A stretch of 64,000 bases of DNA from Kineosporia sp. NBRC 101731 (GTDB taxonomy: Bacteria; Actinomycetota; Actinomycetes; Actinomycetales; Kineosporiaceae): assembly GCF_030269305.1 (NCBI RefSeq), contig NZ_BSTC01000010.1, forward strand, positions 1-64,000, given 5' to 3'. The notes under the pieces were generated by a model that made no database searches, was not told the origin of the DNA, and saw only the letters and a program-made list of their open reading frames with translations. Both the position numbers and the translations under genes were made by a program. This document shows positions 1 to 64,000 of the stretch, piece by piece (position 1 is the first letter of the stretch; each line of letters begins with the position of its first letter).

Positions 1-651
1 CTGCAGCACGGCGTCCAGCCCTCCCATCCCATCGGTCAACGGGTAGGCATGCACGCAGCGTTCTTTCTTCTTCGCCTCCCGCCGCCGACGGGCCGCCTCC
101 GGATCGGCCTTCTGAATCGCGCGCCGCACGGCATCCGTGGCCTGCTGATAGGTCTTGCCCGCCAGACGCGCCGCCAGAGAGTCCTGCACGGCCTGCCACG
201 CCGGTGTCCCGGGCTGTAAAGCGTTACGCATCTGGGTGTTCACCGCGACCGCCGTGCGCCAGTCCAGGCTCCCCGCCCGCACCAGCGCCAGGATCGCCGG
301 CAGATCTTCACAGACCTGGATCGAGTCACCCACCCGGTTCATCGCTGCCCCACGACCCAGCCCCAGCGACAAGGCAATCTCACTGCCGGTCAGCTCAATC
401 CCATCGACCGCGTCGTAGGAACCGCTCGAGGTCATGCTCCGAGCAGCAAGATCTGCTGCACGGGTGAGCCATTCAGCCTGCGAGGCGTCGAGGTAGCGCT
501 TGATTCTCTCGGCGGCAGCCACGGAACCCAGAAGAAACGTCTCCGAACCGTTCGAACAGGAACAATTTTCAACAGCCTGAAGCAGCTCAAGAGCAGACAT
601 GGCCGCCAGATCGACATCCGGCCAAGCCGACAGCAGAACACCCACTCCCAT
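1..651 (-). CDS. DUF222 domain protein (13E12 repeat family), 3' part missing
   Basis: Reading from the ATG at 651 to the window edge gives 217 codons without a stop. The product is the N-terminal part of an actinobacterial DUF222 protein, a family that usually carries a C-terminal HNH nuclease domain. The typical features are an acidic SALELLQAVE start, a SQAEWLTRAADLAAR helix, an ELTGSEIALSLGLGRGAA segment, and an RAGSLDWRTAVAVN stretch followed by a basic QQATDAVRRAI region. The start was chosen because an in-frame TAG lies 48 bases upstream; the later ATG at 600 is a weaker option. The HNH domain, if present, lies outside the window, so nuclease activity cannot be judged. The family is common in multicopy in actinobacterial genomes and its role is poorly known. 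Confidence 0.75.
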   Translation of the reverse strand, partial: MGVGVLLSAWPDVDLAAMSALELLQAVENCSCSNGSETFLLGSVAAAERIKRYLDASQAEWLTRAADLAARSMTSSGSYDAVDGIELTGSEIALSLGLGRGAAMNRVGDSIQVCEDLPAILALVRAGSLDWRTAVAVNTQMRNALQPGTPAWQAVQDSLAARLAGKTYQQATDAVRRAIQKADPEAARRRREAKKKERCVHAYPLTDGMGGLDAVLQ

Positions 652-800
652 GACCGCGCCCCCGCACTCGTGGTTCGAACAGGTGTCCCTAGTCTACGCC
701 ACTTTTGCGTAGGCAGGACCCACCACAACCCGAGTGAAGCATGAGACAACGGTGACGCAATGAGTCGAAATCTCTTCTATATCTAGGATTTAGTCAAAAC

Positions 801-3800
801 TCATACGGCAGAAGCTGTTACTCCGACCCGCAGGTACGACCCTGTCCGGGTCTTGACCACCTCGAGCTGGGCCGGGATCCGGTCGCGCAGGTCGGCTACG
901 TGGCTGACCAGGCCGACTGCCCGCCCGCCGCTGCGCAGGCCGTCGAGCACGTCCATCACCTCGTCCAGGGTGTCCTGGTCGAGACTGCCGAAACCCTCGT
1001 CCACCAGAAGGGTCTCGATGGTCGCACCGCCCGCTTCGGCCTGCACCACGTCGGCCAGGCCGAGAGCCAGGGCCAGGGAGGTGCAGAACGTCTCACCGCC
1101 GGACAGGGTGCCCGGGTCGCGCTGCTGACCGGTCCAGCCGTCGACCACGGCCAGCCCCAGGCCGGAGCGGGCGCCGCCCTTCGACGGGCCGTCGGTGTGC
1201 ACGAGTTCGTAGCGTCCGCCAGACATCGCCGCCAGCCGTGAACTGGCCGCCTGGGCAACCTGTTCCAGGCGCGCGGCCAGTACGTACGCGCTCAGTCGCA
1301 TGCGCATCTGATTGTCTCCGCCGGTGCCCTCGACACAGCGGGACACAGCATCCAGCGTGGCGAAAGAGCTTCGCAGTGGAGCGGTCTCGGTGGCGTGCAG
1401 CTCCAGCTCGTCGGCCAGGCCGCTGAGGGCCCGGGCTGCCCGGGTGGCCAGCGTGTGCCGCTCCTGCGCCGCCTGATGTGCCGCCCGCGCGACCGCGAAG
1501 GCTTCGGTCAGCTCGTCGGCCAGGGTGTCGAGATCGGCGGCCTCCACCCAATGGGGGACGCCCGCCCGCCCGGTTCCCGGGACGGTCCCCACCTCCTCCG
1601 GCGTGTCGTCCTCAGTTTCACGAGCCTTCCCGGTCGGGCGGACCCGTCCGGTCTCGCCGACCCGTCCAGCCCCGTCGGCCGTTCCAGCACCGCCGGCCAG
1701 TCCAGCACCGCCGGCCAGTCCAGCACCGCCGGCCAGTCCAGCACTGCCGGCCAGTCCAGCACCGCCAGATTGTCCGACACCACTGGCCTGTCCAGTGTCG
1801 CCAGCCCTTCCCATCCCGACAGTCTGTCCAGCGCTACCGGTCTGTCCAGCATCGCCAGTCTTTCCAGTAACGTCGACCTTTCCGATGCCGTCGGCCCGAC
1901 CCCGCCCGATCTCGTCGTCCTCAGTTCTGTCGGCAGTTGTGTCGGCCTGGGGTGACCCGATCTCCGGCGGCGCCGTGTCCGGGAGGTCCAGGACGAGACC
2001 GGTCTCTTCCCAGAGACCCAGCATGGGCTGGTCCTGGGTGGCCTTCTTCCGGCGCGGCCTCTTCGCCGGCCGTGGTTTCGGGGGAGGACCGGCGGCGGCC
2101 TGTTCCGCCCGGGTCAGCTCGTCGAGCAGCGCGGTGACCTGGGCCAGCCGGGTGTCGTGGTCGGTGATGAGCGCGGCCAGTTCCTCGCGCTCCGACTCGG
2201 TCAGAGCGGCTGCCGCGGCGGCCTCGCGGTCAGGGAAACCCGCTGCGGCAGAGGCATCATCGGCCGCAGCCCGGGCGCGTTTGAGGCGGGAGAGAGCCGC
2301 GATCAGGGCCCGGGAGGCGTCTTCGTACTCGGTCAGGGCGTCGACCGCGTCGACCAGGCGGCTGTGCCGGGCCTGCAACCCGGCGTCTTCGCCCCGGGCC
2401 TCGTCGAGGCGGGCACGCAGGTCGTCACGGCGGCTGTCGAGCGCGGCCAGGTCTTCCCGGCCGGCGGAGGCGGCCTCGGTGGCCGTCTCGATCCGGGAGC
2501 GGGCGGCCTCCAGCGACGCCTGCAGCCCGGCCAGCTGGTCGTTCAGCTGGGTCACCCGGGCCTGGGCCCGGTTCGCCTCGGTGAGGCGGGCCTGGGCGGC
2601 GGCCAGGTCGTCCATCGCGGACCCGGCGTCGGCGCCGTCGGTCATGGCGGTCAGCGCGGCCATCTCCTGACGCCCCGACTCCACCCGCTGGCGTGCCTTC
2701 TCCCGGCGGGCGGCGGTCTGGGCCTCCCGCTCGGCGGCGCGTTCCTGCTCCTGGTCGGTGACCAGGCCGCCGTGATCCTGGGCCGGGCGGGGATGTTCCC
2801 GCGACCCGCAGACCGGGCACGCGTCGTGGCGGCCCAGACCCGCCGCCAGCTCGGCGGCCATCCCGGCCAGGCGCCGGGCCTGGAGCTCCTGCTGGGCCGA
2901 GACCGCTGCCTGGTGCACGTCGATCACCGCGCGCAGCGTGTCTTCCAGCGCGTTCTGCTCCTGCGCCAGGTGCTGCGCGGTGAGCACGGCCTCGGCCACC
3001 CGCTTGGCGCGTTCCAGGTCGCGCTGCCGGTCACCGGCGGAGGAAGCCAGTACCTCACTGTCGTTACGGGCCGCCAGCAGCTGCTCGACCTGCCCGGCCA
3101 GCGCGAGGCCGGCCCGCTCGGCGACGGCCCGCTCCTGCTCGGCCCGGTTCACCTGATCGTGTCGCGCGGTGAACTCGCGGTCGAGGCGCCCCAGCTCGAG
3201 CTCGGCGGAGAGCAACGTGGAGAGGGCCCCCAGCTCGGCCCGCAGTTGCGCCAGCCGGGTGGCCGGGACCGCCTCGAGCACGGCGGCCTCACCGGTCTTG
3301 CGCACCCCGGTCGCGGCCGACTCGACGCGGAATTCGGCGGTCTCGACCTCCGCCGACGCCGCGTCGAGTTCGGCCAGCAACGGCAGCAGCACCGGGGCGT
3401 GCCCCGCGGCCTGCAGCCGGGCCCGGCGCTCTTCCTGATCCTGGGCGTGCGCGGTCAGGAGATCGCGTTCGGCGCCCAGTTCGCGCCGGCGGTCGCGCAG
3501 GCGCACCCGCTCGGTGATCGCGTCGCTCGCGAGACGGGCCTTCTCGTGCGCGGTCTCGGCCCGTCCCACGGCCGCGTGGGCACTGCGCAGCTCGGTCTGG
3601 GCCTGCCGGGCCCAGGCGCGTACCCGCCGGGCGACGGCCTCGGTGTCACCGAGATCGGGCGCGGGACCCGGGGGAACGGACGGCCCGAGGCTGGCCTCGG
3701 ACGCCCGGGCGAAGAGGCGCGCCGTCTCCTCGCGGGCCGCGCCCACCGACCCCGCAGCCTCACGCCGCCGTTCGCCCAGCCAGCCCTCGACGGCGGCGAA

Positions 3801-4352
3801 ACGGTCGGTGCCGAAGAGCTTCTGGAGCAGCGGGCGGCGTTCCTCGGCGGTGGCCCGCAGGAACGCCGCGAACTCGCCCTGGGGCAGCAGCACCAGCTTG
3901 GTGAACTGGTCGGGCCCCAGCCCGATGAGCTGCCCGATCAGGTCGCCGGCCTCGTCCATGCGATGGGTGAGGCCGACCCAGTCGTCACCGGCCCGCTCGC
4001 GCACCACCACCCGCGCCTGCTCACGGGTGAATCCGGTGCCGCGCTTCTTCGGGCGCTGCCACTCGGGGGAGCGGGTGATCTCCAGACGCCGCCCCGAGAC
4101 CGTGAACTCGCACACCACCTCGGACTTCACGGCCGGGTCGGCGTGGTCGCTGCGGTAGCGGGACCCGGCGCCGCGACTGCCCGGCACCCGGCCGTAGAGG
4201 GCGAAGCAGATGGCGTCGAGCACGCTGGTCTTGCCCGCCCCGGTGGGGCCGTGCAGCAGGAACAGCCCGGCGTCGCTGAGCTCGTCGAAGTCGATGCTCT
4301 GACGCTCCGCGAAAGGCCCGAACGCGGTGATCTCCAGCCGGTGCAGACGCAT
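801..4352 (-). CDS. sbcC: SbcC-type exonuclease subunit / AAA ATPase
   Basis: Large subunit of the SbcCD (Mre11-Rad50-like) nuclease that trims hairpins and blocked DNA ends. The 1183-residue product has a Walker A (GPTGAGKTS, about residue 35), long Ala/Arg/Glu-rich coiled-coil segments, a zinc hook with CPVC near residue 510, the ABC signature LSGGET near 1080 and a Walker B LLVDEGFGSLD near 1115. It is preceded by sbcD with a TGATG stop/start overlap, so the two are translationally coupled. Odd point: roughly residues 760-935 form a Gly/Thr-rich, low-complexity insert (DNA about 1560-2070) with tandem GLAGGA units, inside what should be the second coiled coil. Actinobacterial SbcC proteins are about 1000 residues, so the extra length is largely this insert. 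Confidence 0.93.
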   Translation of the reverse strand: MRLHRLEITAFGPFAERQSIDFDELSDAGLFLLHGPTGAGKTSVLDAICFALYGRVPGSRGAGSRYRSDHADPAVKSEVVCEFTVSGRRLEITRSPEWQRPKKRGTGFTREQARVVVRERAGDDWVGLTHRMDEAGDLIGQLIGLGPDQFTKLVLLPQGEFAAFLRATAEERRPLLQKLFGTDRFAAVEGWLGERRREAAGSVGAAREETARLFARASEASLGPSVPPGPAPDLGDTEAVARRVRAWARQAQTELRSAHAAVGRAETAHEKARLASDAITERVRLRDRRRELGAERDLLTAHAQDQEERRARLQAAGHAPVLLPLLAELDAASAEVETAEFRVESAATGVRKTGEAAVLEAVPATRLAQLRAELGALSTLLSAELELGRLDREFTARHDQVNRAEQERAVAERAGLALAGQVEQLLAARNDSEVLASSAGDRQRDLERAKRVAEAVLTAQHLAQEQNALEDTLRAVIDVHQAAVSAQQELQARRLAGMAAELAAGLGRHDACPVCGSREHPRPAQDHGGLVTDQEQERAAEREAQTAARREKARQRVESGRQEMAALTAMTDGADAGSAMDDLAAAQARLTEANRAQARVTQLNDQLAGLQASLEAARSRIETATEAASAGREDLAALDSRRDDLRARLDEARGEDAGLQARHSRLVDAVDALTEYEDASRALIAALSRLKRARAAADDASAAAGFPDREAAAAAALTESEREELAALITDHDTRLAQVTALLDELTRAEQAAAGPPPKPRPAKRPRRKKATQDQPMLGLWEETGLVLDLPDTAPPEIGSPQADTTADRTEDDEIGRGRADGIGKVDVTGKTGDAGQTGSAGQTVGMGRAGDTGQASGVGQSGGAGLAGSAGLAGGAGLAGGAGLAGGAGTADGAGRVGETGRVRPTGKARETEDDTPEEVGTVPGTGRAGVPHWVEAADLDTLADELTEAFAVARAAHQAAQERHTLATRAARALSGLADELELHATETAPLRSSFATLDAVSRCVEGTGGDNQMRMRLSAYVLAARLEQVAQAASSRLAAMSGGRYELVHTDGPSKGGARSGLGLAVVDGWTGQQRDPGTLSGGETFCTSLALALGLADVVQAEAGGATIETLLVDEGFGSLDQDTLDEVMDVLDGLRSGGRAVGLVSHVADLRDRIPAQLEVVKTRTGSYLRVGVTASAV
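1684..1773. repeat. 18-bp tandem repeat inside sbcC
   Basis: An 18-bp unit (CCAGCACCGCCGGCCAGT on the plus strand) is repeated at 1684, 1702, 1720 and 1738. The last copy has one change, and a decayed fifth unit follows at 1756. On the coding strand each unit encodes Gly-Leu-Ala-Gly-Gly-Ala. More degenerate versions of the same period flank it from about 1640 to 1870. The period is a multiple of three, so copy-number change would keep the sbcC frame. Confidence 0.9.
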
Positions 4353-5656
4353 CAGGCGGACCGGCCCGGACGGCGGCCCTTACCCCGGGGCGAGAGCAGG
4401 GCGTGCAGTTCCGCGTCCGAGACCGTCTCCGCGGCCATCGCCGCCAGGTCGCGGTAGGCCGGGCCGGGGGCGACGCCCTCCATGCTCTCGATCAGCGCGG
4501 CCTCCAGCGCCTGCTGCATGAGCACCGTCTCGGCGGGGGTGGCGGGACGGTCCCGGACATGCTCGAGAAAGCCGCAGCAGACATCCAGATCGGGCCGCCC
4601 GGCGATCTTCTCGGTGTACGACGCGGGCCCGGCACCGGCCGAACGGTCGGGCTCCAGCCGTAGTTCCAGCAGATGCGGAAAACGCCGCCGCAGCTGCTCC
4701 ATCGGCTCGGCCGGACGCTGCGGATCGGTGAGGGTGATCTGGGCCCAGCTGCTCTCATCGTTCGCAAAGCGTTCTGAACCCAGCAACTCGGAGAGGTGAC
4801 CGCGCAACCGGGCCAGCCGCCGCGGCACCGGCGCCGGGACCTCCTCGACGGACCGCAGGCCGTCCGCGTCCAGAGACACCATCCAGCTGCCCTTGACGTG
4901 AGCCGCCTCGGAGAACGAGAACGCCAGCGGGGAACCGCTGTACCGCACCGGGCGGGCCAGGTGCTGCCGCCCGTGCAGATGCCCCAGCGCCACGTAGTCG
5001 ATGCCGTCGAACAACCCCAGCGGCACCTGGCCCAGACCCCCGACGGACAGCTCGCGCTCGCTGTCGGAGGCCGAGCCGCCCATCACGAAGGCGTGTGCGG
5101 AGACCACCGAGCGCACCCCGGGCCGGGACGCCAGGTCGTGCCGGACCAGGTCCAGGGCCGCCCCGAGCACCCCCGGGTGACTGCGCTCGGACCCCAGCAC
5201 CCCGGCGGCCAGCGCGGGTTCAAGGTAGGGGATCGGGTAGAACGCCACCTCACCGTGCTCGTCGGGCAGCAGGACGGGTGTGCCCACGGCGACCGGATCG
5301 GTGCGGATGTGCAGCCCGGCCGCGGACAGCAGCCGGGCGTTGAACCCCAGCCGGCGGGAGGAGTCGTGGTTGCCGCTGGAGAGGATCACCTGCGCCCCGG
5401 CCGAGACCAGCCGGTGCAGACCCTCGTCGAGCAGGGCCACCGCGTCGACCCCCGGCAGCGCCCGGTCGTAGATGTCGCCCGCGACCAGCACCACGTCGAT
5501 CTTCTCGGCCCGCACCACCCCGACCAGGTGATCGAACTGGGCCGCCTGGGCGGCCAGCAGATCCACCCGGTGGAACGACCGGCCCAGGTGCCAGTCGGAG
5601 CTGTGGAGGATGCGCACGACGAACACCGTAGGCTCGCCCACCGACAGTTCCGTCAT
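4352..5656 (-). CDS. sbcD: SbcD-type exonuclease subunit
   Basis: Metallophosphoesterase subunit of SbcCD. The protein shows the full set of metal motifs: SSDWHLG near the N-terminus, AGDIYDRA, SGNHDSS, SAHAF and LGHLHGRQ. This order is typical of Mre11/SbcD nucleases that bind two manganese ions. The ATG at 5656 was chosen because a GGAG sits five bases upstream. The family usually starts directly at the RILHSSDWH stretch, so the GTG at 5617 is a real alternative and would shorten the product by 13 residues. The much longer open frame upstream is antisense to the next gene and was not used. The stop overlaps the sbcC ATG by one base. Product 434 residues. Confidence 0.92.
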   Translation of the reverse strand: MTELSVGEPTVFVVRILHSSDWHLGRSFHRVDLLAAQAAQFDHLVGVVRAEKIDVVLVAGDIYDRALPGVDAVALLDEGLHRLVSAGAQVILSSGNHDSSRRLGFNARLLSAAGLHIRTDPVAVGTPVLLPDEHGEVAFYPIPYLEPALAAGVLGSERSHPGVLGAALDLVRHDLASRPGVRSVVSAHAFVMGGSASDSERELSVGGLGQVPLGLFDGIDYVALGHLHGRQHLARPVRYSGSPLAFSFSEAAHVKGSWMVSLDADGLRSVEEVPAPVPRRLARLRGHLSELLGSERFANDESSWAQITLTDPQRPAEPMEQLRRRFPHLLELRLEPDRSAGAGPASYTEKIAGRPDLDVCCGFLEHVRDRPATPAETVLMQQALEAALIESMEGVAPGPAYRDLAAMAAETVSDAELHALLSPRGKGRRPGRSA

Positions 5657-5779
5657 CGCCACTCCGAAAATACGGACAAAAGCGGAGCGTCTCGGACATG
5701 CATCGCCGGGTGTAACTCCGTATGCACCATTGATCATCTGCTCTCGCCAGCACGGCCGGAGTGTGGTTTGGTCGAGAGC

Positions 5780-7267
5780 ATGGGTGACGAGATCTCCGCG
5801 AGCCGCTACACGGCGGAGGAGAGGCAGCGCTACCGCGAGAAGGTGGATCTCTGCCTCGACGTGTTCGAGCGGGTCCTGGCCACCTGGAACTTCGACGACG
5901 ACCGGCCGATGACCGGCCTGGAGATGGAACTGAACCTGGTCGGCCCGGACTACCGGCCGACGCTGCGCAACGCCGCGGTGCTCGAGGGGATCGGCGACCC
6001 GAACTTCCAGACCGAGCTGGGTGCCTACAACATCGAGCTGAACGTGGAGCCCTCGCCGCTGGGCGAGCTGGCCCGCATGGAGGGTCGCCTGCGGGAGGTG
6101 CTGAACCAGGCGGAGAGCGCCGCCAACGAGAACGGCGCGCACATCGTGATGGTGGGCATCCTGCCCACGACGATGCCCGAGCACCTGAACGACCCGGAGT
6201 GGATGACCGCCTCCCCGCGGTACAAGGCCCTCAACGACTCGATCCTCGCCGCGCGGGGTGAGAACCTGCACCTCGACATCACCGGCGCCGAACGGCTCTC
6301 CACCTTCGCGAACTCGCTGGCGCCCGAGTCCGCCTGCACCAGCGTGCAATTGCATGTGCAGGTGCACCCGGACGACTTCGCCCGCGCCTGGAACGCCGCG
6401 CAGGTGCTGGCCGGCCCGCAGCTGGCGGTGGGCGCGAACTCGCCGTTCTTCTTCGGTCGCCGGCTCTGGGCCGAGACCCGGATCGAGCTCTTCAAGCAGG
6501 CCACCGACACCCGCCCGCAGGAGCTGCAGAACCAGGGGGTGCGTCCCCGGGTCTGGTTCGGGGAGAAGTGGATCTCCTCGATCTTCGACCTGTTCGCCGA
6601 GAACGGCTGGTACTTCCCCTCGCTGCTGCCCGAACTGAGCGAGGAGGACCCGGTGGCGGTGCTCGACGCCGGGAAGGCCCCCACGCTCCAGGAGCTGCGG
6701 CTGCACAACGGCACGGTCTACCGCTGGAACCGGCCGATCTACGCGGTGGTCGACGGGGAACCGCACGTGCGGGTGGAGAACCGGGTGCTGCCGGCCGGCC
6801 CGACGGTGGTGGACACGGTGGCCAACGCGGCGTTCTTCCACGGGGTGCTGCGCACGCTGATGGAGGAGTCCCGGCCGGTCTGGTCGAAGATGTCGTTCGC
6901 GGCGGCCGAGGACAATTTCCTGGCCTGTGCCAAGGACGGTCTGGACGCCACGGTGTACACCCCCGGGCTGGGGCAGTCCGGGGTGGACGAGCTGGTGCTG
7001 CGGCGGATGCTGCCGATGGCGGCCGAGGGTCTGGCCTCGGCCGGGGTGCCGGGCAGCGACGTGGACCGTTACCTGGGCATCATCGAGGACCGGGTGAAGT
7101 CCGGCCTGAACGGGGCGGCCTGGCAGGTGGCGGCGGTGGAGCGGCTGGAGCAGGGCGCCGGTGGCTCGTCCGGGATGGATCGCGCCGAGGCGCTACGCCG
7201 GATGACCGAGCGTTACTGCGAGGGTATGCACGCGAATGAGCCGGTACACACCTGGTCGTTGCCGTAG
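5780..7267 (+). CDS. Glutamate-cysteine ligase family 2 (GCS2-like) protein
   Basis: A 495-residue protein of the carboxylate-amine/glutamate-cysteine ligase (GCS2) family. Evidence is the N-terminal TGLEMELNLVGP stretch (acidic residues of the glutamate/metal site), the QTELGAYNIELNVEP segment and a conserved core with ANSPFFFGRRLW. Family members join an amino acid to a carboxylate using ATP. In actinobacteria this could serve a thiol route such as ergothioneine's gamma-glutamylcysteine step, but egt genes are not adjacent, so the substrate is unassigned. The ATG at 5780 starts just after the divergent promoter region shared with sbcD (5657-5779). It is followed by corA on the same strand. 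Confidence 0.8.
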   Translation: MGDEISASRYTAEERQRYREKVDLCLDVFERVLATWNFDDDRPMTGLEMELNLVGPDYRPTLRNAAVLEGIGDPNFQTELGAYNIELNVEPSPLGELARMEGRLREVLNQAESAANENGAHIVMVGILPTTMPEHLNDPEWMTASPRYKALNDSILAARGENLHLDITGAERLSTFANSLAPESACTSVQLHVQVHPDDFARAWNAAQVLAGPQLAVGANSPFFFGRRLWAETRIELFKQATDTRPQELQNQGVRPRVWFGEKWISSIFDLFAENGWYFPSLLPELSEEDPVAVLDAGKAPTLQELRLHNGTVYRWNRPIYAVVDGEPHVRVENRVLPAGPTVVDTVANAAFFHGVLRTLMEESRPVWSKMSFAAAEDNFLACAKDGLDATVYTPGLGQSGVDELVLRRMLPMAAEGLASAGVPGSDVDRYLGIIEDRVKSGLNGAAWQVAAVERLEQGAGGSSGMDRAEALRRMTERYCEGMHANEPVHTWSLP

Positions 7268-7402
7268 CCTCGCGGGGTTCGGTGGTCGGTTCGGGGTATG
7301 TGGGCTGGAGTTCAATTGAGGACGCCTCAGCGCTGGTTCGCGCGTGGGTTACAGAACCGGGATCTCGCGTTGGAGCGCCTGCGCGCGGCGCGGCCGGTGT
7401 GG

Positions 7403-8482
7403 ATGAGTACGTGGGACAGGCGGCCCGTGGACACGGAGCAGACGGACGGCATCCCTCGTCGGCAACGGCACCACAACGTGGAAGACGTGATCGGCGACTG
7501 TGCGGTCTACGAGCCGGGCCTCAAGCGCAGCACCCGGCTGCCCATGCAGAAGGCCGCCCGTACCGCCCGCCGCACCGACGGTTTCGTCTGGATCGGCCTG
7601 CAGAATCCGTCCGCGGACGACGTGCTGCACGTGGCCGAGGAGTTCCGGCTGCCCGACCTGGCCGTGGAGGACGCGATCAGCGCCCACCAGCGGGCCAAGC
7701 TCGAGGTGTACGAGGACCTGTGGTTCATGGTGCTGCGCCCGGTGCGGTACGTGGACCGCGAGGAGATCGTCGACGTCGAGGAGATCGCGCTCTTCATCGG
7801 CCCGCACTTCCTGGTGTCGGTGCGGCACGGCAAGACCGATGTGCTCACCCGGGTGCGCAAGGAACTGGACGCCGGGCGGCTGGAGTCGAGCGAGCGCGGC
7901 CCGATCGCGGTGCTGCACCGGGTGGCCGACCTGATCGTGGACGAGTACGCCGAGGTGGCGCAGTCGATCGACGACGACATCGCGGAGATCGAGCAGCAGG
8001 TGTTCGGCGAGCGTGAGGCCGACCACACCGAGCGTATCTACAAGCTCAAGCGTGAGGTGCTGGAGTTCCGCCGGGCGGTGATACCGCTGGGCGAACCGAT
8101 GTTCAAGCTGATGACGGGCTCACTGCCCGGGATGGATGACAAGGCCCGGCAGTACTTCCGCGACGTGCACGACCACATCATGCGGGTGACCGACGAGATC
8201 GAGCGCCAGGACAGCCTGCTCTCCGACGTGCTCCAGGCCAACGTGGCCCGTCTGTCGGTGACGCAGAACGAGGTCTCGGTGCGGCAGAACGAGGACATGC
8301 GCAAGATCTCGGCGTGGGCCGCGATCGGCCTGGTGCCCACCGCGATCGCCGGGATCTACGGAATGAACTTCGACAACATGCCCGAGCTGAGATGGCATTA
8401 CGGGTACTACTTCGCCATCACCGCGATCGTCGGCATCAGCGCCGGGCTCTGGGGCCTGTTCAAGCGCAACAACTGGCTCTGA
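7403..8482 (+). CDS. corA: CorA family magnesium/cobalt transporter
   Basis: Divalent-cation channel of the inner membrane. The C-terminus has two transmembrane helices with the diagnostic GMN motif (GIYGMNFDNMPEL, about residue 318) between them. The long acidic and helical cytoplasmic N-terminal domain is typical, with many Glu/Asp residues around VDEYAEVAQSIDDDIAEIEQ. I chose the ATG at 7403. An in-frame ATG at 7298 would add 35 residues, but those codons (CAA, TTG, TTA, GGA) are unlike the rest of the gene. Neither start has a strong ribosome site, so the N-terminus is uncertain. Product about 359 residues. Confidence 0.9.
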   Translation: MSTWDRRPVDTEQTDGIPRRQRHHNVEDVIGDCAVYEPGLKRSTRLPMQKAARTARRTDGFVWIGLQNPSADDVLHVAEEFRLPDLAVEDAISAHQRAKLEVYEDLWFMVLRPVRYVDREEIVDVEEIALFIGPHFLVSVRHGKTDVLTRVRKELDAGRLESSERGPIAVLHRVADLIVDEYAEVAQSIDDDIAEIEQQVFGEREADHTERIYKLKREVLEFRRAVIPLGEPMFKLMTGSLPGMDDKARQYFRDVHDHIMRVTDEIERQDSLLSDVLQANVARLSVTQNEVSVRQNEDMRKISAWAAIGLVPTAIAGIYGMNFDNMPELRWHYGYYFAITAIVGISAGLWGLFKRNNWL

Positions 8483-8491
8483 CGGTGCCAC

Positions 8492-8518
8492 CAATCCGCG
8501 GGCGGGGGCGCTCCGAAC
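8492..8518 (+). promoter_or_regulatory. Possible SigK-type promoter upstream of sigK
   Basis: CAATCC at 8492-8497 and CCGAAC at 8513-8518 are each one base from the mycobacterial SigK elements (CCATCC and CCGAAT). The spacer is 15 bases, slightly short. It lies 31 bases before the sigK start, as expected if the sigma factor controls itself. Short motifs like these can arise by chance in GC-rich DNA. Confidence 0.3.
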
Positions 8519-8549
8519 TGATGCCGGAGTGCGGATCTGGGAGGCACTG

Positions 8550-9152
8550 ATGGTGGGACGGCAAGAGGCCGCACCCGGTCTGAGTTCGGTTCCTGAACCG
8601 GGCGAGACGACCGAGACGCTGCTGGAGCGGGTGGGGCGTGGTGACGAGGCCGCCTTCGAGCAGGTGTACGCCCGGGTGGCCGACGTGGTGTTCGGCCTGG
8701 CCCGGTCGGTGCTGCGCGACCCGCACCAGGCCGAGGAGGTCGCCCAGGAGGTGCTGCTCGAGGTCTGGCGCAGCGCTGCCCGCTTCGACGCGGCCAAGGG
8801 CAGCGCCCGCGCCTGGATCGCCACCCTCACCCACCGCCGGGCCGTCGACCGGGTGCGCAGTTCCCAGGCCGCCCGCAACCGCGACCAGGTGGTGGCCTCG
8901 CGCAGCAACGAGCGCGAGTACGACGAGGTGGTCGAGAAGGTGGAACGCACCCTCGACGCCGAGCGGGTGCGTCACTGCCTGGACGGCCTGACCCCGCGTC
9001 AGCGGGACACGGTCACCCTGGCCTATTACGGCGGTCGCTCGTACGCCGACGTGGCCGGCCTGCTCAAGCTCCCGCTGGGCACGGTAAAGACGAGAATGCG
9101 TGACGGGCTGATCCGGCTGCGCGACTGCCTGGGGGTGGGCTCGGATGCCTGA
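8550..9152 (+). CDS. sigK: ECF sigma factor, SigK-like
   Basis: Extracytoplasmic-function RNA polymerase sigma factor of 200 residues. Region 2 is seen as a VFGLARSVLRDPHQAEEVAQ stretch followed by EVLLEVW, and region 4 as LTPRQRDTVTLAYYGGRSY with a helix-turn-helix ending GTVKTRMRDGL. The ATG at 8550 is set by GGGAGG five bases upstream; the in-frame GTG at 8529 is less likely. The next gene, an RskA-like anti-sigma factor, overlaps by 8 bp, and a fasciclin lipoprotein follows. The same order and partners define the SigK-RskA-MPT70/83 system of mycobacteria, which supports the SigK assignment over other ECF groups. Confidence 0.85.
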   Translation: MVGRQEAAPGLSSVPEPGETTETLLERVGRGDEAAFEQVYARVADVVFGLARSVLRDPHQAEEVAQEVLLEVWRSAARFDAAKGSARAWIATLTHRRAVDRVRSSQAARNRDQVVASRSNEREYDEVVEKVERTLDAERVRHCLDGLTPRQRDTVTLAYYGGRSYADVAGLLKLPLGTVKTRMRDGLIRLRDCLGVGSDA

Positions 9153-9861
9153 CCTGCATGATCTGCACACACTGGCCGCTGCCTACGCGCTGGACGCGCT
9201 GGACGACCTGGAACGCCGCGCCTTCGAGCGGCACCTGCCCGACTGCGAGTCCTGCACCCTCGAGGTGCGGGAGTTCTCCGAGGCCGCGGCCTCCCTGGCC
9301 GCCCGGGTCGCCGAGCCGGCTCCCGCCGGTCTGCACGCCGCGGTGATGTCCGAGATCGGCCGTACCCGGCAACTGTCCTCCAGCAGTGGACGACCCGGTC
9401 GCCGTTTCGGTCAGGGGCGCCTTCTCGCCGGGGCCGCGGCGGTCCTGCTCGTGATCGCCGGGGTGGCGGGGCTCGGCGGGACGGCCTGGCACGAGCACCG
9501 CCTCGCCCAGGAGGCCCGCGCGACGGCCGCCGGGATCACCCGCGTCCTCACCGACCCCGACCGGATCGAGACGAGCCGCGAGGTGGCGGGCGGTGGCCGG
9601 GCCACGATGGTGATGGCCGACGGCGGAGCCGTGCTGTCCACCAGCGGGATACCGGACGCGCCGAGCGGCCACGAGTACCAGATGTGGGTGATGCGGGACG
9701 GGACGGTGCAGTCCGGGGGGATCCTGAGCGTCCGGGACGGTGACGGTTCCGCGTTCATGACCGGCCTGAGCACCGACGTCCGCCTGGCGGTGTCGGTCGA
9801 GCCGGCCGGCGGGTCGGTGCGGCCGACCACCACCCCGGTGGTGGAGCTCAGCGCGTCCTGA
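9145..9861 (+). CDS. rskA: RskA-like anti-sigma-K factor
   Basis: Membrane-bound inhibitor of the preceding sigma factor. The N-terminal cytoplasmic part carries the zinc-binding anti-sigma motif HxxxCxxC (HLPDCESC, about residue 31). One membrane helix (LLAGAAAVLLVIAGVAGLGG) lies near residues 93-112, and the rest is an extracytoplasmic RskA domain ending with a PTTTPVVEL tail. In mycobacteria this class is cut by regulated membrane proteolysis to free SigK, and that mechanism is inferred here. The ATG overlaps the end of sigK by 8 bp, so both proteins should be made together. Product 238 residues. Confidence 0.88.
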   Translation: MPDLHDLHTLAAAYALDALDDLERRAFERHLPDCESCTLEVREFSEAAASLAARVAEPAPAGLHAAVMSEIGRTRQLSSSSGRPGRRFGQGRLLAGAAAVLLVIAGVAGLGGTAWHEHRLAQEARATAAGITRVLTDPDRIETSREVAGGGRATMVMADGGAVLSTSGIPDAPSGHEYQMWVMRDGTVQSGGILSVRDGDGSAFMTGLSTDVRLAVSVEPAGGSVRPTTTPVVELSAS

Positions 9862-9984
9862 ATTCCGGTCGCTCCCACGATCGGACGATTTCCCTACCAG
9901 GTGTTTCGCTCTGGTCGCCGGGGCTGCCCCCCGGAGGAGGGTGGAGCCGGAAATCGACGTCTGCCAGGGGAAGAAGGCCGTTCC

Positions 9985-10620
9985 ATGAACACGCAGATCC
10001 GCCGGACGATCGCTCTCGGTGCCACGCTCACGGCGACCGTCGGGCTGGCGGCGTGCAGCGGCAGCGACAGCACGGCGAACGCCACCCCGACCGCGGTTTC
10101 CGCCACCGCCCCCGCCAACCTGTCCGTGGAGCAGGCCAGCCTGGTCGGGCCGGGCTGCAATGCCTACGTCACCCAGGTACCCACCGGGAAGGGCTCGGTG
10201 GAGGGCATGGCGAACGACCCCGTCGTCACCGCCGCGAGCCACAACCCGATGCTGAAGACGCTCACCAAGGCCCTCTCCGGCAAGCTGAACCCCACGGTGA
10301 ACCTCAAGGAGACCCTCAACGGCAAGGAGTACACCGTCTTCGCGCCGGTCGACACGGCCTTCGCCCAGCTCGACGCGAAGACCATGGACAAGCTCAGGAA
10401 GAACCCCGCCGAACTGGCCAAGGTGCTCACCTACCACGTGATCGCCGATGAGCTGGAGCCCTCCGAGGTGGTCGGCAAGCAGGTCAGCGTGCAGGGTGAA
10501 GAACTCGACGTCACCGGTAAGGGCAACACCATCAAGGTCAACGGCGCAAACGTGATCTGCGGCGGTATCAAGACCGCCAACGCCACGGTGTACCTGATCG
10601 ACAAGGTGCTCCGGCCCTGA
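9985..10620 (+). CDS. Fasciclin (FAS1) domain lipoprotein, MPT83-like
   Basis: Secreted lipoprotein of 211 residues. A basic N-terminus (MNTQIRR) and hydrophobic stretch end in the lipobox GLAAC with Cys at residue 24. A Ser/Thr/Ala linker follows, then one FAS1 domain containing NPMLKTLTKAL, YTVFAPVDTAFAQL and VLTYHVI motifs. This matches the mycobacterial MPT83/MPT70 antigens, whose genes are the main SigK targets and lie next to sigK. Here the gene sits 123 bases after rskA, so it is a likely member of the same regulon. FAS1 domains act in adhesion and surface contacts. The start is chosen for the signal peptide and the purine-rich GGGGAAGAAGG upstream. Confidence 0.88.
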   Translation: MNTQIRRTIALGATLTATVGLAACSGSDSTANATPTAVSATAPANLSVEQASLVGPGCNAYVTQVPTGKGSVEGMANDPVVTAASHNPMLKTLTKALSGKLNPTVNLKETLNGKEYTVFAPVDTAFAQLDAKTMDKLRKNPAELAKVLTYHVIADELEPSEVVGKQVSVQGEELDVTGKGNTIKVNGANVICGGIKTANATVYLIDKVLRP

Positions 10621-10623
10621 AAT

Positions 10624-10640
10624 CGTGACCGGGCGTCACG
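10624..10640 (+). terminator. Short hairpin after the fasciclin gene
   Basis: CGTGAC and GTCACG form a 6-bp stem around a five-base loop, starting four bases after the stop codon. There is no T-tract, so terminator function is only suggested by position. Confidence 0.35.
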
Positions 10641-10747
10641 GCCTGCTGCGTTCGGGTGATCATTTCGTCGATACCTGAACAACAGGCTGTGACGGCCCCA
10701 CACTGAATCCGGCAGGAGTACAGCCGGTTCGAGGATGGGGTTTTCCG

Positions 10748-11476
10748 ATGGCGTCGATCGCCTGGGGCAGCAAGCTGGTCGTGCGGGCCGGCGACGTCGA
10801 GGTGTCGATGCGCTCGCTGCGTACCGTGGACCTGACCGGCTCCGGCTGGGCGATCCCGGTCATGGCCGATCTGCAGAGCCTGCAGGACGCCGGCCTCCCG
10901 GACCCCGCGTCCGGCCCGCTCACCGTCGACCTCACCACCGACTCCGGCCCGATCCGGATGGACGTCGAGATCGTCGCCACTGCCGGTGATCTCATGCTGC
11001 GCTCGGCCAAGACCCGGCCCTCGGAGGCGCTCCGTCCTGCCTCTCTCACCGATCAGCGTCGGGAGAACGTGCGCGGGCCGGTGAATCTGGAGTTCCGGGG
11101 GACGCTGATGGGGCGCCCGGACCAGACGGGCGTCCGCCGGGGTCCACCGACCCGCCGCCCCCTGCAGCCGGGTTCGCTGGCCGCGATGGGACCGGGTCCC
11201 GAGGCGATGGCCACCCTGATCGGCGTCACCACGTCGATCTCGGCCGGTGGGCTGTGCGCCGACCTGGAGGAGAGCGCCCCGATCACCCCCGGCGTCCAGA
11301 TCTACGGCGAGGTCACGCTGCCCGGCGGCGACCTGGTGCCGGTGCTGATGATCGTGCTGGAGGAGACCCGCAAGGGCTTTCGCGCCGAGTTCACCGACAT
11401 CTCACCCATCGACCGCGAACGCCTGGTGCGCCTGGTGTTCAACCGCGAACGCACCGAGCGGGCCAACCGCCGCTAG
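10748..11476 (+). CDS. PilZ-like domain protein
   Basis: A 242-residue soluble protein with two beta-rich halves. The C-terminal half looks like a PilZ domain, which binds cyclic di-GMP. An Arg-rich QRRENVR segment (RxxxR type, about residue 99) is followed by SISAGG (xSxxG, about residue 160) and a closing FTDISPIDRERLVRLVF strand-helix. The usual Asp/Asn at the start of the DxSxxG motif is Ser here, which weakens the binding prediction. Some 40 residues of Arg/Pro/Gly-rich linker separate the two motifs, which is long. The window also encodes two diguanylate cyclases (60165-62627) that could supply the ligand. The start is the ATG after GAGGATGGGG. No close operon partner. Confidence 0.6.
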   Translation: MASIAWGSKLVVRAGDVEVSMRSLRTVDLTGSGWAIPVMADLQSLQDAGLPDPASGPLTVDLTTDSGPIRMDVEIVATAGDLMLRSAKTRPSEALRPASLTDQRRENVRGPVNLEFRGTLMGRPDQTGVRRGPPTRRPLQPGSLAAMGPGPEAMATLIGVTTSISAGGLCADLEESAPITPGVQIYGEVTLPGGDLVPVLMIVLEETRKGFRAEFTDISPIDRERLVRLVFNRERTERANRR

Positions 11477-11509
11477 CCCCACCCGCCGCGTGCTCACCGA
11501 AGGGGTTTT

Positions 11510-12319
11510 TCACGGCAGGTGGTGCGGGGCCTTCTCGCGGAGGTGGGTCAGGCTTCGGGTCTGGGCGTCGGGGGAGTCCAGCTCGATCGCGACCTGGGCG
11601 TCGTAACCCGTTGCGGCCAGGGCGTCCAGGGCCGCAGCCACATCGAGGGTGCCCTCGCCCAGGGCCAGGTGGTGGTCGATGACGCCGTCGTTGTCGGTGA
11701 GCTGCACGTGCCCGATGCGGCCCTTCAGCTGTTCCACGAACGCCGGTGCACCACCGGGCAGCAGGTTCGCGTGGCCCAGGTCGGCGCAGGCGGTCAGGGC
11801 GGGGGAGTCGGCCAGGTCGAGGATGGTCAGCACCTCGTCGGCCGTGCAGCCCAGGTAGCGGATCTCCGCCGTGGTCGGCAGCTCGTTCATGTTCTCCAGC
11901 GCCAGGGTGATGCCCCGCTCCGCGGCGTACCGGGCGGCCCGGCCCAGGGTGCGCGCCGCCTGCTCGACCCGCGCCTCGCGGTCGTCACCGAACCAGTAGC
12001 CGCCGTGCACGATGACGACGGGGCAGCCCAGACCCTCGGCGAGGTCGACATATCCGGTCAGGTGCTCCGCAACCGCCTCGCGGACGCCCGGTGTGATCTC
12101 GGCGACGTTCACCGCCGAGTCGGTGTGCAGAACGGCGGAGAAGTCGTGCTGGTCCAGCAGGTCCGCGACCAGTGTCAACCGCTCGGCGTCGAAGCGCTCG
12201 GGTCGGTTCGCGGCGTGCTGGCAGCTGAACTCCAGCCCGGAGAGCCCCTCTTCGGCAACTCGCGGAAAAGTCTCCTCGAGCGGGGAGGGGCCGGTGGCGA
12301 GAGCGATCTGCAGGGACAT
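11510..12319 (-). CDS. Sugar phosphate isomerase/epimerase (AP endonuclease 2-like TIM barrel)
   Basis: A 269-residue TIM-barrel protein of the xylose isomerase-like superfamily. Metal-site residues are suggested by VIVHGGYWFGD, LALENMNELP (Glu), CADLGHANLL (Asp, His), HVQLTDNDG and VAIELDSPD. Such enzymes isomerise or epimerise keto sugars or polyols using divalent metal, and the substrate cannot be told from sequence. The ATG at 12319 has AAAGG seven bases upstream. It diverges from the iron-siderophore importer and converges with the PilZ-like gene, so it is probably transcribed alone. The shared 79-base upstream region includes the iron box, so iron control of this gene is possible but unproven. 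Confidence 0.8.
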   Translation of the reverse strand: MSLQIALATGPSPLEETFPRVAEEGLSGLEFSCQHAANRPERFDAERLTLVADLLDQHDFSAVLHTDSAVNVAEITPGVREAVAEHLTGYVDLAEGLGCPVVIVHGGYWFGDDREARVEQAARTLGRAARYAAERGITLALENMNELPTTAEIRYLGCTADEVLTILDLADSPALTACADLGHANLLPGGAPAFVEQLKGRIGHVQLTDNDGVIDHHLALGEGTLDVAAALDALAATGYDAQVAIELDSPDAQTRSLTHLREKAPHHLP

Positions 12320-12380
12320 GGGTGACCTTTCGCGGCGTCTGGGCCCTCCCATCCTGCCCCATTGCCTTCTGTAGACAATG

Positions 12381-12399
12381 TTAGGTAAACCTATCCTCA
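12381..12399 (+). promoter_or_regulatory. IdeR/DtxR-type iron box
   Basis: TTAGGTAAACCTATCCT closely matches the left half and core of the DtxR/IdeR operator consensus (TTAGGTTAGGCTAACCTAA). It ends directly at the start codon of the siderophore-binding protein gene. Position and downstream function agree with Fe-dependent repression. It also argues that the in-frame ATG at 12378 is not the true start, because the operator would then lie inside the coding region. Confidence 0.65.
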
Positions 12400-13367
12400 T
12401 GTCTTCCGTTCGATCTTCGCTGCGCCGGGCCGGTGCGGCCTGCACCATCGCTCTTCTCACCACGGCCTGCGGGTCGGCCAGCTCCGGCAGCTCCGGCAGC
12501 ACCGGTACGGCCGGAGCCACCCGCACGGTCCAGACCGCGCTCGGCGCCGTCGAGGTACCCGAGAAGATCGACTCCGTGGTCGTTCTCGAGGGCCGACGCG
12601 ACCAGGACCTGGTGCTCGCCCTCGGCCTGCCGCTCACCGGCGTCCCGCAGCTCGACCCGGGGGCCGGCTACGAACTGGAGAATCCGCTCGCCGCCGCGGT
12701 GAAGGCCTCCGGCGCGAAGGAACTCTTCATCGAGGGCGAGATCAACCTCGAGGCCATCGCCGCCACCGGCCCCGACCTGATCGTCAGCCGGGCCGGTGAC
12801 GTGGAGGGCATCCAGGCCGAACTCCAGGCCATCGCCCCGGTCGTGACCGTCGGCGAGCAGACCACCTCGACCTGGCAGGACGACCTCACCCTGCTCGGCG
12901 AGGCCACCGGCACCAGCGCGAAGGCCGCCGGGCAGATCGCCGCCTACGACGCCCGGGTGGCGCAGATCAAGGAGAAGTACGCCGACGAGATCGCGAGCAC
13001 CAAGGTCGCGCCGATCGTCTACAACCTGGAGGGAACCGGCGTCCGCGCCCAGCGCCTGCAGTCGCAGGTGCTGCGCGACATCGGCGCCACCCCGTCACAG
13101 GCCTTCGCCGACGCGATCGCCGACGCCGACACCGAGGTCGAGTTCAGCCCGGAACAGACGCTGAAGGCTTACCAGGACGCCGACGCCATGCTGGTCGCCA
13201 TCAACACCACGGACGACCGGGAGGCGTCCGAGAAGGACAAACTCTTCCAGGAACTGCCCGCGGTGAAGAACGACCGGGTCGTGCGCACCGACAAGTTCTC
13301 GTTCGAGGGCGGCCCGATCACCGCGATGCACGTGCTCGACGTGGTCGAGCAGCTCTACCGGACATGA
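12399..13367 (+). CDS. Iron-siderophore ABC transporter substrate-binding lipoprotein
   Basis: Periplasmic-binding-type lipoprotein (322 residues) that captures ferric siderophore outside the membrane. It has a signal peptide with Cys at residue 24 (LLTTAC), a Ser/Gly linker, then a class III binding-protein fold. The fold shows EKIDSVVVLEGRRDQDLVLAL, a long central helix region and C-terminal GGPITAMHVLDVVEQLY, as in FecB/FhuD-type proteins. The iron box at its start supports iron uptake. It is the first gene of a tightly overlapping operon with two permeases, an ATPase and a GntR-family regulator. The ATG at 12399 is favoured; the message may have little or no leader. The exact siderophore is unknown. 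Confidence 0.88.
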   Translation: MSSVRSSLRRAGAACTIALLTTACGSASSGSSGSTGTAGATRTVQTALGAVEVPEKIDSVVVLEGRRDQDLVLALGLPLTGVPQLDPGAGYELENPLAAAVKASGAKELFIEGEINLEAIAATGPDLIVSRAGDVEGIQAELQAIAPVVTVGEQTTSTWQDDLTLLGEATGTSAKAAGQIAAYDARVAQIKEKYADEIASTKVAPIVYNLEGTGVRAQRLQSQVLRDIGATPSQAFADAIADADTEVEFSPEQTLKAYQDADAMLVAINTTDDREASEKDKLFQELPAVKNDRVVRTDKFSFEGGPITAMHVLDVVEQLYRT

Positions 13368-14425
13368 GCCTCTCCGGATCCGTGGCCACCCGGCCCCCGG
13401 CCGCCCGGGCGAGAACCGCTCCGGCGCAGGCCGGCCAGCTCGCCGCGACCGCCGCCGGCCTGGGGCTCGCCGTGCTGCTCAGTCTCGCCGCCGGGTCCCG
13501 TGCCCTGGGCCCCGGTGAACTGCTCGACGTGGTCCGGGGTTCTGGTTCCCTCGAGGCCCGCGCCATCGTGCTCGACCTGCGTCTGAGCCGCACCGTCGCC
13601 GCCGTGATCGCCGGTGCGGGACTCGCGGTGGCGGGTGCCGTCATCCAGGGCCACACCCGCAACCCCCTCGCCGATCCCGGCCTGCTCGGCGTCACCTCGG
13701 GCGCCGCCGTCGCCGTGGTTCTGGCGATCTTCCTGCTCGGCATCACCGACCCGGCCGGCTACCTGTGGTTCTGCCTGCTCGGCGCCTTCACCGGAACCGT
13801 GCTGGTCGCCGCGGTGGGCCTGGCCGGAGCCCGCCGCCGCGACGCCTCACCCGCCTCTCTGGTGCTCGCCGGGGCCGCCGTCAACGCCCTGCTCGGGGCC
13901 ATCACCGGGGTCATGCTCCTGCTCGACTCGGCCACCCTCGACGTGTACCGCTTCTGGACCGTCGGCTCCCTGGCCGGCGCTCCCGGCCCGGAGGTCCTGA
14001 CCGTCGCCGGCCCGCTGGTCCTCGCCGGGATCGTCCTCGCGCTGGTCCACGCCCCCGCCCTGGATGCCCTCGCCCTCGGCGACGACGCCGCGAAGGCTTT
14101 GGGCCGAAACCCTCTACATACCCGTCTGATCGGTCTGGCGGCCGTCACCCTGCTGGTCGGGGGAGCCGTCGCCGGCGCCGGTTCCCTGGGGTTCGTCGGG
14201 CTCCTCGCACCGCACGTGGTGCGTCACCTCACCGGTCCCGCCCACCGCTGGCTCCTGCCGCAGTGTGCGCTCGTGGGTGCGATTCTCGTGCTGCTCGCCG
14301 ACGTCGCGGGCCGTCTGGTGGTGCATCCGGCCGAACTTCCGGTGGGGGTGGTGCTGGGTGTCTTCGGGGCCCCGGCGTTCGTCGTGATCGTGCTGCGCCT
14401 ACGAGCCAATGGGGGACGCCGATGA
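13364..14425 (+). CDS. FecCD-type iron-siderophore permease (first)
   Basis: Polytopic inner-membrane permease of 353 residues, FecCD family. The family marker is the GAVIQGHTRNPLADPGLLGV segment, which pairs with the ATPase. About eight to ten hydrophobic helices are visible, and a GSLGFVGLLAPHVVRHLTG motif lies near residue 270. It overlaps the binding-protein gene and the second permease gene by 4 bp each (ATGA), so it is a central operon member. It should pair with the second permease as a heterodimer. Confidence 0.92.
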   Translation: MSLSGSVATRPPAARARTAPAQAGQLAATAAGLGLAVLLSLAAGSRALGPGELLDVVRGSGSLEARAIVLDLRLSRTVAAVIAGAGLAVAGAVIQGHTRNPLADPGLLGVTSGAAVAVVLAIFLLGITDPAGYLWFCLLGAFTGTVLVAAVGLAGARRRDASPASLVLAGAAVNALLGAITGVMLLLDSATLDVYRFWTVGSLAGAPGPEVLTVAGPLVLAGIVLALVHAPALDALALGDDAAKALGRNPLHTRLIGLAAVTLLVGGAVAGAGSLGFVGLLAPHVVRHLTGPAHRWLLPQCALVGAILVLLADVAGRLVVHPAELPVGVVLGVFGAPAFVVIVLRLRANGGRR

Positions 14426-15501
14426 GCACCGAGGTCTCCCGGCTCACCGGTGCGGTGCCCGCCGTCCGGGTGTTCGGCCTCAGCGCCCGGCTGCGGGTGC
14501 GTCATCTGACGGTGATCGGGATCGGCCTGGTGCTTGCGCTCGCGGTCGCCGTGATCTCCGCCGGGACGGGTGATTACCGCATCCCGCCGGGCCGCGTGAT
14601 CGCGGTGCTGCTCGGTCGCGGCAACCCGATGGAAGAGCTCGTGCTCACCACGATCCGCCTGCCCCGGGTCCTGCTCGGCCTGGTGGTCGGCGCGGCTCTC
14701 GGGGTGTCCGGTGCGATCGTGCAGGCCACCGCCCGTAACGCGCTGGCCAGTCCCGACCTGCTCGGCGTCACCGCCGGGGCGAGCGTCGGGGCCGTGACGG
14801 TCATCGTCATCGGTGGTGACGGCGCCTCGTCCGGCCTGCTCCGCTCGGTCGGGCTGCCGGCGGCGGCGCTGATCGGGGCGGGCCTCGCGACCGGAGGCGT
14901 GCTCATCCTGCTGCGGCGCACCGGAGCCGACGGGCTTCGTCCTCTGCTCGTCGGTATCGGGGTGTCGGCCTTTCTGTCGGGCATCGTCAGCTGGCTGATG
15001 GTCGCGGCGACCGTCGACGACGCCGCCCGGGCCAACCTCTGGCTCACCGGGACCCTGAACGGCCGCTCCTGGCCGGAGTTCTGGTCAGCCACGGCGGCCC
15101 TGGCGGTGATCGGCCCGCCGCTGGTGGTGCTGGCGCCGCGCCTGCTCACGCTGCGCCTGGGGATCGACGTCGCGCGGGGCCTGGGCCTGGCCACCGGCCG
15201 CACCCAGACGATGCTGCTGATGGCGGCCGTGGTGCTCGCCGGGGCGACCACCGCGGTCGCCGGCCCGATCGGCTTCGTGGCGCTGGTCGTCCCTCATCTT
15301 GCCCGTCTGGCGACCGGAGCCGCCGGACCGCCGCTGGCCGCGTCCGCCGTTCTCGGTGCGCTGCTGCTGGTGACCGCCGATCTGGTGGCGCGCACCGCGT
15401 TCGCCCCGATCCAGATCCCGACCGGTGCCGTCACCGCGTTCGTCGGCGCCCCGTTCCTGATCTGGCTGCTCGTCCGCCACCGCAAGGGAGTGCTGTCGTG
15501 A
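14422..15501 (+). CDS. FecCD-type iron-siderophore permease (second)
   Basis: Second membrane subunit (359 residues) of the siderophore importer. It has the same family signatures as its neighbour: a GAIVQATARNALASPDLLGV stretch about one third in and GPIGFVALVVPHLARLATG near residue 280. Multiple hydrophobic helices span the length. The true start is the ATG at 14422, in a 4-bp overlap with the preceding stop; longer in-frame sequence upstream is antisense-like and lacks membrane character. It overlaps the ATPase gene by 4 bp (GTGA). Confidence 0.92.
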   Translation: MSTEVSRLTGAVPAVRVFGLSARLRVRHLTVIGIGLVLALAVAVISAGTGDYRIPPGRVIAVLLGRGNPMEELVLTTIRLPRVLLGLVVGAALGVSGAIVQATARNALASPDLLGVTAGASVGAVTVIVIGGDGASSGLLRSVGLPAAALIGAGLATGGVLILLRRTGADGLRPLLVGIGVSAFLSGIVSWLMVAATVDDAARANLWLTGTLNGRSWPEFWSATAALAVIGPPLVVLAPRLLTLRLGIDVARGLGLATGRTQTMLLMAAVVLAGATTAVAGPIGFVALVVPHLARLATGAAGPPLAASAVLGALLLVTADLVARTAFAPIQIPTGAVTAFVGAPFLIWLLVRHRKGVLS

Positions 15502-16325
15502 GTTCGTCCATCAGCGGATCCGGGCTGACCGTGGCCTACACCGGCGCACCGGCCCTGGACGATGTCAGCATCGGTGTGGAACCCGGCACCGTGACCGCCG
15601 TCATCGGGCCCAACGGCTGCGGGAAGTCCACGCTGCTGCGTACTCTCGCCCGTTTGCAGAAACCCGACGCCGGGGTGGTGACGCTCGACGGCACCGTGAT
15701 CAACCGGCTGCCCTCCCGCCTGGTGGCGCAGCGGATGGGTGTGCTGCCGCAGTCGCCCACGGCCCCCGACGGCCTGAGCGTGCTCGACCTGGTGGCCCGG
15801 GGCCGGGACCCGCACCGCCGCTGGTACGACCAGTGGTCGGCCCGCGACGAGGAGATCAGCCTGGCCGCCCTCGCCCGCTGCGGTCTGCTCGACCTGGCCG
15901 CGCGGGAGCTGGAGTCGCTGTCCGGCGGGCAGCGGCAGCGGGCCTGGATCGCGATGGCCCTGGCCCAGGAACCGCAGCTGCTCCTGCTCGACGAGCCCAC
16001 CACCTACCTCGACGTGGTGCACCAGATCGAGGTGCTCGACCTGCTGCGATCGCTGCACACCGAGGCCGGCACCACGGTCGTGATGGTGCTGCACGATCTC
16101 AGTCTGGCCGCCCGGTACGCGAACCGGATCGTGGCGATGCGCACCGGTAGGGTGGTTGCCGACGGCGGGTACGGCGACGTGATCACCCCCGAGGTGCTGG
16201 CCCGGGTCTTCGACCTGGACTGCGACGTGGTCAGCGATCCGCGCACGGGCCGGCCGGTGGTTCTCCCGCACGGTCGTGCGGTTCCAGCTCCCGGACAGGA
16301 CGATTTCCCGGATAGGACGAGATGA
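15498..16325 (+). CDS. Iron-siderophore ABC transporter ATP-binding protein
   Basis: FecE-type ATPase of 275 residues. It has Walker A GPNGCGKST (about residue 37), Q-loop VLPQSP, signature LSGGQRQRAWIAMALAQ, Walker B LLLLDEPTTYLD and the switch His in VLHDLSLAA. The GTG start overlaps the upstream permease stop. It energises siderophore import through the two FecCD-type permeases. Its stop overlaps the start of a GntR-family regulator gene. Confidence 0.93.
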   Translation: MSSSISGSGLTVAYTGAPALDDVSIGVEPGTVTAVIGPNGCGKSTLLRTLARLQKPDAGVVTLDGTVINRLPSRLVAQRMGVLPQSPTAPDGLSVLDLVARGRDPHRRWYDQWSARDEEISLAALARCGLLDLAARELESLSGGQRQRAWIAMALAQEPQLLLLDEPTTYLDVVHQIEVLDLLRSLHTEAGTTVVMVLHDLSLAARYANRIVAMRTGRVVADGGYGDVITPEVLARVFDLDCDVVSDPRTGRPVVLPHGRAVPAPGQDDFPDRTR

Positions 16326-17059
16326 GCACGAGCGGACGAGGACGTCGCGCCCACGTGATGATCGGCGACCCACCGAGCATGACCGACCTGGCCGCCGACG
16401 CACTGCGCGGCATGATCCTGCGCGGTGAGCTGGACCAGGGCGAGCGGGTGGTGGAGAACCAGCTCACCACCACGCTGGGGGTCAGCCGGCCGCCGCTGCG
16501 CGAGGCCCTGCGCATCCTGCAGCAGGAGGGGCTCATCGAGCAGGTGCCCCGTCGCGGTGCCGTGGTGCGGGTGCTCACGCTCCACGACGTCTACGAGATC
16601 GTCACGCTGCGCACCACATTGGAGACGATGGCGGTGCGGCTCGGGGTGCCCTGCCGGGTTCCCGCCCGGCTGGAGACGCTGCGTGAGGCCCTCGAGATCT
16701 GGGAGCACAACGCCGCCGATGACCGTGAAGACCTGTCCACCGAAGATTCCTCCCGCTTCCACCTCGCTCTCATCGGCCTGGCCGGGCACTCCCGCCTGGA
16801 CGACGCCTACCGTGCCATCGCCCTGCAACTGCGCCTGTGCATGCGCCTGAACCGGGCGGCGCGGGCCGACACGGAGTCCCTGACCGCCCGGGCGGCCCGG
16901 CACCGTCGCCTGTTCGAGAAGATCGAGTCGGGTGACACGGAGGCTGTCCTCAGCGAACTGAGCGATCCCGCGTCGCTGAGTTTCGTGCTCTCGTACGCCA
17001 CCACCCATCCGCCGACGACGCCCGAGTCGGCGGCCTGGCTGGCCTCTCTCGGCTCCTGA
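16322..17059 (+). CDS. GntR/FadR-family transcriptional regulator
   Basis: A 245-residue regulator. The N-terminal winged helix is seen in LAADALRGMILRGELDQGER followed by VSRPPLREALRILQQEGLIE, and the C-terminal FCD ligand-binding domain is all-helical (FHLALIGLAGH, residues roughly 95-225). FadR-type regulators usually sense organic acids or sugars, so its place as the last gene of an iron-siderophore operon is unusual. The ATG overlaps the ATPase stop by 4 bp, so it is made with the transporter. It may instead act on the catabolic genes that follow on the other strand. Only six bases separate its stop from the converging amidase gene. Confidence 0.85.
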   Translation: MSTSGRGRRAHVMIGDPPSMTDLAADALRGMILRGELDQGERVVENQLTTTLGVSRPPLREALRILQQEGLIEQVPRRGAVVRVLTLHDVYEIVTLRTTLETMAVRLGVPCRVPARLETLREALEIWEHNAADDREDLSTEDSSRFHLALIGLAGHSRLDDAYRAIALQLRLCMRLNRAARADTESLTARAARHRRLFEKIESGDTEAVLSELSDPASLSFVLSYATTHPPTTPESAAWLASLGS

Positions 17060-17065
17060 ATCCCC

Positions 17066-18184
17066 TCAGCGCCTGACCTCCCGCAGGTCGGCCTTGCGGA
17101 TCTTTCCGTGCACGCCCTTGGTGGCGTCGACCACCTGGCTCACCGAGAAGTCGCCGGCCGCGCTGAGATAGGCCATGGCCAGATGGCGTTCGATGCCGTA
17201 ATCGGTGGCGAGCAGGTCGAGGGCGCACCGGACGGCGTCTTTCATCGCCTCGTCGAGGTCTTCGTCCATCCCGATCGGGATCAGCAGGTCGTCGGTCTCG
17301 GCGAACGGGCGCGGCGTGCCGCCCGGGCGCCGCGTGGCACCACCAGGGATCAGGTCGAGTCTCACGGTGGCCCGCAGCGAGGCCTCGAAGGCGGTCAGCG
17401 CCACCTCGCCGTCGCCCTGCGCGAAGTGCGGATCACCGAAGTAGGCCAGCGCGTCAGGCACCTGGACCGGTAGGTAGAACGTGGAACCGACGCCGAGCAG
17501 GTTCACGTCGATGTTGCCCCCGTGACGGCCCGGCGGCACCGAGTGCAGCCGCTGTGAACCCGGCGTCGCGACACCCATCACCCCGAGGAAAGGACTGAGG
17601 GGGAACGTGATCCGGCCCCGGTCGGGGTTGTCCCGGTCGACGGCCATCACCCCGGTACCCGCTCGGTGACCCGGTACGGCGGTGGCGAACGTGGTGACGG
17701 GATCGGTCACACCCGGCACCGGCATCTCCCCGGGCAGCGCGCCGAAACCGTGACGGGCGCTGACCATTCCGTACCCGACGCGGGGGGTGAGGGCCAGGAC
17801 GGTGATGGCCAGGAGGTCACCCGGCCGCGCGCCGCGCACGGCGACCGGGCCGGTGACCACGTGCGGCCCGTCGTCCCAGAAGTCGTGGGCCAGGCCGGAA
17901 GCGGCTACGGCCCGGGCGTCGTCCAGCACCTCGGCCCGGTCGATCCCGAAGCGCCCGAAGAACTCCTCCGGTTCCCGCCCCTGATCCTCCAGCACCCCTT
18001 CATGGCTGAGGGTGTCGACGGTGATGACCTCACCTGGGTTCACGGCCGCTCTGGGCGTGTCGTCCTGACAGGGCAGCCGTCCCCAGAAAACGTTCTCGGG
18101 TAACGAATTCAGGTAGGCGCCGTCGGTGTGGGCGCCGGGCTGGAGCACGGGAAAGCTTGCCCGGTCAGAGGGTAGGGCAGTCAC
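17066..18184 (-). CDS. Acetamidase/formamidase family protein
   Basis: A 372-residue member of the FmdA/AmdA family, enzymes that release ammonia from short amides such as formamide or acetamide. Recognised from the GDLLAITVLALTPRVGYGMV segment, HGGNIDVNLLGVGSTFYLPV and the HFAQGDGEVALTAFE block, which are family hallmarks. The GTG at 18184 is chosen for its GAGGAG ribosome site eight to nine bases upstream. Longer in-frame sequence runs into the inverted repeat at 18224-18306. The gene lies downstream of the fused P450 gene on the same strand, with the repeat between them. Confidence 0.85.
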   Translation of the reverse strand: MTALPSDRASFPVLQPGAHTDGAYLNSLPENVFWGRLPCQDDTPRAAVNPGEVITVDTLSHEGVLEDQGREPEEFFGRFGIDRAEVLDDARAVAASGLAHDFWDDGPHVVTGPVAVRGARPGDLLAITVLALTPRVGYGMVSARHGFGALPGEMPVPGVTDPVTTFATAVPGHRAGTGVMAVDRDNPDRGRITFPLSPFLGVMGVATPGSQRLHSVPPGRHGGNIDVNLLGVGSTFYLPVQVPDALAYFGDPHFAQGDGEVALTAFEASLRATVRLDLIPGGATRRPGGTPRPFAETDDLLIPIGMDEDLDEAMKDAVRCALDLLATDYGIERHLAMAYLSAAGDFSVSQVVDATKGVHGKIRKADLREVRR

Positions 18185-18223
18185 GGACGCGACTCCTCGG
18201 AGTGGGTGGCCAACTTCTCTGTT

Positions 18224-18306
18224 CGTGATCATGCAGAACCTCCCCGAAGTTCTAGAACTCTGGACGCGACAGTTCTAGAACTCGGGGGAGGTTTTGCATG
18301 ATCACG
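18224..18306. repeat. Large inverted repeat (element A of a repeat family)
   Basis: Two 36-base arms (18224-18259 and 18271-18306) match at 33 of 36 positions around an 11-base centre. Each arm contains the words CGTGATCATGCA, AACCTCCCC and the palindrome AGTTCTAGAACT. The right arm is 35/36 identical to 39459-39494. It sits between the stop of the P450 gene and the start of the amidase gene. It could act as a terminator hairpin, an operator, or a mobile palindromic repeat. Confidence 0.9.
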
Positions 18307-18330
18307 GAAGGTCTCTTGGGGGGTGCGGCC

Positions 18331-20499
18331 TCAGAGGTCGAGCACTAGGGGGCCCTCGGCGCAGCGGCTGATGCAGATCATCATCGTTGCGCCGGCCTCG
18401 CGCTCGGCCGGCGTCAGCAGGCTGTCGCGGTGCTCGGGAATGCCGGACAGGACGCGGGTCTCGCAGGCTCCGCAGTAGCCCTTCTCACAGTCGTAGGCCA
18501 GGTTCGGGCGGGCCTGGCGGACCACCTCGATGAGTCGCTGATCCGGGGGCACGGGCAGGCGGGTGCCGGTGCGGCTCAGGATCACCTCGAACGGGGGGTT
18601 GGTGGCCGGGTCGCCGAGAGTGTCGACGTCGGGGGCCGTGAAACGTTCCGTGTACAGAGCGAGACCATGTGCAGCGCAGGCCGTCTCGACCGCGGTGAGC
18701 ATGCTCGGGGAGCCGCAGGCGTAGACCGCGGTGCCCTCCGGCAGGCCCTGCACGTGCCGGGCGAAGTCCGGGTAACCGGATTCCTCGTACGGCACGACCG
18801 TGAGTCCGCCCAGGTCTTCCAGCTCGGCGACGAAGGCCATGCCGGCACGCCGGCGTCCGCCGTAGACCACACGGAACGTCCGGCCGGTCGAGGCCGCGTG
18901 GTGAATCATCGGCAGCAGGGGAGTGATGCCGATGCCCCCGGCCAGGAAGAGGTACGACGGTGCCTCGGACAGGGGAAAGTGGTTGCGGGGTGGACGGAAT
19001 CCCACGACGAGACCCGGGGTAGCGATGTGGTGCAGCTCCAGGGAGCCGCCGCGGCCCTCGTCTTCCCGCAGCACGGCGATCCGGTACCGGGAAAGGTCCG
19101 CCGGGTCACCGCAGAGCGAGTACTGCCTCAACTGGCCACTGGGCAGCACGATCTCGAGGTGGGCACCGGGTTCCCAGGGTGGCAGGGCGCAGCCGTCGGG
19201 AGCGGTGAACTCGACCGAGAGAATGTCCCGCGCGATCTCCTCGACCGCGCCGACGGTGAGCGTGTCCGGGGTGACCGTGAAGGGCCGGCCGGGGGTGAAG
19301 CGGGCCGGGATCGCGTCCCAGCCGACCTGGTTGCCCTTGGTCGGGTACTCCTGCAGTCCGGCCTCGTCGATCGTGTAGTCGCCCAGCCGGGTGAGCACCT
19401 GACCGATCATCTCGGTGAACATGGCCCGGGCCAGGTGGGCGCCCACACAGCGGTGGGTGCCGATGCCGAAACTCAGGTGACGGCGGGCGTCCCGGTCGAG
19501 CCGGATCTCGTCCGGCGCCTCGAAGACCGCCGGGTCGTAATTGGCTGCCACCCAGGGAATCAGCACGCGGTCGCCGTGTTTCACCGGGCAGCCGCCGATG
19601 GAGGTGTCGGTGGTGGCGGTGCGGGCCATCGATTGCGACGGGGCGAAAGCGCGCAGGAACTCCTCGGTGGCACTCGTGAGGAGGTCTGGATGCTCGCGCA
19701 GGCGGGCCCGGTCGTGCGGGTGGCGGGCCAGGTGCACCAGGGTCGATCCGGTCAGAGAGGTGGTGGTGTCGACCCCGCCGGCCACGAGAAGGCCGATCAC
19801 GGAGACCAGTTCGTCGTCACCGAAAGGGTTCCCGTCGGGCCGTCGGGCGCCGGCGAGGGTGGAGACCGCGTCGTCGCAAGGTGTCTCACGGCGCGATCGG
19901 ATGAGCTCGCGGATGCGCTGGTCCATGAAGGCGAGTCCGGCGGCGCCCCGCGCGGCCCGTTCACTACCGGCCCGGGCCGCGAAGATGTCATGGATCGGCC
20001 CGGCCAGGCGGGGCCAGTCGTCTTCGGGAAATCCGAGCCAGTCAAGGGTTACCGCGGCCGGAAGGGGGTTGGTGAGATCGCCGACGAGGTCGGCGGATCC
20101 GGCCTCGATGAACGCGTCCATCACCCGTGCGGTGTGCCGCGCGATCATCGGCCGTAGCCGGGCCACCGCGGCGGGACTGAGCAGCGGCTCGATCAGATCG
20201 CGGTACAGCGTGGAGCGGGGCGGGTCGAGCTCGATCGGGTACTGCTCCAGGCCCGCGCCCCGGGGAATCACGATGACCGTGCCGTCACCGGCGGGATCGG
20301 CGTCCCGGGAGGAGGAGAAGGTGGCATCGTCCCGTGCGGTTCTCACGACGTCCGCATAGGTCGTGGTGTAGACGAAACCGCCGTGTGCGGTGGTGCGCCC
20401 GACCGGACAGCTCTCCCGGAATCCCGCGTAGTAGGCAACGGGATCCTCGTTCGCGAGGTCGCTGTGATGGTCGAACGGAGCCACGGGGAGATGGGACAT
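18331..20499 (-). CDS. Self-sufficient cytochrome P450 fused to reductase and ferredoxin (class VII type)
   Basis: A 722-residue monooxygenase with its own electron chain. Residues about 1-400 are a P450: I-helix AGGVDTTTS, ExxR in EEFLR, and haem loop FGIGTHRCVG. A reductase domain (about 415-620) follows, with flavin motif RQYSLCGD and NAD motifs GGIGITPLLP and YACGSPSM. A C-terminal plant-type [2Fe-2S] domain has CEKGYCGAC and a last Cys in MICISRC. This order matches P450RhF/CYP116B-like enzymes, which hydroxylate aromatics and alkanes or dealkylate ethers. The ATG at 20499 has GGAG seven bases upstream. A zinc alcohol dehydrogenase gene precedes it on the same strand and may oxidise the alcohol formed. 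Confidence 0.9.
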   Translation of the reverse strand: MSHLPVAPFDHHSDLANEDPVAYYAGFRESCPVGRTTAHGGFVYTTTYADVVRTARDDATFSSSRDADPAGDGTVIVIPRGAGLEQYPIELDPPRSTLYRDLIEPLLSPAAVARLRPMIARHTARVMDAFIEAGSADLVGDLTNPLPAAVTLDWLGFPEDDWPRLAGPIHDIFAARAGSERAARGAAGLAFMDQRIRELIRSRRETPCDDAVSTLAGARRPDGNPFGDDELVSVIGLLVAGGVDTTTSLTGSTLVHLARHPHDRARLREHPDLLTSATEEFLRAFAPSQSMARTATTDTSIGGCPVKHGDRVLIPWVAANYDPAVFEAPDEIRLDRDARRHLSFGIGTHRCVGAHLARAMFTEMIGQVLTRLGDYTIDEAGLQEYPTKGNQVGWDAIPARFTPGRPFTVTPDTLTVGAVEEIARDILSVEFTAPDGCALPPWEPGAHLEIVLPSGQLRQYSLCGDPADLSRYRIAVLREDEGRGGSLELHHIATPGLVVGFRPPRNHFPLSEAPSYLFLAGGIGITPLLPMIHHAASTGRTFRVVYGGRRRAGMAFVAELEDLGGLTVVPYEESGYPDFARHVQGLPEGTAVYACGSPSMLTAVETACAAHGLALYTERFTAPDVDTLGDPATNPPFEVILSRTGTRLPVPPDQRLIEVVRQARPNLAYDCEKGYCGACETRVLSGIPEHRDSLLTPAEREAGATMMICISRCAEGPLVLDL

Positions 20500-20686
20500 G
20501 GGCACGCTCCAGCGTGTCGTGTGCGCGGTGTTCCCCGGCCGCGCCACCGGGACGTACCTCGTGGTGATGCCCACCATATGATCTGACGTGCGTCGAAACA
20601 ACCTGTTGGAGGCATATTTTCGCCGGGCGTCGCGGTCGTTTCGAAATCGTTTCGAAGGAGGCCTGACCTGCGGGGACGTCGGGGAG

Positions 20687-21775
20687 TCATCGGGGCAGGC
20701 GCAGGACCGCCTTGGTCACCTCGCCGTTTCTCAGGGCATTCACCGCCTCGTTGATCTCCTCGAAGCAGAAGGAGGTGATCAGCGGGTCGACGGGGAAACG
20801 GCCGGCGGCGTGCAGGTCGAGGAGCTGGGGGATGAAGGTCTGGGGCACCGAGGCACCGGCGATGATGCCGGTGATGGAGCGCCCGTTGAGAACGCTGCGC
20901 CACTCGAAACTCATCGACTCGCTCGGCCCGATGCCGATCACCCCGGCGTGCCCGAGCGGGCCCAGTGCCTCGACCGCTGTGCGCAGCACCTTCTCGTGCC
21001 CCGTCGTGTCCATGGCGAAGTCCAGCCCACCAGGCACGATGTCGCGCAGGGCCCCCGCGGCATCGCCAGCGGACGCATCCACGACAGCCGTCGCACCGGC
21101 CACCCGGGCGGCCTCGAGACGGCGGGCGTCGATGTCTACCGCGACGATCGGTGAACAGCCTGACAACGAGGCCGCGATGACCGCCGCGGTGCCCACCGCA
21201 CCCGCGCCGAACACGGCGATGCTGCTGCCCACGGCCGGTTTCAGCACGTTCAGCACACCCCCGGCGCCGGTCTGGAACCCGCAACCGAAAGGCCCTGCGA
21301 GATCGAGGTCGGCATCGGGACGCAGCCGCACCACCGCCCGCACCGGCGCCACCACGTGGCTGGCGAACGAGGACTGGCCCAGGAAATGTGCATTCACGTC
21401 CTGACCTGCGAAGGTCACCGCGGTGGAGCCGTCGGCCCGGCGCCCGGAGAAGTTCAGGGCGTCGAAGGAACGGCAGTAGGCGGGGGCCCCGTGCCGGCAA
21501 CTGGAACACGTGCCGCACGAGGTGAACGACATCGCCACCCGATCGCCCGGCGCCAGATCGGTGACCCGGGAACCGACCGCCTCGACCACCCCCGATCCCT
21601 CGTGGCCGAGAAGCGCGGGCGTGGGGAAGAAATTCGCGAACTCCAGATCGGTTCCGCAGATCCCGACGGCGACGACGCGGACCAGAACCTCGTCCGGACC
21701 TGGGGCGGAGAGTTCGACGTCAGTGATTCTGAAAGGAGAAGAGGGCTTTTCGAGCAGGGCTGCGGTGATGCGCAT
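20687..21775 (-). CDS. Zinc-dependent alcohol dehydrogenase (MDR family)
   Basis: A 362-residue NAD-type dehydrogenase. Catalytic zinc ligands are in GICGTDLEF and GHEGSG. The four structural-zinc cysteines are in CGTCSSCRHGAPAYC, and the coenzyme fold has GAGAVG. It resembles aryl-alcohol dehydrogenases, so a benzyl-type alcohol is a reasonable guess. The ATG at 21775 has AAAGG seven bases upstream. It diverges from an aldehyde dehydrogenase gene across 73 bases, so the pair probably shares a control region. Together with the P450 it could run substrate to alcohol to aldehyde to acid. Confidence 0.9.
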   Translation of the reverse strand: MRITAALLEKPSSPFRITDVELSAPGPDEVLVRVVAVGICGTDLEFANFFPTPALLGHEGSGVVEAVGSRVTDLAPGDRVAMSFTSCGTCSSCRHGAPAYCRSFDALNFSGRRADGSTAVTFAGQDVNAHFLGQSSFASHVVAPVRAVVRLRPDADLDLAGPFGCGFQTGAGGVLNVLKPAVGSSIAVFGAGAVGTAAVIAASLSGCSPIVAVDIDARRLEAARVAGATAVVDASAGDAAGALRDIVPGGLDFAMDTTGHEKVLRTAVEALGPLGHAGVIGIGPSESMSFEWRSVLNGRSITGIIAGASVPQTFIPQLLDLHAAGRFPVDPLITSFCFEEINEAVNALRNGEVTKAVLRLPR

Positions 21776-21848
21776 CAGCACGCCTTTCTGCGTCACAAAG
21801 CGAGATCGCATCTTGACCTTTGAAACGAGCCCGGTCAAGGATGCCCCC

Positions 21849-23285
21849 ATGCCGACTCTCGAGGTCCCGCAGGCACGACACCTCATCGACGGCGGATGGG
21901 TCCCCGCCCGGCACCGGGGCACGTTGGACGTCGTTGATCCGGCGACGCACAAAGCTTTTCACGTCATCGCGAACGGCGGTGCGAGCGATGTCGACGCGGC
22001 TGTCGCCGCCGCGCGCACCGCTGCGCCGGGCTGGGCGGCGATGAACCCGTCCGACCGTGGGGCCCTGCTCGGACGGTGGGCCGCCCTCATCGGTGACCAC
22101 GTCGAGGAGCTGGCCGCCCTGGAGGCCCGCGACGTGGGCAAGCCCTTGTCGGGCGGCCGGATGAACATCTGGATCGCGCAGGGCATCATCGCCTACTTCG
22201 CCGGGGCTGCCGACAAGCTCACCGGTGTCACCCTGCCGACCCGCGACCCCGACTACCTGGGCCTGACCCTGCGCGAGCCGTTCGGCGTCTGCGCGGTCCT
22301 GATCCCGTGGAACGTGCCGGCCGTCCTCACCGCGGCGAACGTCGCCCCGGCCCTGGCCGCCGGCAACACCGTGGTGCTCAAACCCTCCGAGGTGGCGCCG
22401 CTGGTGACGCTCGCCCTCGCCGACCTGGCCGTGCGCGCCGGACTGCCGGCGGGCGTCCTCAATCTGGTCACCGGTGAGGGCGCGACGGCCGGCGTGGCAC
22501 TGACCGGTCATCCCGACATCGACCACATCAGCTTCGTCGGCTCCACGGGCACCGGCCGCGCGGTGATGGCCGGCGCCGCCACACACCTGGTGCCGGTGAA
22601 GCTGGAACTGGGCGGCAAGTCGCCGAACGTGCTGTTCGCCGACGCCGACCTGGACGTGGCGCTGCCCGCGATCGTCGCCTCGATCACCGAGAACGCCGGG
22701 CAGAACTGTTACGCCGGGTCGCGCCTGGTGGTGGAGTCGTCGATCCACGACGAGGTGGTCGAGCGCCTGGAGGAGCTGATGGCCGCCGTCCGGCTCGGCA
22801 CCTGGGAGGAAGACCTCGACATGGGGCCCCTGGTCAGTCAGGCGCAGCACGACCGGGTGGCCGGGTTCCTCCAGGATCCCCAGGCCCGGCTGGTGACCGG
22901 AGGGCGCACCGGGGACGGCTGGTTCATCGAGCCCACGGTGTTCGACCAGGTCACCCCGGACCTGCGGCTGGCCCGGGAGGAGATCTTCGGGCCGGTGCTG
23001 GCGGTGCAGACGTTCACCGGCTTCGACCAGGCCGTGCAGTACGCCAACGCCACCGACTTCGGTCTGCTGGCGTGTCTGTGGACCGGTGACATCTCGAAGG
23101 CCCTGCGGCTGGCCCGGCGCACCCGGGCCGGTCAGGTGGCGGTGAACCAGTTCCACGACGCCGGGGTGATCGGCTTCCCGTTCAACATGCAGCGCGACAG
23201 CGGTTTCAGCGCAGGTGGAGGTTATGCGGCGATGCGTGAATACACCCAGGAGAAGGCTGTGGCGATCAGGTTGCTGGGCCCGTGA
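21849..23285 (+). CDS. Aldehyde dehydrogenase
   Basis: A 478-residue NAD(P)-dependent aldehyde dehydrogenase. It shows the oxyanion/coenzyme segment LIPWNVPA, the Glu region LELGGKSPNV, the catalytic Cys in GQNCYAG and the C-terminal EEIFGPVL motif. The ATG at 21849 has AAGGA seven bases upstream; the longer frame before it is antisense to the dehydrogenase gene. It is the first gene of a plus-strand operon and overlaps the PucR-type regulator by 4 bp (GTGA). It probably oxidises the aldehyde made by the divergent alcohol dehydrogenase. The actual substrate is unknown. Confidence 0.92.
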   Translation: MPTLEVPQARHLIDGGWVPARHRGTLDVVDPATHKAFHVIANGGASDVDAAVAAARTAAPGWAAMNPSDRGALLGRWAALIGDHVEELAALEARDVGKPLSGGRMNIWIAQGIIAYFAGAADKLTGVTLPTRDPDYLGLTLREPFGVCAVLIPWNVPAVLTAANVAPALAAGNTVVLKPSEVAPLVTLALADLAVRAGLPAGVLNLVTGEGATAGVALTGHPDIDHISFVGSTGTGRAVMAGAATHLVPVKLELGGKSPNVLFADADLDVALPAIVASITENAGQNCYAGSRLVVESSIHDEVVERLEELMAAVRLGTWEEDLDMGPLVSQAQHDRVAGFLQDPQARLVTGGRTGDGWFIEPTVFDQVTPDLRLAREEIFGPVLAVQTFTGFDQAVQYANATDFGLLACLWTGDISKALRLARRTRAGQVAVNQFHDAGVIGFPFNMQRDSGFSAGGGYAAMREYTQEKAVAIRLLGP

Positions 23286-24085
23286 CGGACACCCTGCCGG
23301 CCGGTGACGTGCTCATCGACGGTCTGCGGGGCGTCCTCGACGCCCCTGCCGATCTCGCGGATCTGGCCGATCTGGCGGATCTGGCGGATCTGGCCGGCCC
23401 GGCATCCCGGCTGGGCTGGGACCTGCGCCGTCCGCACCGCGCGATCGCGCTGTACTACGACGGCCCGGCCCCGGCCCGCTGGGCGGGTGCCCTGAGCCGG
23501 CTCGGCCGCCCGGTCTCGCGAGAGGGTCGATACGCCTGGACTCTCGTTCCCGGATCTGACGACACGGCCGAACTGCGTCAGATCAGAACCCAATTGGGGA
23601 CGTCTGGGGCCGCCGACGACGTGCTGGCCGCCAGTGGGCCGGTGGCCCACGGGGTGGAACAGACCCGGACCTCGTTCGACGAGGCCGACCGGCTGCTGAG
23701 GCTGTGCCGGTCGCGGGACCGCACCCGGGAGATGCCCTACAGTCACGCCGGGCTGGCCCAGCTGCTCGTCGGGGTGCCCGCCGGCCGGCTCGAGGAATTC
23801 GCCGGTGACCACCTGCGTCCTCTGCTGGATCGCCCCGACCTGCTCGAGACCCTGGCCGCCTGGCTGGATTCCGGGGGGAGCCGGCGGGTGGTGTCCGAGC
23901 GCCTTCACCTGCACCGCAATTCGGTCGGCTACCGGGTGGCCAGCATCCGGCGGCTGCTCGGGTACGACCCGCTCGACCCGGCACTCGCACCCGCACTGTC
24001 TGCTGCACTGCTCGCGGGTGAGATCGTTCGATCACGTCAAATCCTTGCGGTGAGCGGTGTTCCGGCGGGTGTTTCGCCGACGTGA
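23282..24085 (+). CDS. PucR-type helix-turn-helix regulator
   Basis: A 267-residue protein whose last 80 residues match the PucR/CdaR C-terminal helix-turn-helix (LLETLAAWLDSGGSRRVVSE, then LHLHRNSVGYRVASIRRLLG). This domain is found in regulators of purine, proline or sugar-acid catabolism. The N-terminal part is short and lacks an obvious PucR sensor domain. It starts with four to five Ala-Asp-Leu triplets encoded by a perfect 9-bp tandem repeat. Its GTG start overlaps the aldehyde dehydrogenase stop. It probably controls this operon, perhaps in response to the imported substrate. Confidence 0.78.
   Translation: MTDTLPAGDVLIDGLRGVLDAPADLADLADLADLADLAGPASRLGWDLRRPHRAIALYYDGPAPARWAGALSRLGRPVSREGRYAWTLVPGSDDTAELRQIRTQLGTSGAADDVLAASGPVAHGVEQTRTSFDEADRLLRLCRSRDRTREMPYSHAGLAQLLVGVPAGRLEEFAGDHLRPLLDRPDLLETLAAWLDSGGSRRVVSERLHLHRNSVGYRVASIRRLLGYDPLDPALAPALSAALLAGEIVRSRQILAVSGVPAGVSPT
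23351..23395 (+). repeat. 9-bp tandem repeat in the PucR-type gene
   Basis: Five consecutive 9-bp units of the form GATCTGGCG (first unit GATCTCGCG, two units ending in C) encode repeated Asp-Leu-Ala near residues 24-38 of the regulator. The unit is a multiple of three, so slippage would lengthen or shorten the protein in frame. Confidence 0.92.
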
Positions 24086-24147
24086 CGGCCGATGACGAGT
24101 TCCTGTGCAGCGTTGACACCCGGGCATACCGGGGCAACCATGTCGCT

Positions 24148-25548
24148 ATGCCAACCGTCGACGCACCGCGCGAGGTGGTCCCCGTTCTCCTGGTGACGGG
24201 TGGCGACGTGGTCACGATGGACGAGGAACGGCGCGTTCTGGAGAACACGAGCGTCGCCGTCGCCGACGGCATCATCGTGGCCCTGGGGCCGGCGCGGGAG
24301 GTGCGCGAGCGGTTCCCGGGGGCGCAGGAGCTCGACGCGACCGGCACCGTCGTGATCCCCGGCCTGATCGACGCGCACCAGCACACCACGGTCGATCCGC
24401 TGGTCCGTAGCCTGATTCCCGACGACATTCCTTCGCATGCAGCCATTTACAACTGGGCCGTACCGCTGCACCAGCACGCCGACGGAGACGACGACGAGCT
24501 CGCCGCCACGATCACCGCCGTCGACTGCCTGACCCGTGGTGTCACCACCGTGCTGGAACCGGGCACCGTCGCTCATCCGCTGCGGGTGGCGCAGGGGCTG
24601 AGGAAGGCCGGGATCCGGGGTCGCGTCGGTGGCTGGGGCTGGGACGCGCAAGGGCTGCCGTTCTCGGCACCGGCGGGCGAAGTACTCGCCGCGCAGCGGG
24701 AAACCGTTGCTGCACTAAGCGATCCGAGCGGCCTGGTGACTGGCTGGGTCACCCTGGTGGGGCACGACCTGGTCAGTGACGAGCTGTTCCAGGGGGCCCT
24801 GAAACTCGCCGAGGAGTTGGATACCACTGTCACCTGGCATCTTTCGCCGGGACCGGACGATGCCCGGTCCTATCTGCGTCGCACCGGCGTGCGCCCGGTC
24901 GAGCATCTGCTGCGGATCGGTGCGCTCGGTCCTCGGCTGCTGATCGGGCACGGGGTCTGGCTGGAGGGTGCCGAGCTGGAGGCGCTGCTGAGCACCGGCA
25001 CCGCCCTCGCGGCCTGCCCGGGTGCCTACCTGCGGCTCGGCCAGGGTGTGGGCCGGGCCGGGCGCTACGCCGAGTTCGTGCACCGGGGAGGCCGTCTGGC
25101 CCTGGGGTGCGACTCGCACAACGCCGGCGACGCACCCGACGTGCTGCGGGCCGCCCAGTTGCTCGCCGGGCTGGAGCGTGACCGTGGCACCGAGCCACCG
25201 TTGCGTGCCGCCGACGTGCTGGCCCTGGCCACCGTCTCCGGCGCCGAGGCCATCGGGGCCGGTCAGGAGCTGGGGGCGATCCGGGTCGGGTTCGCGGGCG
25301 ATCTGGTCCTGCTCGACACCTCCCGTCCGGGCTGGATCCCCCGGGCCACCGGGTTTCCCGCGCTGGCCCGTCAACTGGTCTGGGGTGCCGTCTCCGACAC
25401 GGTCCGCGACGTCGTCGTGGCGGGCCGGGTCGTGGTCCGCGACCGGCGTCCCCTGTTCGTCGATCTCCCCGAACTCCGTGTCCACGCCGCGGCCCGTCAG
25501 GGTGCGCTGCTGTCCCGGGCAGGTATGTCAATCTCTGAAGGGTCCTGA
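24148..25548 (+). CDS. Amidohydrolase (AtzA/guanine deaminase-like superfamily)
   Basis: A roughly 466-residue metal hydrolase. The metal ligands can be seen in order: GLIDAHQHTT (HxH), TVTWHLSPG (His), LLIGHGVW (His) and LGCDSHNAGD (Asp). This set is typical of the deaminase/triazine hydrolase group acting on N-heterocycles. The ATG at 24148 leaves a normal short N-terminus before LLVTGGDVVTMD. A GTG at 24082, overlapping the regulator stop as GTGA, would add 22 residues and cannot be excluded. With the downstream BMP-type importer and the PucR-type regulator it suggests uptake and deamination or hydrolysis of a purine-like compound. Confidence 0.86.
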   Translation: MPTVDAPREVVPVLLVTGGDVVTMDEERRVLENTSVAVADGIIVALGPAREVRERFPGAQELDATGTVVIPGLIDAHQHTTVDPLVRSLIPDDIPSHAAIYNWAVPLHQHADGDDDELAATITAVDCLTRGVTTVLEPGTVAHPLRVAQGLRKAGIRGRVGGWGWDAQGLPFSAPAGEVLAAQRETVAALSDPSGLVTGWVTLVGHDLVSDELFQGALKLAEELDTTVTWHLSPGPDDARSYLRRTGVRPVEHLLRIGALGPRLLIGHGVWLEGAELEALLSTGTALAACPGAYLRLGQGVGRAGRYAEFVHRGGRLALGCDSHNAGDAPDVLRAAQLLAGLERDRGTEPPLRAADVLALATVSGAEAIGAGQELGAIRVGFAGDLVLLDTSRPGWIPRATGFPALARQLVWGAVSDTVRDVVVAGRVVVRDRRPLFVDLPELRVHAAARQGALLSRAGMSISEGS

Positions 25549-25549
25549 C

Positions 25550-26632
25550 ATGAAGACTTTTTCTCTGCGCCTGATGGCGGGCACCGCGGCCGTGGCGGCC
25601 GGGGTGTCACTGACCTCCTGCGCCAGCAACGACGAGACGGCCTCCACGGCACCGTCGTCGGCGGCCGCGACCCAGGGCACGGTGCCCGCCGGGGAACCGG
25701 ACGTGAACGGGGACGGGAAGGTCGTGATCGGGGTTCTCAGCCCCGGCGACATCCACGACAAGGGTTACTACCAGAGCTTCGTCGACGCCGCCGACACCTT
25801 CGCGAAGGACCAGGGCTGGAAGGTGATCAGCCGAGGGAGCGTCGCTCCGACCGACGCACTCAACGCGGCCCGGGCGCTGTGTCAGCAGAAGGTCGACCTG
25901 GTCGCGCTGGGCGCCTCGGAACTGTCGGACGCGATCCCCGCCTCGACCGAGGCGGTGTGCTCGAAAACGGCCTGGTACGTGCCCAGCTCCGAGAACGTCG
26001 ACCAGACCCCGGAGATCTTCCTGAGCTCCGACAACCCCTCGCAGGACATGCTCGCGGCGGGGTACGCGGCCGGTCTGGTGCTGCAGGACAAGAAGTCCAC
26101 GAAGGCCGGCTTCATCGCCGGGCCGGAGGCCGACTACAGCGTCGAGGCCGCGAAGGCCTACGAGGCGGGCATCAAGATGGTGGTACCCGACGCGCAGGTC
26201 AGTGTCACCTACAACGGTGACGCGAACGATCCGGCCAAGGGCCGGGAATCGGCGCAGGCTCAGATCAGTCAGGGGGTCAGCATCACCTACCCGTACCTGG
26301 GTGGCGCCACCGACGCCGTGGCCGAGCTGGCGAACTCGGCCGGCGTCGCCGTGCTGACCCCGGGCACCGACCGTTGCGACTCCACCGCGCCGACGTACGA
26401 CATCTCGGTGATCTTCAGTCCGGGCGACTACCTGACCGCCGGCCTGGAGGAGTTCGCCGACGGCAAGCTCGTGATGGGCGTGGAGAAGGTCTGGAAGATG
26501 GGCATCGACCCGTACCCGACCGTCAAGCTCTGCGACGCCACGCCGGAACAGCAGGCGAAGGTCGACGACCTGATGAAGAAGATGGGCAGCGGCGAGATCG
26601 ACGCCGACGCCGAAGTGGCGAAGCTCGGATGA
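25550..26632 (+). CDS. BMP family ABC transporter substrate-binding lipoprotein
   Basis: A 360-residue lipoprotein with signal peptide and lipobox SLTSC (Cys near residue 24). It is homologous to PnrA/BMP proteins, seen in VVIGVLSPGDIHDKGYYQSF and the sugar-binding-like fold that follows. The family binds nucleosides such as inosine and guanosine. It starts two bases after the amidohydrolase stop and is followed, with 4-bp overlap, by its ATPase gene. Two nearby Cys residues in the mature protein (ALCQQ and AVCSK) might form a disulfide. Ligand unknown. Confidence 0.88.
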   Translation: MKTFSLRLMAGTAAVAAGVSLTSCASNDETASTAPSSAAATQGTVPAGEPDVNGDGKVVIGVLSPGDIHDKGYYQSFVDAADTFAKDQGWKVISRGSVAPTDALNAARALCQQKVDLVALGASELSDAIPASTEAVCSKTAWYVPSSENVDQTPEIFLSSDNPSQDMLAAGYAAGLVLQDKKSTKAGFIAGPEADYSVEAAKAYEAGIKMVVPDAQVSVTYNGDANDPAKGRESAQAQISQGVSITYPYLGGATDAVAELANSAGVAVLTPGTDRCDSTAPTYDISVIFSPGDYLTAGLEEFADGKLVMGVEKVWKMGIDPYPTVKLCDATPEQQAKVDDLMKKMGSGEIDADAEVAKLG

Positions 26633-28131
26633 ACCCTGCGGCGCTGGAGGTCTCCGGGGTCAGCAAGCGATACGGCAGCGTTCTGGCCTGCGACGCGGTG
26701 GATCTCACGGTCAACGGTGGTGAGATCCACGGCCTGCTGGGTGAGAACGGTGCGGGCAAGTCCACGCTGATGAAGATCCTGCTCGGCCTCGTGCACCGCG
26801 ACGCCGGCACGATCTCGCTGCGGGGCGTGCCCACCGAGATCTCCGACCCACAGGCCGCGGCGAAGCTCGGTCTGGGCATGGTGCACCAGCACTTCAGCCT
26901 GATCGAGCCGCTGACCGTCTGGGAGAACGTGATCCTGGGTGACACCGGCCGCATCGACCGGCGGGCCGCCTGCGCCGATGTGGAACGGGTGGCCGCCGAG
27001 TACGGGCTGCCGATCGATCCGCGAGCCCGGGTGGCAGACCTGTCACCCGGGCTCCGGCAGCGGGTCGAACTGGTGAAGTGCCTGCGGCGCAACCCTTCCG
27101 TGCTGGTGCTCGATGAACCCACCTCCGTGCTCACACAGGCGGAGTCGGCGGAACTGTTCGGGGTGCTGCGGGCGGTGACGACGACCCAGAACCGGGCCGT
27201 GGTGCTCATCAGCCACAAGCTCGGTGAGATCATGGCGGCCACCGACCAGGTGACGGTGCTGCGTCGGGGCCGGGTGCGGTTCCACGGGGCCACGGCCTCC
27301 ACCGGTCCGGCCGAACTGGCCCGGGAGATGGTCGGCCGCGACGTGTCCCTCCTGGCGGAGGGAGCGGCGCTGGGGATGCTGACGGGTTCCTCGTCCACCG
27401 TCGGCGCCACCACCGACCGGACCCCCGCCCTGAGACTGACCGGACTACGGGCCGACCCGGCCCTGGGGCCCCTCGACCTGAGGGTGGCGCCGGGCGAGAT
27501 CGTCGGGGTGTACGGAGTGGAGGGCAACGGGCAGACCGAGCTCGGGCGGGTGCTGGCCGGCCTCTTGCGGCCGCGGGCCGGAACGGTGGAGATCGACGGG
27601 AAACCGCTGGGAAAAGGCGCTCCACTGGGGGTTATTCCCGAGGACCGGCACCACTGCGGCGTCGTGCTCGACCTCAGCGTCACCGACAACCTGCTGATGA
27701 AGACCCTGGACGGGTTCAGTGGCCGCACCGGCCTGCTCGACCGCCCCGCCATGAGACGTCGCGCCCAGCAACTGATCGACGACTTCGGTATCCGTACCCC
27801 CTCTCCCGACACCCTCGTCCGTACGCTGTCGGGCGGCAACCAGCAACGCGTGGTGCTGGCCCGGGAACTGTCCGCGCGACCGAAGGTGCTCGTGGCCGCG
27901 CAGCCCACCCACGGGCTCGACGTCGGCGCCATCGAGGAGATGTACGAACGCCTGCGGGCGGTGGCCGCGCAGGGGGTGGCGGTGCTGCTGATCTCCACCG
28001 AACTGGAGGAGGTGATGGCCCTGGCCTCCCGCATCGTCGTGATGTCGCGCGGGCGTATCACCGGCGAGCTGACCACCGCGGAGGCAACGACCGAGCGGCT
28101 CGGGCTGCTCGTGGGCGGGATGGCCGCATGA
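26629..28131 (+). CDS. ABC transporter ATPase with two nucleotide-binding domains (nucleoside type)
   Basis: A 500-residue RbsA/YufO-like tandem ATPase. The first domain has Walker A GENGAGKST (about residue 40), a LSPGLRQRVELVKCL signature and LVLDEPTSVL. The second has a degenerate Walker A (GVEGNGQTEL), an intact signature LSGGNQQRVVLARELS and AAQPTHGLD in place of a canonical Walker B Asp-Glu. Such asymmetry is usual in this family, where one site is catalytically weak. The ATG overlaps the binding-protein stop by 4 bp. It powers import through the two permeases that follow. Confidence 0.92.
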   Translation: MNPAALEVSGVSKRYGSVLACDAVDLTVNGGEIHGLLGENGAGKSTLMKILLGLVHRDAGTISLRGVPTEISDPQAAAKLGLGMVHQHFSLIEPLTVWENVILGDTGRIDRRAACADVERVAAEYGLPIDPRARVADLSPGLRQRVELVKCLRRNPSVLVLDEPTSVLTQAESAELFGVLRAVTTTQNRAVVLISHKLGEIMAATDQVTVLRRGRVRFHGATASTGPAELAREMVGRDVSLLAEGAALGMLTGSSSTVGATTDRTPALRLTGLRADPALGPLDLRVAPGEIVGVYGVEGNGQTELGRVLAGLLRPRAGTVEIDGKPLGKGAPLGVIPEDRHHCGVVLDLSVTDNLLMKTLDGFSGRTGLLDRPAMRRRAQQLIDDFGIRTPSPDTLVRTLSGGNQQRVVLARELSARPKVLVAAQPTHGLDVGAIEEMYERLRAVAAQGVAVLLISTELEEVMALASRIVVMSRGRITGELTTAEATTERLGLLVGGMAA

Positions 28132-29198
28132 GCCGCCTCACCCTGGCCGGAACCTGTTTCAGCCTGGCCGCCGCGCTCGTGCTGTCGGGTCTGCTGATCG
28201 TGCTGACCGGTTACTCCCCGGACGCCGCGCTGCGGGCACTCTTCGACGGTAGCCTGGCCGACGGCCCGGCCCTCACCTCCACGCTGCTCTACACCGCGCC
28301 GCTGTTGCTGGTGGCGCTCGGGACCTGCGTGTCCACCCGGGCCGGGGTATTCAACATCGGCCAGGAGGGGCAGGTGCTCATCGGCTGCTTCGCCGGGGCC
28401 TGGTGCGCGCTGCGCCTGGCCCTGCCCGGCGTGCTGTTGCTGGTCGTGGTGCTGCTCGCGGCGGCGGCCGGGGGAGCGTTCTGGGCCTGGCTGAGTTCGC
28501 TGATGTACCGCTGGCGCGGTGTGAACATCGTGGTGAGCACCCTGCTGATGGTGTTCGTGGCGCAGCAGCTGATCGCGTTCTCGGTGGGGCAGGCCTGGTT
28601 CCTCCAGCAGTCCAAGGGCGACAAGGCCGTGGTGGCGCCGCAGTCCAACCAGCTGCCGCTGAACGCCCGGTTGCCCTCGTTCGGTGAGTACCCGCACGTC
28701 ATGGTCAATCTCGGGCTCGTTCTGGCCGTGGTGCTGATGGCGGCCGTGGCGATCGGTCTGGCCCGCACCCGCTGGGGTTTCCGGCTGAACCTCACCGGGT
28801 TGAGCCCGGCGGCGGCCCAGCACGCGGGGGTGCGCATCGGGCTGGTCACCTCGCTGGCCCTGGTCGTGTCCGGCGCGTTCTCCGGGCTCGCCGGGGCGCT
28901 GATGCTGGCCGGACCGATCGGCACCTACCGGCTGCAACCGGGGATGTCGGCGAACGTCGGCTGGGACGGTCTGCTCGTGGCGCTGGTCGCCCGGAACCGG
29001 CCCTGGCTGTGTGCCCCCGTCGCGCTGTTGTTCGGGGTGCTGCGGGCCGGGGGCGGCTTCCTGTCCGCCACCGGCGTGCCCTTCTACCTCGTCGACGTGG
29101 TGAAGTCGCTGCTCGTGCTGGCGCTGGTGGTCCCGCCGGTCCTGGCCTCCCGGCTGGCGTTGCCGGTGCGGAGAAGTCCTGTTGCGGTGGAGGTCTGA
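28128..29198 (+). CDS. BMP-type ABC transporter permease (first)
   Basis: A 356-residue inner-membrane permease of the YufP/BPD-transp-2 family. Hydrophobic helices run throughout, with the family segment GVFNIGQEGQVLIG about residue 70 and FSGLAGALMLAGPIGTYRL near 245. It overlaps the ATPase gene by 4 bp and is followed directly by the second permease gene. Together they form the membrane channel for the nucleoside-like importer. Confidence 0.9.
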   Translation: MSRLTLAGTCFSLAAALVLSGLLIVLTGYSPDAALRALFDGSLADGPALTSTLLYTAPLLLVALGTCVSTRAGVFNIGQEGQVLIGCFAGAWCALRLALPGVLLLVVVLLAAAAGGAFWAWLSSLMYRWRGVNIVVSTLLMVFVAQQLIAFSVGQAWFLQQSKGDKAVVAPQSNQLPLNARLPSFGEYPHVMVNLGLVLAVVLMAAVAIGLARTRWGFRLNLTGLSPAAAQHAGVRIGLVTSLALVVSGAFSGLAGALMLAGPIGTYRLQPGMSANVGWDGLLVALVARNRPWLCAPVALLFGVLRAGGGFLSATGVPFYLVDVVKSLLVLALVVPPVLASRLALPVRRSPVAVEV

Positions 29199-29199
29199 C

Positions 29200-30114
29200 A
29201 TGAGCCTGGCCTTCGACACGGAAATCATCCTGTCCAGCGGGGTACGGCTGGCCACGCCCCTGGCGTTCGCCGCGCTCGGTGAGTACGTGGCCGAACGCGC
29301 CGGGTGCCTGAACATCTCGGTGGAGGCCATGATGCTCGGCGCGGCCTTCGGGTCGATCGCCACGGCCGCCGCGACGGGCAGTGCGACCGCCGGGCTGCTC
29401 GCGGGGGTGCTGATCGGGGCGCTCATAGCCTTCGTGCACGCCGGCCTCTCGCACCACGCGGAGATCAACACGTTCGTGGTGGGACTCGCCCTGAACACCC
29501 TGGTGCTCGGTCTGACCAGCTACTTCATCGCCACCAGCACGTATGTGGGGCATCAGGTGGCGCAGGTGCGGGTGCCGGTGCTGAGTGACATCCCGGTGAT
29601 CGGTGCCCCGCTGTTCGTCGAGCGCTGGCCGGTGTACCTGCTGCTGGTGCTGATTCCCCTGACCTGGTGGCTGGTCGCGCGCAGTCGCTGGGGGCTGGAG
29701 CTGCGGGCGGTGGGCGAGAACCCGGCGGCCGCCGATGTCACCGGCATCCACGTGAACCGGCGCCGGCGGCAGGCCATGCTCTGGTGCGGTGCTCTGGCCG
29801 GCCTCGGCGGGGCCCACCTGGCCGTGGGAGAGGTGGGTTCGTTCAGCCAGAACATGACGGCCGGGCGGGGCTACATCGTCATCGCGGCGGTGATCTTCGG
29901 GGCCTGGCGGCTGGGGCGCACCCTGCTCGGCTGTGCCTTGTTCGGCCTGGCCGACGCCCTGCGCCTGGCCCTGCCGGCGCTGGGGGTGACCCTGAACTCG
30001 CAGTTCCTCGCGGCGGCGCCGTACCTGCTGGCCCTGGTCGCCATGCTGGCCTTCGTCGCCACCTCCCGCGAGCCGAGGGCCCTGGGACAACCCTTCGAGC
30101 GGGGGTCGGGGTGA
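29200..30114 (+). CDS. BMP-type ABC transporter permease (second)
   Basis: A 304-residue permease of the YufQ-like group. It has the conserved AERAGCLNISVEAMMLGAAF block near residue 30 and a C-terminal GRGYIVIAAVIFGAW helix region. The ATG at 29200 follows a GGAGG ribosome site six bases upstream and lies one base after the first permease stop. It is the last gene of the seven-gene operon that starts with the aldehyde dehydrogenase, and it converges with the aldo/keto reductase gene 12 bases away. Confidence 0.9.
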   Translation: MSLAFDTEIILSSGVRLATPLAFAALGEYVAERAGCLNISVEAMMLGAAFGSIATAAATGSATAGLLAGVLIGALIAFVHAGLSHHAEINTFVVGLALNTLVLGLTSYFIATSTYVGHQVAQVRVPVLSDIPVIGAPLFVERWPVYLLLVLIPLTWWLVARSRWGLELRAVGENPAAADVTGIHVNRRRRQAMLWCGALAGLGGAHLAVGEVGSFSQNMTAGRGYIVIAAVIFGAWRLGRTLLGCALFGLADALRLALPALGVTLNSQFLAAAPYLLALVAMLAFVATSREPRALGQPFERGSG

Positions 30115-30126
30115 GAGGGCGTCACC

Positions 30127-31161
30127 TCAGCGGCGGCGCTGCGACGCGTCGGTGAGGGCCGGCGGCTCGTAGCCGATGTCGGCCGGGTTGATCACCGTCC
30201 CCGGAGCGATCACCTGGTCGATCGCGTCCAGGACATCGGGGGAGAGCGTCACGTCGCCCGCTGCCAGCTGGCCCAGGAGCTGCTCCTCGGTGCGCGGCCC
30301 CATGATCGCGCTGGTCACGGCCGGGTGGTTCAGCACGAAGCCGAGAGCCAGGTGGATCAGCGACAGGCCGGCCCCGTCGGCGATCGCGGCGAGCTGCTCG
30401 ACCAGGGCCAGTTTACGGTCGCGCATCGAGGTCTCGGCGAAGTCGAAATGGTCTTTCTCGCGCAGCGCCCGTGAGTCCGGCGCCGGCTGTTGCCCGGCGC
30501 GGTACTTCCCGGTCAGCCACCCACCGTTCAGCGGGCTCCAGACCAGCACCCCGAGCCGGTGACGCAGGGCCGTGGGCAGTACGGCGGCCTCACCGTGCCG
30601 GGCCAGCACCGAGTACGACAGCTGCTCGGTGGCGAACCGTTCGCGGTGCCGGTCCTGCGCGACCCACTGCGCCTCGACCAGCTGTTCGGCCGGAAAGCTG
30701 GAGGTGCCGATCGCCCGGATCTTGCCCTGGCGCACCAGATCGCTGAGAACGCCCAGGGTCTCGTCGATGTCGGTGGACGGGTCGGGGCGGTGTATCTGGT
30801 AGAGGTCGAGGTGGTCGGTGCCCAGCCGGCGCAGGCTGGCCTCGACCGCCCGGGTGATCCAGACCCGGGAGTTGCCGCGGCGGTTGCGGTCGAGCGGGTC
30901 GCCCGGCATCGCGTTGTGCCCCTTGGTGGCCAGCACCACGCTGTCGCGGCGCCCGGCCAGGGCCCGGCCGAGGATCTCCTCGGACTCGCCGAACGCGTAG
31001 ACGTCGGCGGTGTCCACGAAGTTCACGCCGGCATCCAGCGCGGCGTGGACCATCCGGTGACAGGCGGCCTCGTCCGGGTTGCCCCAGGCGCCGAACATCA
31101 TGGTGCCCAGGCACAGGGTGCTCACCTCGACACCGGTGCGGCCCAGGGTGCGGTATTGCAT
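30127..31161 (-). CDS. Aldo/keto reductase
   Basis: A 344-residue NADPH-dependent TIM-barrel oxidoreductase. The catalytic tetrad can be assigned to Asp and Tyr in DTADVYAFGESE, Lys in VLATKG and His in LYQIHRPD. A C-terminal IMGPRTEEQLLGQL segment matches the coenzyme-binding part of the family. The ATG at 31161 has GAGGAG eight bases upstream; more upstream in-frame sequence covers the divergent promoter. It diverges from the ring-cleavage operon. Substrate unknown; family members reduce aldehydes and ketones. Confidence 0.88.
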   Translation of the reverse strand: MQYRTLGRTGVEVSTLCLGTMMFGAWGNPDEAACHRMVHAALDAGVNFVDTADVYAFGESEEILGRALAGRRDSVVLATKGHNAMPGDPLDRNRRGNSRVWITRAVEASLRRLGTDHLDLYQIHRPDPSTDIDETLGVLSDLVRQGKIRAIGTSSFPAEQLVEAQWVAQDRHRERFATEQLSYSVLARHGEAAVLPTALRHRLGVLVWSPLNGGWLTGKYRAGQQPAPDSRALREKDHFDFAETSMRDRKLALVEQLAAIADGAGLSLIHLALGFVLNHPAVTSAIMGPRTEEQLLGQLAAGDVTLSPDVLDAIDQVIAPGTVINPADIGYEPPALTDASQRRR

Positions 31162-31281
31162 GGGGCAACTCCTCGATCGGGGCGGAAACCTTCTTCCGGG
31201 CGATGCTTTCATGTGCCCCAGGGTCACGGCCAGAGAATCCGGAAACAGCGCCGGGCGGTGTCTCCTCGTGCCCGGAGCACA

Positions 31282-31310
31282 TGGACGACGTGCCCGGGGC
31301 GTTCTAGCCT
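31282..31310 (+). promoter_or_regulatory. Promoter of the ring-cleavage operon (leaderless mRNA likely)
   Basis: TGGACG at 31282-31287 and TAGCCT at 31305-31310 with exactly 17 bases between fit the primary actinobacterial sigma consensus (TTGACN, TAGNNT). The expected start of transcription, about seven bases after the -10, falls on the ATG at 31317. The message would therefore begin at or next to the start codon, which also explains the lack of a ribosome site. Confidence 0.6.
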
Positions 31311-31316
31311 CGAACC

Positions 31317-31775
31317 ATGTCCTCACCCCTCACCTCACCCCGCTGGACCCATGTGGCCCTGCCCACCGGGAATCTGGACGCGGCCATCGAGTTCTACACC
31401 TCGCTCACGCCCCTGGTGGTGGTCGAGCGGTTCTCCGACGACGCCGGTGAGAGTGCCTGGCTGTCCAACGACCAGCAGGTCGACACCCCGATGGTGCTCG
31501 TGCTGGTCTCGTTCAACCAGGACCGGGGCGGGCAGCTGGGTCTGCTCACGCCGTTCGCTCACATCGGTATCGAGGTGCCGGAGCGCTCCGACGTCGACGC
31601 GATGGCCGAGCGGGCGCGGGAGAAGGGGTGTCTGCACTGGGAACCCCGCGACATGCCCGGCCCGGTCGGCTACATCTGCGCGTTCAAGGACCCGGACGGC
31701 AACGTCATCGAGATCTCCCACAACCAGAAGGTGTTCGAGCTGGTGCGCAAGCTGTGGGGGCCCGGCGCTGAGTGA
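31317..31775 (+). CDS. VOC family (glyoxalase/bleomycin resistance-like) protein
   Basis: A 152-residue protein with one vicinal-oxygen-chelate domain. Visible pieces are the opening RWTHVALPTGNLDAAIEFY strand-helix, a central HIGIEVPERSDVD and the closing FKDPDGNVIEISHNQK with its metal-ligand-type Glu. Members act as isomerases, lyases, dioxygenases or binding proteins. As first gene of the operon containing a Rieske oxygenase and an extradiol dioxygenase, it probably acts on a ring-cleavage intermediate. Its stop lies four bases before the next start. Confidence 0.82.
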   Translation: MSSPLTSPRWTHVALPTGNLDAAIEFYTSLTPLVVVERFSDDAGESAWLSNDQQVDTPMVLVLVSFNQDRGGQLGLLTPFAHIGIEVPERSDVDAMAERAREKGCLHWEPRDMPGPVGYICAFKDPDGNVIEISHNQKVFELVRKLWGPGAE

Positions 31776-31779
31776 GGTC

Positions 31780-32157
31780 GTGCGCGCCTACCTGGCCGCG
31801 CTGAACGCCGCCGACGTCGAGGCGGTGCTCGCCTGCGTGGCCGAGGATTTCGTCAACGAGCACACCGCCGTGGACGCGGTGAGCCGGTTCGGGAAGGCCG
31901 CGTACGCGGCTGCCCTCCCGGGCTTCCTCCAGGATTTCGACGGGCTGCGCTACCGGGCCGAGAGCATCATCTCCGACGGTGCGCAGGTGGCCGTGCCCTA
32001 CCGGATGTCGTTCCGGCACCGGCCCTCCTCCGGTGCGCCGGTGAGTGTCCGCGGCGCCTTCGTGTTCGTGCTGACGCCGGAGGGCCTGATCGGCCGCCGC
32101 ACCGACTACTGGGACTCCGGCGAGGTCGGCCGTCAGATCGCAGCGTTCCACCCGTAA
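31780..32157 (+). CDS. SnoaL-like / NTF2-fold protein
   Basis: A 125-residue protein of the nuclear transport factor 2/SnoaL-like fold, recognised from the helix YLAALNAADVEAVLACVAED, the following FVNEHT and the beta-sheet end DYWDSGEVGRQIAAF. Members include small isomerases, cyclases and Rieske beta-like proteins. The start is taken at GTG 31780, close after the VOC stop; the conserved helix begins right there, so little can be missing. A CTG four codons earlier is possible. Likely an accessory enzyme of the same pathway; reaction unknown. Confidence 0.68.
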   Translation: MRAYLAALNAADVEAVLACVAEDFVNEHTAVDAVSRFGKAAYAAALPGFLQDFDGLRYRAESIISDGAQVAVPYRMSFRHRPSSGAPVSVRGAFVFVLTPEGLIGRRTDYWDSGEVGRQIAAFHP

Positions 32158-32196
32158 CGCATCCCTCGCCCGCACGACCGAGAGAGGTCCCGGCGC

Positions 32197-33534
32197 ATGG
32201 CTCACCTTCCACCTCCCACGGCCCTGGTGACCGAGAACTGGGACGAGCAGACCTTCCGCGTGCATCGCGAGGCCTACCGCTCCCAGGCCTTGTTCGACGC
32301 CGAGCGGGACCGGGTCTGGGCCCGGAACTGGCTGTATCTCGGCCACGAGACCGAAATCCCGAACCCCCATGACTTCACGGTGCGCACGCTCGCGGGTCGT
32401 CCTCTGATCTTCGTGCGCGACGGGGAGGGCGAGATCCACGCGTTCCTCAACTCCTGCCCGCACCGCGGAACCGTGGTCTGTCGCGAGAACCAGGGGAATG
32501 CCAAGCATTTCGCCTGCTTCTACCACGCCTGGACCTTTCGCTCGGACGGTGCGGTCTCCTCGATCCCGGGTGCTGACGCCTACCACCGGGACGAGGCGTT
32601 CCGGGCGTCGATGGCGCTGCGGTCGGTGGCCCGGCTGGAGATGCACGAGGGCTACGTCTTCGTCGCGTTCACGCCCGACGTGCCGCCGCTGCTGGAGCAT
32701 CTGGGCGACGCCGCCGACTACCTGACCATGATCGAGCAGCAGCACGCCGGCGGCATGAGGACCCTGCCCGGCACGCAGCTGTACTCGGTGCGTGGCAACT
32801 GGAAACTCGCGGTGGAGAACGCGATGGACGGTTACCACTTCGCACCGACCCACAACACGTTCGTCGGGTACCTGCGCGAGAGCGGTTTTGCGGTCACGGA
32901 TGACGACCAGTATGCGTACACCCTCCAGAACGGCCATCTGTTGCTGGTTCTCACCGGTCACGGCGGGCGCATCAGCATGCTCTGGGAGCCCCGGTTCGGT
33001 GAGGACGAGCGGGTGCGCACCGCTGCGCACCGGGCCGAGATGGTGCAGCGGCTGGGTGCGGAGCGGGCGCACCACGTGGCCGACGAGAGCCACATTCTCT
33101 ACGTCTGGCCGAACCTGCTGCTGTTCGACATCGAGGGCCTCTCGATCCGGCAGCTCGAGCCGGTGTCGCCCGGCGTCACCGACGTGCGCGCCTGGCAACT
33201 GGTGCCGCGCGAGGAGGATCCGGACGCCCGGGCACTGCGCATGCGCACGGTGGTCAGCTTCGTCGGGCCGGGAGGGCTGGCCACGCCGGACGACATCGAG
33301 GCGTACGAGGCCGTGCAGCGCGGCATCGAGGCCACCGCCGGCGGCGGTGAGATCGACGTCAGCGACATGTCACGCGGGATGGCCGACGAGATCAAGGGCG
33401 TCCAGGGACGATCGATCGACGAGGGGGCCATGCGCGGCTTCTGGCGGCACTGGGTGGACGCGGTGGAACCGGGACGCTGGTCGGTCACCGGCCCGCGTCC
33501 GCAGAGTTTCGTGACCGGGCGGGACGTCCGGTGA
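32197..33534 (+). CDS. Aromatic ring-hydroxylating oxygenase, large (alpha) subunit
   Basis: A 445-residue catalytic subunit of a Rieske non-haem iron oxygenase. The Rieske [2Fe-2S] ligands are CPHRG near residue 88 and CFYHAW near 108. The mononuclear iron site is in NAMDGYHFAPTH (two His near 210-216), with the bridging Asp just before. The ATG is preceded by GAGAGG. It overlaps the beta-subunit gene by 4 bp. Such enzymes add O2 across an aromatic ring using electrons from a reductase and often a ferredoxin. Neither partner gene is in this operon, so electrons must come from elsewhere. Substrate unknown. Confidence 0.92.
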   Translation: MAHLPPPTALVTENWDEQTFRVHREAYRSQALFDAERDRVWARNWLYLGHETEIPNPHDFTVRTLAGRPLIFVRDGEGEIHAFLNSCPHRGTVVCRENQGNAKHFACFYHAWTFRSDGAVSSIPGADAYHRDEAFRASMALRSVARLEMHEGYVFVAFTPDVPPLLEHLGDAADYLTMIEQQHAGGMRTLPGTQLYSVRGNWKLAVENAMDGYHFAPTHNTFVGYLRESGFAVTDDDQYAYTLQNGHLLLVLTGHGGRISMLWEPRFGEDERVRTAAHRAEMVQRLGAERAHHVADESHILYVWPNLLLFDIEGLSIRQLEPVSPGVTDVRAWQLVPREEDPDARALRMRTVVSFVGPGGLATPDDIEAYEAVQRGIEATAGGGEIDVSDMSRGMADEIKGVQGRSIDEGAMRGFWRHWVDAVEPGRWSVTGPRPQSFVTGRDVR

Positions 33535-34100
33535 GCGCGGTCCTGGACACCGTGAAGCGTTCCGACGTGGAGGACTGGCTGTACGCCGAGGCCGACATCC
33601 TCGACGCCTGGGACTACGACGCGTGGCTGGCGCTCTTCGAGCCCGGGGCCCGCTTCGAGGTGCCGACCACGGACTTCCGCGGCTGGTCGCCCCTGGGGTC
33701 CGGCTCGTTCGTCACGGACGACTGGGACCTGATCAAGGCGCGGGTGAAGCGGCTGAAATCCCGCAAGGCGCACGCCGAGAACCCGCATTCCCGCACGCAC
33801 CGCCTGGTCTCGAACGTCCGGCTGCACGCCATCACCGACCCGGCGGCGCCGCTGCGGGTCGGCCCCGTGTCCACCGACGTGGCCGTCACGGCCCGGGACT
33901 TCGGCGATCTCAGCCACTGCCTGCGGGTCACCGCGTCGTTCGTGGTGCACCGCGCCCGCGACGGCCGCTTCGACAGCTACGTCGGCCGCTACGACCACGT
34001 GCTGGCTCCCGCCGACGACGGTTTCCGGTTCCGGCTGCGCCGCTCGATCCTCGGGCACGAGGTCCTCACCGCCGGCGCCCGGCTCAGCTTCATTCTCTAG
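33531..34100 (+). CDS. Aromatic ring-hydroxylating oxygenase, small (beta) subunit
   Basis: A 189-residue NTF2-fold structural subunit that forms the alpha3beta3 oxygenase with the previous product. Family features are the N-terminal EDWLYAEADILDAWDYDAWLA helix, the HSRTHRLVSNVR strand and the C-terminal RLRRSILGHEVL segment. The GTG start overlaps the alpha stop (GTGA). The alpha-beta pairing places the enzyme with dioxygenases of the naphthalene/biphenyl/benzoate type rather than the alpha-only oxygenases. Confidence 0.88.
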   Translation: MSAVLDTVKRSDVEDWLYAEADILDAWDYDAWLALFEPGARFEVPTTDFRGWSPLGSGSFVTDDWDLIKARVKRLKSRKAHAENPHSRTHRLVSNVRLHAITDPAAPLRVGPVSTDVAVTARDFGDLSHCLRVTASFVVHRARDGRFDSYVGRYDHVLAPADDGFRFRLRRSILGHEVLTAGARLSFIL

Positions 34101-34116
34101 TCCTCTCTGATTCTCA

Positions 34117-34129
34117 GGAGATCGCGTTG
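34117..34129 (+). promoter_or_regulatory. Ribosome binding site that sets a TTG start
   Basis: AGGAG at 34117-34121 lies six bases before TTG at 34127. No ATG or GTG is available in frame nearby, so this site decides the start of the extradiol dioxygenase gene. Confidence 0.75.
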
Positions 34130-35137
34130 ACCGAGCACACCTATGCCTTCGGCTTCCGCCCGGAGGCCGACGAGGCCACGGCCGGGCAGGCCCGTGCCGA
34201 ACTACAGGCCTTCACCGAGCGCTGGGGCGCGATCCTCGACGACCGGAGCGCACCGGCCTCCACCCGCCCGCACGCTCCGTACGGTTTCGAGTACGCCCGC
34301 ATCGAGGTGCCCGATCTGCCCGCCACGATCGAGTTCCTCGAGTACCACGTCGGGCTGCAACTCGAACAGCGCACCGACGACTACGCCTACCTGCGCTCCG
34401 ACATCGAGCACCACTGCATCGAGCTGATCGCCGCGCCGCACCGGAAGGACGGGGCGACCACCGCCATCGGCTACAGCGTCGAGAGCACGCAGGTGCTCGG
34501 GCAGATCCAGAAGCGGGTGGTCGATGCCGGTCTGGACGTCCTGGAACTGCAAGACCGGCAGAAGAGTTTCTGCAGCGACGGTTTCGCCGTGACCGACCCG
34601 AACGGACTGATCGTGGAGCTCTTCACCGACTTCCACGAATACGCCGAGCCGCCGCACCTGGAGATCCGCCCGACCGACCTGATCCACCCCTTCCTGTCCA
34701 CCACCCGGTGGGAGGAGACCGTGGCCTTCTACACCGACGTACTCGGTTTCCTGCCCTCCGACCACGTCGTCGGGTCCACCACGTTCCTGCGGGGCGAAGA
34801 CCGCTACCACCACAGCCTGGCCGTGCAGAAGAACAAGGAGTTCTTCGTCGGGCACCTGTGTTTCGCCATGAAGAGCCTCGACCACGTGATGCGCCTGCGG
34901 GCGCGGGCTCTCTACCGGGGCGCCCCCATCGCCAGCGACATCGTGAACCACTCGGCGTCCACGAGCATCGCCTTCTATCTGCACGACACCCGGTTCGGGC
35001 CGCGCTTCGAGCTCTGCGACCGCCACCGGGTGCTCACTCCCGCCGAGCACGAGACGCACCGCGCCCGGCACATGCCCGCCGACCCGCGCAACATCGACGT
35101 CTGGCGGCCCGCGTCCGACGACTGGGGCCGGTTCTGA
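34127..35137 (+). CDS. Extradiol ring-cleavage dioxygenase (two-domain VOC, type I)
   Basis: A 336-residue enzyme with two vicinal-oxygen-chelate modules. The second module carries the three iron ligands expected for type I extradiol dioxygenases: His in LIHPFLSTT, His in DRYHHSLAV and Glu in RFELCDRH. It should open a catechol-like ring next to the two hydroxyls, after the Rieske oxygenase and a dehydrogenase have produced the diol. No diol dehydrogenase lies in the operon, so the order of steps may differ. Start is TTG with a good ribosome site. The stop overlaps the next gene. Confidence 0.85.
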   Translation: MTEHTYAFGFRPEADEATAGQARAELQAFTERWGAILDDRSAPASTRPHAPYGFEYARIEVPDLPATIEFLEYHVGLQLEQRTDDYAYLRSDIEHHCIELIAAPHRKDGATTAIGYSVESTQVLGQIQKRVVDAGLDVLELQDRQKSFCSDGFAVTDPNGLIVELFTDFHEYAEPPHLEIRPTDLIHPFLSTTRWEETVAFYTDVLGFLPSDHVVGSTTFLRGEDRYHHSLAVQKNKEFFVGHLCFAMKSLDHVMRLRARALYRGAPIASDIVNHSASTSIAFYLHDTRFGPRFELCDRHRVLTPAEHETHRARHMPADPRNIDVWRPASDDWGRF

Positions 35138-36330
35138 CGCAGGAGCTCCTGCGGGAGATCCTGGTCCAGCTCGACAGCACACCGTCTCCGCACGGTCGCG
35201 AACGGGAGGCGGCCGTGCGGTTGCGTGCGTGGTGCTCGGCGCGGTGGCCGTTCATCTCCTGGAGGGTGCAGGAATACGGTGACGGCGGAGCCAATCTGGT
35301 GGCCTCCTGCGGTGAGACGCCGTCGGGACGGGTGCTGTACTCGCATCTGGACACCTCACTGAACGGCTCGCTGGAGGACGCCGTCGTCACCGGACGCACG
35401 GATCCGCCGGGTCCGTTGCGGATCGGCGAGGACGGCACGGTGGACGGGTTCGGCCTGGGGGTCGCCCGCGGGCCGGCCGCCGCGGCGCTCGTGGGGTTCG
35501 TGGAGTCCATGGATTTCGTGGATTTCGTGGACGCGGCCCCGCACGTGCGTGAGGGCGCCACCCTCCTTCTCGCCGGCAGCGGTACGCATCGCCTTCTCCC
35601 CGGCGAGACCACGGGTGTCGAGGCCTATCTCGCCGCCCACGAGCATCCCCGGCAGGCGATCATCGCCAAGGCCGGGCCGCCGGCCGTGCTCCACTCCGAG
35701 CCCGGCGCCGCGTACCTGACCGTGCGGGTCGAGGGACGACAGGGCGCGGTACTGGCCCGGCGGTTCCATCGGCCCGAGGGAGGGGTGCTCGCCCACACCG
35801 GCCGCCTGATCGACGCGATCGAGGCCTGGCGGGTGGCTCACCTCGCCCGCAGAACACCGTCCCGGATCGGGGCCGAGGTCGGCATCGGCCATCTGCGTTC
35901 CGGCCTGGTCACCAAGCCCGACCTGATCCCGGCGGTTCTCGAGCTGGGCCTGTACCTGGTCACGATCCCCGGAGACCGGGTTCCCGACATCGGCCGGGAT
36001 CTCGAAAATACCCTTCGGGCCGTGGCTCCGGAAGGATGCACGGTGCGGGTCGATCACCACGAGATCCATGCCGCCGGACTGACCGACGATGACGCTCCGA
36101 TCGTTCGCCGAGCCCGTGCCGTGCGGGAGAGATACCTCGGACCCGAACAGTCCGTCACCGGCTGGACCGGATCGACCGACGGCGTGGTCTTGCGCGGTCA
36201 CGGTATCGACACCGTCCGTCTGGGGCCCACGATCGCCCCGCTGCCGGAAGATCGGCGACGGGACCGGACCACCCTGGACCACCTCGTCCTCTGGTCGCAG
36301 ATCTACCGTGATCTTCTGACGCAGACGTGA
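35134..36330 (+). CDS. M20-family-like metallohydrolase, probable CTG start
   Basis: A roughly 398-residue protein resembling M20 amidohydrolases/peptidases. It has an N-terminal helix ending STPSPHGRE, a YSHLDTS segment matching the first metal motif, a GLGVARGPAAAAL turn and a C-terminal GWTGSTDGVVLRGHGIDTVRLG block. No ATG, GTG or TTG exists in frame near the conserved N-terminus. The CTG at 35134 would overlap the previous stop by 4 bp, as in the other genes here, and is proposed as the start. In an aromatic operon it could hydrolyse an amide conjugate or ring-cleavage product. The operon terminator follows at once. Confidence 0.68.
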   Translation: MTQELLREILVQLDSTPSPHGREREAAVRLRAWCSARWPFISWRVQEYGDGGANLVASCGETPSGRVLYSHLDTSLNGSLEDAVVTGRTDPPGPLRIGEDGTVDGFGLGVARGPAAAALVGFVESMDFVDFVDAAPHVREGATLLLAGSGTHRLLPGETTGVEAYLAAHEHPRQAIIAKAGPPAVLHSEPGAAYLTVRVEGRQGAVLARRFHRPEGGVLAHTGRLIDAIEAWRVAHLARRTPSRIGAEVGIGHLRSGLVTKPDLIPAVLELGLYLVTIPGDRVPDIGRDLENTLRAVAPEGCTVRVDHHEIHAAGLTDDDAPIVRRARAVRERYLGPEQSVTGWTGSTDGVVLRGHGIDTVRLGPTIAPLPEDRRRDRTTLDHLVLWSQIYRDLLTQT

Positions 36331-36367
36331 AGGACGCCCGGGAGCCTGAGGCTCCCGGGCGTCCTTC
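36329..36367. terminator. Strong bidirectional terminator
   Basis: Perfect 18-bp stem (36329-36346 with 36350-36367) around the three-base loop TGA. The stem begins inside the stop codon of the M20-like gene and ends 13 bases before the converging TauD-type gene stop, so it can serve both transcripts. Confidence 0.92.
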
Positions 36368-36379
36368 ATCAGTGAAAGA

Positions 36380-37456
36380 TCAGTTACCCCAGTCGAAATT
36401 GGGGGTGACCGCGTCGGCGATCGTGAACCGTCCACCCGGCAGCACCCCACCGGCCGGTTCGCCCATGGTGACCACGTGCTTGCCGAACTTCTCCACCAGG
36501 GGCCGGCCGACGTCGCGTTTGAGCCACAGGCGTAGCAGGTGGCGGCGGCGTTCGGGCTCGGCGAAGTCGAGGTAGCCGGTGCGGGAGTGCAGAGCGGCGT
36601 AGTTCAGCAGCCACTGCACGTCGCCGGGCTGGAAGTTCATGTCCAGGGCCAGCCCGGGTTCCTGGGAGATCTCGTCGAACAGGTTGAGCACCTCGATCTG
36701 CTCGGGGGTCAGGCGGGGCACCTCCTCGAACCGCTGGGCCGAGAAGACCATCGACATACCCGCGTAGATGCTGAAAATACCGTCCACATAAGAGACGACG
36801 GGAGAGGTGTAGGTGTTGCCGGGAGCGTCCGGGTCCTGCTTCTTCCAGTCCCAGTGGAACGGCTCGAACAGCAGCGGCGCCAGATCCGGGCGCCGGCGCA
36901 GCACCTCGTTGTAGATCGTGGTGCCGCTGACCAGACTGCTCGCGCCGCCCTCGCGGGCGCCGCGCAGGCACATCAGGGCCACCACGTCGGAGGAGTCGGA
37001 GTGGAAGGGCAGACGGTCGCGCACGCGGGAAGGTTTCGCGCCTTCGTCGGCGAGAGTCTTGTCCGAGGTGGCAATCACGTGGTCGAGCAGGTCGCCCATC
37101 TGGTTCTGCCCGATCGGCAGGCCCAGGTGCAGACCCATGATGAAGAAGATCGCCCCGGCCAGAACATCGCCGTACTCTTCGGTCTTCAGGCCCCGGATGA
37201 GGATGAAGCCCCGGCCGGAGTCCAGCTGGCGGGCCGACTCCTCGTTCAGCCGGGTACAGGCGGGCAGGGGGTAGTCGGCGGCGGTGACGGTGCGCAGGTC
37301 CGGGTCGTCGGCCACGAACCGGCGGCCCGCGGCCTCCAGGTCGCTGAGCTCGGCCGGGCCGAGTTCGTAGATCCATGCGGTGGATCCGGCCAGGTCGGAG
37401 CCTCTCCAGGCGGAGGGGCCGGAGATCGGTTCCCGGCTGGTCGTGGTGTCGGTCAT
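36380..37456 (-). CDS. TauD/TfdA-family Fe(II)/2-oxoglutarate dioxygenase
   Basis: A 358-residue non-haem iron dioxygenase of the clavaminate synthase-like/TauD superfamily. The iron triad is seen as HSD in LPFHSDSSD (about residue 150) and a distal His in NYAALHSRTGY (about 290). The Arg in the RRRHLLRLWLK block fits the 2-oxoglutarate salt bridge. Such enzymes hydroxylate or desaturate amino acids, taurine-like and aryloxy compounds. The ATG has GGAG eight bases upstream. It lies 106 bases after a 43-codon ORF that has its own promoter, so the two are probably co-transcribed. It converges with the ring-cleavage operon. Confidence 0.85.
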   Translation of the reverse strand: MTDTTTSREPISGPSAWRGSDLAGSTAWIYELGPAELSDLEAAGRRFVADDPDLRTVTAADYPLPACTRLNEESARQLDSGRGFILIRGLKTEEYGDVLAGAIFFIMGLHLGLPIGQNQMGDLLDHVIATSDKTLADEGAKPSRVRDRLPFHSDSSDVVALMCLRGAREGGASSLVSGTTIYNEVLRRRPDLAPLLFEPFHWDWKKQDPDAPGNTYTSPVVSYVDGIFSIYAGMSMVFSAQRFEEVPRLTPEQIEVLNLFDEISQEPGLALDMNFQPGDVQWLLNYAALHSRTGYLDFAEPERRRHLLRLWLKRDVGRPLVEKFGKHVVTMGEPAGGVLPGGRFTIADAVTPNFDWGN

Positions 37457-37562
37457 CGTGAGTACTCCCGGGGTGGGGGCGAATCAGGACGTCGCTGGGC
37501 ACCGGGCCGGCCTGGGGGCAGGCGTGAACCCGGAAAGACCTTGCCGTGAAAAGGGAAGAACC

Positions 37563-37694
37563 CTAGAAGGGCACCTGCGGGTTGCCGACGGCCGTACCGG
37601 GACGGCGCAGGCCCTCACGGGGCGGGCGGCAACGCAGGGGATCGGCGTGACGCAGGCCGACGGACGGCATGCCGGGGGTGGCCATCGATGTCAT
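37563..37694 (-). CDS. Small ORF (43 aa) upstream of the TauD-type gene, unknown
   Basis: An unannotated-size ORF with convincing expression signals: GGAGG five to six bases before its ATG, and a promoter about 30 bases further up. The peptide is Pro/Arg/Gly-rich, with a single Cys in LRHADPLRCRPPREGLRR and the C-terminal end TAVGNPQVPF. No signal peptide or membrane helix is present. Third codon positions are strongly G/C, as in real genes of this genome. I do not recognise a family. It could be a precursor peptide modified by the neighbouring dioxygenase, a leader peptide controlling that gene, or a regulatory microprotein. Function is unassigned. Confidence 0.6.
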   Translation of the reverse strand: MTSMATPGMPSVGLRHADPLRCRPPREGLRRPGTAVGNPQVPF

Positions 37695-37729
37695 GTCGGC
37701 CTCCCCGGGAGAAGATGCGGTCCCGTCCC

Positions 37730-37758
37730 AGGCTAGGTAGCCGCGTTGATGGCGTCAA
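37730..37758 (-). promoter_or_regulatory. Promoter of the small ORF-TauD unit
   Basis: On the minus strand TTGACG (37758-37753) and TAGCCT (37735-37730) are separated by exactly 17 bases, a near-perfect primary sigma promoter for actinobacteria. Transcription would start near 37723, giving a leader of about 30 bases before the small ORF. Confidence 0.75.
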
Positions 37759-37761
37759 TAT

Positions 37762-37778
37762 GCGAGACGGCTTCTCGC
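37762..37778. promoter_or_regulatory. Operator-like palindrome upstream of the small ORF promoter
   Basis: GCGAGA (37762-37767) and TCTCGC (37773-37778) form an inverted repeat with a five-base centre, three bases upstream of the -35 element. This is a typical place for an activator or repressor site. The binding protein is unknown. Confidence 0.5.
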
Positions 37779-37783
37779 AGTCA

Positions 37784-37803
37784 GTTTTACCTGATGATCA
37801 CGG
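37784..37803. repeat. Degenerate copy of the GCATGATCACG repeat (element D)
   Basis: GTTTTACCTGATGATCACGG resembles the core GTTTTGCATGATCACGG of elements A and B, with a three-base insertion. It lies between the YtcJ-type gene and the small ORF promoter. The match is shorter than in the other copies and may be chance. Confidence 0.45.
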
Positions 37804-37827
37804 AGGAAGTGGGGGTTCGCGGTCAGG

Positions 37828-39426
37828 TCAGGTCAGCGCCGGGCGGCCGTCTACCAGGGTGGTCAGCACCTGGCCCTGGCGCAGCTCCTCGTCGTCGCAG
37901 GTGAGGGGGTTGACATCGAGGGCCACCAGGTCGGCGGGGCCGCCCGGCGACAGGTGGCCGCGGGTTCCGGTGATCGCGGCGGCGCCGGTGGTGAACAGGG
38001 TCAGGGCCTCGGCGGGGGTGATGGCCTGCGCCGGGCCGAGGGGGGTGCCGCGGCCCCGCACCCTGCGGGTGCGGGCCTGCCACATGCCGAAGAGCGGGGA
38101 CATCGGTGGGCCCGGGCCGTCGCTGCCGCCCCCGACCAGGACCCCGGCGTCGAGCCAGGCGCGCAGCGGGTTGGCCTGAGCGGCTTCGGCCTCGCTGAGC
38201 CGGTCGATCAGGGCGGTGCCGAAGGCCCACTGCAGAGCGGGATGCGCGGAGACCGGCACACCGAGCCGGGCGGCCCGCGACAAGGCCGAACCGCTGGGGG
38301 AGAGGTAGCCGTGGATGATGTGGAATCCGGTGCCGCGGTAGGGCTGGTCGCCGGCCCAGTTCAGCACCTCGAGCACGTCGAGCAGGGCGTCGATCGCGGC
38401 GTCGCCGACCGCGTGCACCCCGACGCCGCGTCCGCCGAGCCCGGCCGAGCAGTGGGCGCGCAGCGTGTCCAGAGTGATGCTCTGGTTGCCGTGGTCCGGT
38501 TTCCCGGGGCCCGGCCAGGGGCTGGAGCGCCACGCGGTGCCCAGCGATCCGCCGCCGTCCAGGAAGAGTTTCGTGGGACCGGTGCGGAGCCGGCGGGGGT
38601 CGACCTCGTCGATGCCGGAAGTGCTGAGGAAGGAGGCGATCTCGAGGGGACTCACATCGTCCGAGCCGAGCGGCATGACCACGCAGCGCTGACCCAGCCA
38701 GCCCTCCTGCGCGGCGCTGATCCAGGCCGGGAGCTCGGCCAGGGTGACGGCCGGATCCATCGCGGTGGTGATGCCCTGGCGCAGCAGCTCGGCCTGGCCC
38801 AGCCGGATCCAGCGGACGCGGGTCTCGAGATCCGGTGCGGGTTGCACGTTCCGGACCAGGGCTACGGCGGGGTGCTCGATCAGCAGCCCGGTCACCCGTC
38901 CGGTGCGGTCACGGTGGATCCGTCCGCCGGCCGGATCCGGCGTGGTGGCGGTGATCCCGGCGTCGTGGAGCACCGGTGAACTGACGATCGCGTCGTGGCC
39001 CTTGCGGTCGAGCAGCACGCGGCGGCCGGGGCAGGCCCGGTCGAGGTCGGACCGGTCGGGCAGGCGCCCCTCGGCCAGGTCGATCGCCTCGAACTCGGCG
39101 TCGGCCTCGATCCAGCCCGCGTGGCCGGCGGCGAATTCGGCCAGCCGCCGCTCGATCTCCTGCACGCTGCGCACCTCGCCGAGGTCGCAACGGTCCTGAC
39201 GCCGGCCGGCCCACAGCACGTGCACGTGGCTGTCGGTGAAGCCCGGCAGAACCGTTCCGGGCAGGTCGATCTCGCGTACCCGCCCACCGAGCTCGGCGCG
39301 CACCCATCCGCGTGACCCCCAGGACACGATCGCCCCGTCGCGCACGCCGATGGCCTCGACCCGGGCCGGCATCTCGTTCTCCGGGGCCAGCGTGTGGATG
39401 TCGCCGGTGATGAGGACGTCAGGCAT
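37828..39426 (-). CDS. YtcJ-type metal-dependent amidohydrolase
   Basis: A 532-residue amidohydrolase-superfamily enzyme (amidohydrolase_3 type). The metal site is visible as DSHVH near residue 68, His in GVGVHAVGDAAID, a FHIIHGY segment and the Asp in GGGSDGPGPPMS. The usual LPGFTDSH barrel entrance and a C-terminal beta domain (PADLVALDVNPLT) are complete. Family members cut amide or N-formyl bonds of diverse compounds. The ATG at 39426 is used; a GTG at 39438 would add four residues. It lies downstream of the eleven-gene operon, separated by repeat element B. Confidence 0.87.
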   Translation of the reverse strand: MPDVLITGDIHTLAPENEMPARVEAIGVRDGAIVSWGSRGWVRAELGGRVREIDLPGTVLPGFTDSHVHVLWAGRRQDRCDLGEVRSVQEIERRLAEFAAGHAGWIEADAEFEAIDLAEGRLPDRSDLDRACPGRRVLLDRKGHDAIVSSPVLHDAGITATTPDPAGGRIHRDRTGRVTGLLIEHPAVALVRNVQPAPDLETRVRWIRLGQAELLRQGITTAMDPAVTLAELPAWISAAQEGWLGQRCVVMPLGSDDVSPLEIASFLSTSGIDEVDPRRLRTGPTKLFLDGGGSLGTAWRSSPWPGPGKPDHGNQSITLDTLRAHCSAGLGGRGVGVHAVGDAAIDALLDVLEVLNWAGDQPYRGTGFHIIHGYLSPSGSALSRAARLGVPVSAHPALQWAFGTALIDRLSEAEAAQANPLRAWLDAGVLVGGGSDGPGPPMSPLFGMWQARTRRVRGRGTPLGPAQAITPAEALTLFTTGAAAITGTRGHLSPGGPADLVALDVNPLTCDDEELRQGQVLTTLVDGRPALT

Positions 39427-39458
39427 GGGGCCGGGCACTCCGGGGGCTGGGAGGTGAC

Positions 39459-39494
39459 AGTTCTAGAACTCTGGGGAGGTTTTGCATGATCACG
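39459..39494. repeat. Single arm of the inverted repeat family (element B)
   Basis: These 36 bases are identical at 35 of 36 positions to the right arm of the 18224-18306 palindrome, including AGTTCTAGAACT and GTTTTGCATGATCACG, although the sites are 21 kb apart. The matching left arm is absent. The copy lies between the gamma-glutamyltransferase stop and the YtcJ-type start. Confidence 0.9.
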
Positions 39495-39511
39495 AACAAG
39501 GGGGGTGTGTG

Positions 39512-41014
39512 TCAGGGCTGGTCGGGGCTGGTCAGGATTGTTCCTACTCCGTCGGCCCGGGGGTCGGCGGCGGCCGAGAGGCCGGCCCGGTTCAGGCGGC
39601 TGACCTGGACGTGCCCGGCGTCGTCGCGCTTGGTCACCGAGGTCACCACGGTCAGGCCCAGGTCGGCCGCGGCTGACGAGAGAGCTTGCGTACCGGGAAC
39701 ATCGGGCTCCAGCAGCAGGGTGGGGGAGGGCATTCCGAGGTCGCGGGAGCCGATCACCCAGCGCGGGCGGTCCAGGATGGCGCCCAGGTCGTCGGCCACC
39801 AGGGCGTCTTCCGCGACCTGGGAGAGGATCCAGGCCTGGGCCCGGCCACCCTGGCAGCCCAGGGCCATCACGGTGTCGCCGGCGACCGCGATCACCGGGC
39901 AGAGGGTGTGCGGGGGACGGGCGCCCGGCTGCACGCGGCCCGGGTGAGCGGGGTCGATGCTGAACGCGGAGCCCCGGTTGTGGAACACGATGCCGGTCTC
40001 GGGGTCGAGCAGACCGGAACCGAAGGTCTGGAACACGCTCTGGATCAGGGTGACCGCGGTGCCGTCAGACCCCACGGCGGTCACGGCCACGGTGTCGCCG
40101 GCCGGCTTGGGACCGGTCGGCAAGGCCTGCACGGAGGCGGCGGACGCACCCAGCAGCGCCTCCACGTCGATCGGGCCCTTCGCCGGGTCACCGAGCAGGG
40201 CGTCGCGCCGCAGCTCGGCCTCGCGGGCGGCGGCGAGCCGGCCGGCCGGCGGGGCGGCCAGCACGGCCAGCAGAGCCGCTCCCTGACTGGGCGGGGGAGC
40301 GACCGACCAGACCACGCCGTCCTTCGTCCGGGACAGCGGTTCGCCGACCTCGGCCCGGTGGGCGGCAAGGTCGGAGGCCCGCAGCGGACTGCCGAACCGC
40401 TCCAGTGCGGCCGCGACCCGCTCGGCGAGCGGGCCGGTGTAGAACGAGCGCCAGTCGCGGGCGATCTGCGTCAGAGTGCCCGCCAGGGCGGGCTGCACGA
40501 GAGGTGACCCGGCCGCCCGGGGCTCACCGTCGTCCTCAAGCACCAGGGCCGACAGACCCGGATCGGCGCGGACGACCGCGAGCCGGTCGATGGTGCCCCG
40601 CACCAGCCCGGGACTGACCGCGACCCCGTCCGCCGCCAGCCCGATCGCCGGTTGCAGCAGGTCGGACAGCGGCAACCGCGCGCCGAGCGAGGCGAGTTCG
40701 GCCCAGCCGGCCACGACCCCCGGCACCGTGATGGCCAGGGGGCCACCGGGCGGCATCCGGTCGAGGCCGGCGACGGACGCCGGGTCGAACGCGGAAGCTG
40801 CCGCACCGGCCGAGATCACCGCCCGCACGTCACCGGAGGGCCTGCGGATCAGGGCGATCAGGTCACCGCCCACCGAACACTGGTGCGGGTAGGCCACGGT
40901 CAGCGCGGCCGCGGCCGCGATCGCGGCGTCCACCGCCCCACCGCCGCCGGCGACCACCGTGCGGGCGGCCGCCACCGCGTCGGGGTGGGGTGCCGCGATC
41001 GCTACCTCAGGCAT
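39512..41014 (-). CDS. Gamma-glutamyltransferase family protein
   Basis: A 500-residue member of the Ntn-hydrolase gamma-glutamyltransferase family, which hydrolyses gamma-glutamyl amides. The N-terminal AARTVVAGGGGAVDAAIAAA and HQCSVGGDLIALI regions are typical. The likely self-cleavage nucleophile is a Thr in GDTVAVTAVGSDG, followed by the GSAFSIDPAHPGRVQPGARP block. No signal peptide is seen, so the enzyme is probably cytoplasmic. It is the last gene of the transporter-catabolic operon, eight bases after the cyclase gene. It may remove a glutamyl group from an imported peptide-like substrate. Confidence 0.85.
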   Translation of the reverse strand: MPEVAIAAPHPDAVAAARTVVAGGGGAVDAAIAAAAALTVAYPHQCSVGGDLIALIRRPSGDVRAVISAGAAASAFDPASVAGLDRMPPGGPLAITVPGVVAGWAELASLGARLPLSDLLQPAIGLAADGVAVSPGLVRGTIDRLAVVRADPGLSALVLEDDGEPRAAGSPLVQPALAGTLTQIARDWRSFYTGPLAERVAAALERFGSPLRASDLAAHRAEVGEPLSRTKDGVVWSVAPPPSQGAALLAVLAAPPAGRLAAAREAELRRDALLGDPAKGPIDVEALLGASAASVQALPTGPKPAGDTVAVTAVGSDGTAVTLIQSVFQTFGSGLLDPETGIVFHNRGSAFSIDPAHPGRVQPGARPPHTLCPVIAVAGDTVMALGCQGGRAQAWILSQVAEDALVADDLGAILDRPRWVIGSRDLGMPSPTLLLEPDVPGTQALSSAAADLGLTVVTSVTKRDDAGHVQVSRLNRAGLSAAADPRADGVGTILTSPDQP

Positions 41015-41022
41015 GGCGTGTC

Positions 41023-41655
41023 TCAGTCCCTCTCGATCAGGATGGCGCGCGTGAAAGCGCCGTCGGCGTCGACCAGTTTGGTCGGCAGACACACCAATTC
41101 GTACTCGCCCGGGGGTACCTCGTCCAGGTCGGCGTTCTCCAGGATGAGGACGCCGGCGTTCAGGAGGACGTGGTGGGAGTCCCAGGTGTCGGTGCGGGTG
41201 TGGTGCTCGAGGGTCATGTAGTCGGTGCCGATCAGCTCGACGCCGTGGTCGACCAGCCACTGCGAGGCGGCCGGGCCGACGCCGACCCAGGTCTGGGCCC
41301 GCTCGGTCTCCTTCAGCGGGCCGGCCGAGTTCGTGGTCTTCAGCAGTACCCGCCGGTGCCCGGCGACACCTGCGGCCTCCAGGTGCTCGGGGAGCACCTC
41401 ACCCTCGACCTGGGTGCAGTCGGCGACGATGCACGGGCCGACCATCGAGTACAGCGACACCTGGTCGATGGGTGTGGCGCCGTCGACGAAGTGCGCGGGG
41501 GCATCGACGTGGGTGCCGGTGTGCGCGCCCAGGCGCCAGCGGGTCACGTTGCTCGCGTCGCCGTTCTCCAGCGACTCGACCACCTCGACCTCGGGCTTGC
41601 GGCCCCAGTGCAGCATCTTCGGGTGGATCGGCAGGGTGATGTCGTAGATCTTCAT
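41023..41655 (-). CDS. Cyclase family metal-dependent hydrolase
   Basis: A 210-residue protein of the kynurenine formamidase/isatin hydrolase (cyclase) family. The signature HTGTHVDAPAHF, holding the metal-binding His and Asp residues, lies near residue 46; a second block is VELIGTDYMTLEHH. Members hydrolyse N-formyl or cyclic amide bonds. The ATG at 41655 directly begins MKIYDITLPIHP, normal for the family. Part of the eleven-gene operon, 13 bases after the creatininase-like gene. Confidence 0.9.
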   Translation of the reverse strand: MKIYDITLPIHPKMLHWGRKPEVEVVESLENGDASNVTRWRLGAHTGTHVDAPAHFVDGATPIDQVSLYSMVGPCIVADCTQVEGEVLPEHLEAAGVAGHRRVLLKTTNSAGPLKETERAQTWVGVGPAASQWLVDHGVELIGTDYMTLEHHTRTDTWDSHHVLLNAGVLILENADLDEVPPGEYELVCLPTKLVDADGAFTRAILIERD

Positions 41656-41668
41656 GCGGGAACGCCTT

Positions 41669-42427
41669 TCAGACGGTGGGCCGGTGGGTGGGGTCCGGCC
41701 AGGGCTCGGCGACGGCGGAGGCGACAGCCTTCGCGGTGGTCTGCACACAGCGGTCGAACTCCTCCTGGCCGTGCTCGGCATTGGCCTCCTGCACTTCACG
41801 GCCCCAGACGCCGGTGTCGCTGACCTGGTCCATCCGGTAGTCCCAGAACGAGTCCACGTCGACGTGCGAGGTGGCGCGCTCCATCCGTACCAGGTCGGGG
41901 TGCAGGTGCAGCATGACCGAGGTCTCGAAGAAGTTGGCGTGCATCAGGCCGCGCCCGAACTGCACCCGGCCGTTGACCTCCGGACCGGGGTACATGGTCA
42001 CGTAGCCCAGGGCCCGCACCCGCGAGTCCTTGTGCCGCACGCGCAGTTTCTCGGCACTCACGTCGAGCGCGCCGTTGTTCCAGATGTGCCCGTTCAGCAG
42101 GATGAACTGCCGCACCCCGCTGGCGTGCAGCGAGTCGATCAGGTCTTCCATCACGGCGATCATCGTCTCGGGGCGCAGCGCGACGGTGCCCGGGAAGTCA
42201 CCGTGCGAACCGGACACGCCGTAGGTGACCGGCGGCAGCACCGGCACACCGGTCTGCGCCGAGACCGCCTCGGCCACGGCCTGGCAGATCAGCGTGTCCA
42301 CGGCCAGCGGGAGGTGCGGGCCGTGCTGCTCGACCGCACCGACCGGAATGATCACGGCGTCGGTGCGCTTCACCACCTCGCCGGCCTCGGGCGAGGTCTG
42401 GCGTTCCCAGAAAACCGGGCTGTTCAT
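41669..42427 (-). CDS. Creatininase family protein
   Basis: A 252-residue metal-dependent amidohydrolase of the creatininase family. Conserved pieces are VGAVEQHGPHLPLAVD near residue 28 (metal His and Asp), NGHIWNN near 110 (GxxxN replaces the common HGGN) and HANFFETSVMLHL, in place of the usual HAGExETS Glu-containing motif. The ETS Glu is kept. These changes suggest a substrate different from creatinine. Family members open lactam or formamide rings, including in mycofactocin and riboflavin routes. It lies between the cytidine deaminase-like and cyclase genes in the same operon. Confidence 0.86.
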   Translation of the reverse strand: MNSPVFWERQTSPEAGEVVKRTDAVIIPVGAVEQHGPHLPLAVDTLICQAVAEAVSAQTGVPVLPPVTYGVSGSHGDFPGTVALRPETMIAVMEDLIDSLHASGVRQFILLNGHIWNNGALDVSAEKLRVRHKDSRVRALGYVTMYPGPEVNGRVQFGRGLMHANFFETSVMLHLHPDLVRMERATSHVDVDSFWDYRMDQVSDTGVWGREVQEANAEHGQEEFDRCVQTTAKAVASAVAEPWPDPTHRPTV

Positions 42428-42444
42428 GCGTCCTCCATTGTGTT

Positions 42445-42870
42445 TTACCAGACCCGGCGCGACTTCTCGGGCAGCAGGTCGAGAGCCTGGTACGTCTCCA
42501 GGGTTTCGCCGGCGGTCACCCAGACCCGCGCGTGGGGGCTGTAGTCACTGATCAGCTCGCGGCACACACCGCAGGGCGCGATCACCCGGAAGTGGTCGGC
42601 CGGCTTGATCTGCACCGAGACCACGGCCTCGATGTCGAGCGCGCTGCCGTTGCTCAGCACCGTGCCGATGGCGATGCCCTCGGCGCAGATCGAGCTGCGC
42701 CGGCAGGAGCCCTCGACGTGCACGCCGGTGTGGATCTTCCCGTCCTGGGTGCGCAGGGCGGTGGCCACCTCGTGACGGCCGTGGACCCAGACCTTCTCGA
42801 GGAGGTCCTGGGCCTTCTCCAGCAGCTCCGTGTCCTGGGGGGACATGTCCCCGGCGGAAACCCGGATCAC
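42445..42870 (-). CDS. Cytidine deaminase-like zinc enzyme
   Basis: A 141-residue deaminase-fold protein. The zinc site is complete: CAE in SSICAEGIAIG (Cys ligand and catalytic Glu) and PCGVCREL (two Cys ligands). It resembles cytidine and blasticidin-S deaminases. The residues before CAE (TGVHVEGSCRR) depart from the TGxNVENAS of true cytidine deaminases, so the substrate is likely another amino-heterocycle. GTG start with 4-bp overlap of the upstream amidohydrolase stop. In this operon it probably removes an amino group from the imported compound or its breakdown product. Confidence 0.85.
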   Translation of the reverse strand: MIRVSAGDMSPQDTELLEKAQDLLEKVWVHGRHEVATALRTQDGKIHTGVHVEGSCRRSSICAEGIAIGTVLSNGSALDIEAVVSVQIKPADHFRVIAPCGVCRELISDYSPHARVWVTAGETLETYQALDLLPEKSRRVW

Positions 42871-43614
42871 AGGCCGAGGATCTTCGCGAAGTTCCCGCCC
42901 TCGACCAGGGCGCGGTCGGCCTCGTCGGGGATCGCCTTGGCGATCTTGAAGCGCTCGAGGTCGAAGTCGGAGCCGGGCCATTCGCTGCCCAGCAGGATCT
43001 TCGATGCGCCGAGCCGGGCGTAGGCCCGCCGCACGTCGCTCATCAGGGTGGCGGAGGTCTCCAGGAACACGTGCGGCTGGCGCTCGGCCACGATGATCGC
43101 CTCGGGCACGTTCCAGACGGCACCCATGTGCGCGATGATCGTGGGCACGTCCGGGTGGTCCTTGGCGATCTCCTCGATGGCCAGCGGTGCGCAGAACGCG
43201 TCGTCGAGGGCGTTGATGAGCACGGGAAGACCCAGCTGCGCGCACTTCTCGAAGACCGGGTCGAGCAGACCGTGGTCGGCCACGTGGTAGCCGTGCATGC
43301 TCGGGTGCAGCTTCAGGCCCTTCAGCCCGGCCGCGGCGAACCGCTCGATCTCGTCCAGGGCGTTGTCGGCCTGCGGCATCACCTGGCCGAAACCGATGAA
43401 CCGGGTGGGGTGCTTGCTCACCATGTCGATGAGGAAGTCGTTCTCGATGCGCTGGGCCAGCGAGCAGACCATGGCCATGTCGACGCCGGCGGCGTCCATC
43501 CGGGTGAGGATGCGCTGCGGGTCGAACGGCACGTAGGCCGGTGGCTTCTCACCGGGCTTGGCGCCGGTCAGGTAGTCGGAGCGGCCGCGGACGTCCTGGG
43601 TGGTGTTGTAGGCA

Positions 43615-43625
<11 letters not shown>
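42867..43625 (-). CDS. Amidohydrolase family 2 (TIM-barrel) protein
   Basis: A 252-residue amidohydrolase_2-type protein, the group of ACMSD-like decarboxylases and hydrolases. Barrel segments seen are [34 protein letters not shown] and [17 protein letters not shown]. The N-terminal HxH metal motif is not present: the start reads [10 protein letters not shown], with Asp-Ala-Tyr-Asn where His residues are expected, so the metal site is altered. It starts at TTG 43625, inside an 11-bp overlap with the ATPase gene upstream. It is coupled to the deaminase gene that follows. Confidence 0.8.
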
Positions 43626-44630
<1,005 letters not shown>

Positions 44631-44634
<4 letters not shown>

Positions 44635-45638
44635 GCGGCACCAGCTCTCAGGGCGTTCTGCTTGGCCGTCGAGGTCAGGACACAGGCGTCGAGGTGGTCG
44701 GGGGCGGCGTCCCGCCGGATCAGCTCGGGTTGCACCGCGCAGGCGTCGTGCACGAACTCGCAGCGGGCGGCGAAGGCGCAGCCGTCAGGACGTTTCACGC
44801 CGGACAGCGGGCTGCCCTTGATCGCGGCCAGCCGGCGCGGCCGGGGGCCGTCGATCCGGGGCATCGAGTTGAGCAGGCCGATCGTGTACGGGTGCTGGGG
44901 GGAGTTGAGCACCTCGTCGCGGGTGCCCACCTCCACGATGCGCCCGGCGTACATCACGGCGATCCGGTCGGCGACCTCGGCGACCACGCCCAGGTCGTGG
45001 GTGATGAGCACGATGGCGCTGCCGTGCTCGGCCTGCATGCGCTTGAGCAGGGCCAGCACCTGGGCCTGGATGGTCACGTCGAGCGCGGTGGTGGGCTCGT
45101 CGGCGATCAGCACGCCCGGGTCGTTCGCCAGGGCGATGGCGATCATCACGCGCTGGCGCATACCGCCGGAGAGCTGGTGCGGGTAGGCCCGGGCGCTCTG
45201 CTGCGGGTTGGGGATACCGACGTCGCCGAGCAGACTCTGCGCCTTCTTCAGGGCCTCGGCCCTGGAGATCTTCTGGTGCTGCCGGATCATCTCGGCGACC
45301 TGCTTGCCGACGCGCTGTACCGGGTTCAGCGCGGCCAGCGCGTCCTGGAACACCACGGCGAGGTCGGCGCCCCGGATGGTCTGCAGCTGCTTCAGGCTCG
45401 CCGCCACCAGGTCGGTGCCCCGGAAGTCGGCGGTGCCCGAGATGTGCGTGCGGGGGCCGCGGTTCAGTCCGGTCAGACCCATGGTGAGGGCCGACTTGCC
45501 GGAGCCGGACTCACCGACCAGGGCCAGCAGCTCACCGGCGCGCAGATCCAGGCTGACGCCGTTCACGGCCGGCAGTCGGCCCGAGGGCACGTCGAACTCG
45601 ACCTTGAGGTCCCGGATGCGCAGGACGGTCTCGCTCAT
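44631..45638 (-). CDS. Dipeptide/oligopeptide ABC transporter ATPase (DppD/OppD type)
   Basis: A 335-residue ATPase. Walker A is GESGSGKSA, signature [16 protein letters not shown], Walker [13 protein letters not shown], and the C-terminal region [15 protein letters not shown] is typical of the OppD group. It overlaps the alpha/beta hydrolase gene before it and the DppF-type gene after it by 4 bp each. It acts as the first of two ATPase subunits. Confidence 0.93.
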
Positions 45639-46324
45639 AGGGCTCTCACGGCCTCGTCGATGAGTTCCACCACCCGGCCGGGGCTGACCTGGGGCACGGA
45701 GTGGCTGCCGGGCACGTCGTAGGTGACGGCCTCCATCCGCGCGGCCATGTCCCGCTGGGTGTCGGTGCGCAGCGTCTTGTCCTGGGCCGCGACCAGGTAC
45801 CAGCGCGGTAGGTCACGCCAGGCGGCGGCCGGGGCCTTCTGCTCGAAGATGGCGTTGGCGCTGGGCCGACTGTCGCTCTTCCACAGCACGCGCATCTCCG
45901 GGGAGACGTCCGGGTTGATCTCGGCCCAGTACTCCGGGGTGTCCGCCGACGTCCACTCGCCGTTCGGGCCGCGCAGCATGTGCTTGGAGACCTCGGCCGG
46001 GGGATAGCGCACCAGGATGTCCTGGATCGACTCACCGGTGTCGGGACCCCAGGCAGCCACGTAGACCAGGCCGCGCACCCGGGGATGCACCCCGGCGCCG
46101 CCGATCACCGCGCCCCCGTAGGAGTGACCCACCAGCAGCACGTCGCCGGTGGTGTGCTCGTCGATCCAGGCGGTGGTGGTGGCGACATCGTCCAGGAGCG
46201 ACGTCATCGGGTTCGTCACCGCGCTGACGGCGTAACCGCTCTCCTCCAGCAGCGGGAGGACCCGGGCCCAGGTCTTCGGGGTTCCACCGGCGCCGTGCAC
46301 CAGAACGATTTCGATTGCGGGCAT
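45635..46324 (-). CDS. Alpha/beta hydrolase within the transporter operon
   Basis: A 229-residue alpha/beta-hydrolase fold enzyme (esterase/salicylate esterase-like). The oxyanion-hole HGAGG lies near the N-terminus. The nucleophile Ser is in GHSYGG, the Asp in VAAQDKTLR and the His in PGSHSVPQ, so the triad is intact. No signal peptide. The ATG at 46324 has GGGAGA upstream. It sits between permease and ATPase genes of the peptide importer, an unusual place, so its role is probably tied to the imported molecule, such as cleaving an ester on entry. Confidence 0.87.
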   Translation of the reverse strand: MPAIEIVLVHGAGGTPKTWARVLPLLEESGYAVSAVTNPMTSLLDDVATTTAWIDEHTTGDVLLVGHSYGGAVIGGAGVHPRVRGLVYVAAWGPDTGESIQDILVRYPPAEVSKHMLRGPNGEWTSADTPEYWAEINPDVSPEMRVLWKSDSRPSANAIFEQKAPAAAWRDLPRWYLVAAQDKTLRTDTQRDMAARMEAVTYDVPGSHSVPQVSPGRVVELIDEAVRAL

Positions 46325-46325
46325 G

Positions 46326-47405
46326 TCAGCTCTCTCCCAGCCGTGGGTCCAGCACCAGGTACAGGATGTCGACGGCCGCATTGACCAGTGTGAACAGCAG
46401 GGCGATCGCCAGCGCGGCGCCCTGCACGACCGGGTAGTCGCGCTGCAGCACCGCGTCCACGAGCAGCACGCCGACCCCCGGGTAGGAGAAGACCGTCTCG
46501 GTGACGGTGGAACCGCCCAGCAACGTGCCGAACTGGAGCCCGAGCACGGTGATGATGGGCAGCGAGGCGTTGCGCAGCACGTGCCGGCGCACCACCTGGT
46601 TCTCGTCCAGGCCCTTCATCTGGGCGGTGCGGACGAAGTCGTCGCCCAGCACCTCCAGCACGCTCGCGCGCACGATGCGGGTGATGAATCCGGCGGTGGA
46701 CAGCGCCAGGGTGGACGCGGGCAGGATCAGGTGCTGCAGCCAGGGCCAGATCAGCTCGGGCCGGTCCTGGAGCATCGCGTCGAGGAGCACGAAGTTGGTC
46801 AGGGGCTGGTAGCTCAGCTGGTTCGGCACCCGGCCGATCACCGGGAGCCAGCCCAGCCAGACGCCGAACACCACGATGCCGAGCACGCCCAGGGCGAACC
46901 AGGGAAGGCTGAAGGTGACCGTGGCGGCGGCCCGGGTGGTGGTGTCGACCCAGGTGTCCTTGCGCAGCGCCGCCCACAGCCCGGTGATGCCGCCCAGGAC
47001 GACCGCGATCAGCATGGCCGCCACGGTCAGCTCGATGGTGGCGGGCAGGGCGTTGCCGATCAGCGTGAGGACGTCGTTGCCACCGAAGTAGGACGCGCCG
47101 AAGTCGCCGGTCACCAGGTCGCGCAGGTAGATCAGATACTGCTGCGGGAGGGACTTGTCCAGACCGAGGTTGGCGCTGATCTCGGCGGCGTTGGCGGTGA
47201 GCTGGGCGGCGCTCTGGTCGGTCGAGCCGCCCCCCGCCAGGCTCGTGGCGGGGGATCCGGGCAGCAGCCGCAGGGCGACGAAGACGAGGGTCGCCAGGGC
47301 CCACAGCACCAGGGGGATGGTGAGCAGGCGCAGGGCGATCATGCGCGGCAGGCCGCCCAGGCTGCGCCGGGGCGGTTTACGGGCCGCCACGGTGGTGGTC
47401 GTCAT
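46326..47405 (-). CDS. Dipeptide/oligopeptide ABC transporter permease (DppB type)
   Basis: A 359-residue membrane permease with about six helices. The DppB-family features are an N-terminal helix followed by a large extracytoplasmic loop (LAGGGSTDQSA to LNLGLDKSLPQQYL-like region), and the C-terminal EAA-type contact segment with TAQMKGLDENQVVRRHVLRN. It is coupled by 4-bp overlap to the DppC-type gene, which is transcribed first, and its stop lies just before the hydrolase start. Confidence 0.92.
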   Translation of the reverse strand: MTTTTVAARKPPRRSLGGLPRMIALRLLTIPLVLWALATLVFVALRLLPGSPATSLAGGGSTDQSAAQLTANAAEISANLGLDKSLPQQYLIYLRDLVTGDFGASYFGGNDVLTLIGNALPATIELTVAAMLIAVVLGGITGLWAALRKDTWVDTTTRAAATVTFSLPWFALGVLGIVVFGVWLGWLPVIGRVPNQLSYQPLTNFVLLDAMLQDRPELIWPWLQHLILPASTLALSTAGFITRIVRASVLEVLGDDFVRTAQMKGLDENQVVRRHVLRNASLPIITVLGLQFGTLLGGSTVTETVFSYPGVGVLLVDAVLQRDYPVVQGAALAIALLFTLVNAAVDILYLVLDPRLGES

Positions 47406-48238
47406 GAGAGCCCCCGCGGGTCGAGTGCGTCGCGCAGGTCGTCACCGGCGAAGTTGCAGGCGACGACGAAGATCAGGGTGGCCAGGGCCGGCAGCAGGGT
47501 CAGGGACGGCGTGGTCAGCACGAACTCCTGCCCGGCCTGCACCATGTTTCCCCAGTCCGGCGTCGAGGCCGGGATACCCAGGCCGAGGTACGACAGACCG
47601 GCCGCGAAGCCGGCGGCGATGGAGAGAGTCATGACCACCTGGGCCAGCATCGTGCCGGCGATGTTCGGCAGGATCTCCTGGAGCATGATGCGCGGACCGC
47701 GGGCACCCCCGAGTTTCGAGGCCAGCACGTAGTCCCGGGCCGCCTCCCGGGCGCTCAGGGCCCGGGCGAGCCGGGCCAGACCCGGCGCCAGCGAGATGCC
47801 GATGCCGATCACCAGCGTCGTCGTCCCCGCCCCGGCCCCCGCGACCAGCAGGATGATGAGCAGGATCGAGGGGAAGGCCAGTGCCAGGTCGACCAGCCGC
47901 ATCACGGTCGCGTCGACCAGGCCACCGAAGTAGCCCGCCGCCAGACCGATCAGCGTGCCGATGAAGGTCGCCAGCGCGGTCGCCAGCACCGCCACGGTCA
48001 GCAGCGGCCGGGCGCCGTGCACGAGCCGGGCCAGTTCGTCGCGGCCCAGGTCGTCGGTGCCGAGCAGGTGCCCGCTGCTGCCGACCGGCAGCAGCGGGCT
48101 GTTGCTCTGACGTAGCGGGTCGGCGCTGATCAGGAACGGCCCGATCAGCGCGACCAGCACGAAGAACGCCAGCACCAGCCACGACACGGCAGACAGCCAG
48201 TTCGTGGCAATGGTGCGGTTTCTCAGAAGATCAGACAC
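47402..48238 (-). CDS. Dipeptide/oligopeptide ABC transporter permease (DppC type)
   Basis: A 278-residue permease of the DppC group. The N-terminal helix is followed by GTDDLGRDELARLVHGAR, the family's hallmark loop, and the EAA-type loop reads AAREAARDYVLASKLGGARG. The product begins MSDLLRNRTIATNW and overlaps the end of the binding-protein gene by 8 bp. It forms the membrane channel with the DppB-type subunit. Confidence 0.92.
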   Translation of the reverse strand: MSDLLRNRTIATNWLSAVSWLVLAFFVLVALIGPFLISADPLRQSNSPLLPVGSSGHLLGTDDLGRDELARLVHGARPLLTVAVLATALATFIGTLIGLAAGYFGGLVDATVMRLVDLALAFPSILLIILLVAGAGAGTTTLVIGIGISLAPGLARLARALSAREAARDYVLASKLGGARGPRIMLQEILPNIAGTMLAQVVMTLSIAAGFAAGLSYLGLGIPASTPDWGNMVQAGQEFVLTTPSLTLLPALATLIFVVACNFAGDDLRDALDPRGLS

Positions 48239-49895
48239 TCGCCTTCTCCATGAAGCACCGGTGGTTGCCGAGGGCGTTCGAGTTGAAGCCCTTCACTCCG
48301 GCGCCGCTGACCACCGGGTTGGTGGAGTAGCCCAGCATCACGAGCACCATGTACTTCTCGGCCCAGCGACGCTGGATGTCCGTGTACTTGGCGGTGCGCT
48401 CGGCGCCGTCGGGCAGGTTCTTGGCCTCGTAGAGGTCGTCCTCGAACGCGTCCGCACCGTCCAGACTCGCGAAACCGGTGGCGAAGTCGCCGTACACGCC
48501 GGACGGTTTGGCCATCGCGCCGATCATGTTGTCCGGGTCGGGCACATACGAGTTGCGCTCCCAGATCATCAGGTCGTGGTAGTCGTCCTCCGGGTCGATG
48601 ACGCGACCGAAGTACGTGGCCGGGTCGACCGAATCGACCTCGACCTTGAGGCCCAGGTCGGTCAGGTTCTGCTCGACGATCTGCGCGGCCTTGGGGTGCC
48701 AGCTGTCGCTCGCCGCCATCAGCTTCACCGTGCGGCCTTCGGCGCCGGCCCCCTTCAGCAGTTCCTTGGCCTTGGCCATGTCCTGCGTGCTGAGATCCTT
48801 CAGCGAGGCGTCGTAGCCGTTCTGCGAGGGCGGGATGGTGTAGCCGTCGGGCGTCTGGCCCTTGCCGAAGAACGCCTGCGAGACAATGGCGTTGCGGTCG
48901 ATCGCGAGGTTGATGGCCTGGCGCACCTCGAGCTCGGGGATGCGGCGCGCGTCGACCATCATGATCGCGTCGAAGCCGAGCGAGGTGTCGTACACCGTCA
49001 CCGCGTCGTTCTTGGCCAGCGAGGCCAGCGACGAGTAGGGCGTGAACTGGGTGGCCGAGATGTCGCCCGAGATCAGCGAACTCACAATGGTGGACGGGTC
49101 GGTCACCTGCTGCAGAACGAGTCGGTCGATCGGGGGGCGGCCCAGGCGGAAGTCGTCGAACGCCTCCAGCACCACGGACTGTCCCGAGGTGGACGACACG
49201 AACTTGAACGGGCCGGTACCGACCAGGCCCTTGCCGATGTCCGCGCCCTTCTCCTTCAGCGCCGCGCTGGAGATGATCCGGCCGCCGATGTCGGACAGGC
49301 GCGACAGCACGGTGCGGTCGGGCTTGAGCAGCACCATGACGACGGTCAGGTCGTCCTTGGCCTTGAGTGACTTCACGTTCGCGCCCAGGCTGTTCAGCGG
49401 GCGGGACGCGCCGTCGGGGAGGGTCTTGTCCTTCTCGTCGAACTGCCGGTTCAGGCTGGCCAGCACGTCGGCCGAGGTGAACGTGGTGCCGTCGTGGAAC
49501 GTGACGCCGCTGCGCAGCTTGAACGTGTAGGTGAGCTGGTCGTCCGAGATCTCCCAGGACTCCGCCAGGTCGGGCTGCGGGGTGTTGTCCTCGAAGGAGA
49601 TGAAGGTCAGGCCGCGGCAGATGCAGTCGACCGCCATCCAGTCGCCCAGGGTGGTGTAGAAGGCGGGATCGTTGACCGCGCTGGTGCCGTCAATGGCCAT
49701 GGTCAGGGTGCCGCCCTTCTGGGCGCTCCCCGAATCCTTGTCGTCGTCGGCGGCCACGCCGCACGCCGAGAGCAGGCCGCTGAGGCCGAACGTCATTCCC
49801 ATACCCAGCAGTCCGGCACCGCGGAGCATGGTGCGACGGGAGACGTCGGGGGTTTCCGGCGAGGGCTGGGGTGCGGCGGAGGTGGGGCGCGGCAT
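48231..49895 (-). CDS. ABC transporter substrate-binding lipoprotein (peptide/SBP family 5, Tat-type signal)
   Basis: A 554-residue solute-binding protein of the dipeptide/nickel family. The signal peptide has a twin-arginine motif (SRRTMLRGAG) and ends in lipobox LLSAC, so it is probably exported folded by Tat and anchored by lipid. The mature part has AESWEISDDQLTYTFKLRSG and VTFHDGTTFTSADVLAS, family hallmarks. The ATG at 49895 has AGGAG seven bases upstream. It is the first gene of an eleven-gene operon with permeases, ATPases and hydrolases. The ligand is unknown; peptides, opines and amides are possible. Confidence 0.92.
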   Translation of the reverse strand: MPRPTSAAPQPSPETPDVSRRTMLRGAGLLGMGMTFGLSGLLSACGVAADDDKDSGSAQKGGTLTMAIDGTSAVNDPAFYTTLGDWMAVDCICRGLTFISFEDNTPQPDLAESWEISDDQLTYTFKLRSGVTFHDGTTFTSADVLASLNRQFDEKDKTLPDGASRPLNSLGANVKSLKAKDDLTVVMVLLKPDRTVLSRLSDIGGRIISSAALKEKGADIGKGLVGTGPFKFVSSTSGQSVVLEAFDDFRLGRPPIDRLVLQQVTDPSTIVSSLISGDISATQFTPYSSLASLAKNDAVTVYDTSLGFDAIMMVDARRIPELEVRQAINLAIDRNAIVSQAFFGKGQTPDGYTIPPSQNGYDASLKDLSTQDMAKAKELLKGAGAEGRTVKLMAASDSWHPKAAQIVEQNLTDLGLKVEVDSVDPATYFGRVIDPEDDYHDLMIWERNSYVPDPDNMIGAMAKPSGVYGDFATGFASLDGADAFEDDLYEAKNLPDGAERTAKYTDIQRRWAEKYMVLVMLGYSTNPVVSGAGVKGFNSNALGNHRCFMEKASV

Positions 49896-49952
49896 GGGGA
49901 GCTCCTACGAGACGGGCAGGTCGGCAGGGGGGTCGCTGGATAGCAATCGTCG

Positions 49953-49969
49953 TAGATTGGATCCATCTA
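49953..49969. promoter_or_regulatory. Operator-like palindrome before the transporter operon
   Basis: TAGAT (49953-49957) and ATCTA (49965-49969) flank TGGATCC, in the lower-GC upstream region about 60 bases before the binding-protein start. The size and place fit a dimeric regulator such as a GntR-family protein. The regulator is not identified. Confidence 0.4.
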
Positions 49970-50237
49970 GAAGTGGAACGTATCCTGAATGGGTCAGCGC
50001 GTCTAGGGTGGCCGGTGGATGCACGGAGTTGTTTCACCTGGGTAAAGGCTCGTGGTGCGGGGTGTTTCGTCGGCCGGGGTGAGGGTGTGCCCTCGCGGCC
50101 CCGTCCGTGGGCCGGTCATTCCCGAGCCGTAGGCCGGGAGGTGGATCTTGCCCTGGGGTGTAGCGGACTTTCGCGACAATTGCGATAACAGGCTGTGCAG
50201 CGCCGATGAGATGGCTGCCGGCCCCGTGGCTCCCGTG

Positions 50238-50282
50238 ACCGGGGAAGATCCGTGCGCCCAGGCCGCACGGATCTTCCCCGGT
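50238..50282 (-). terminator. Perfect 19-bp terminator hairpin after the DoxX-like small gene
   Basis: 50238-50256 pairs perfectly with 50264-50282 around a seven-base loop. It begins nine bases after the stop codon of the small minus-strand gene, which supports that gene being transcribed as its own unit. No long T-tract follows. Confidence 0.85.
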
Positions 50283-50291
50283 CGGCCGATC

Positions 50292-50423
50292 TCAGGCGGC
50301 GGCGAGCGGGGTGACCGCGCCGCCACCGAACCGGCCGAGCAGTTTCTGGGCGCCGTGCAGGAAGAGGGTGGCGCCGACGCCGACGCCGACGCCGACCCGC
50401 AGGCCGAGGAGCCTTCGCGACAT
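50292..50423 (-). CDS. DoxX-like microprotein (43 aa)
   Basis: A short gene with AAGGAG eight bases before its ATG and a perfect terminator right after its stop. The peptide has one hydrophobic Gly/Val helix followed by LFLHGAQKLLGRFGGG, which matches the first helix and loop of DoxX-family membrane proteins (usually 120-150 residues, four helices). Only that first segment is present. It may be a functional one-helix derivative or the remnant of a truncated gene; the intact ribosome site and terminator favour a working gene. The VG repeats come from a GTCGGC hexamer run. Location would be the inner membrane. Confidence 0.6.
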   Translation of the reverse strand: MSRRLLGLRVGVGVGVGATLFLHGAQKLLGRFGGGAVTPLAAA

Positions 50424-50575
50424 GGTGGTACTCCTTGCTCTCGCCCGGCTCCCCGGGCGTCGGCGCTGTCACCCGGGCACCGGATGTGGTTCAACGCTGG
50501 ATTGTTTCCCGGCGAACGGAATGAGTCGAGAGCAGTACCTGGCGAAATGCCCCGTACGCCGGTGCGGGATACCTC

Positions 50576-51118
50576 TCACCGAGACTGGATCTCCTGGCGG
50601 ATCCGGTCCCAGGGCAGTCCCTGCTCCCGGCGCGGCGAGCGCAGCGGCCAGATGTCCTCACCCGTCATCACCCGCACGCCGGCCGATCGCAGGGTCGCGA
50701 CGTGCCCGTCCCAGGCCGGGTGCCGGGTGTGGCCCAGGTTGATGCAGGGGAACACCACCACCGGCACGTCCTCGCGGCCGATCATCTCGTTGGCCACGGT
50801 CATCGCCTGGTTGTCGCTGATCGCCAGGGCGAGTTTGGCCACCGCGTTCGCCGTGGCCGGCACGACCGCACAGACGTCCGGTTCCGGGTGTGGCCGGGGG
50901 CGTCCGGGCAGACGGGTCTCCCAGCGCACCGGCAGCCCGGTGAGCGACTCCAGACGGGACGCCTCGCCGTCGTCCGTGAGCCAGGTGCCCGCGGTGGGGG
51001 TCAGCGTGATCGCGACCCGCCAGCCGGCCTCGACGAGCGGTGTCACGAGATGTGGCCGCAGTCCGGCGATCCCGCCGGCGGCGCAGGCCACCAGGCTCAG
51101 GACTCTTCCGTCAGCCAC
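50576..51118 (-). CDS. Flavoprotein (phosphopantothenoylcysteine decarboxylase-like)
   Basis: A 180-residue protein of the HFCD flavoprotein family (Dfp/EpiD/UbiX-like). The opening VLSLVACAAGGIAGLRPHLV contains the flavin-binding turn, CAVVPATANAVAKLALAISD is the conserved FMN/active-site helix, and VVVFPCINLGHTRHPAW follows. The family decarboxylates aminoacyl-cysteine groups or carries FMN. It is smaller than CoaBC and lacks the synthetase half, so the true role is unknown. GTG start at 51118. It lies downstream of the ABC exporter genes on the same strand, with repeat element C between. Confidence 0.78.
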   Translation of the reverse strand: MADGRVLSLVACAAGGIAGLRPHLVTPLVEAGWRVAITLTPTAGTWLTDDGEASRLESLTGLPVRWETRLPGRPRPHPEPDVCAVVPATANAVAKLALAISDNQAMTVANEMIGREDVPVVVFPCINLGHTRHPAWDGHVATLRSAGVRVMTGEDIWPLRSPRREQGLPWDRIRQEIQSR

Positions 51119-51197
51119 GGTGCCCGCCCCCCTTTATTGAGGACGACCACGAGCTTCCGGGGTCGAGGTCGGGTCGGTCGGGGGCGGGGAGGGTCGG

Positions 51198-51269
51198 CAT
51201 GATCACGGGAAAGGTTTGCATGATCCCGGACAGAAGCTTCTGCCGTACGGAAGCTTCTGTCCGGGATCA
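51198..51269. repeat. Palindromic repeat element C
   Basis: GCATGATCACG (from 51198) is followed by AGGTTTGCATGATC and a perfect 20-bp inverted repeat, 51221-51240 with 51250-51269, around a nine-base centre. Each arm contains the palindrome GAAGCTTC. The word AGGTTT-GCATGATC is shared with elements A and B. It lies after the ABC-2 permease stop on the minus strand, so it could terminate that transcript. Confidence 0.85.
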
Positions 51270-51319
51270 GGCACACCTCTCCCGGGTCTCCGGGCCGGGA
51301 GATGCCCTCACGGCGCGGT

Positions 51320-52120
51320 TCAGCTGTCCCAGCGGAACCAGCGGACGGTCGCGGCGGTACCGGCCACGGTCCAGGCGGCCAGGACGAGGAGGTCGCGCCA
51401 GGGCCAGTCGCCGTGGGCCAGGGTGGTGCGCAGACCGTCGCCGAGAGCGCCGGAGGGCAGCCAGCGCACCACATCGCCGAGGGGACCGAGCTGGTCGGGG
51501 GCCAGCACCACACCACCGCCGGCGAGCAGCAGCACCCAGATCAGGTTGGCGGCCGCGAGAACGGCCTCCGCGCGCAGGGTTCCGGCCAGCAGCAGGCCGA
51601 TGCTGACGAACGCGGCCGAGCCCAGCAGCCCGACGACCAGGGCCGGCAGCAGGCCCGCGAGGGAGGGGTGCCAGCCCAGCAACAGGCCCACGGCGCCCAG
51701 TAGCACCACCTGGATCGCGGAGACCACGGCGACAGCGCCCAGCCGCCCGGCGATCAGGCCGGAACGACCCAGGGGAGTGGTGCCGAGCAGGCGCAGCAGC
51801 CCGGCTCGGCGGTCGAAGCCGGTGCTGATGGCCTGGCCGGTGAACGACGTGGAGATCAGGGCCAGGGCCAGCACCCCGGGCGTGGCCAGGTCGATACGAC
51901 GGCCCGCGCCCAGATCGACGACGCCGCTCTTCGCCAGACCGGCCAGCACGAACAGCGGCAGGACGACGGTCAGCAGCAGCTGCTCGCCGTTGCGGAGCAT
52001 GGCGCCCGCGTCGAACCTGGTCTGCGCCAGCACCCGGCGCAGCACCGGGGCGGCCCGGTCGGCGCCGGTCTCACGCACCGAGGTCTGGGATCCGGGCACG
52101 GTCATCCCGATCGCGCTCAC
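51320..52120 (-). CDS. ABC-2 type exporter permease
   Basis: A 266-residue permease with six hydrophobic segments and the ABC-2 layout: an N-terminal cytoplasmic part, LLLTVVLPLFVLAGLAKSG, then paired helices up to LLVLAAWTVAGTAATVRW. The GTG at 52120 overlaps the ATPase stop (GTGA); upstream in-frame sequence is shadow. In mycobacteria an exporter of this type lies directly beside and divergent from sufR, and the same order is seen here. Substrate unknown. Confidence 0.85.
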   Translation of the reverse strand: MSAIGMTVPGSQTSVRETGADRAAPVLRRVLAQTRFDAGAMLRNGEQLLLTVVLPLFVLAGLAKSGVVDLGAGRRIDLATPGVLALALISTSFTGQAISTGFDRRAGLLRLLGTTPLGRSGLIAGRLGAVAVVSAIQVVLLGAVGLLLGWHPSLAGLLPALVVGLLGSAAFVSIGLLLAGTLRAEAVLAAANLIWVLLLAGGGVVLAPDQLGPLGDVVRWLPSGALGDGLRTTLAHGDWPWRDLLVLAAWTVAGTAATVRWFRWDS

Positions 52121-53097
52121 GCCCCGATCACCTCGGTCGTGGCCTCGGTCTGCCGGGCCGCGATCTCCAGGAACACATCTTCCAGACTCCTGCGGCCGAG
52201 CACCAGGCCCTCGGGCATGAACCCGAGCCGGGCGCACCACGTGGTGGTGGCGGCGACGTCGGCCGGCAGCAGATGGGCCTCCGGGGTGCGGTTGGCGACG
52301 ACGTAGCTCCCGGGACGCACCTCGGTGGCGGCGATCCCGGCGGAGAGCAGGGGATCCAGCTCGGCCAGGTCCAGACCGGGTGGGCCCCCGAAGGTCAGGG
52401 TGTGGTCACTGCCTCCGGTCAGCTCGCGCGGGGTGCCCGCGGCGACGACCCGGCCGGCGGCCATCAGGACGACGTGGTCGGCGAGCCGCTCGGCCTCGTC
52501 CAGCAGGTGGGTGGTGAGCACGACGGCGACGCCCGAGCGGCGCAGTCCGCCGATCAGGTCCCAGACCGCGAGCCGGGCCTGCGGATCGAGACCGGCGGTG
52601 GGCTCGTCCAGGAACGCCACGTCCGGGCGGCCGACCAGGGCCACGGCCAGGGCCAGGCGCTGGCGCTCGCCACCGGACAGGCGCCGGACGGGGGTGCGCA
52701 GGCGTGACCCCAGGTCGAGCGTGGCCACGAGCTGCGGAACGTCGAGGGGCCGGGCGTACATCGCCGCCGCCAGGGAGAGCACATCGGCGGCCCGCGCGGC
52801 CTGGGGCAGGCCGCCGTCCTGGAGCATGACGCCCACCCGGGGCCGCAGCCAGGCGCCGTCCGTGGCCGGATCGCGACCGAGGACCCGCACCGTGCCGCCG
52901 TCGGGGCGGCGCAGCCCTTCGCAGCACTCGACGGTGCTCGTCTTACCGGCGCCGTTGAGGCCGAGCACGGCGGTCACCGCACCCGCGGCCGCGGTGAACG
53001 TCGCACCGTCGACGGCGACCTTCGAGCCGTAGCGCTTCACCAGCCCGGTCACCTCGACGGCGGCGGGACCTGCGGGTGGCGCGGATGTTCCTGGCAC
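52117..53097 (-). CDS. ABC exporter ATP-binding protein
   Basis: A 326-residue drug-exporter-type ATPase. Walker A is GLNGAGKTS (about residue 38), signature LSGGERQRLALAVALVG, Walker B VAFLDEPTAGLD and the switch His in LTTHLLDEAERLAD. A C-terminal extension of about 100 residues is usual for CcmA-like exporter ATPases. The GTG at 53097 is chosen as the closest in-frame start to the conserved VEVTGLVKRYG; its ribosome site is poorly spaced, so the exact start is uncertain. It diverges from sufR over 240 bases. Confidence 0.9.
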   Translation of the reverse strand: MPGTSAPPAGPAAVEVTGLVKRYGSKVAVDGATFTAAAGAVTAVLGLNGAGKTSTVECCEGLRRPDGGTVRVLGRDPATDGAWLRPRVGVMLQDGGLPQAARAADVLSLAAAMYARPLDVPQLVATLDLGSRLRTPVRRLSGGERQRLALAVALVGRPDVAFLDEPTAGLDPQARLAVWDLIGGLRRSGVAVVLTTHLLDEAERLADHVVLMAAGRVVAAGTPRELTGGSDHTLTFGGPPGLDLAELDPLLSAGIAATEVRPGSYVVANRTPEAHLLPADVAATTTWCARLGFMPEGLVLGRRSLEDVFLEIAARQTEATTEVIGA

Positions 53098-53337
53098 ACC
53101 TCCACCATAGGGAAGTGCGGCGGGTCCTTCGGCACGACCCCGCCGTCCACCCGGCCCGGCGACGTGGTTGTCTATCCCGGCAACGCGCGGGAACCGGCCA
53201 CCGACGGGGTTCACCGCGACGGTGGGTGCGGAACTTAGGCTGACCTTCCGTGACGCACCAGACAGAACCCGTGCGAGACCGGTGCGGGTTCTCGGCTTGA
53301 GCTGGGCGTCGAATAACGTCACACTGATGTGGTGGAA

Positions 53338-54121
53338 ATGACTGAGGCCGATCGCATGGAGGATCGGGGTACCCGGAATCGGGTGTCCCGCGAGATCCTG
53401 CACCACGGTCCTGTCACCGCGAGTGATCTGGCGGCCACCCTGGGGCTCACGCCCGCAGCGGTGCGCCGGCACCTGGACACCCTGACAGACCAGGGCCTCG
53501 TGTGCACCTGGGACCCGCCTGAGGGCGCTCCCCGGCGCCGCGGCCGTCCGGCACGGCTCTTCGTGCTGACGGACGCCGGTCACTCGGCGATGTCGACCGC
53601 TTATGACGACCTGGCCGTCCAGCTGCTGGAGTTCCTGGCGCAGACGGCCGGTCCCGATGCCGTGCGTGAGTTCGCCGTGGTGCGGGCCGAACGGCTCGCC
53701 CAGAGATACCGGCCCGCCGTCGAGGCGGTCGGGGAAGACACCCACCGCCGTGCCGGTGCGCTGGCGCAGGCACTCAGCACGGATGGATACGCGGCCAGCG
53801 TGCGTTCACTGGACGAGCGGGGCCGCGCCAAGGACGACCAGACCGCCCAACAGACCGGCAAGCAGCTGTGCCAGGGCCACTGCCCGGTGCAGCAGGTGGC
53901 CGCGCAGTTCCCCCAGCTCTGCGAGGCCGAGACGCACGCGTTCTCCAGCCTCCTGGGGGTTCACGTCCAGCGCCTGGCCACCCTGGCCCACGGCGAGCAC
54001 GTCTGCACCACGCACATCCCGTTGAGCGCGGTCTCGGCCTCGCTCGACGGTCGCAGTCCCGCCGGCCGGCCCGCGTCAGCACCCGGGCCGGAAGTCACGT
54101 CACCTGAGGAGAAAGCCGCCG

Positions 54122-54144
<23 letters not shown>
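53338..54144 (+). CDS. sufR: SufR-type iron-sulfur-sensing transcriptional regulator
   Basis: A 268-residue repressor of the suf operon. The N-terminal winged helix is [20 protein letters not shown] followed by [11 protein letters not shown]. The C-terminal half carries Cys residues placed as in SufR cluster-binding proteins: [21 protein letters not shown] and a later HVCTTHIP. In mycobacteria and cyanobacteria SufR with an Fe-S cluster represses suf. ATG 53338 is used; an in-frame GTG at 53329 is three codons earlier. The gene overlaps sufB by 23 bp. CACTGATGTGGTG just before the start is a weak inverted repeat that could be its own operator. Confidence 0.88.
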
Positions 54145-55534
<1,390 letters not shown>

Positions 55535-55583
55535 TCCGCCCCACCTCGTCCTTCAAGCCCACCGAAAACGTAGACAGAGAGCC

Positions 55584-56753
55584 ATGACTGAGACATACAC
55601 GATCGAAGGCGGACCGGTCGAGCTGCACCGCTCGAGCTTCGACGTCGCAGACTTCCCGCTGCCGACCGGCCGCGAGGAGGACTGGCGGTTCACCCCGCTG
55701 GACCGTCTGCGCGGCCTGCTCGACGGTGGCCCCTCGGACGGCCGGCTGAGCTGGACGACCGACCTGCCCGAGGGTGTCGAGCTGACCACGGTCGGCGCCG
55801 GTGACCCCTACCTGCGCTCGGTGCCCAAGCCGGTCGACCGGGTGGGCGTGCTGGCCCTGGCCAACGCGACCGACGGTGCCGTGGTGCTGCGTGTTCCGGC
55901 GAACGCCGAGCCGGCCGCGCCGGCCGTGATCCGCCTGACGGGTACCGGCGGCGACGTGGTCTGGGGCCACGTCATCCTCGACATCGGTGCCAACGCCCAG
56001 GTGTCCGTCGTCATCGAGCACAGTGGCAGCGCCCGGTACGCCGGTGAGCTGTCGGTGCTGGTCGGCGACGGCGCGAAGCTCAAGCTGGTCAGTGTGCAGG
56101 GCTGGGACAGCGACGCCGTTCACGTCCAGCACACCGGCGTGCGCCTGGGTAAGGACGCCTCGATCGCGTCCACCCAGATCACGCTCGGTGGCGACCTGGT
56201 CCGGTTCGTCGAGACCGTGGAGTACACCGGCCCGGGCGGCGACGCCGAGATGGCCGGTCTCTACATCGCCGACGCCGGGCAGCACCAGGAACACCGCCTG
56301 TTCGTCGACCACAGCGCGCCGAAGTGCCGCAGCAACGTGACCTACAAGGGCGCGCTGCAGGGCGAGGGTGCGCACACCGTGTGGGTCGGCGACGTGCTGA
56401 TCCGCGCCACGGCCGAGGGCACCGACACCTACGAGATGAACCGGAACCTGGTGCTGACCGACGGCACCCGGGCCGACTCGGTGCCGAACCTGGAGATCGA
56501 GACCGGCGAGATCGTCGGTGCCGGTCACGCCAGCACCACCGGCCGGTTCGACGACGAGCAGCTGTTCTACCTGCAGGCCCGCGGCATCAGCGAGGAAGAG
56601 GCGCGCCGCCTGGTCGTGCGCGGCTTCTTCGCCGAGCTGATCCACAAGATCGGCATCCCCGACCTGCAGGACCGTCTGCTGGCCGCGATCGAGGCCGAGC
56701 TGGGTGGCGAGCCCGAAGCAGCGATCAGCGCCGTCACCGAGGAGCACGCGTGA
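55584..56753 (+). CDS. sufD: Fe-S cluster assembly protein SufD
   Basis: A 389-residue SufD paralogue of SufB that completes the scaffold. It has HQEHRLFVDHSAPKCRSNVT and the C-terminal DDEQLFYLQARGISEEEARR block typical of the family. It lies 49 bases after sufB and overlaps the Rieske ferredoxin gene by 4 bp (GTGA). Confidence 0.95.
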   Translation: MTETYTIEGGPVELHRSSFDVADFPLPTGREEDWRFTPLDRLRGLLDGGPSDGRLSWTTDLPEGVELTTVGAGDPYLRSVPKPVDRVGVLALANATDGAVVLRVPANAEPAAPAVIRLTGTGGDVVWGHVILDIGANAQVSVVIEHSGSARYAGELSVLVGDGAKLKLVSVQGWDSDAVHVQHTGVRLGKDASIASTQITLGGDLVRFVETVEYTGPGGDAEMAGLYIADAGQHQEHRLFVDHSAPKCRSNVTYKGALQGEGAHTVWVGDVLIRATAEGTDTYEMNRNLVLTDGTRADSVPNLEIETGEIVGAGHASTTGRFDDEQLFYLQARGISEEEARRLVVRGFFAELIHKIGIPDLQDRLLAAIEAELGGEPEAAISAVTEEHA

Positions 56754-57115
56754 GCCGCGAGCGCGTCGCCGGTCTCGCCGACCTGAAGGCCGGCGAGGCG
56801 ATCCAGGTGAAGAGCGGTGGCCGGAACATCGCTCTGGCCCGGGAGGCCTCGGGCGAGGTGCACGCGGTCGCCGACCTCTGCACGCACGCCGCGGTGTCGC
56901 TGTCGGAGGGCGACGTGGAGGGCTGTGCGATCGAGTGCTGGCTCCACGGTTCGGCCTTCGACCTGCGCACCGGCGCCCCCACCGCGCCGCCCGCCATCAC
57001 CCCGGTGGACGTGTACGCCGTCACTGTCGAGGGTGACGACGTCTACGTGGACACCGACATCATCGTGAACGCCAGCTCGTCAGCTGCATCCTCAGCTGCA
57101 TCCAAGGAGAACTGA
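56750..57115 (+). CDS. Rieske-type ferredoxin in the suf operon
   Basis: A 121-residue [2Fe-2S] Rieske protein. The cluster ligands are CTHA (Cys, His) and CWLHG (Cys, His), at about residues 42-63. This is the small non-haem oxygenase-ferredoxin type. Streptomyces and other actinobacteria carry such a gene between sufD and sufC, while mycobacteria lack it. It could supply electrons for cluster assembly or protect it. Its Ser/Ala-rich tail is dispensable-looking. It might also serve the Rieske oxygenase at 32197, though that is speculation. GTG start, overlapping sufD. Confidence 0.9.
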   Translation: MSRERVAGLADLKAGEAIQVKSGGRNIALAREASGEVHAVADLCTHAAVSLSEGDVEGCAIECWLHGSAFDLRTGAPTAPPAITPVDVYAVTVEGDDVYVDTDIIVNASSSAASSAASKEN

Positions 57116-57121
57116 ACCGCC

Positions 57122-57883
57122 ATGGCCACTCTGGAAATCCGCGACCTGCACGTCAGCGTCGAGACCGAGCAGGGTCCCAAGGAGATCCTGCGCGGCGTCG
57201 ACCTGACCATCGCCTCCGGCGAGACGCACGCGATCATGGGCCCGAACGGCTCGGGCAAGTCCACCCTGGCGTATTCCATCGCGGGGCACCCGAAGTACAC
57301 GATCACCTCCGGCACGGTCACGCTCGACGGCGAGAACCTGCTCGAGATGAGCGTGGACGAGCGTGCCCGCGCCGGTCTCTTCCTCGCCATGCAGTACCCG
57401 GTCGAGGTCGCCGGTGTCACCGTGTCGAACTTCCTGCGCACGGCCAAGACCGCGATCGACGGCAAGGCCCCGGCCCTGCGCCACTGGGTCAAAGACGTCC
57501 GCGGCGCCATGGACGCGCTGAAGATGGACCCGGCCTTCGCCGAGCGCGACGTCAACGCGGGCTTCTCCGGCGGTGAGAAGAAGCGCCACGAGATCCTCCA
57601 GATGGAGCTGCTGAAGCCCCGTTTCGCGGTGCTCGACGAGACCGACTCGGGCCTCGACGTGGACGCGCTGAAGGTCGTCTCCGAGGGTGTCAACCGGGTG
57701 CGTGAGAACAGTGAGGTCGGCGTTCTGCTGATCACGCACTACACGCGCATCCTGCGCTACATCAAGCCCGACTTCGTGCACGTGTTCGTCGACGGCAAGG
57801 TCGCGGCCGCGGGTGGCCCGGAGCTGGCCGACGAGCTCGAGGCCAACGGCTACGACCGTTTCACCACCTCCGCGAGCGTCTGA
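57122..57883 (+). CDS. sufC: Fe-S cluster assembly ATPase SufC
   Basis: A 253-residue ABC-type ATPase. Walker A is GPNGSGKST, signature FSGGEKKRHEILQME, Walker B AVLDETDSGLD and the switch His in LLITHYTRIL. It works with SufB and SufD in cluster assembly. The ATG follows AAGGAG. A large hairpin separates it from sufS. Confidence 0.96.
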   Translation: MATLEIRDLHVSVETEQGPKEILRGVDLTIASGETHAIMGPNGSGKSTLAYSIAGHPKYTITSGTVTLDGENLLEMSVDERARAGLFLAMQYPVEVAGVTVSNFLRTAKTAIDGKAPALRHWVKDVRGAMDALKMDPAFAERDVNAGFSGGEKKRHEILQMELLKPRFAVLDETDSGLDVDALKVVSEGVNRVRENSEVGVLLITHYTRILRYIKPDFVHVFVDGKVAAAGGPELADELEANGYDRFTTSASV

Positions 57884-57890
57884 ACCAACC

Positions 57891-57937
57891 AAAATTGAGG
57901 ACGCTCACGGGCGGGGCCCGTCAGCGTCCTCAATTTT
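57891..57937. terminator. Long hairpin between sufC and sufS
   Basis: A 15-bp perfect outer stem (57891-57905 with 57923-57937) encloses a 6-bp inner stem (57907-57912 with 57916-57921). The outer ends are AAAA/TTTT, so the structure can act as an intrinsic terminator in either direction or as an RNA-processing site. It lies eight bases after the sufC stop. Confidence 0.88.
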
Positions 57938-57962
57938 CGATCTGACACTAAGGATCTGATCT

Positions 57963-59252
57963 GTGACCCTCACGTCCACGCCGGCGAAGCCGCTGGATCA
58001 CGACGAGGTCGAGGCGATCCGCGCGGACTTCCCGATCCTGCACCGCACGGTCGGCGACGGCGCGGAGCTCGTCTACCTGGACTCCGGCGCCACCTCGCAG
58101 CGCCCGCGACAGGTGCTGCAGGCCGAGTACGACTTCGCCAGCACCTCCTACAGCGCGGTGCACCGTGGTGCCCACACGCTGGCGAGTGAGGCGACGGACG
58201 CGTTCGAGGCGGCCCGCGAGACCGTGGCCCGGTTCGTCGGTATCCCCACCGACGGCGTGGTCTGGACCCGGAACGCCACCGAGGGACTCAACGTCCTCGC
58301 GGCGGCGCTGACCGATCCCGAATCCGGGCAGTACGCGCTGAAGCCCGGTGACGAGGTGCTCGTCACCGAGATGGAGCACCACGCCAACCTGGTGCCCTGG
58401 CAGCGCGCGGCCGCCCGCAGCGGCGCCACCCTGCGGTGGATCCCGCTGACCGATGCCGGCCGGCTCGACCTGAGCGGCATCGACGGGCCGAACGGTTTGA
58501 TCAATGAGCGGACGAAGGTGGTCGCGTTCGCGCACGCCTCCAACGTGCTCGGCACGATCAACCCGGTCGCGCAGCTCGTCGCGAAAGCCCGGGCCGTGGG
58601 CGCCCTGACGATTCTCGACGCCTGCCAGTCGGTGCCGCACCTGCCGGTCGACCTGAGCGCGCTCGGTGTCGACGCCGCGGTGTTCTCCGGTCACAAGATG
58701 CTCGGCCCCACGGGGATCGGTGTGCTCGCGGCGCGCCCGGGCCTGCTCGACGCCCTGCCCCCGGTGCTGACCGGCGGGTCGATGGTCGAACGGGTCACGA
58801 TGGAGACCGCGACCTTCCGCGAGGCCCCGCAGCGGTTCGAGGCCGGCACCCCGCCGGTGGCCCAGGCCGTGGCGCTGCGTGCTGCTGTGGACTACCTCGA
58901 CCGGGTCGGCATGGACCGCATCGCGGCCCGCGAGCACCAGCTGGCCCAGCTGATGCTCGACGGTGTTCACAGCGTCGCCGGGGTTCGCGTGATCGGCCCG
59001 AACGATGCCGAGGACCGCACCGCCATGGTCGCTTTCGAGGTCGAGGGCGTGCACCCGCACGACGTCGGCCAGGTGCTCGACGCCGCCGGTGTAGCCGTCC
59101 GCGTCGGCCATCACTGCGCGCAGCCGGTGCACCGCCGGTTCGGCGTGAACGCGTCCAGTCGCGCCAGCGCCTACCTCTACACCACCGACGCCGACGTCGA
59201 GCGCTTCGTCGAGGCGCTCGGCACGGTCCGCGGATTCTTCGGCAGGAGCTGA
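57963..59252 (+). CDS. sufS: Cysteine desulfurase SufS
   Basis: A 429-residue PLP enzyme that takes sulfur from cysteine. The PLP Lys is in FSGHKMLGPTG, the ATEGLN and MEHHANLVPW segments bind the cofactor, and the catalytic Cys is in RVGHHCAQP. GTG start with AAGGA eight bases upstream. It begins the second half of the suf cluster, after the hairpin, and is followed by sufU. Confidence 0.95.
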   Translation: MTLTSTPAKPLDHDEVEAIRADFPILHRTVGDGAELVYLDSGATSQRPRQVLQAEYDFASTSYSAVHRGAHTLASEATDAFEAARETVARFVGIPTDGVVWTRNATEGLNVLAAALTDPESGQYALKPGDEVLVTEMEHHANLVPWQRAAARSGATLRWIPLTDAGRLDLSGIDGPNGLINERTKVVAFAHASNVLGTINPVAQLVAKARAVGALTILDACQSVPHLPVDLSALGVDAAVFSGHKMLGPTGIGVLAARPGLLDALPPVLTGGSMVERVTMETATFREAPQRFEAGTPPVAQAVALRAAVDYLDRVGMDRIAAREHQLAQLMLDGVHSVAGVRVIGPNDAEDRTAMVAFEVEGVHPHDVGQVLDAAGVAVRVGHHCAQPVHRRFGVNASSRASAYLYTTDADVERFVEALGTVRGFFGRS

Positions 59253-59255
59253 ACC

Positions 59256-59741
59256 TTGTCCTCTCTCGAATCCCTGTACCAGCAGGTGATCCTGGATCAC
59301 TCCAAGGAGAAGCACGGCCGGGCCGACCTCGGTGAGGGCGACGTGCTCGACCCGCTGAGCACGGCGCGCAGCCACCAGTACAACCCGCTGTGCGGGGACG
59401 AGGTAACCGTTCAGATCACCCTCGGCGGCACCGACGTCGAGACCGTGGCCTGGACCGGCGATGGCTGCTCCATCAGCCAGGCCGCCACCTCGGTGATGCA
59501 CGACCTGATCGTCGGCAAGCCCGTCGACGAGGCCCGCGGCATCCTCGCCGACTACCGCACCATGCTGCGCAGCCGCGGCGAGGGCGAACCCGACGAAGAG
59601 GTGCTCGGCGACGCCGTGGCCTTCGCCGGGGTCAGCCGGCACGCGAACCGCGTGAAGTGCGCCATTCTGGGATGGACGGCGTTCGAGGACGCGTTGCTGC
59701 GTATCGAGGCCGCACGACCGACAGCAAAGGACGAATCATGA
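59256..59741 (+). CDS. sufU: SufU-type sulfur transfer/scaffold protein
   Basis: A 161-residue zinc-binding SufU, the sulfur acceptor of SufS in Gram-positive bacteria. Three Cys are seen: NPLCGDEV, GDGCSISQAATSVM and RVKCAILGW. The TTG at 59256 lies three bases after the sufS stop and gives the normal N-terminus SSLESLYQQVILDHSK. It overlaps sufT by 4 bp. Confidence 0.94.
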   Translation: MSSLESLYQQVILDHSKEKHGRADLGEGDVLDPLSTARSHQYNPLCGDEVTVQITLGGTDVETVAWTGDGCSISQAATSVMHDLIVGKPVDEARGILADYRTMLRSRGEGEPDEEVLGDAVAFAGVSRHANRVKCAILGWTAFEDALLRIEAARPTAKDES

Positions 59742-60094
59742 GCGACTCGATCGATGTGGCAGTGGACACCAGCCCGGCCGACGTGCCCGCCGACGTGGCG
59801 GACGTCGAGGAGGCTCTGCGCGACGTCGTCGACCCCGAGCTGGGCATCAACGTCGTCGACCTGGGCCTGATCTACGGCATCCAGATCGACCAGAACAACC
59901 ACGCGACGATCGACATGACGCTGACGTCGGCGGCCTGCCCGCTGACCGACGTGATCGAGGACCAGGCGGCCGCCGCGCTGGACCCGATCGTCAAGGGCCA
60001 CGCCATCAACTGGGTGTGGATGCCGCCGTGGGGCCCGGACAAGATCACCGACGACGGTCGTGAGCAGCTGCGGGCCCTGGGCTTCAACCTGTAG
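59738..60094 (+). CDS. sufT: SufT/DUF59 metal-sulfur cluster assembly factor
   Basis: A 118-residue MIP18/DUF59 protein. Core features are DVVDPELGINVVDLGLIYGI, TLTSAACPLTDVI (conserved Cys) and the C-terminal WMPPWGPDKI. It helps mature Fe-S proteins. The ATG overlaps the sufU stop; sequence upstream in the same frame is shadow. Last gene of the suf cluster, followed by a terminator-like hairpin. Confidence 0.93.
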   Translation: MSDSIDVAVDTSPADVPADVADVEEALRDVVDPELGINVVDLGLIYGIQIDQNNHATIDMTLTSAACPLTDVIEDQAAAALDPIVKGHAINWVWMPPWGPDKITDDGREQLRALGFNL

Positions 60095-60111
60095 TAGCTC
60101 GCCAGTACCGT

Positions 60112-60153
60112 GTCCGTCCGGGCTCATCCCTCAATGAGGGCGCCCGGGCGGAC
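60112..60153 (+). terminator. Terminator-like hairpin after sufT
   Basis: 60112-60123 pairs with 60142-60153 over 12 positions (one G-T pair); an inner CCTC-AAT-GAGG hairpin fills the loop. It lies 17 bases after the sufT stop and just before the cyclase gene. Confidence 0.7.
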
Positions 60154-60164
60154 GAAGACCAGGC

Positions 60165-61403
60165 GTGCTCGACATCTGGCGGCTCGTGGTGGCACCGAAC
60201 CCGGTGCTCGACGACGTCGTCCGCGACGGGCTGCTGGTGCAGTCCGCGCAGGCCTCCCGGCTGAGCAGTCTGATGGGGCTGCCGTTGTCGGTCGTGGTGC
60301 TGGTCGTGATGACCGCGAACGGGGCGGCGCCGGGCCAGGCCATCGCGTGGACCGTCCTGGTCCTGCTGGTCATGCTGCTGTACGTGGGCGGCGTCGGCCG
60401 TCTGGTGACGCACTCCCCGGGTCGGCCGTACCCGGCCAGACTGCTCGCCTTCACCGTGCTCCAGGCCCTGGGCGGTATCGCCTGGGGCCTTCTGCCGTTC
60501 ATGGTCACCCCGGTGCCGGGCGACAGCACGATCATGTCGGTGGCGGGCAACGTGATCACCCTGGCCGTCGCGGCCAACGCGATCTTCAGCTCGGCCACGC
60601 CCCGGCCCTGGGTCGCTTTCCACCTGACGGCGCTGGGTGTCGGCTCCACCGGGCTGATCGTCCACGGCGAGCTCGGGGTGGCGGCCCTGAACGCGCTGAC
60701 CCTGGTGGCGGCCTTCCCCCTGGCCCGGTACATGTTCCAGCAGGTGGCCCAGGCCCGGCTGGTGGCCCGGCACAACGGGCTGCTGGCCGAGGACCTGCGC
60801 GCCGAGCGCGAGGCCGTGGAACGCGTCAACCTCCAGCTGTCCGAGGCCAACACCGAACTGCGGCACCAGGCGACGCGGGACCCGCTGACCGGGCTGCCGA
60901 ACCGCACGCTGTTCTTCGACCACCTGGAGCGCTCGCTGCGCCACGGCCGTCGGCACCACACGCCGGTGGCCGTGATCTATTTCGACCTGGACCGGTTCAA
61001 GGCGGTCAACGACACCCTCGGCCACGGGGCCGGTGACGACCTGCTGATCCAGGTGGCCGACCGTACCCAGGCGGTGTTGCGCAGCCCCGATCTCCTGGCC
61101 CGGCTCGGGGGTGACGAGTTCGTCGTGCTCACCCATGACTACGACGCCGGTCAGGGGCCGCAGGCCGCCACCCAGGTGGCCGAGCGGGTGCGGGTGGTGC
61201 TGGCGGTGCCGTTCGACCTGTCCGGCAACCTGGTGACCGTCTCCGGCAGCCTGGGGGTGGCGCTCGACGAGCCCGGACTGAGCGCCGAGGATCTGGTGGA
61301 ACGGGCCGACATGGCGCTCTACCGGGCCAAGCAGCTGGGCCGCGACCGGGTCTGCGAGTACGAGCCGGACCTCAATTGGACGCTTCCGGCTGTCGAGTCC
61401 TGA
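60165..61403 (+). CDS. Diguanylate cyclase (GGDEF), membrane type, first copy
   Basis: A 412-residue membrane enzyme making cyclic di-GMP. The N-terminal half has about five to six hydrophobic helices. A short helical linker (RAEREAVERVNLQLSEAN) leads to a GGDEF domain with RDPLTGLPNR, FDLDRFKAVNDTLGH and the intact active site RLGGDEFVVL. No EAL domain. The Arg-Ser-Pro-Asp stretch five residues before GGDEF (LRSPDLLA) differs from the RxxD inhibitory site by one spacing, so feedback inhibition is possible. GTG start. Near-tandem paralogue follows three bases after its stop. Confidence 0.9.
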   Translation: MLDIWRLVVAPNPVLDDVVRDGLLVQSAQASRLSSLMGLPLSVVVLVVMTANGAAPGQAIAWTVLVLLVMLLYVGGVGRLVTHSPGRPYPARLLAFTVLQALGGIAWGLLPFMVTPVPGDSTIMSVAGNVITLAVAANAIFSSATPRPWVAFHLTALGVGSTGLIVHGELGVAALNALTLVAAFPLARYMFQQVAQARLVARHNGLLAEDLRAEREAVERVNLQLSEANTELRHQATRDPLTGLPNRTLFFDHLERSLRHGRRHHTPVAVIYFDLDRFKAVNDTLGHGAGDDLLIQVADRTQAVLRSPDLLARLGGDEFVVLTHDYDAGQGPQAATQVAERVRVVLAVPFDLSGNLVTVSGSLGVALDEPGLSAEDLVERADMALYRAKQLGRDRVCEYEPDLNWTLPAVES

Positions 61404-61406
61404 AGG

Positions 61407-62627
61407 GTGCAGGACATCTGGCGGATGCTCCGGGCCCCGGACCCGGACATCGACGACGTCGTGCGCCGGGAGCTGCTGAGCCAGTCCGCGGAGGCGGCCC
61501 GGGTCAGCAACCTGCTCGGCGCCGGGCTGGTCGTCACCGCCGTCACCGTGCTGGGATTCGGCCACGTGCCCTGGCCCGGGGTGATCGGCTGGTGCGCCCT
61601 GACGATGACCTGGTGCGTGTTCTTCCACCACGCCGTGCCCCGGCTGGTCATCCGCCAGGCGACCGGTTCCCTGACGGCGCTCGGGCGCCGGTTCACCGTG
61701 ATCCAGGTCTTCGCCGGCCTGATCTGGGGCAGCATCTGCGTGCTGGTGCGGCCGGCCCAGGAGCAGCCCGAGCTGATCGCCGTGCCGGTGGCGGTGGTGA
61801 TGCTGGCCGACGCCGCGAACCTGCTGTTCTGCAACGCCACGCCGGTCGCCTACCGGGGGTACCACGTCGGCATCGTGGTGATCAGCAGCATGGGCCTGGC
61901 CTCCCAGGGCTTCTGGTCGCTGCTCGCCTTCATCGCGTTCGGCGCGATAGGGGCCCCGACGCTGGCCCGGTACGGGTACCGGCAGGTGGCCGAGGCCCGG
62001 CTGCTGGCCCGGCAGAACGCCCTGCTGGCCGACGAGGTGCGCACCGAACGCGAGGCCGTCGAGCAGATCAACCTGCGGCTGTCCGAGGCCAACGCCGAGC
62101 TCGCGCACAAGGCCACCCGGGACCCGCTGACCGGTCTGCCGAACCGGGCCCTGTTCTTCGACCACCTGGCCAGCGCCCTGGTGCGCAGCCGTCAGGTGGG
62201 GCGCCGGCTCGGCGTCATCTACTTCGACCTCGACCGGTTCAAGGTCGTCAACGACAGCCTGGGTCACGGTGCCGGTGACGACCTGCTGCGCCAGGCCGGC
62301 GCCCGGATCAGCGCCGTGCTGCGCAGCGGCGACGTACTGGCGCGCCTGGGTGGTGACGAGTTCGTCGTGCTCACCGGCGACCGCAGCGACCCCACCGGCG
62401 GCGCCGGGGTGGCCGAGCGGGTCCGTCAGGTGCTGGAGGAGCCGTTCGTGCTGGACGGACGCGAGGTACGGGTCTCCTCCAGTCTCGGGGTAGCGGTCGA
62501 CGACGGCTTCTCGACCGGCGAGCAGCTGGTCGAGTTCGCCGACATCGCCCTCTACCGGGCCAAGCAGGGCGGGCGGAACCGGGTGGCCCGGTTCAGCCCC
62601 TCCATGCTGGAGCCGACCGGGCCCTAG
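61407..62627 (+). CDS. Diguanylate cyclase (GGDEF), membrane type, second copy
   Basis: A 406-residue paralogue of the previous protein, matching along the whole length: QDIWRMLRAP opening, about six membrane helices, linker RTEREAVEQINLRLSEANAE, RDPLTGLPNRALFFDHL and intact RLGGDEFVVL. The extracytoplasmic and membrane parts are less alike than the catalytic parts, which suggests different signals. LRSGD precedes the active site, an RxxD-like inhibitory site. Its GTG lies three bases after the first copy's stop, so both are made from one message. It converges with the zinc peptidase gene. Confidence 0.9.
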   Translation: MQDIWRMLRAPDPDIDDVVRRELLSQSAEAARVSNLLGAGLVVTAVTVLGFGHVPWPGVIGWCALTMTWCVFFHHAVPRLVIRQATGSLTALGRRFTVIQVFAGLIWGSICVLVRPAQEQPELIAVPVAVVMLADAANLLFCNATPVAYRGYHVGIVVISSMGLASQGFWSLLAFIAFGAIGAPTLARYGYRQVAEARLLARQNALLADEVRTEREAVEQINLRLSEANAELAHKATRDPLTGLPNRALFFDHLASALVRSRQVGRRLGVIYFDLDRFKVVNDSLGHGAGDDLLRQAGARISAVLRSGDVLARLGGDEFVVLTGDRSDPTGGAGVAERVRQVLEEPFVLDGREVRVSSSLGVAVDDGFSTGEQLVEFADIALYRAKQGGRNRVARFSPSMLEPTGP

Positions 62628-62631
62628 AGCT

Positions 62632-63549
62632 CTAAAGCCCCATCGACGCGAACGTGTCGCACTGGTCGATGTCGCCGCTGGAGTAGCCGGTGGTGAACCA
62701 CTGCTTGCGCTGGGCCGCCGAACCGTGGGTCCAGGAGTCCTGGTCGACCCGGCCGGTCGCCTTCTTCTGGATGCGGTCGTCGCCCACGGCCTGCGCGGCC
62801 TTCTGCGCCTCGGCGATGTTGGCCTTGGTCAGGTCGATACCGCTCTTGCGCTGGTCGGCCAGCGTCGACCAGACCCCGGCGTAGCAGTCGGCCTGGAGTT
62901 CCATCGCGACCGAGTACTCGTTCTCCTGCTTCGGGTTCTTCTGCTGGGCCTGGCGCACCTGCTCCTCGGTGCCCAGCAGCGTCTGCAGGTGGTGGCCGTA
63001 CTCGTGGGCCAGGATGTAGGCCTGTGCGAACTCGCCCTCGGCCCCGTACTCCTTCTGCAGCTGGTCGAGGAAGTTCAGGTCCAGGAAGATCTCCTCGCCG
63101 GAGGGGCAGTAGAACGGCCCGACCTGTGAGGACGCCTGGCCGCAGCCGGTGCTCACGGCGTCGTCGAAGAACGCCAGCTGGGGCGCGTGATAGTCCAGGC
63201 CGCGCCGGGCGAACTCGTCCTCCCAGGTGTTGTCCGCGATGTCGTAGACCTTGATCAGCCGGCAGTCGGTGTACTCGTCCAGGGCGCCCTGGGTGTTGCA
63301 GCGGTCGGACAGTTCCTGCCGTGATTCCTGCTTGCCGGTGCTGTTGGCACTGCCCGCGCCCAGCTGCGGCAGACCACTGCCACCGCCGTCGCCGGACCCA
63401 CCGCCGAGCACGGCCACCAGCAGGTAGATCACCAGACCCACCACACCGGCACCACCGCCGATGGCGAGGCCACCGCCGGCCACTCCCATGCCGCGGCGGT
63501 CGTCCACGCCACCGACGTCCACCCGATCGTCGTCGAACTCGATACCCAC
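62632..63549 (-). CDS. Neutral zinc metallopeptidase (YpfJ/KPN_02809 family)
   Basis: A 305-residue single-helix membrane protein. It begins with an acidic/Arg stretch (IEFDDDRVDVGGVDDRRG), then a Gly-rich helix (about residues 25-50) and a large external domain. The zinc motif is HEYGHH near residue 170, with a further ELQADCYAG segment supplying Glu. The GTG at 63549 has AGGGG eight bases upstream and gives the normal family N-terminus; longer in-frame extensions lack support. Function in bacteria is largely unknown. It diverges from the ABC-F gene and its stop lies five bases from the cyclase stop. Confidence 0.88.
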   Translation of the reverse strand: MGIEFDDDRVDVGGVDDRRGMGVAGGGLAIGGGAGVVGLVIYLLVAVLGGGSGDGGGSGLPQLGAGSANSTGKQESRQELSDRCNTQGALDEYTDCRLIKVYDIADNTWEDEFARRGLDYHAPQLAFFDDAVSTGCGQASSQVGPFYCPSGEEIFLDLNFLDQLQKEYGAEGEFAQAYILAHEYGHHLQTLLGTEEQVRQAQQKNPKQENEYSVAMELQADCYAGVWSTLADQRKSGIDLTKANIAEAQKAAQAVGDDRIQKKATGRVDQDSWTHGSAAQRKQWFTTGYSSGDIDQCDTFASMGL

Positions 63550-63692
63550 CCGCGTTACCCCTGTCCTGACAGCAATGAGCGGGCCGGTCCCTGCGCCCGC
63601 GTAGAATGCTGCCACCACCTTTGGTCCGGTTCGACTGCTGCTGCACACCGGGCACCTCAGTCCCAGACCTTTCGCAGGAGCCGTACCCACCC

Positions 63693-64000
63693 ATGATCAC
63701 TGCCTCCGGTGTAGAGCTGCGCGCCGGCTCACGACTTCTCGTCGAGAACGCCAACTTCCGTGTCGGCCCAGGTCAGCGCGTCGGACTGGTCGGCCGCAAC
63801 GGCGCCGGGAAGACCACTCTGACCAAGGTTCTGGCCGGGGAGGGGCAGCCCGCCGCGGGCACCGTCTCCCGTAGCGGCGAGGTCGGATATCTGCCGCAGG
63901 ACCCGCGCACCGCAGACCTCACGATCCTGGCCCGCGACCGGGTGCTCAGTGCCCGGGGGCTGGACGAGGTGATCCGGAACATGCGGGTGGCCGAGGGCGA
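63693..64000 (+). CDS. ABC-F family ATPase, 5' part
   Basis: The first 102 codons of an ABC-F ATPase, cut by the window end. It opens with ITASGVELRAGSRLLVENAN and a Walker A GRNGAGKTT near residue 35, followed by VGYLPQDP. ABC-F proteins have two ATPase domains and act on ribosomes (translation factors such as EttA, or antibiotic protection). Actinobacteria often carry one near suf. Which subgroup it belongs to cannot be told from this part. Confidence 0.88.
   Translation, partial: MITASGVELRAGSRLLVENANFRVGPGQRVGLVGRNGAGKTTLTKVLAGEGQPAAGTVSRSGEVGYLPQDPRTADLTILARDRVLSARGLDEVIRNMRVAEG

Follow-up and report, generated by a model that had tools for sequence, protein, structure and literature searches.

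In the tnaC leader of E. coli the spacer contains a rut site immediately behind the stop codon, and the stalled ribosome blocks Rho (excerpted account in PMC10941005). The locus described here lies in a stretch of 64,000 nucleotides from Kineosporia sp. NBRC 101731, which was analysed as a whole and is referred to as the window. It resembles TnaC, as far as that excerpted account describes it, in a short translated ORF which comes first in a catabolic unit, in conserved C-terminal residues and in an untranslated spacer as a potential Rho-loading site. The sequences differ, however. At the distances from the stop at which the excerpt of PMC10941005 places W12, D16, I19 and P24 of TnaC, the peptide family has R, A or G, a variable residue and F, and it is therefore not a TnaC homologue. 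Moreover, the downstream gene encodes a TauD-family oxygenase, and the hosts are actinobacteria.

Candidate leaders with runs of Cys codons near the stop were proposed for actinobacterial cys operons, and for the cys leaders of Mycobacterium Rho-dependent control via pyrimidine-rich spacer motifs was raised by the authors, who call the prediction weak (both in the excerpted part of PMC1262725). According to the same excerpt the leaders in Mycobacterium are short ORFs without conserved hairpins, which is the likeness to our locus (PMC1262725), whereas the single Cys of the window peptide is not conserved. Arrest peptides of the RAPP type share the encoding of a selected segment 5' of the regulated gene and the Pro/Arg content, but they concern protein localisation and have another motif, while the peptide found here is in fixed register with the stop codon. 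Finally, RiPP precursors are found together with Fe(II)/2-oxoglutarate enzymes, and here too a small gene is paired with a 2-oxoglutarate oxygenase. As a difference, no maturation protease or exporter is seen among the annotated neighbours, and relatives of the enzyme persist without the peptide. To our knowledge, nascent peptides that sense a ligand are few in number, and we are aware of none for an actinobacterial oxygenase gene. The top-ranked literature matches listed for the peptide contain no description of it.

The peptide gene and its distribution

The locus is read from the minus strand of the window. The gene of a TauD/TfdA-family Fe(II)/2-oxoglutarate dioxygenase (36380..37456, ATG at 37456, 358 aa) has a ribosome-binding site GGGAG at 37465..37469 and is preceded by a spacer of 106 nt (37457..37562). 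Upstream of the spacer lies an ORF of 43 codons (MTSMATPGMPSVGLRHADPLRCRPPREGLRRPGTAVGNPQVPF, 37563..37694), which begins with ATG at 37694, ends with GNPQVPF-TAG at 37563, is rich in Pro and Arg and contains one Cys. Its ribosome-binding site GGAGG is located at 37700..37704, followed further upstream by a -10 element TAGCCT (37730..37735) placed 17 bases after the -35 element TTGACG (37753..37758). Three bases 5' of the latter the palindrome GCGAGAAGCCGTCTCGC (GCGAGA-N5-TCTCGC, 37762..37778) is found, a probable operator which has no strand of its own. The original prediction had described this arrangement, and every element of it is present as stated there. From the order and the promoter we infer that the ORF is part of the tauD transcription unit and is carried on one transcript with it.

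Relatives of the TauD protein were collected from 84,980 species genomes (13 loci), from the family of the window (3 of 13 genomes), from another family (11 of 200 genomes), from the genus of a Streptomyces hit (14 of 295 genomes, five of them at 75-76% identity), from the family of a Microtetraspora hit (9 of 200 genomes, seven at 74-79%), from a class sample (11 of 394 genomes) and from 10 plasmid records, of which only the copy of Streptomyces NBC_00841 (L047) was taken further. Once loci that share a tauD start had been removed, 31 TauDs with at least 73% identity to that of the window remained, the window included. In 30 of these 31 a homologous ORF of 36-46 aa lies directly 5' of tauD on the same strand, at a distance of 55-240 nt; these counts are inflated by the kinship of the sequences, and the peptide starts in the relatives were picked by hand from alternatives. 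A lack of homologous short ORFs near related TauDs, named beforehand as the outcome that would speak against the proposal, was thus not observed. Judged by comparison of sequences, the peptide ORF upstream of tauD is confirmed as real and beyond chance.

At 58-69% identity a diverged form of the peptide precedes 4 of 17 TauDs, and none is visible for the other 13. Three of the four loci carry a second form (MSWEKPVAAVPAITRAPIGHWKGPEFPAIRPGTGAGKALVPF) with a promoter-like site of its own, 287-305 nt before tauD. A third form, which ends with KRHGLRHGTAVNGIYAHF, is represented by a single locus (L011), for which a GTG start was chosen by hand. No peptide was found for the 15 TauDs at or below 41% identity, one of which (L016) has only 119 nt of upstream sequence. 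Strand and order are the same in the 30 close, the three second-form and the one third-form loci, all of which were found by looking upstream of tauD. The profile scan of open frames gave no additional peptide locus beside a tauD.

Genome-wide profile searches of two samples of 200 genomes, which do not depend on a tauD as starting point, placed the first form only in genomes with a close TauD (11 of 11 and 7 of 7). Beyond these, the first set gave second-form peptides in five genomes and one weak match, and the second set gave four weak matches (E 4e-4 to 8e-4). The first-form profile matched 36 of the 394 genomes of the class sample at E 0.01, and only G000 and G107 are convincing (at least 62 bits; next 24); these are the two class-sample genomes which have a TauD of at least 79% identity. 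A search of 17 chosen genomes recovered the first form in G000, G474 and G412, gave weak matches away from a stop in G009, G208 and G415, and gave no match in seven f26 genomes, G224, G411, G413 and G414. By tblastn one real copy was identified on a plasmid, that of Streptomyces (H4, L047), and three other plasmid matches were taken as chance.

The majority end of the first form reads EPLRxxPPREGxRPGTAxGxPQTPF-stop, and the stop codon is TGA in 27, TAA in two and TAG in one of the 30 ORFs. PQxPF closes 29 of them and VQTPF the remaining one. The Cys is not conserved, as that column contains Cys in one of 30 ORFs and Ser in the nearest relative. All three forms have R-x-G-T-[AG]-[AV]-x5-[PH]-F-stop in common, in a fixed register to the stop and without any indel.

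Within lineages the pN/pS of the 26-codon core is 0.21, 0.00, 0.30 and 0.12, and overall it is 0.30. From the N-terminus to the last 13 codons the values run 0.49, 0.23 and 0.18 in Streptomyces, 1.34, 0.39 and 0.17 in five loci of another family, and 0.17, 0 and 0 in the remaining lineage set. The C-terminal 13 residues are hence the most constrained in two of the three sets and tied with the middle in the third. The coding sequence is more conserved than spacer and promoter region in all five groups compared and gap-free within four of them. By these measures the peptide ORF is evolving as a protein.

None of the 30 ORFs has a run of a single codon. The window peptide has no match in Pfam, NCBIfam or PHROGs up to E 10, and the same is true for two relatives in Pfam. 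Four 12-residue matches from a PDB profile search (E 0.21-1.6) were taken as chance. The AlphaFold model of the peptide (mean pLDDT 58.6) is without secondary structure. An HMM scan of the open frames in the fetched loci revealed no fusion with a larger protein: every listed match of 29-60 bits ends at its own stop, and the next one, at 23.4 bits, does not.

Promoter, palindrome and gene neighbourhood

The promoter agrees with the consensus at 8 of 12 bases and is absent from the output of a standard consensus scan. Of the 30 loci, however, 29 contain TTGAC, and in 29 a hexamer beginning with TA follows 16-18 bases 3' of the -35 element. The exact palindrome core GAGA-N5-TCTC occurs within 120 nt 5' of 23 of the 30 peptide ORFs and, with one mismatch, in front of the other seven, compared to 13 of 4000 random 120-mers drawn from the larger loci.

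The convergent genes on the plus strand (32197..36330) are catabolic and encode, by Pfam, a Rieske alpha and a beta subunit and a glyoxalase-superfamily protein; a further gene product of 371 aa has no Pfam match. The same four protein clusters are found beside tauD in L131, L135, L004, L005, L008 and L047. Among 12 Rieske alpha genes the exact GAGA-N5-TCTC lies upstream of six (L133, L135, L139, L140, L005 and L008), although in L140 it falls inside the called start. A site with one mismatch is present in L143 and L011, and an exact one before the Rieske alpha gene of L131 is masked by an overlong gene call; this check included L004 without upstream sequence and L047 with only 97 nt of it. 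Upstream of the window's own Rieske alpha gene the site is missing, the best candidate having three mismatches. Because the motif recurs before Rieske oxygenase genes in relatives, the palindrome is probably an operator shared between the peptide-tauD unit and the Rieske genes of the same cluster. Genome-wide counts of the pattern were compared with those of the reversed pattern in six genomes; they are lower in three and slightly higher in three, and hence uninformative, so the argument is one of positional conservation only. In the profile scan of open frames no peptide was found before Rieske genes, and the peptide therefore goes with tauD rather than with the palindrome. A palindrome site in L135 is adjoined by an IclR-family gene.

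A consensus scan of 37300-37900 returned two terminator-like sites against 0.1 expected. The palindrome, read on the plus strand (37761-37779) with the following GTCAGTTTTA, scores as terminator-like. This assignment was set aside in favour of an operator since the relatives keep the half-sites close upstream of the -35 element.

The wider region of the window (17066-48000) contains further catabolic genes, namely a P450-reductase fusion, a formamidase-like protein, an aldehyde dehydrogenase, a PucR regulator (23282-24085) and a BMP-type ABC importer, and in addition the Rieske oxygenase, a gamma-glutamyltransferase, a cyclase, a creatininase and amidohydrolases. Parts of this region recur around tauD in the relatives. 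A Pfam scan of part of the neighbours detected neither a protease nor an exporter; the 371-aa neighbour gave no match, and several others carry no annotation either.

The spacer and the TauD enzyme

Across the 34 loci with tauD the spacer measures 55-305 nt. In the 30 close loci it is rich in C and poor in G, with a mean C skew of 0.165 and a YC density of 0.230, compared to 0.018 and 0.169 in 85 gaps of 55-305 nt between genes of the same strand. These controls were delimited by a crude gene caller, which made overlong calls as for the Rieske gene of L131 and the tauD of L137. With 12 hand-picked representatives the one-sided P values are 3e-4 for C skew and 6e-4 for YC. The composition, and the composition only, suggests that the spacers resemble a Rho-loading region, that of the window being a candidate rut-like one, and the C skew could have a different cause.

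We estimate at roughly 45% the probability that the peptide is a nascent-peptide leader which would control tauD through Rho, by a logic like that of TnaC and with an unrelated sequence. With a pathway compound in the exit tunnel, the ribosome finishing the peptide would stall at or near the stop and cover the C-rich spacer, Rho would be unable to load and transcription would enter tauD. If the compound is absent, the ribosome would leave, Rho would load and tauD would stay untranscribed. We favour this Rho-dependent leader because of the gene order, the spacer, the register to the stop and the constraint which rises towards the stop.

Control by RNA structure, in which translation of the ORF flips a hairpin that ends transcription or hides the ribosome site of tauD, would likewise suit a short ORF in front of an enzyme gene. 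In the window a weak terminator-like site (37572-37560; five pairs, then TCTTCCCTTT) overlaps the stop of the 43-aa ORF. Folding of the spacers is slightly stronger than that of shuffled sequences (mean z -1.0; below -2 in 4 of 30), and both this mild folding and the stop-overlapping site count against a leader of the Rho type. Common hairpins were found in the seven Streptomyces spacers. The RNA switch nevertheless appears very improbable to us. T-runs of at least four are present in just 7 of 30 spacers, and the ORFs have no one-codon run. Covariation support is lacking, as 3 of 27 pairs are changed on both sides in the Streptomyces spacers (covariation term +0.47) and 0 of 42 in four spacers of another family; within the scope of these two sets no fold was shared between lineages. 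When the 30 spacers were modelled for a Shine-Dalgarno switch, the opening of the ribosome site was 0.23 in the free RNA and 0.22 with a stalled ribosome. The leader gave no Rfam family at the gathering score, and a sub-threshold snoRNA match on the other strand was taken as chance.

Two single spacers are peculiar. That of L065 (55 nt) has an inverted repeat (TCCGAGGGCT/AGCCCTCGGA) across the tauD ribosome site with a z of -3.17, which would suit a structural switch and was noticed in no other spacer. In L007 14 copies of the 8-base GCTTCTGA extend over 125 nt right after the peptide stop, as if the end of the peptide gene had been copied in tandem. The latter repeat counts against the Rho-dependent leader, since a fixed geometry from stop to rut would not favour it.

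The window TauD matches PF02668 with E 5.5e-28 and 99 bits (cut-off 27). H152, D154 and H290, whose role as ligands is assigned by the HxD...H motif, are invariant in 15 aligned TauD sequences. The AlphaFold model of TauD has a mean pLDDT of 61.7 and was set aside as a basis for fold comparison. At E 0.001 the only solved relatives are 7n7v, a predicted hydroxylase, and FrbJ, neither of which is a peptide enzyme by its title.

One close TauD of the 31, that of L003 from the same genus, lacks both the peptide ORF and the palindrome. A promoter of the same type directly precedes its tauD, and the Rieske block, a neighbour of tauD both in the window and in L131, is missing from that place. The TauD of L012, whose gene follows ABC-importer genes, is without a first-form peptide, too. 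On a tree of 62 TauDs the presence of the first form calls for three changes, which can be taken as a single gain and a loss each in L003 and L012, with the placement of L012 unsure. The branches of both are long, 0.16 for L003 compared to 0.041 and 0.068 in its genus and 0.42 for L012. In the alignment of 15 sequences the TauDs without peptide, these two included, keep the HxD...H motif.

These enzymes bear on the idea of a RiPP-like pair, in which TauD hydroxylates or otherwise modifies the peptide to give a small signal or cofactor. A precursor-first order with an untranslated spacer, the conserved C-terminal core and the strict co-occurrence of first-form peptide and TauD would all agree with it. 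However, the persistence of intact TauDs without the peptide speaks against the peptide as the only substrate, and the absence of a protease or exporter among the annotated neighbours, the catabolic setting (Rieske, glyoxalase-superfamily, P450, ABC importers, amidohydrolases) and the nature of the solved relatives do not fit either, so that we regard such a pair as unlikely. Of the two options offered by the original prediction, the leader-controlled gene fares better than the peptide with its modifying enzyme. The ORF is real and conserved, and leader control fits the layout best, as the ORF is always first, the C-rich spacer is variable, the constraint increases towards the stop and ORF and palindrome are jointly absent in L003.

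A shortened second tauD frame (271 aa) of G474 was seen at 9609-10421 of L179, and the adjoining importer frame is also short by crude gene calls. No second-form peptide was found in G474.

Peptide genes without tauD and the action of the peptide

The second form has no tauD downstream in G595 and G107, which belong to the same genus; this concerns two of the five second-form loci found. The peptide genes (L158, 1498-1626, minus strand; L159, 1492-1620, plus strand) are divergent from importer genes, which are complete in L178 and truncated at the edge of the contig in L177; a relative of the importer in L136 is of the NMT1 type. Both genomes carry a first-form TauD elsewhere. In L158 a tRNA-Ala gene lies downstream of the peptide gene.

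Between the two loci the coding sequence differs at 8 of 129 positions, compared to 24%, gaps included, in the next 243 alignment columns (Fisher P = 8e-6). Beyond the spacer a weak colinear similarity continues (local score 110; best of 300 unrelated 101, of 300 shuffles 83), which suggests that tauD was already lost before L158 and L159 split. The C skew persists over the first 290 nt in both. The pN/pS of the second form is 0.36 in this pair and 0 in the three loci with tauD. Either the peptide has some role in trans, or tauD was lost recently and decay is under way. Both loci count against a pure leader, because such a leader should have decayed there.

Action in trans is, in our opinion, possible but somewhat doubtful. 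The ORFs would then form a new family of microproteins of 36-46 aa which are processed by TauD or control it, belong to a catabolic regulon of aromatic type and can outlive the enzyme beside an ABC importer. In its more specific version, which we rate as rather unlikely, a released and probably unstructured peptide would bind TauD, a regulator or an importer via R-x-G-T...PF-COOH and tune it. The conserved peptide genes beside importer genes, the first-form TauD elsewhere in both genomes, the AlphaFold model without secondary structure and the long branches of the peptide-less TauDs of L003 and L012 would agree with it. On the other hand, the gene of such a partner need not always be first and 55-305 untranslated nt away, as it is in 34 loci, no fusion occurs in the fetched loci, and L003 and L012 keep TauD without the peptide.

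Whether as a leader in cis or as a partner in trans, the product of the 43-aa gene probably represents a type of peptide not seen before, which regulates a catabolic pathway or acts as a partner in it. With its C-terminal motif fixed across three forms, the family would offer a new motif for tests of stalling or binding, and it could report on the substrate of TauD and on the pathway. If action in trans is true, the peptide would be a microprotein without earlier description that is linked to a 2-oxoglutarate oxygenase.
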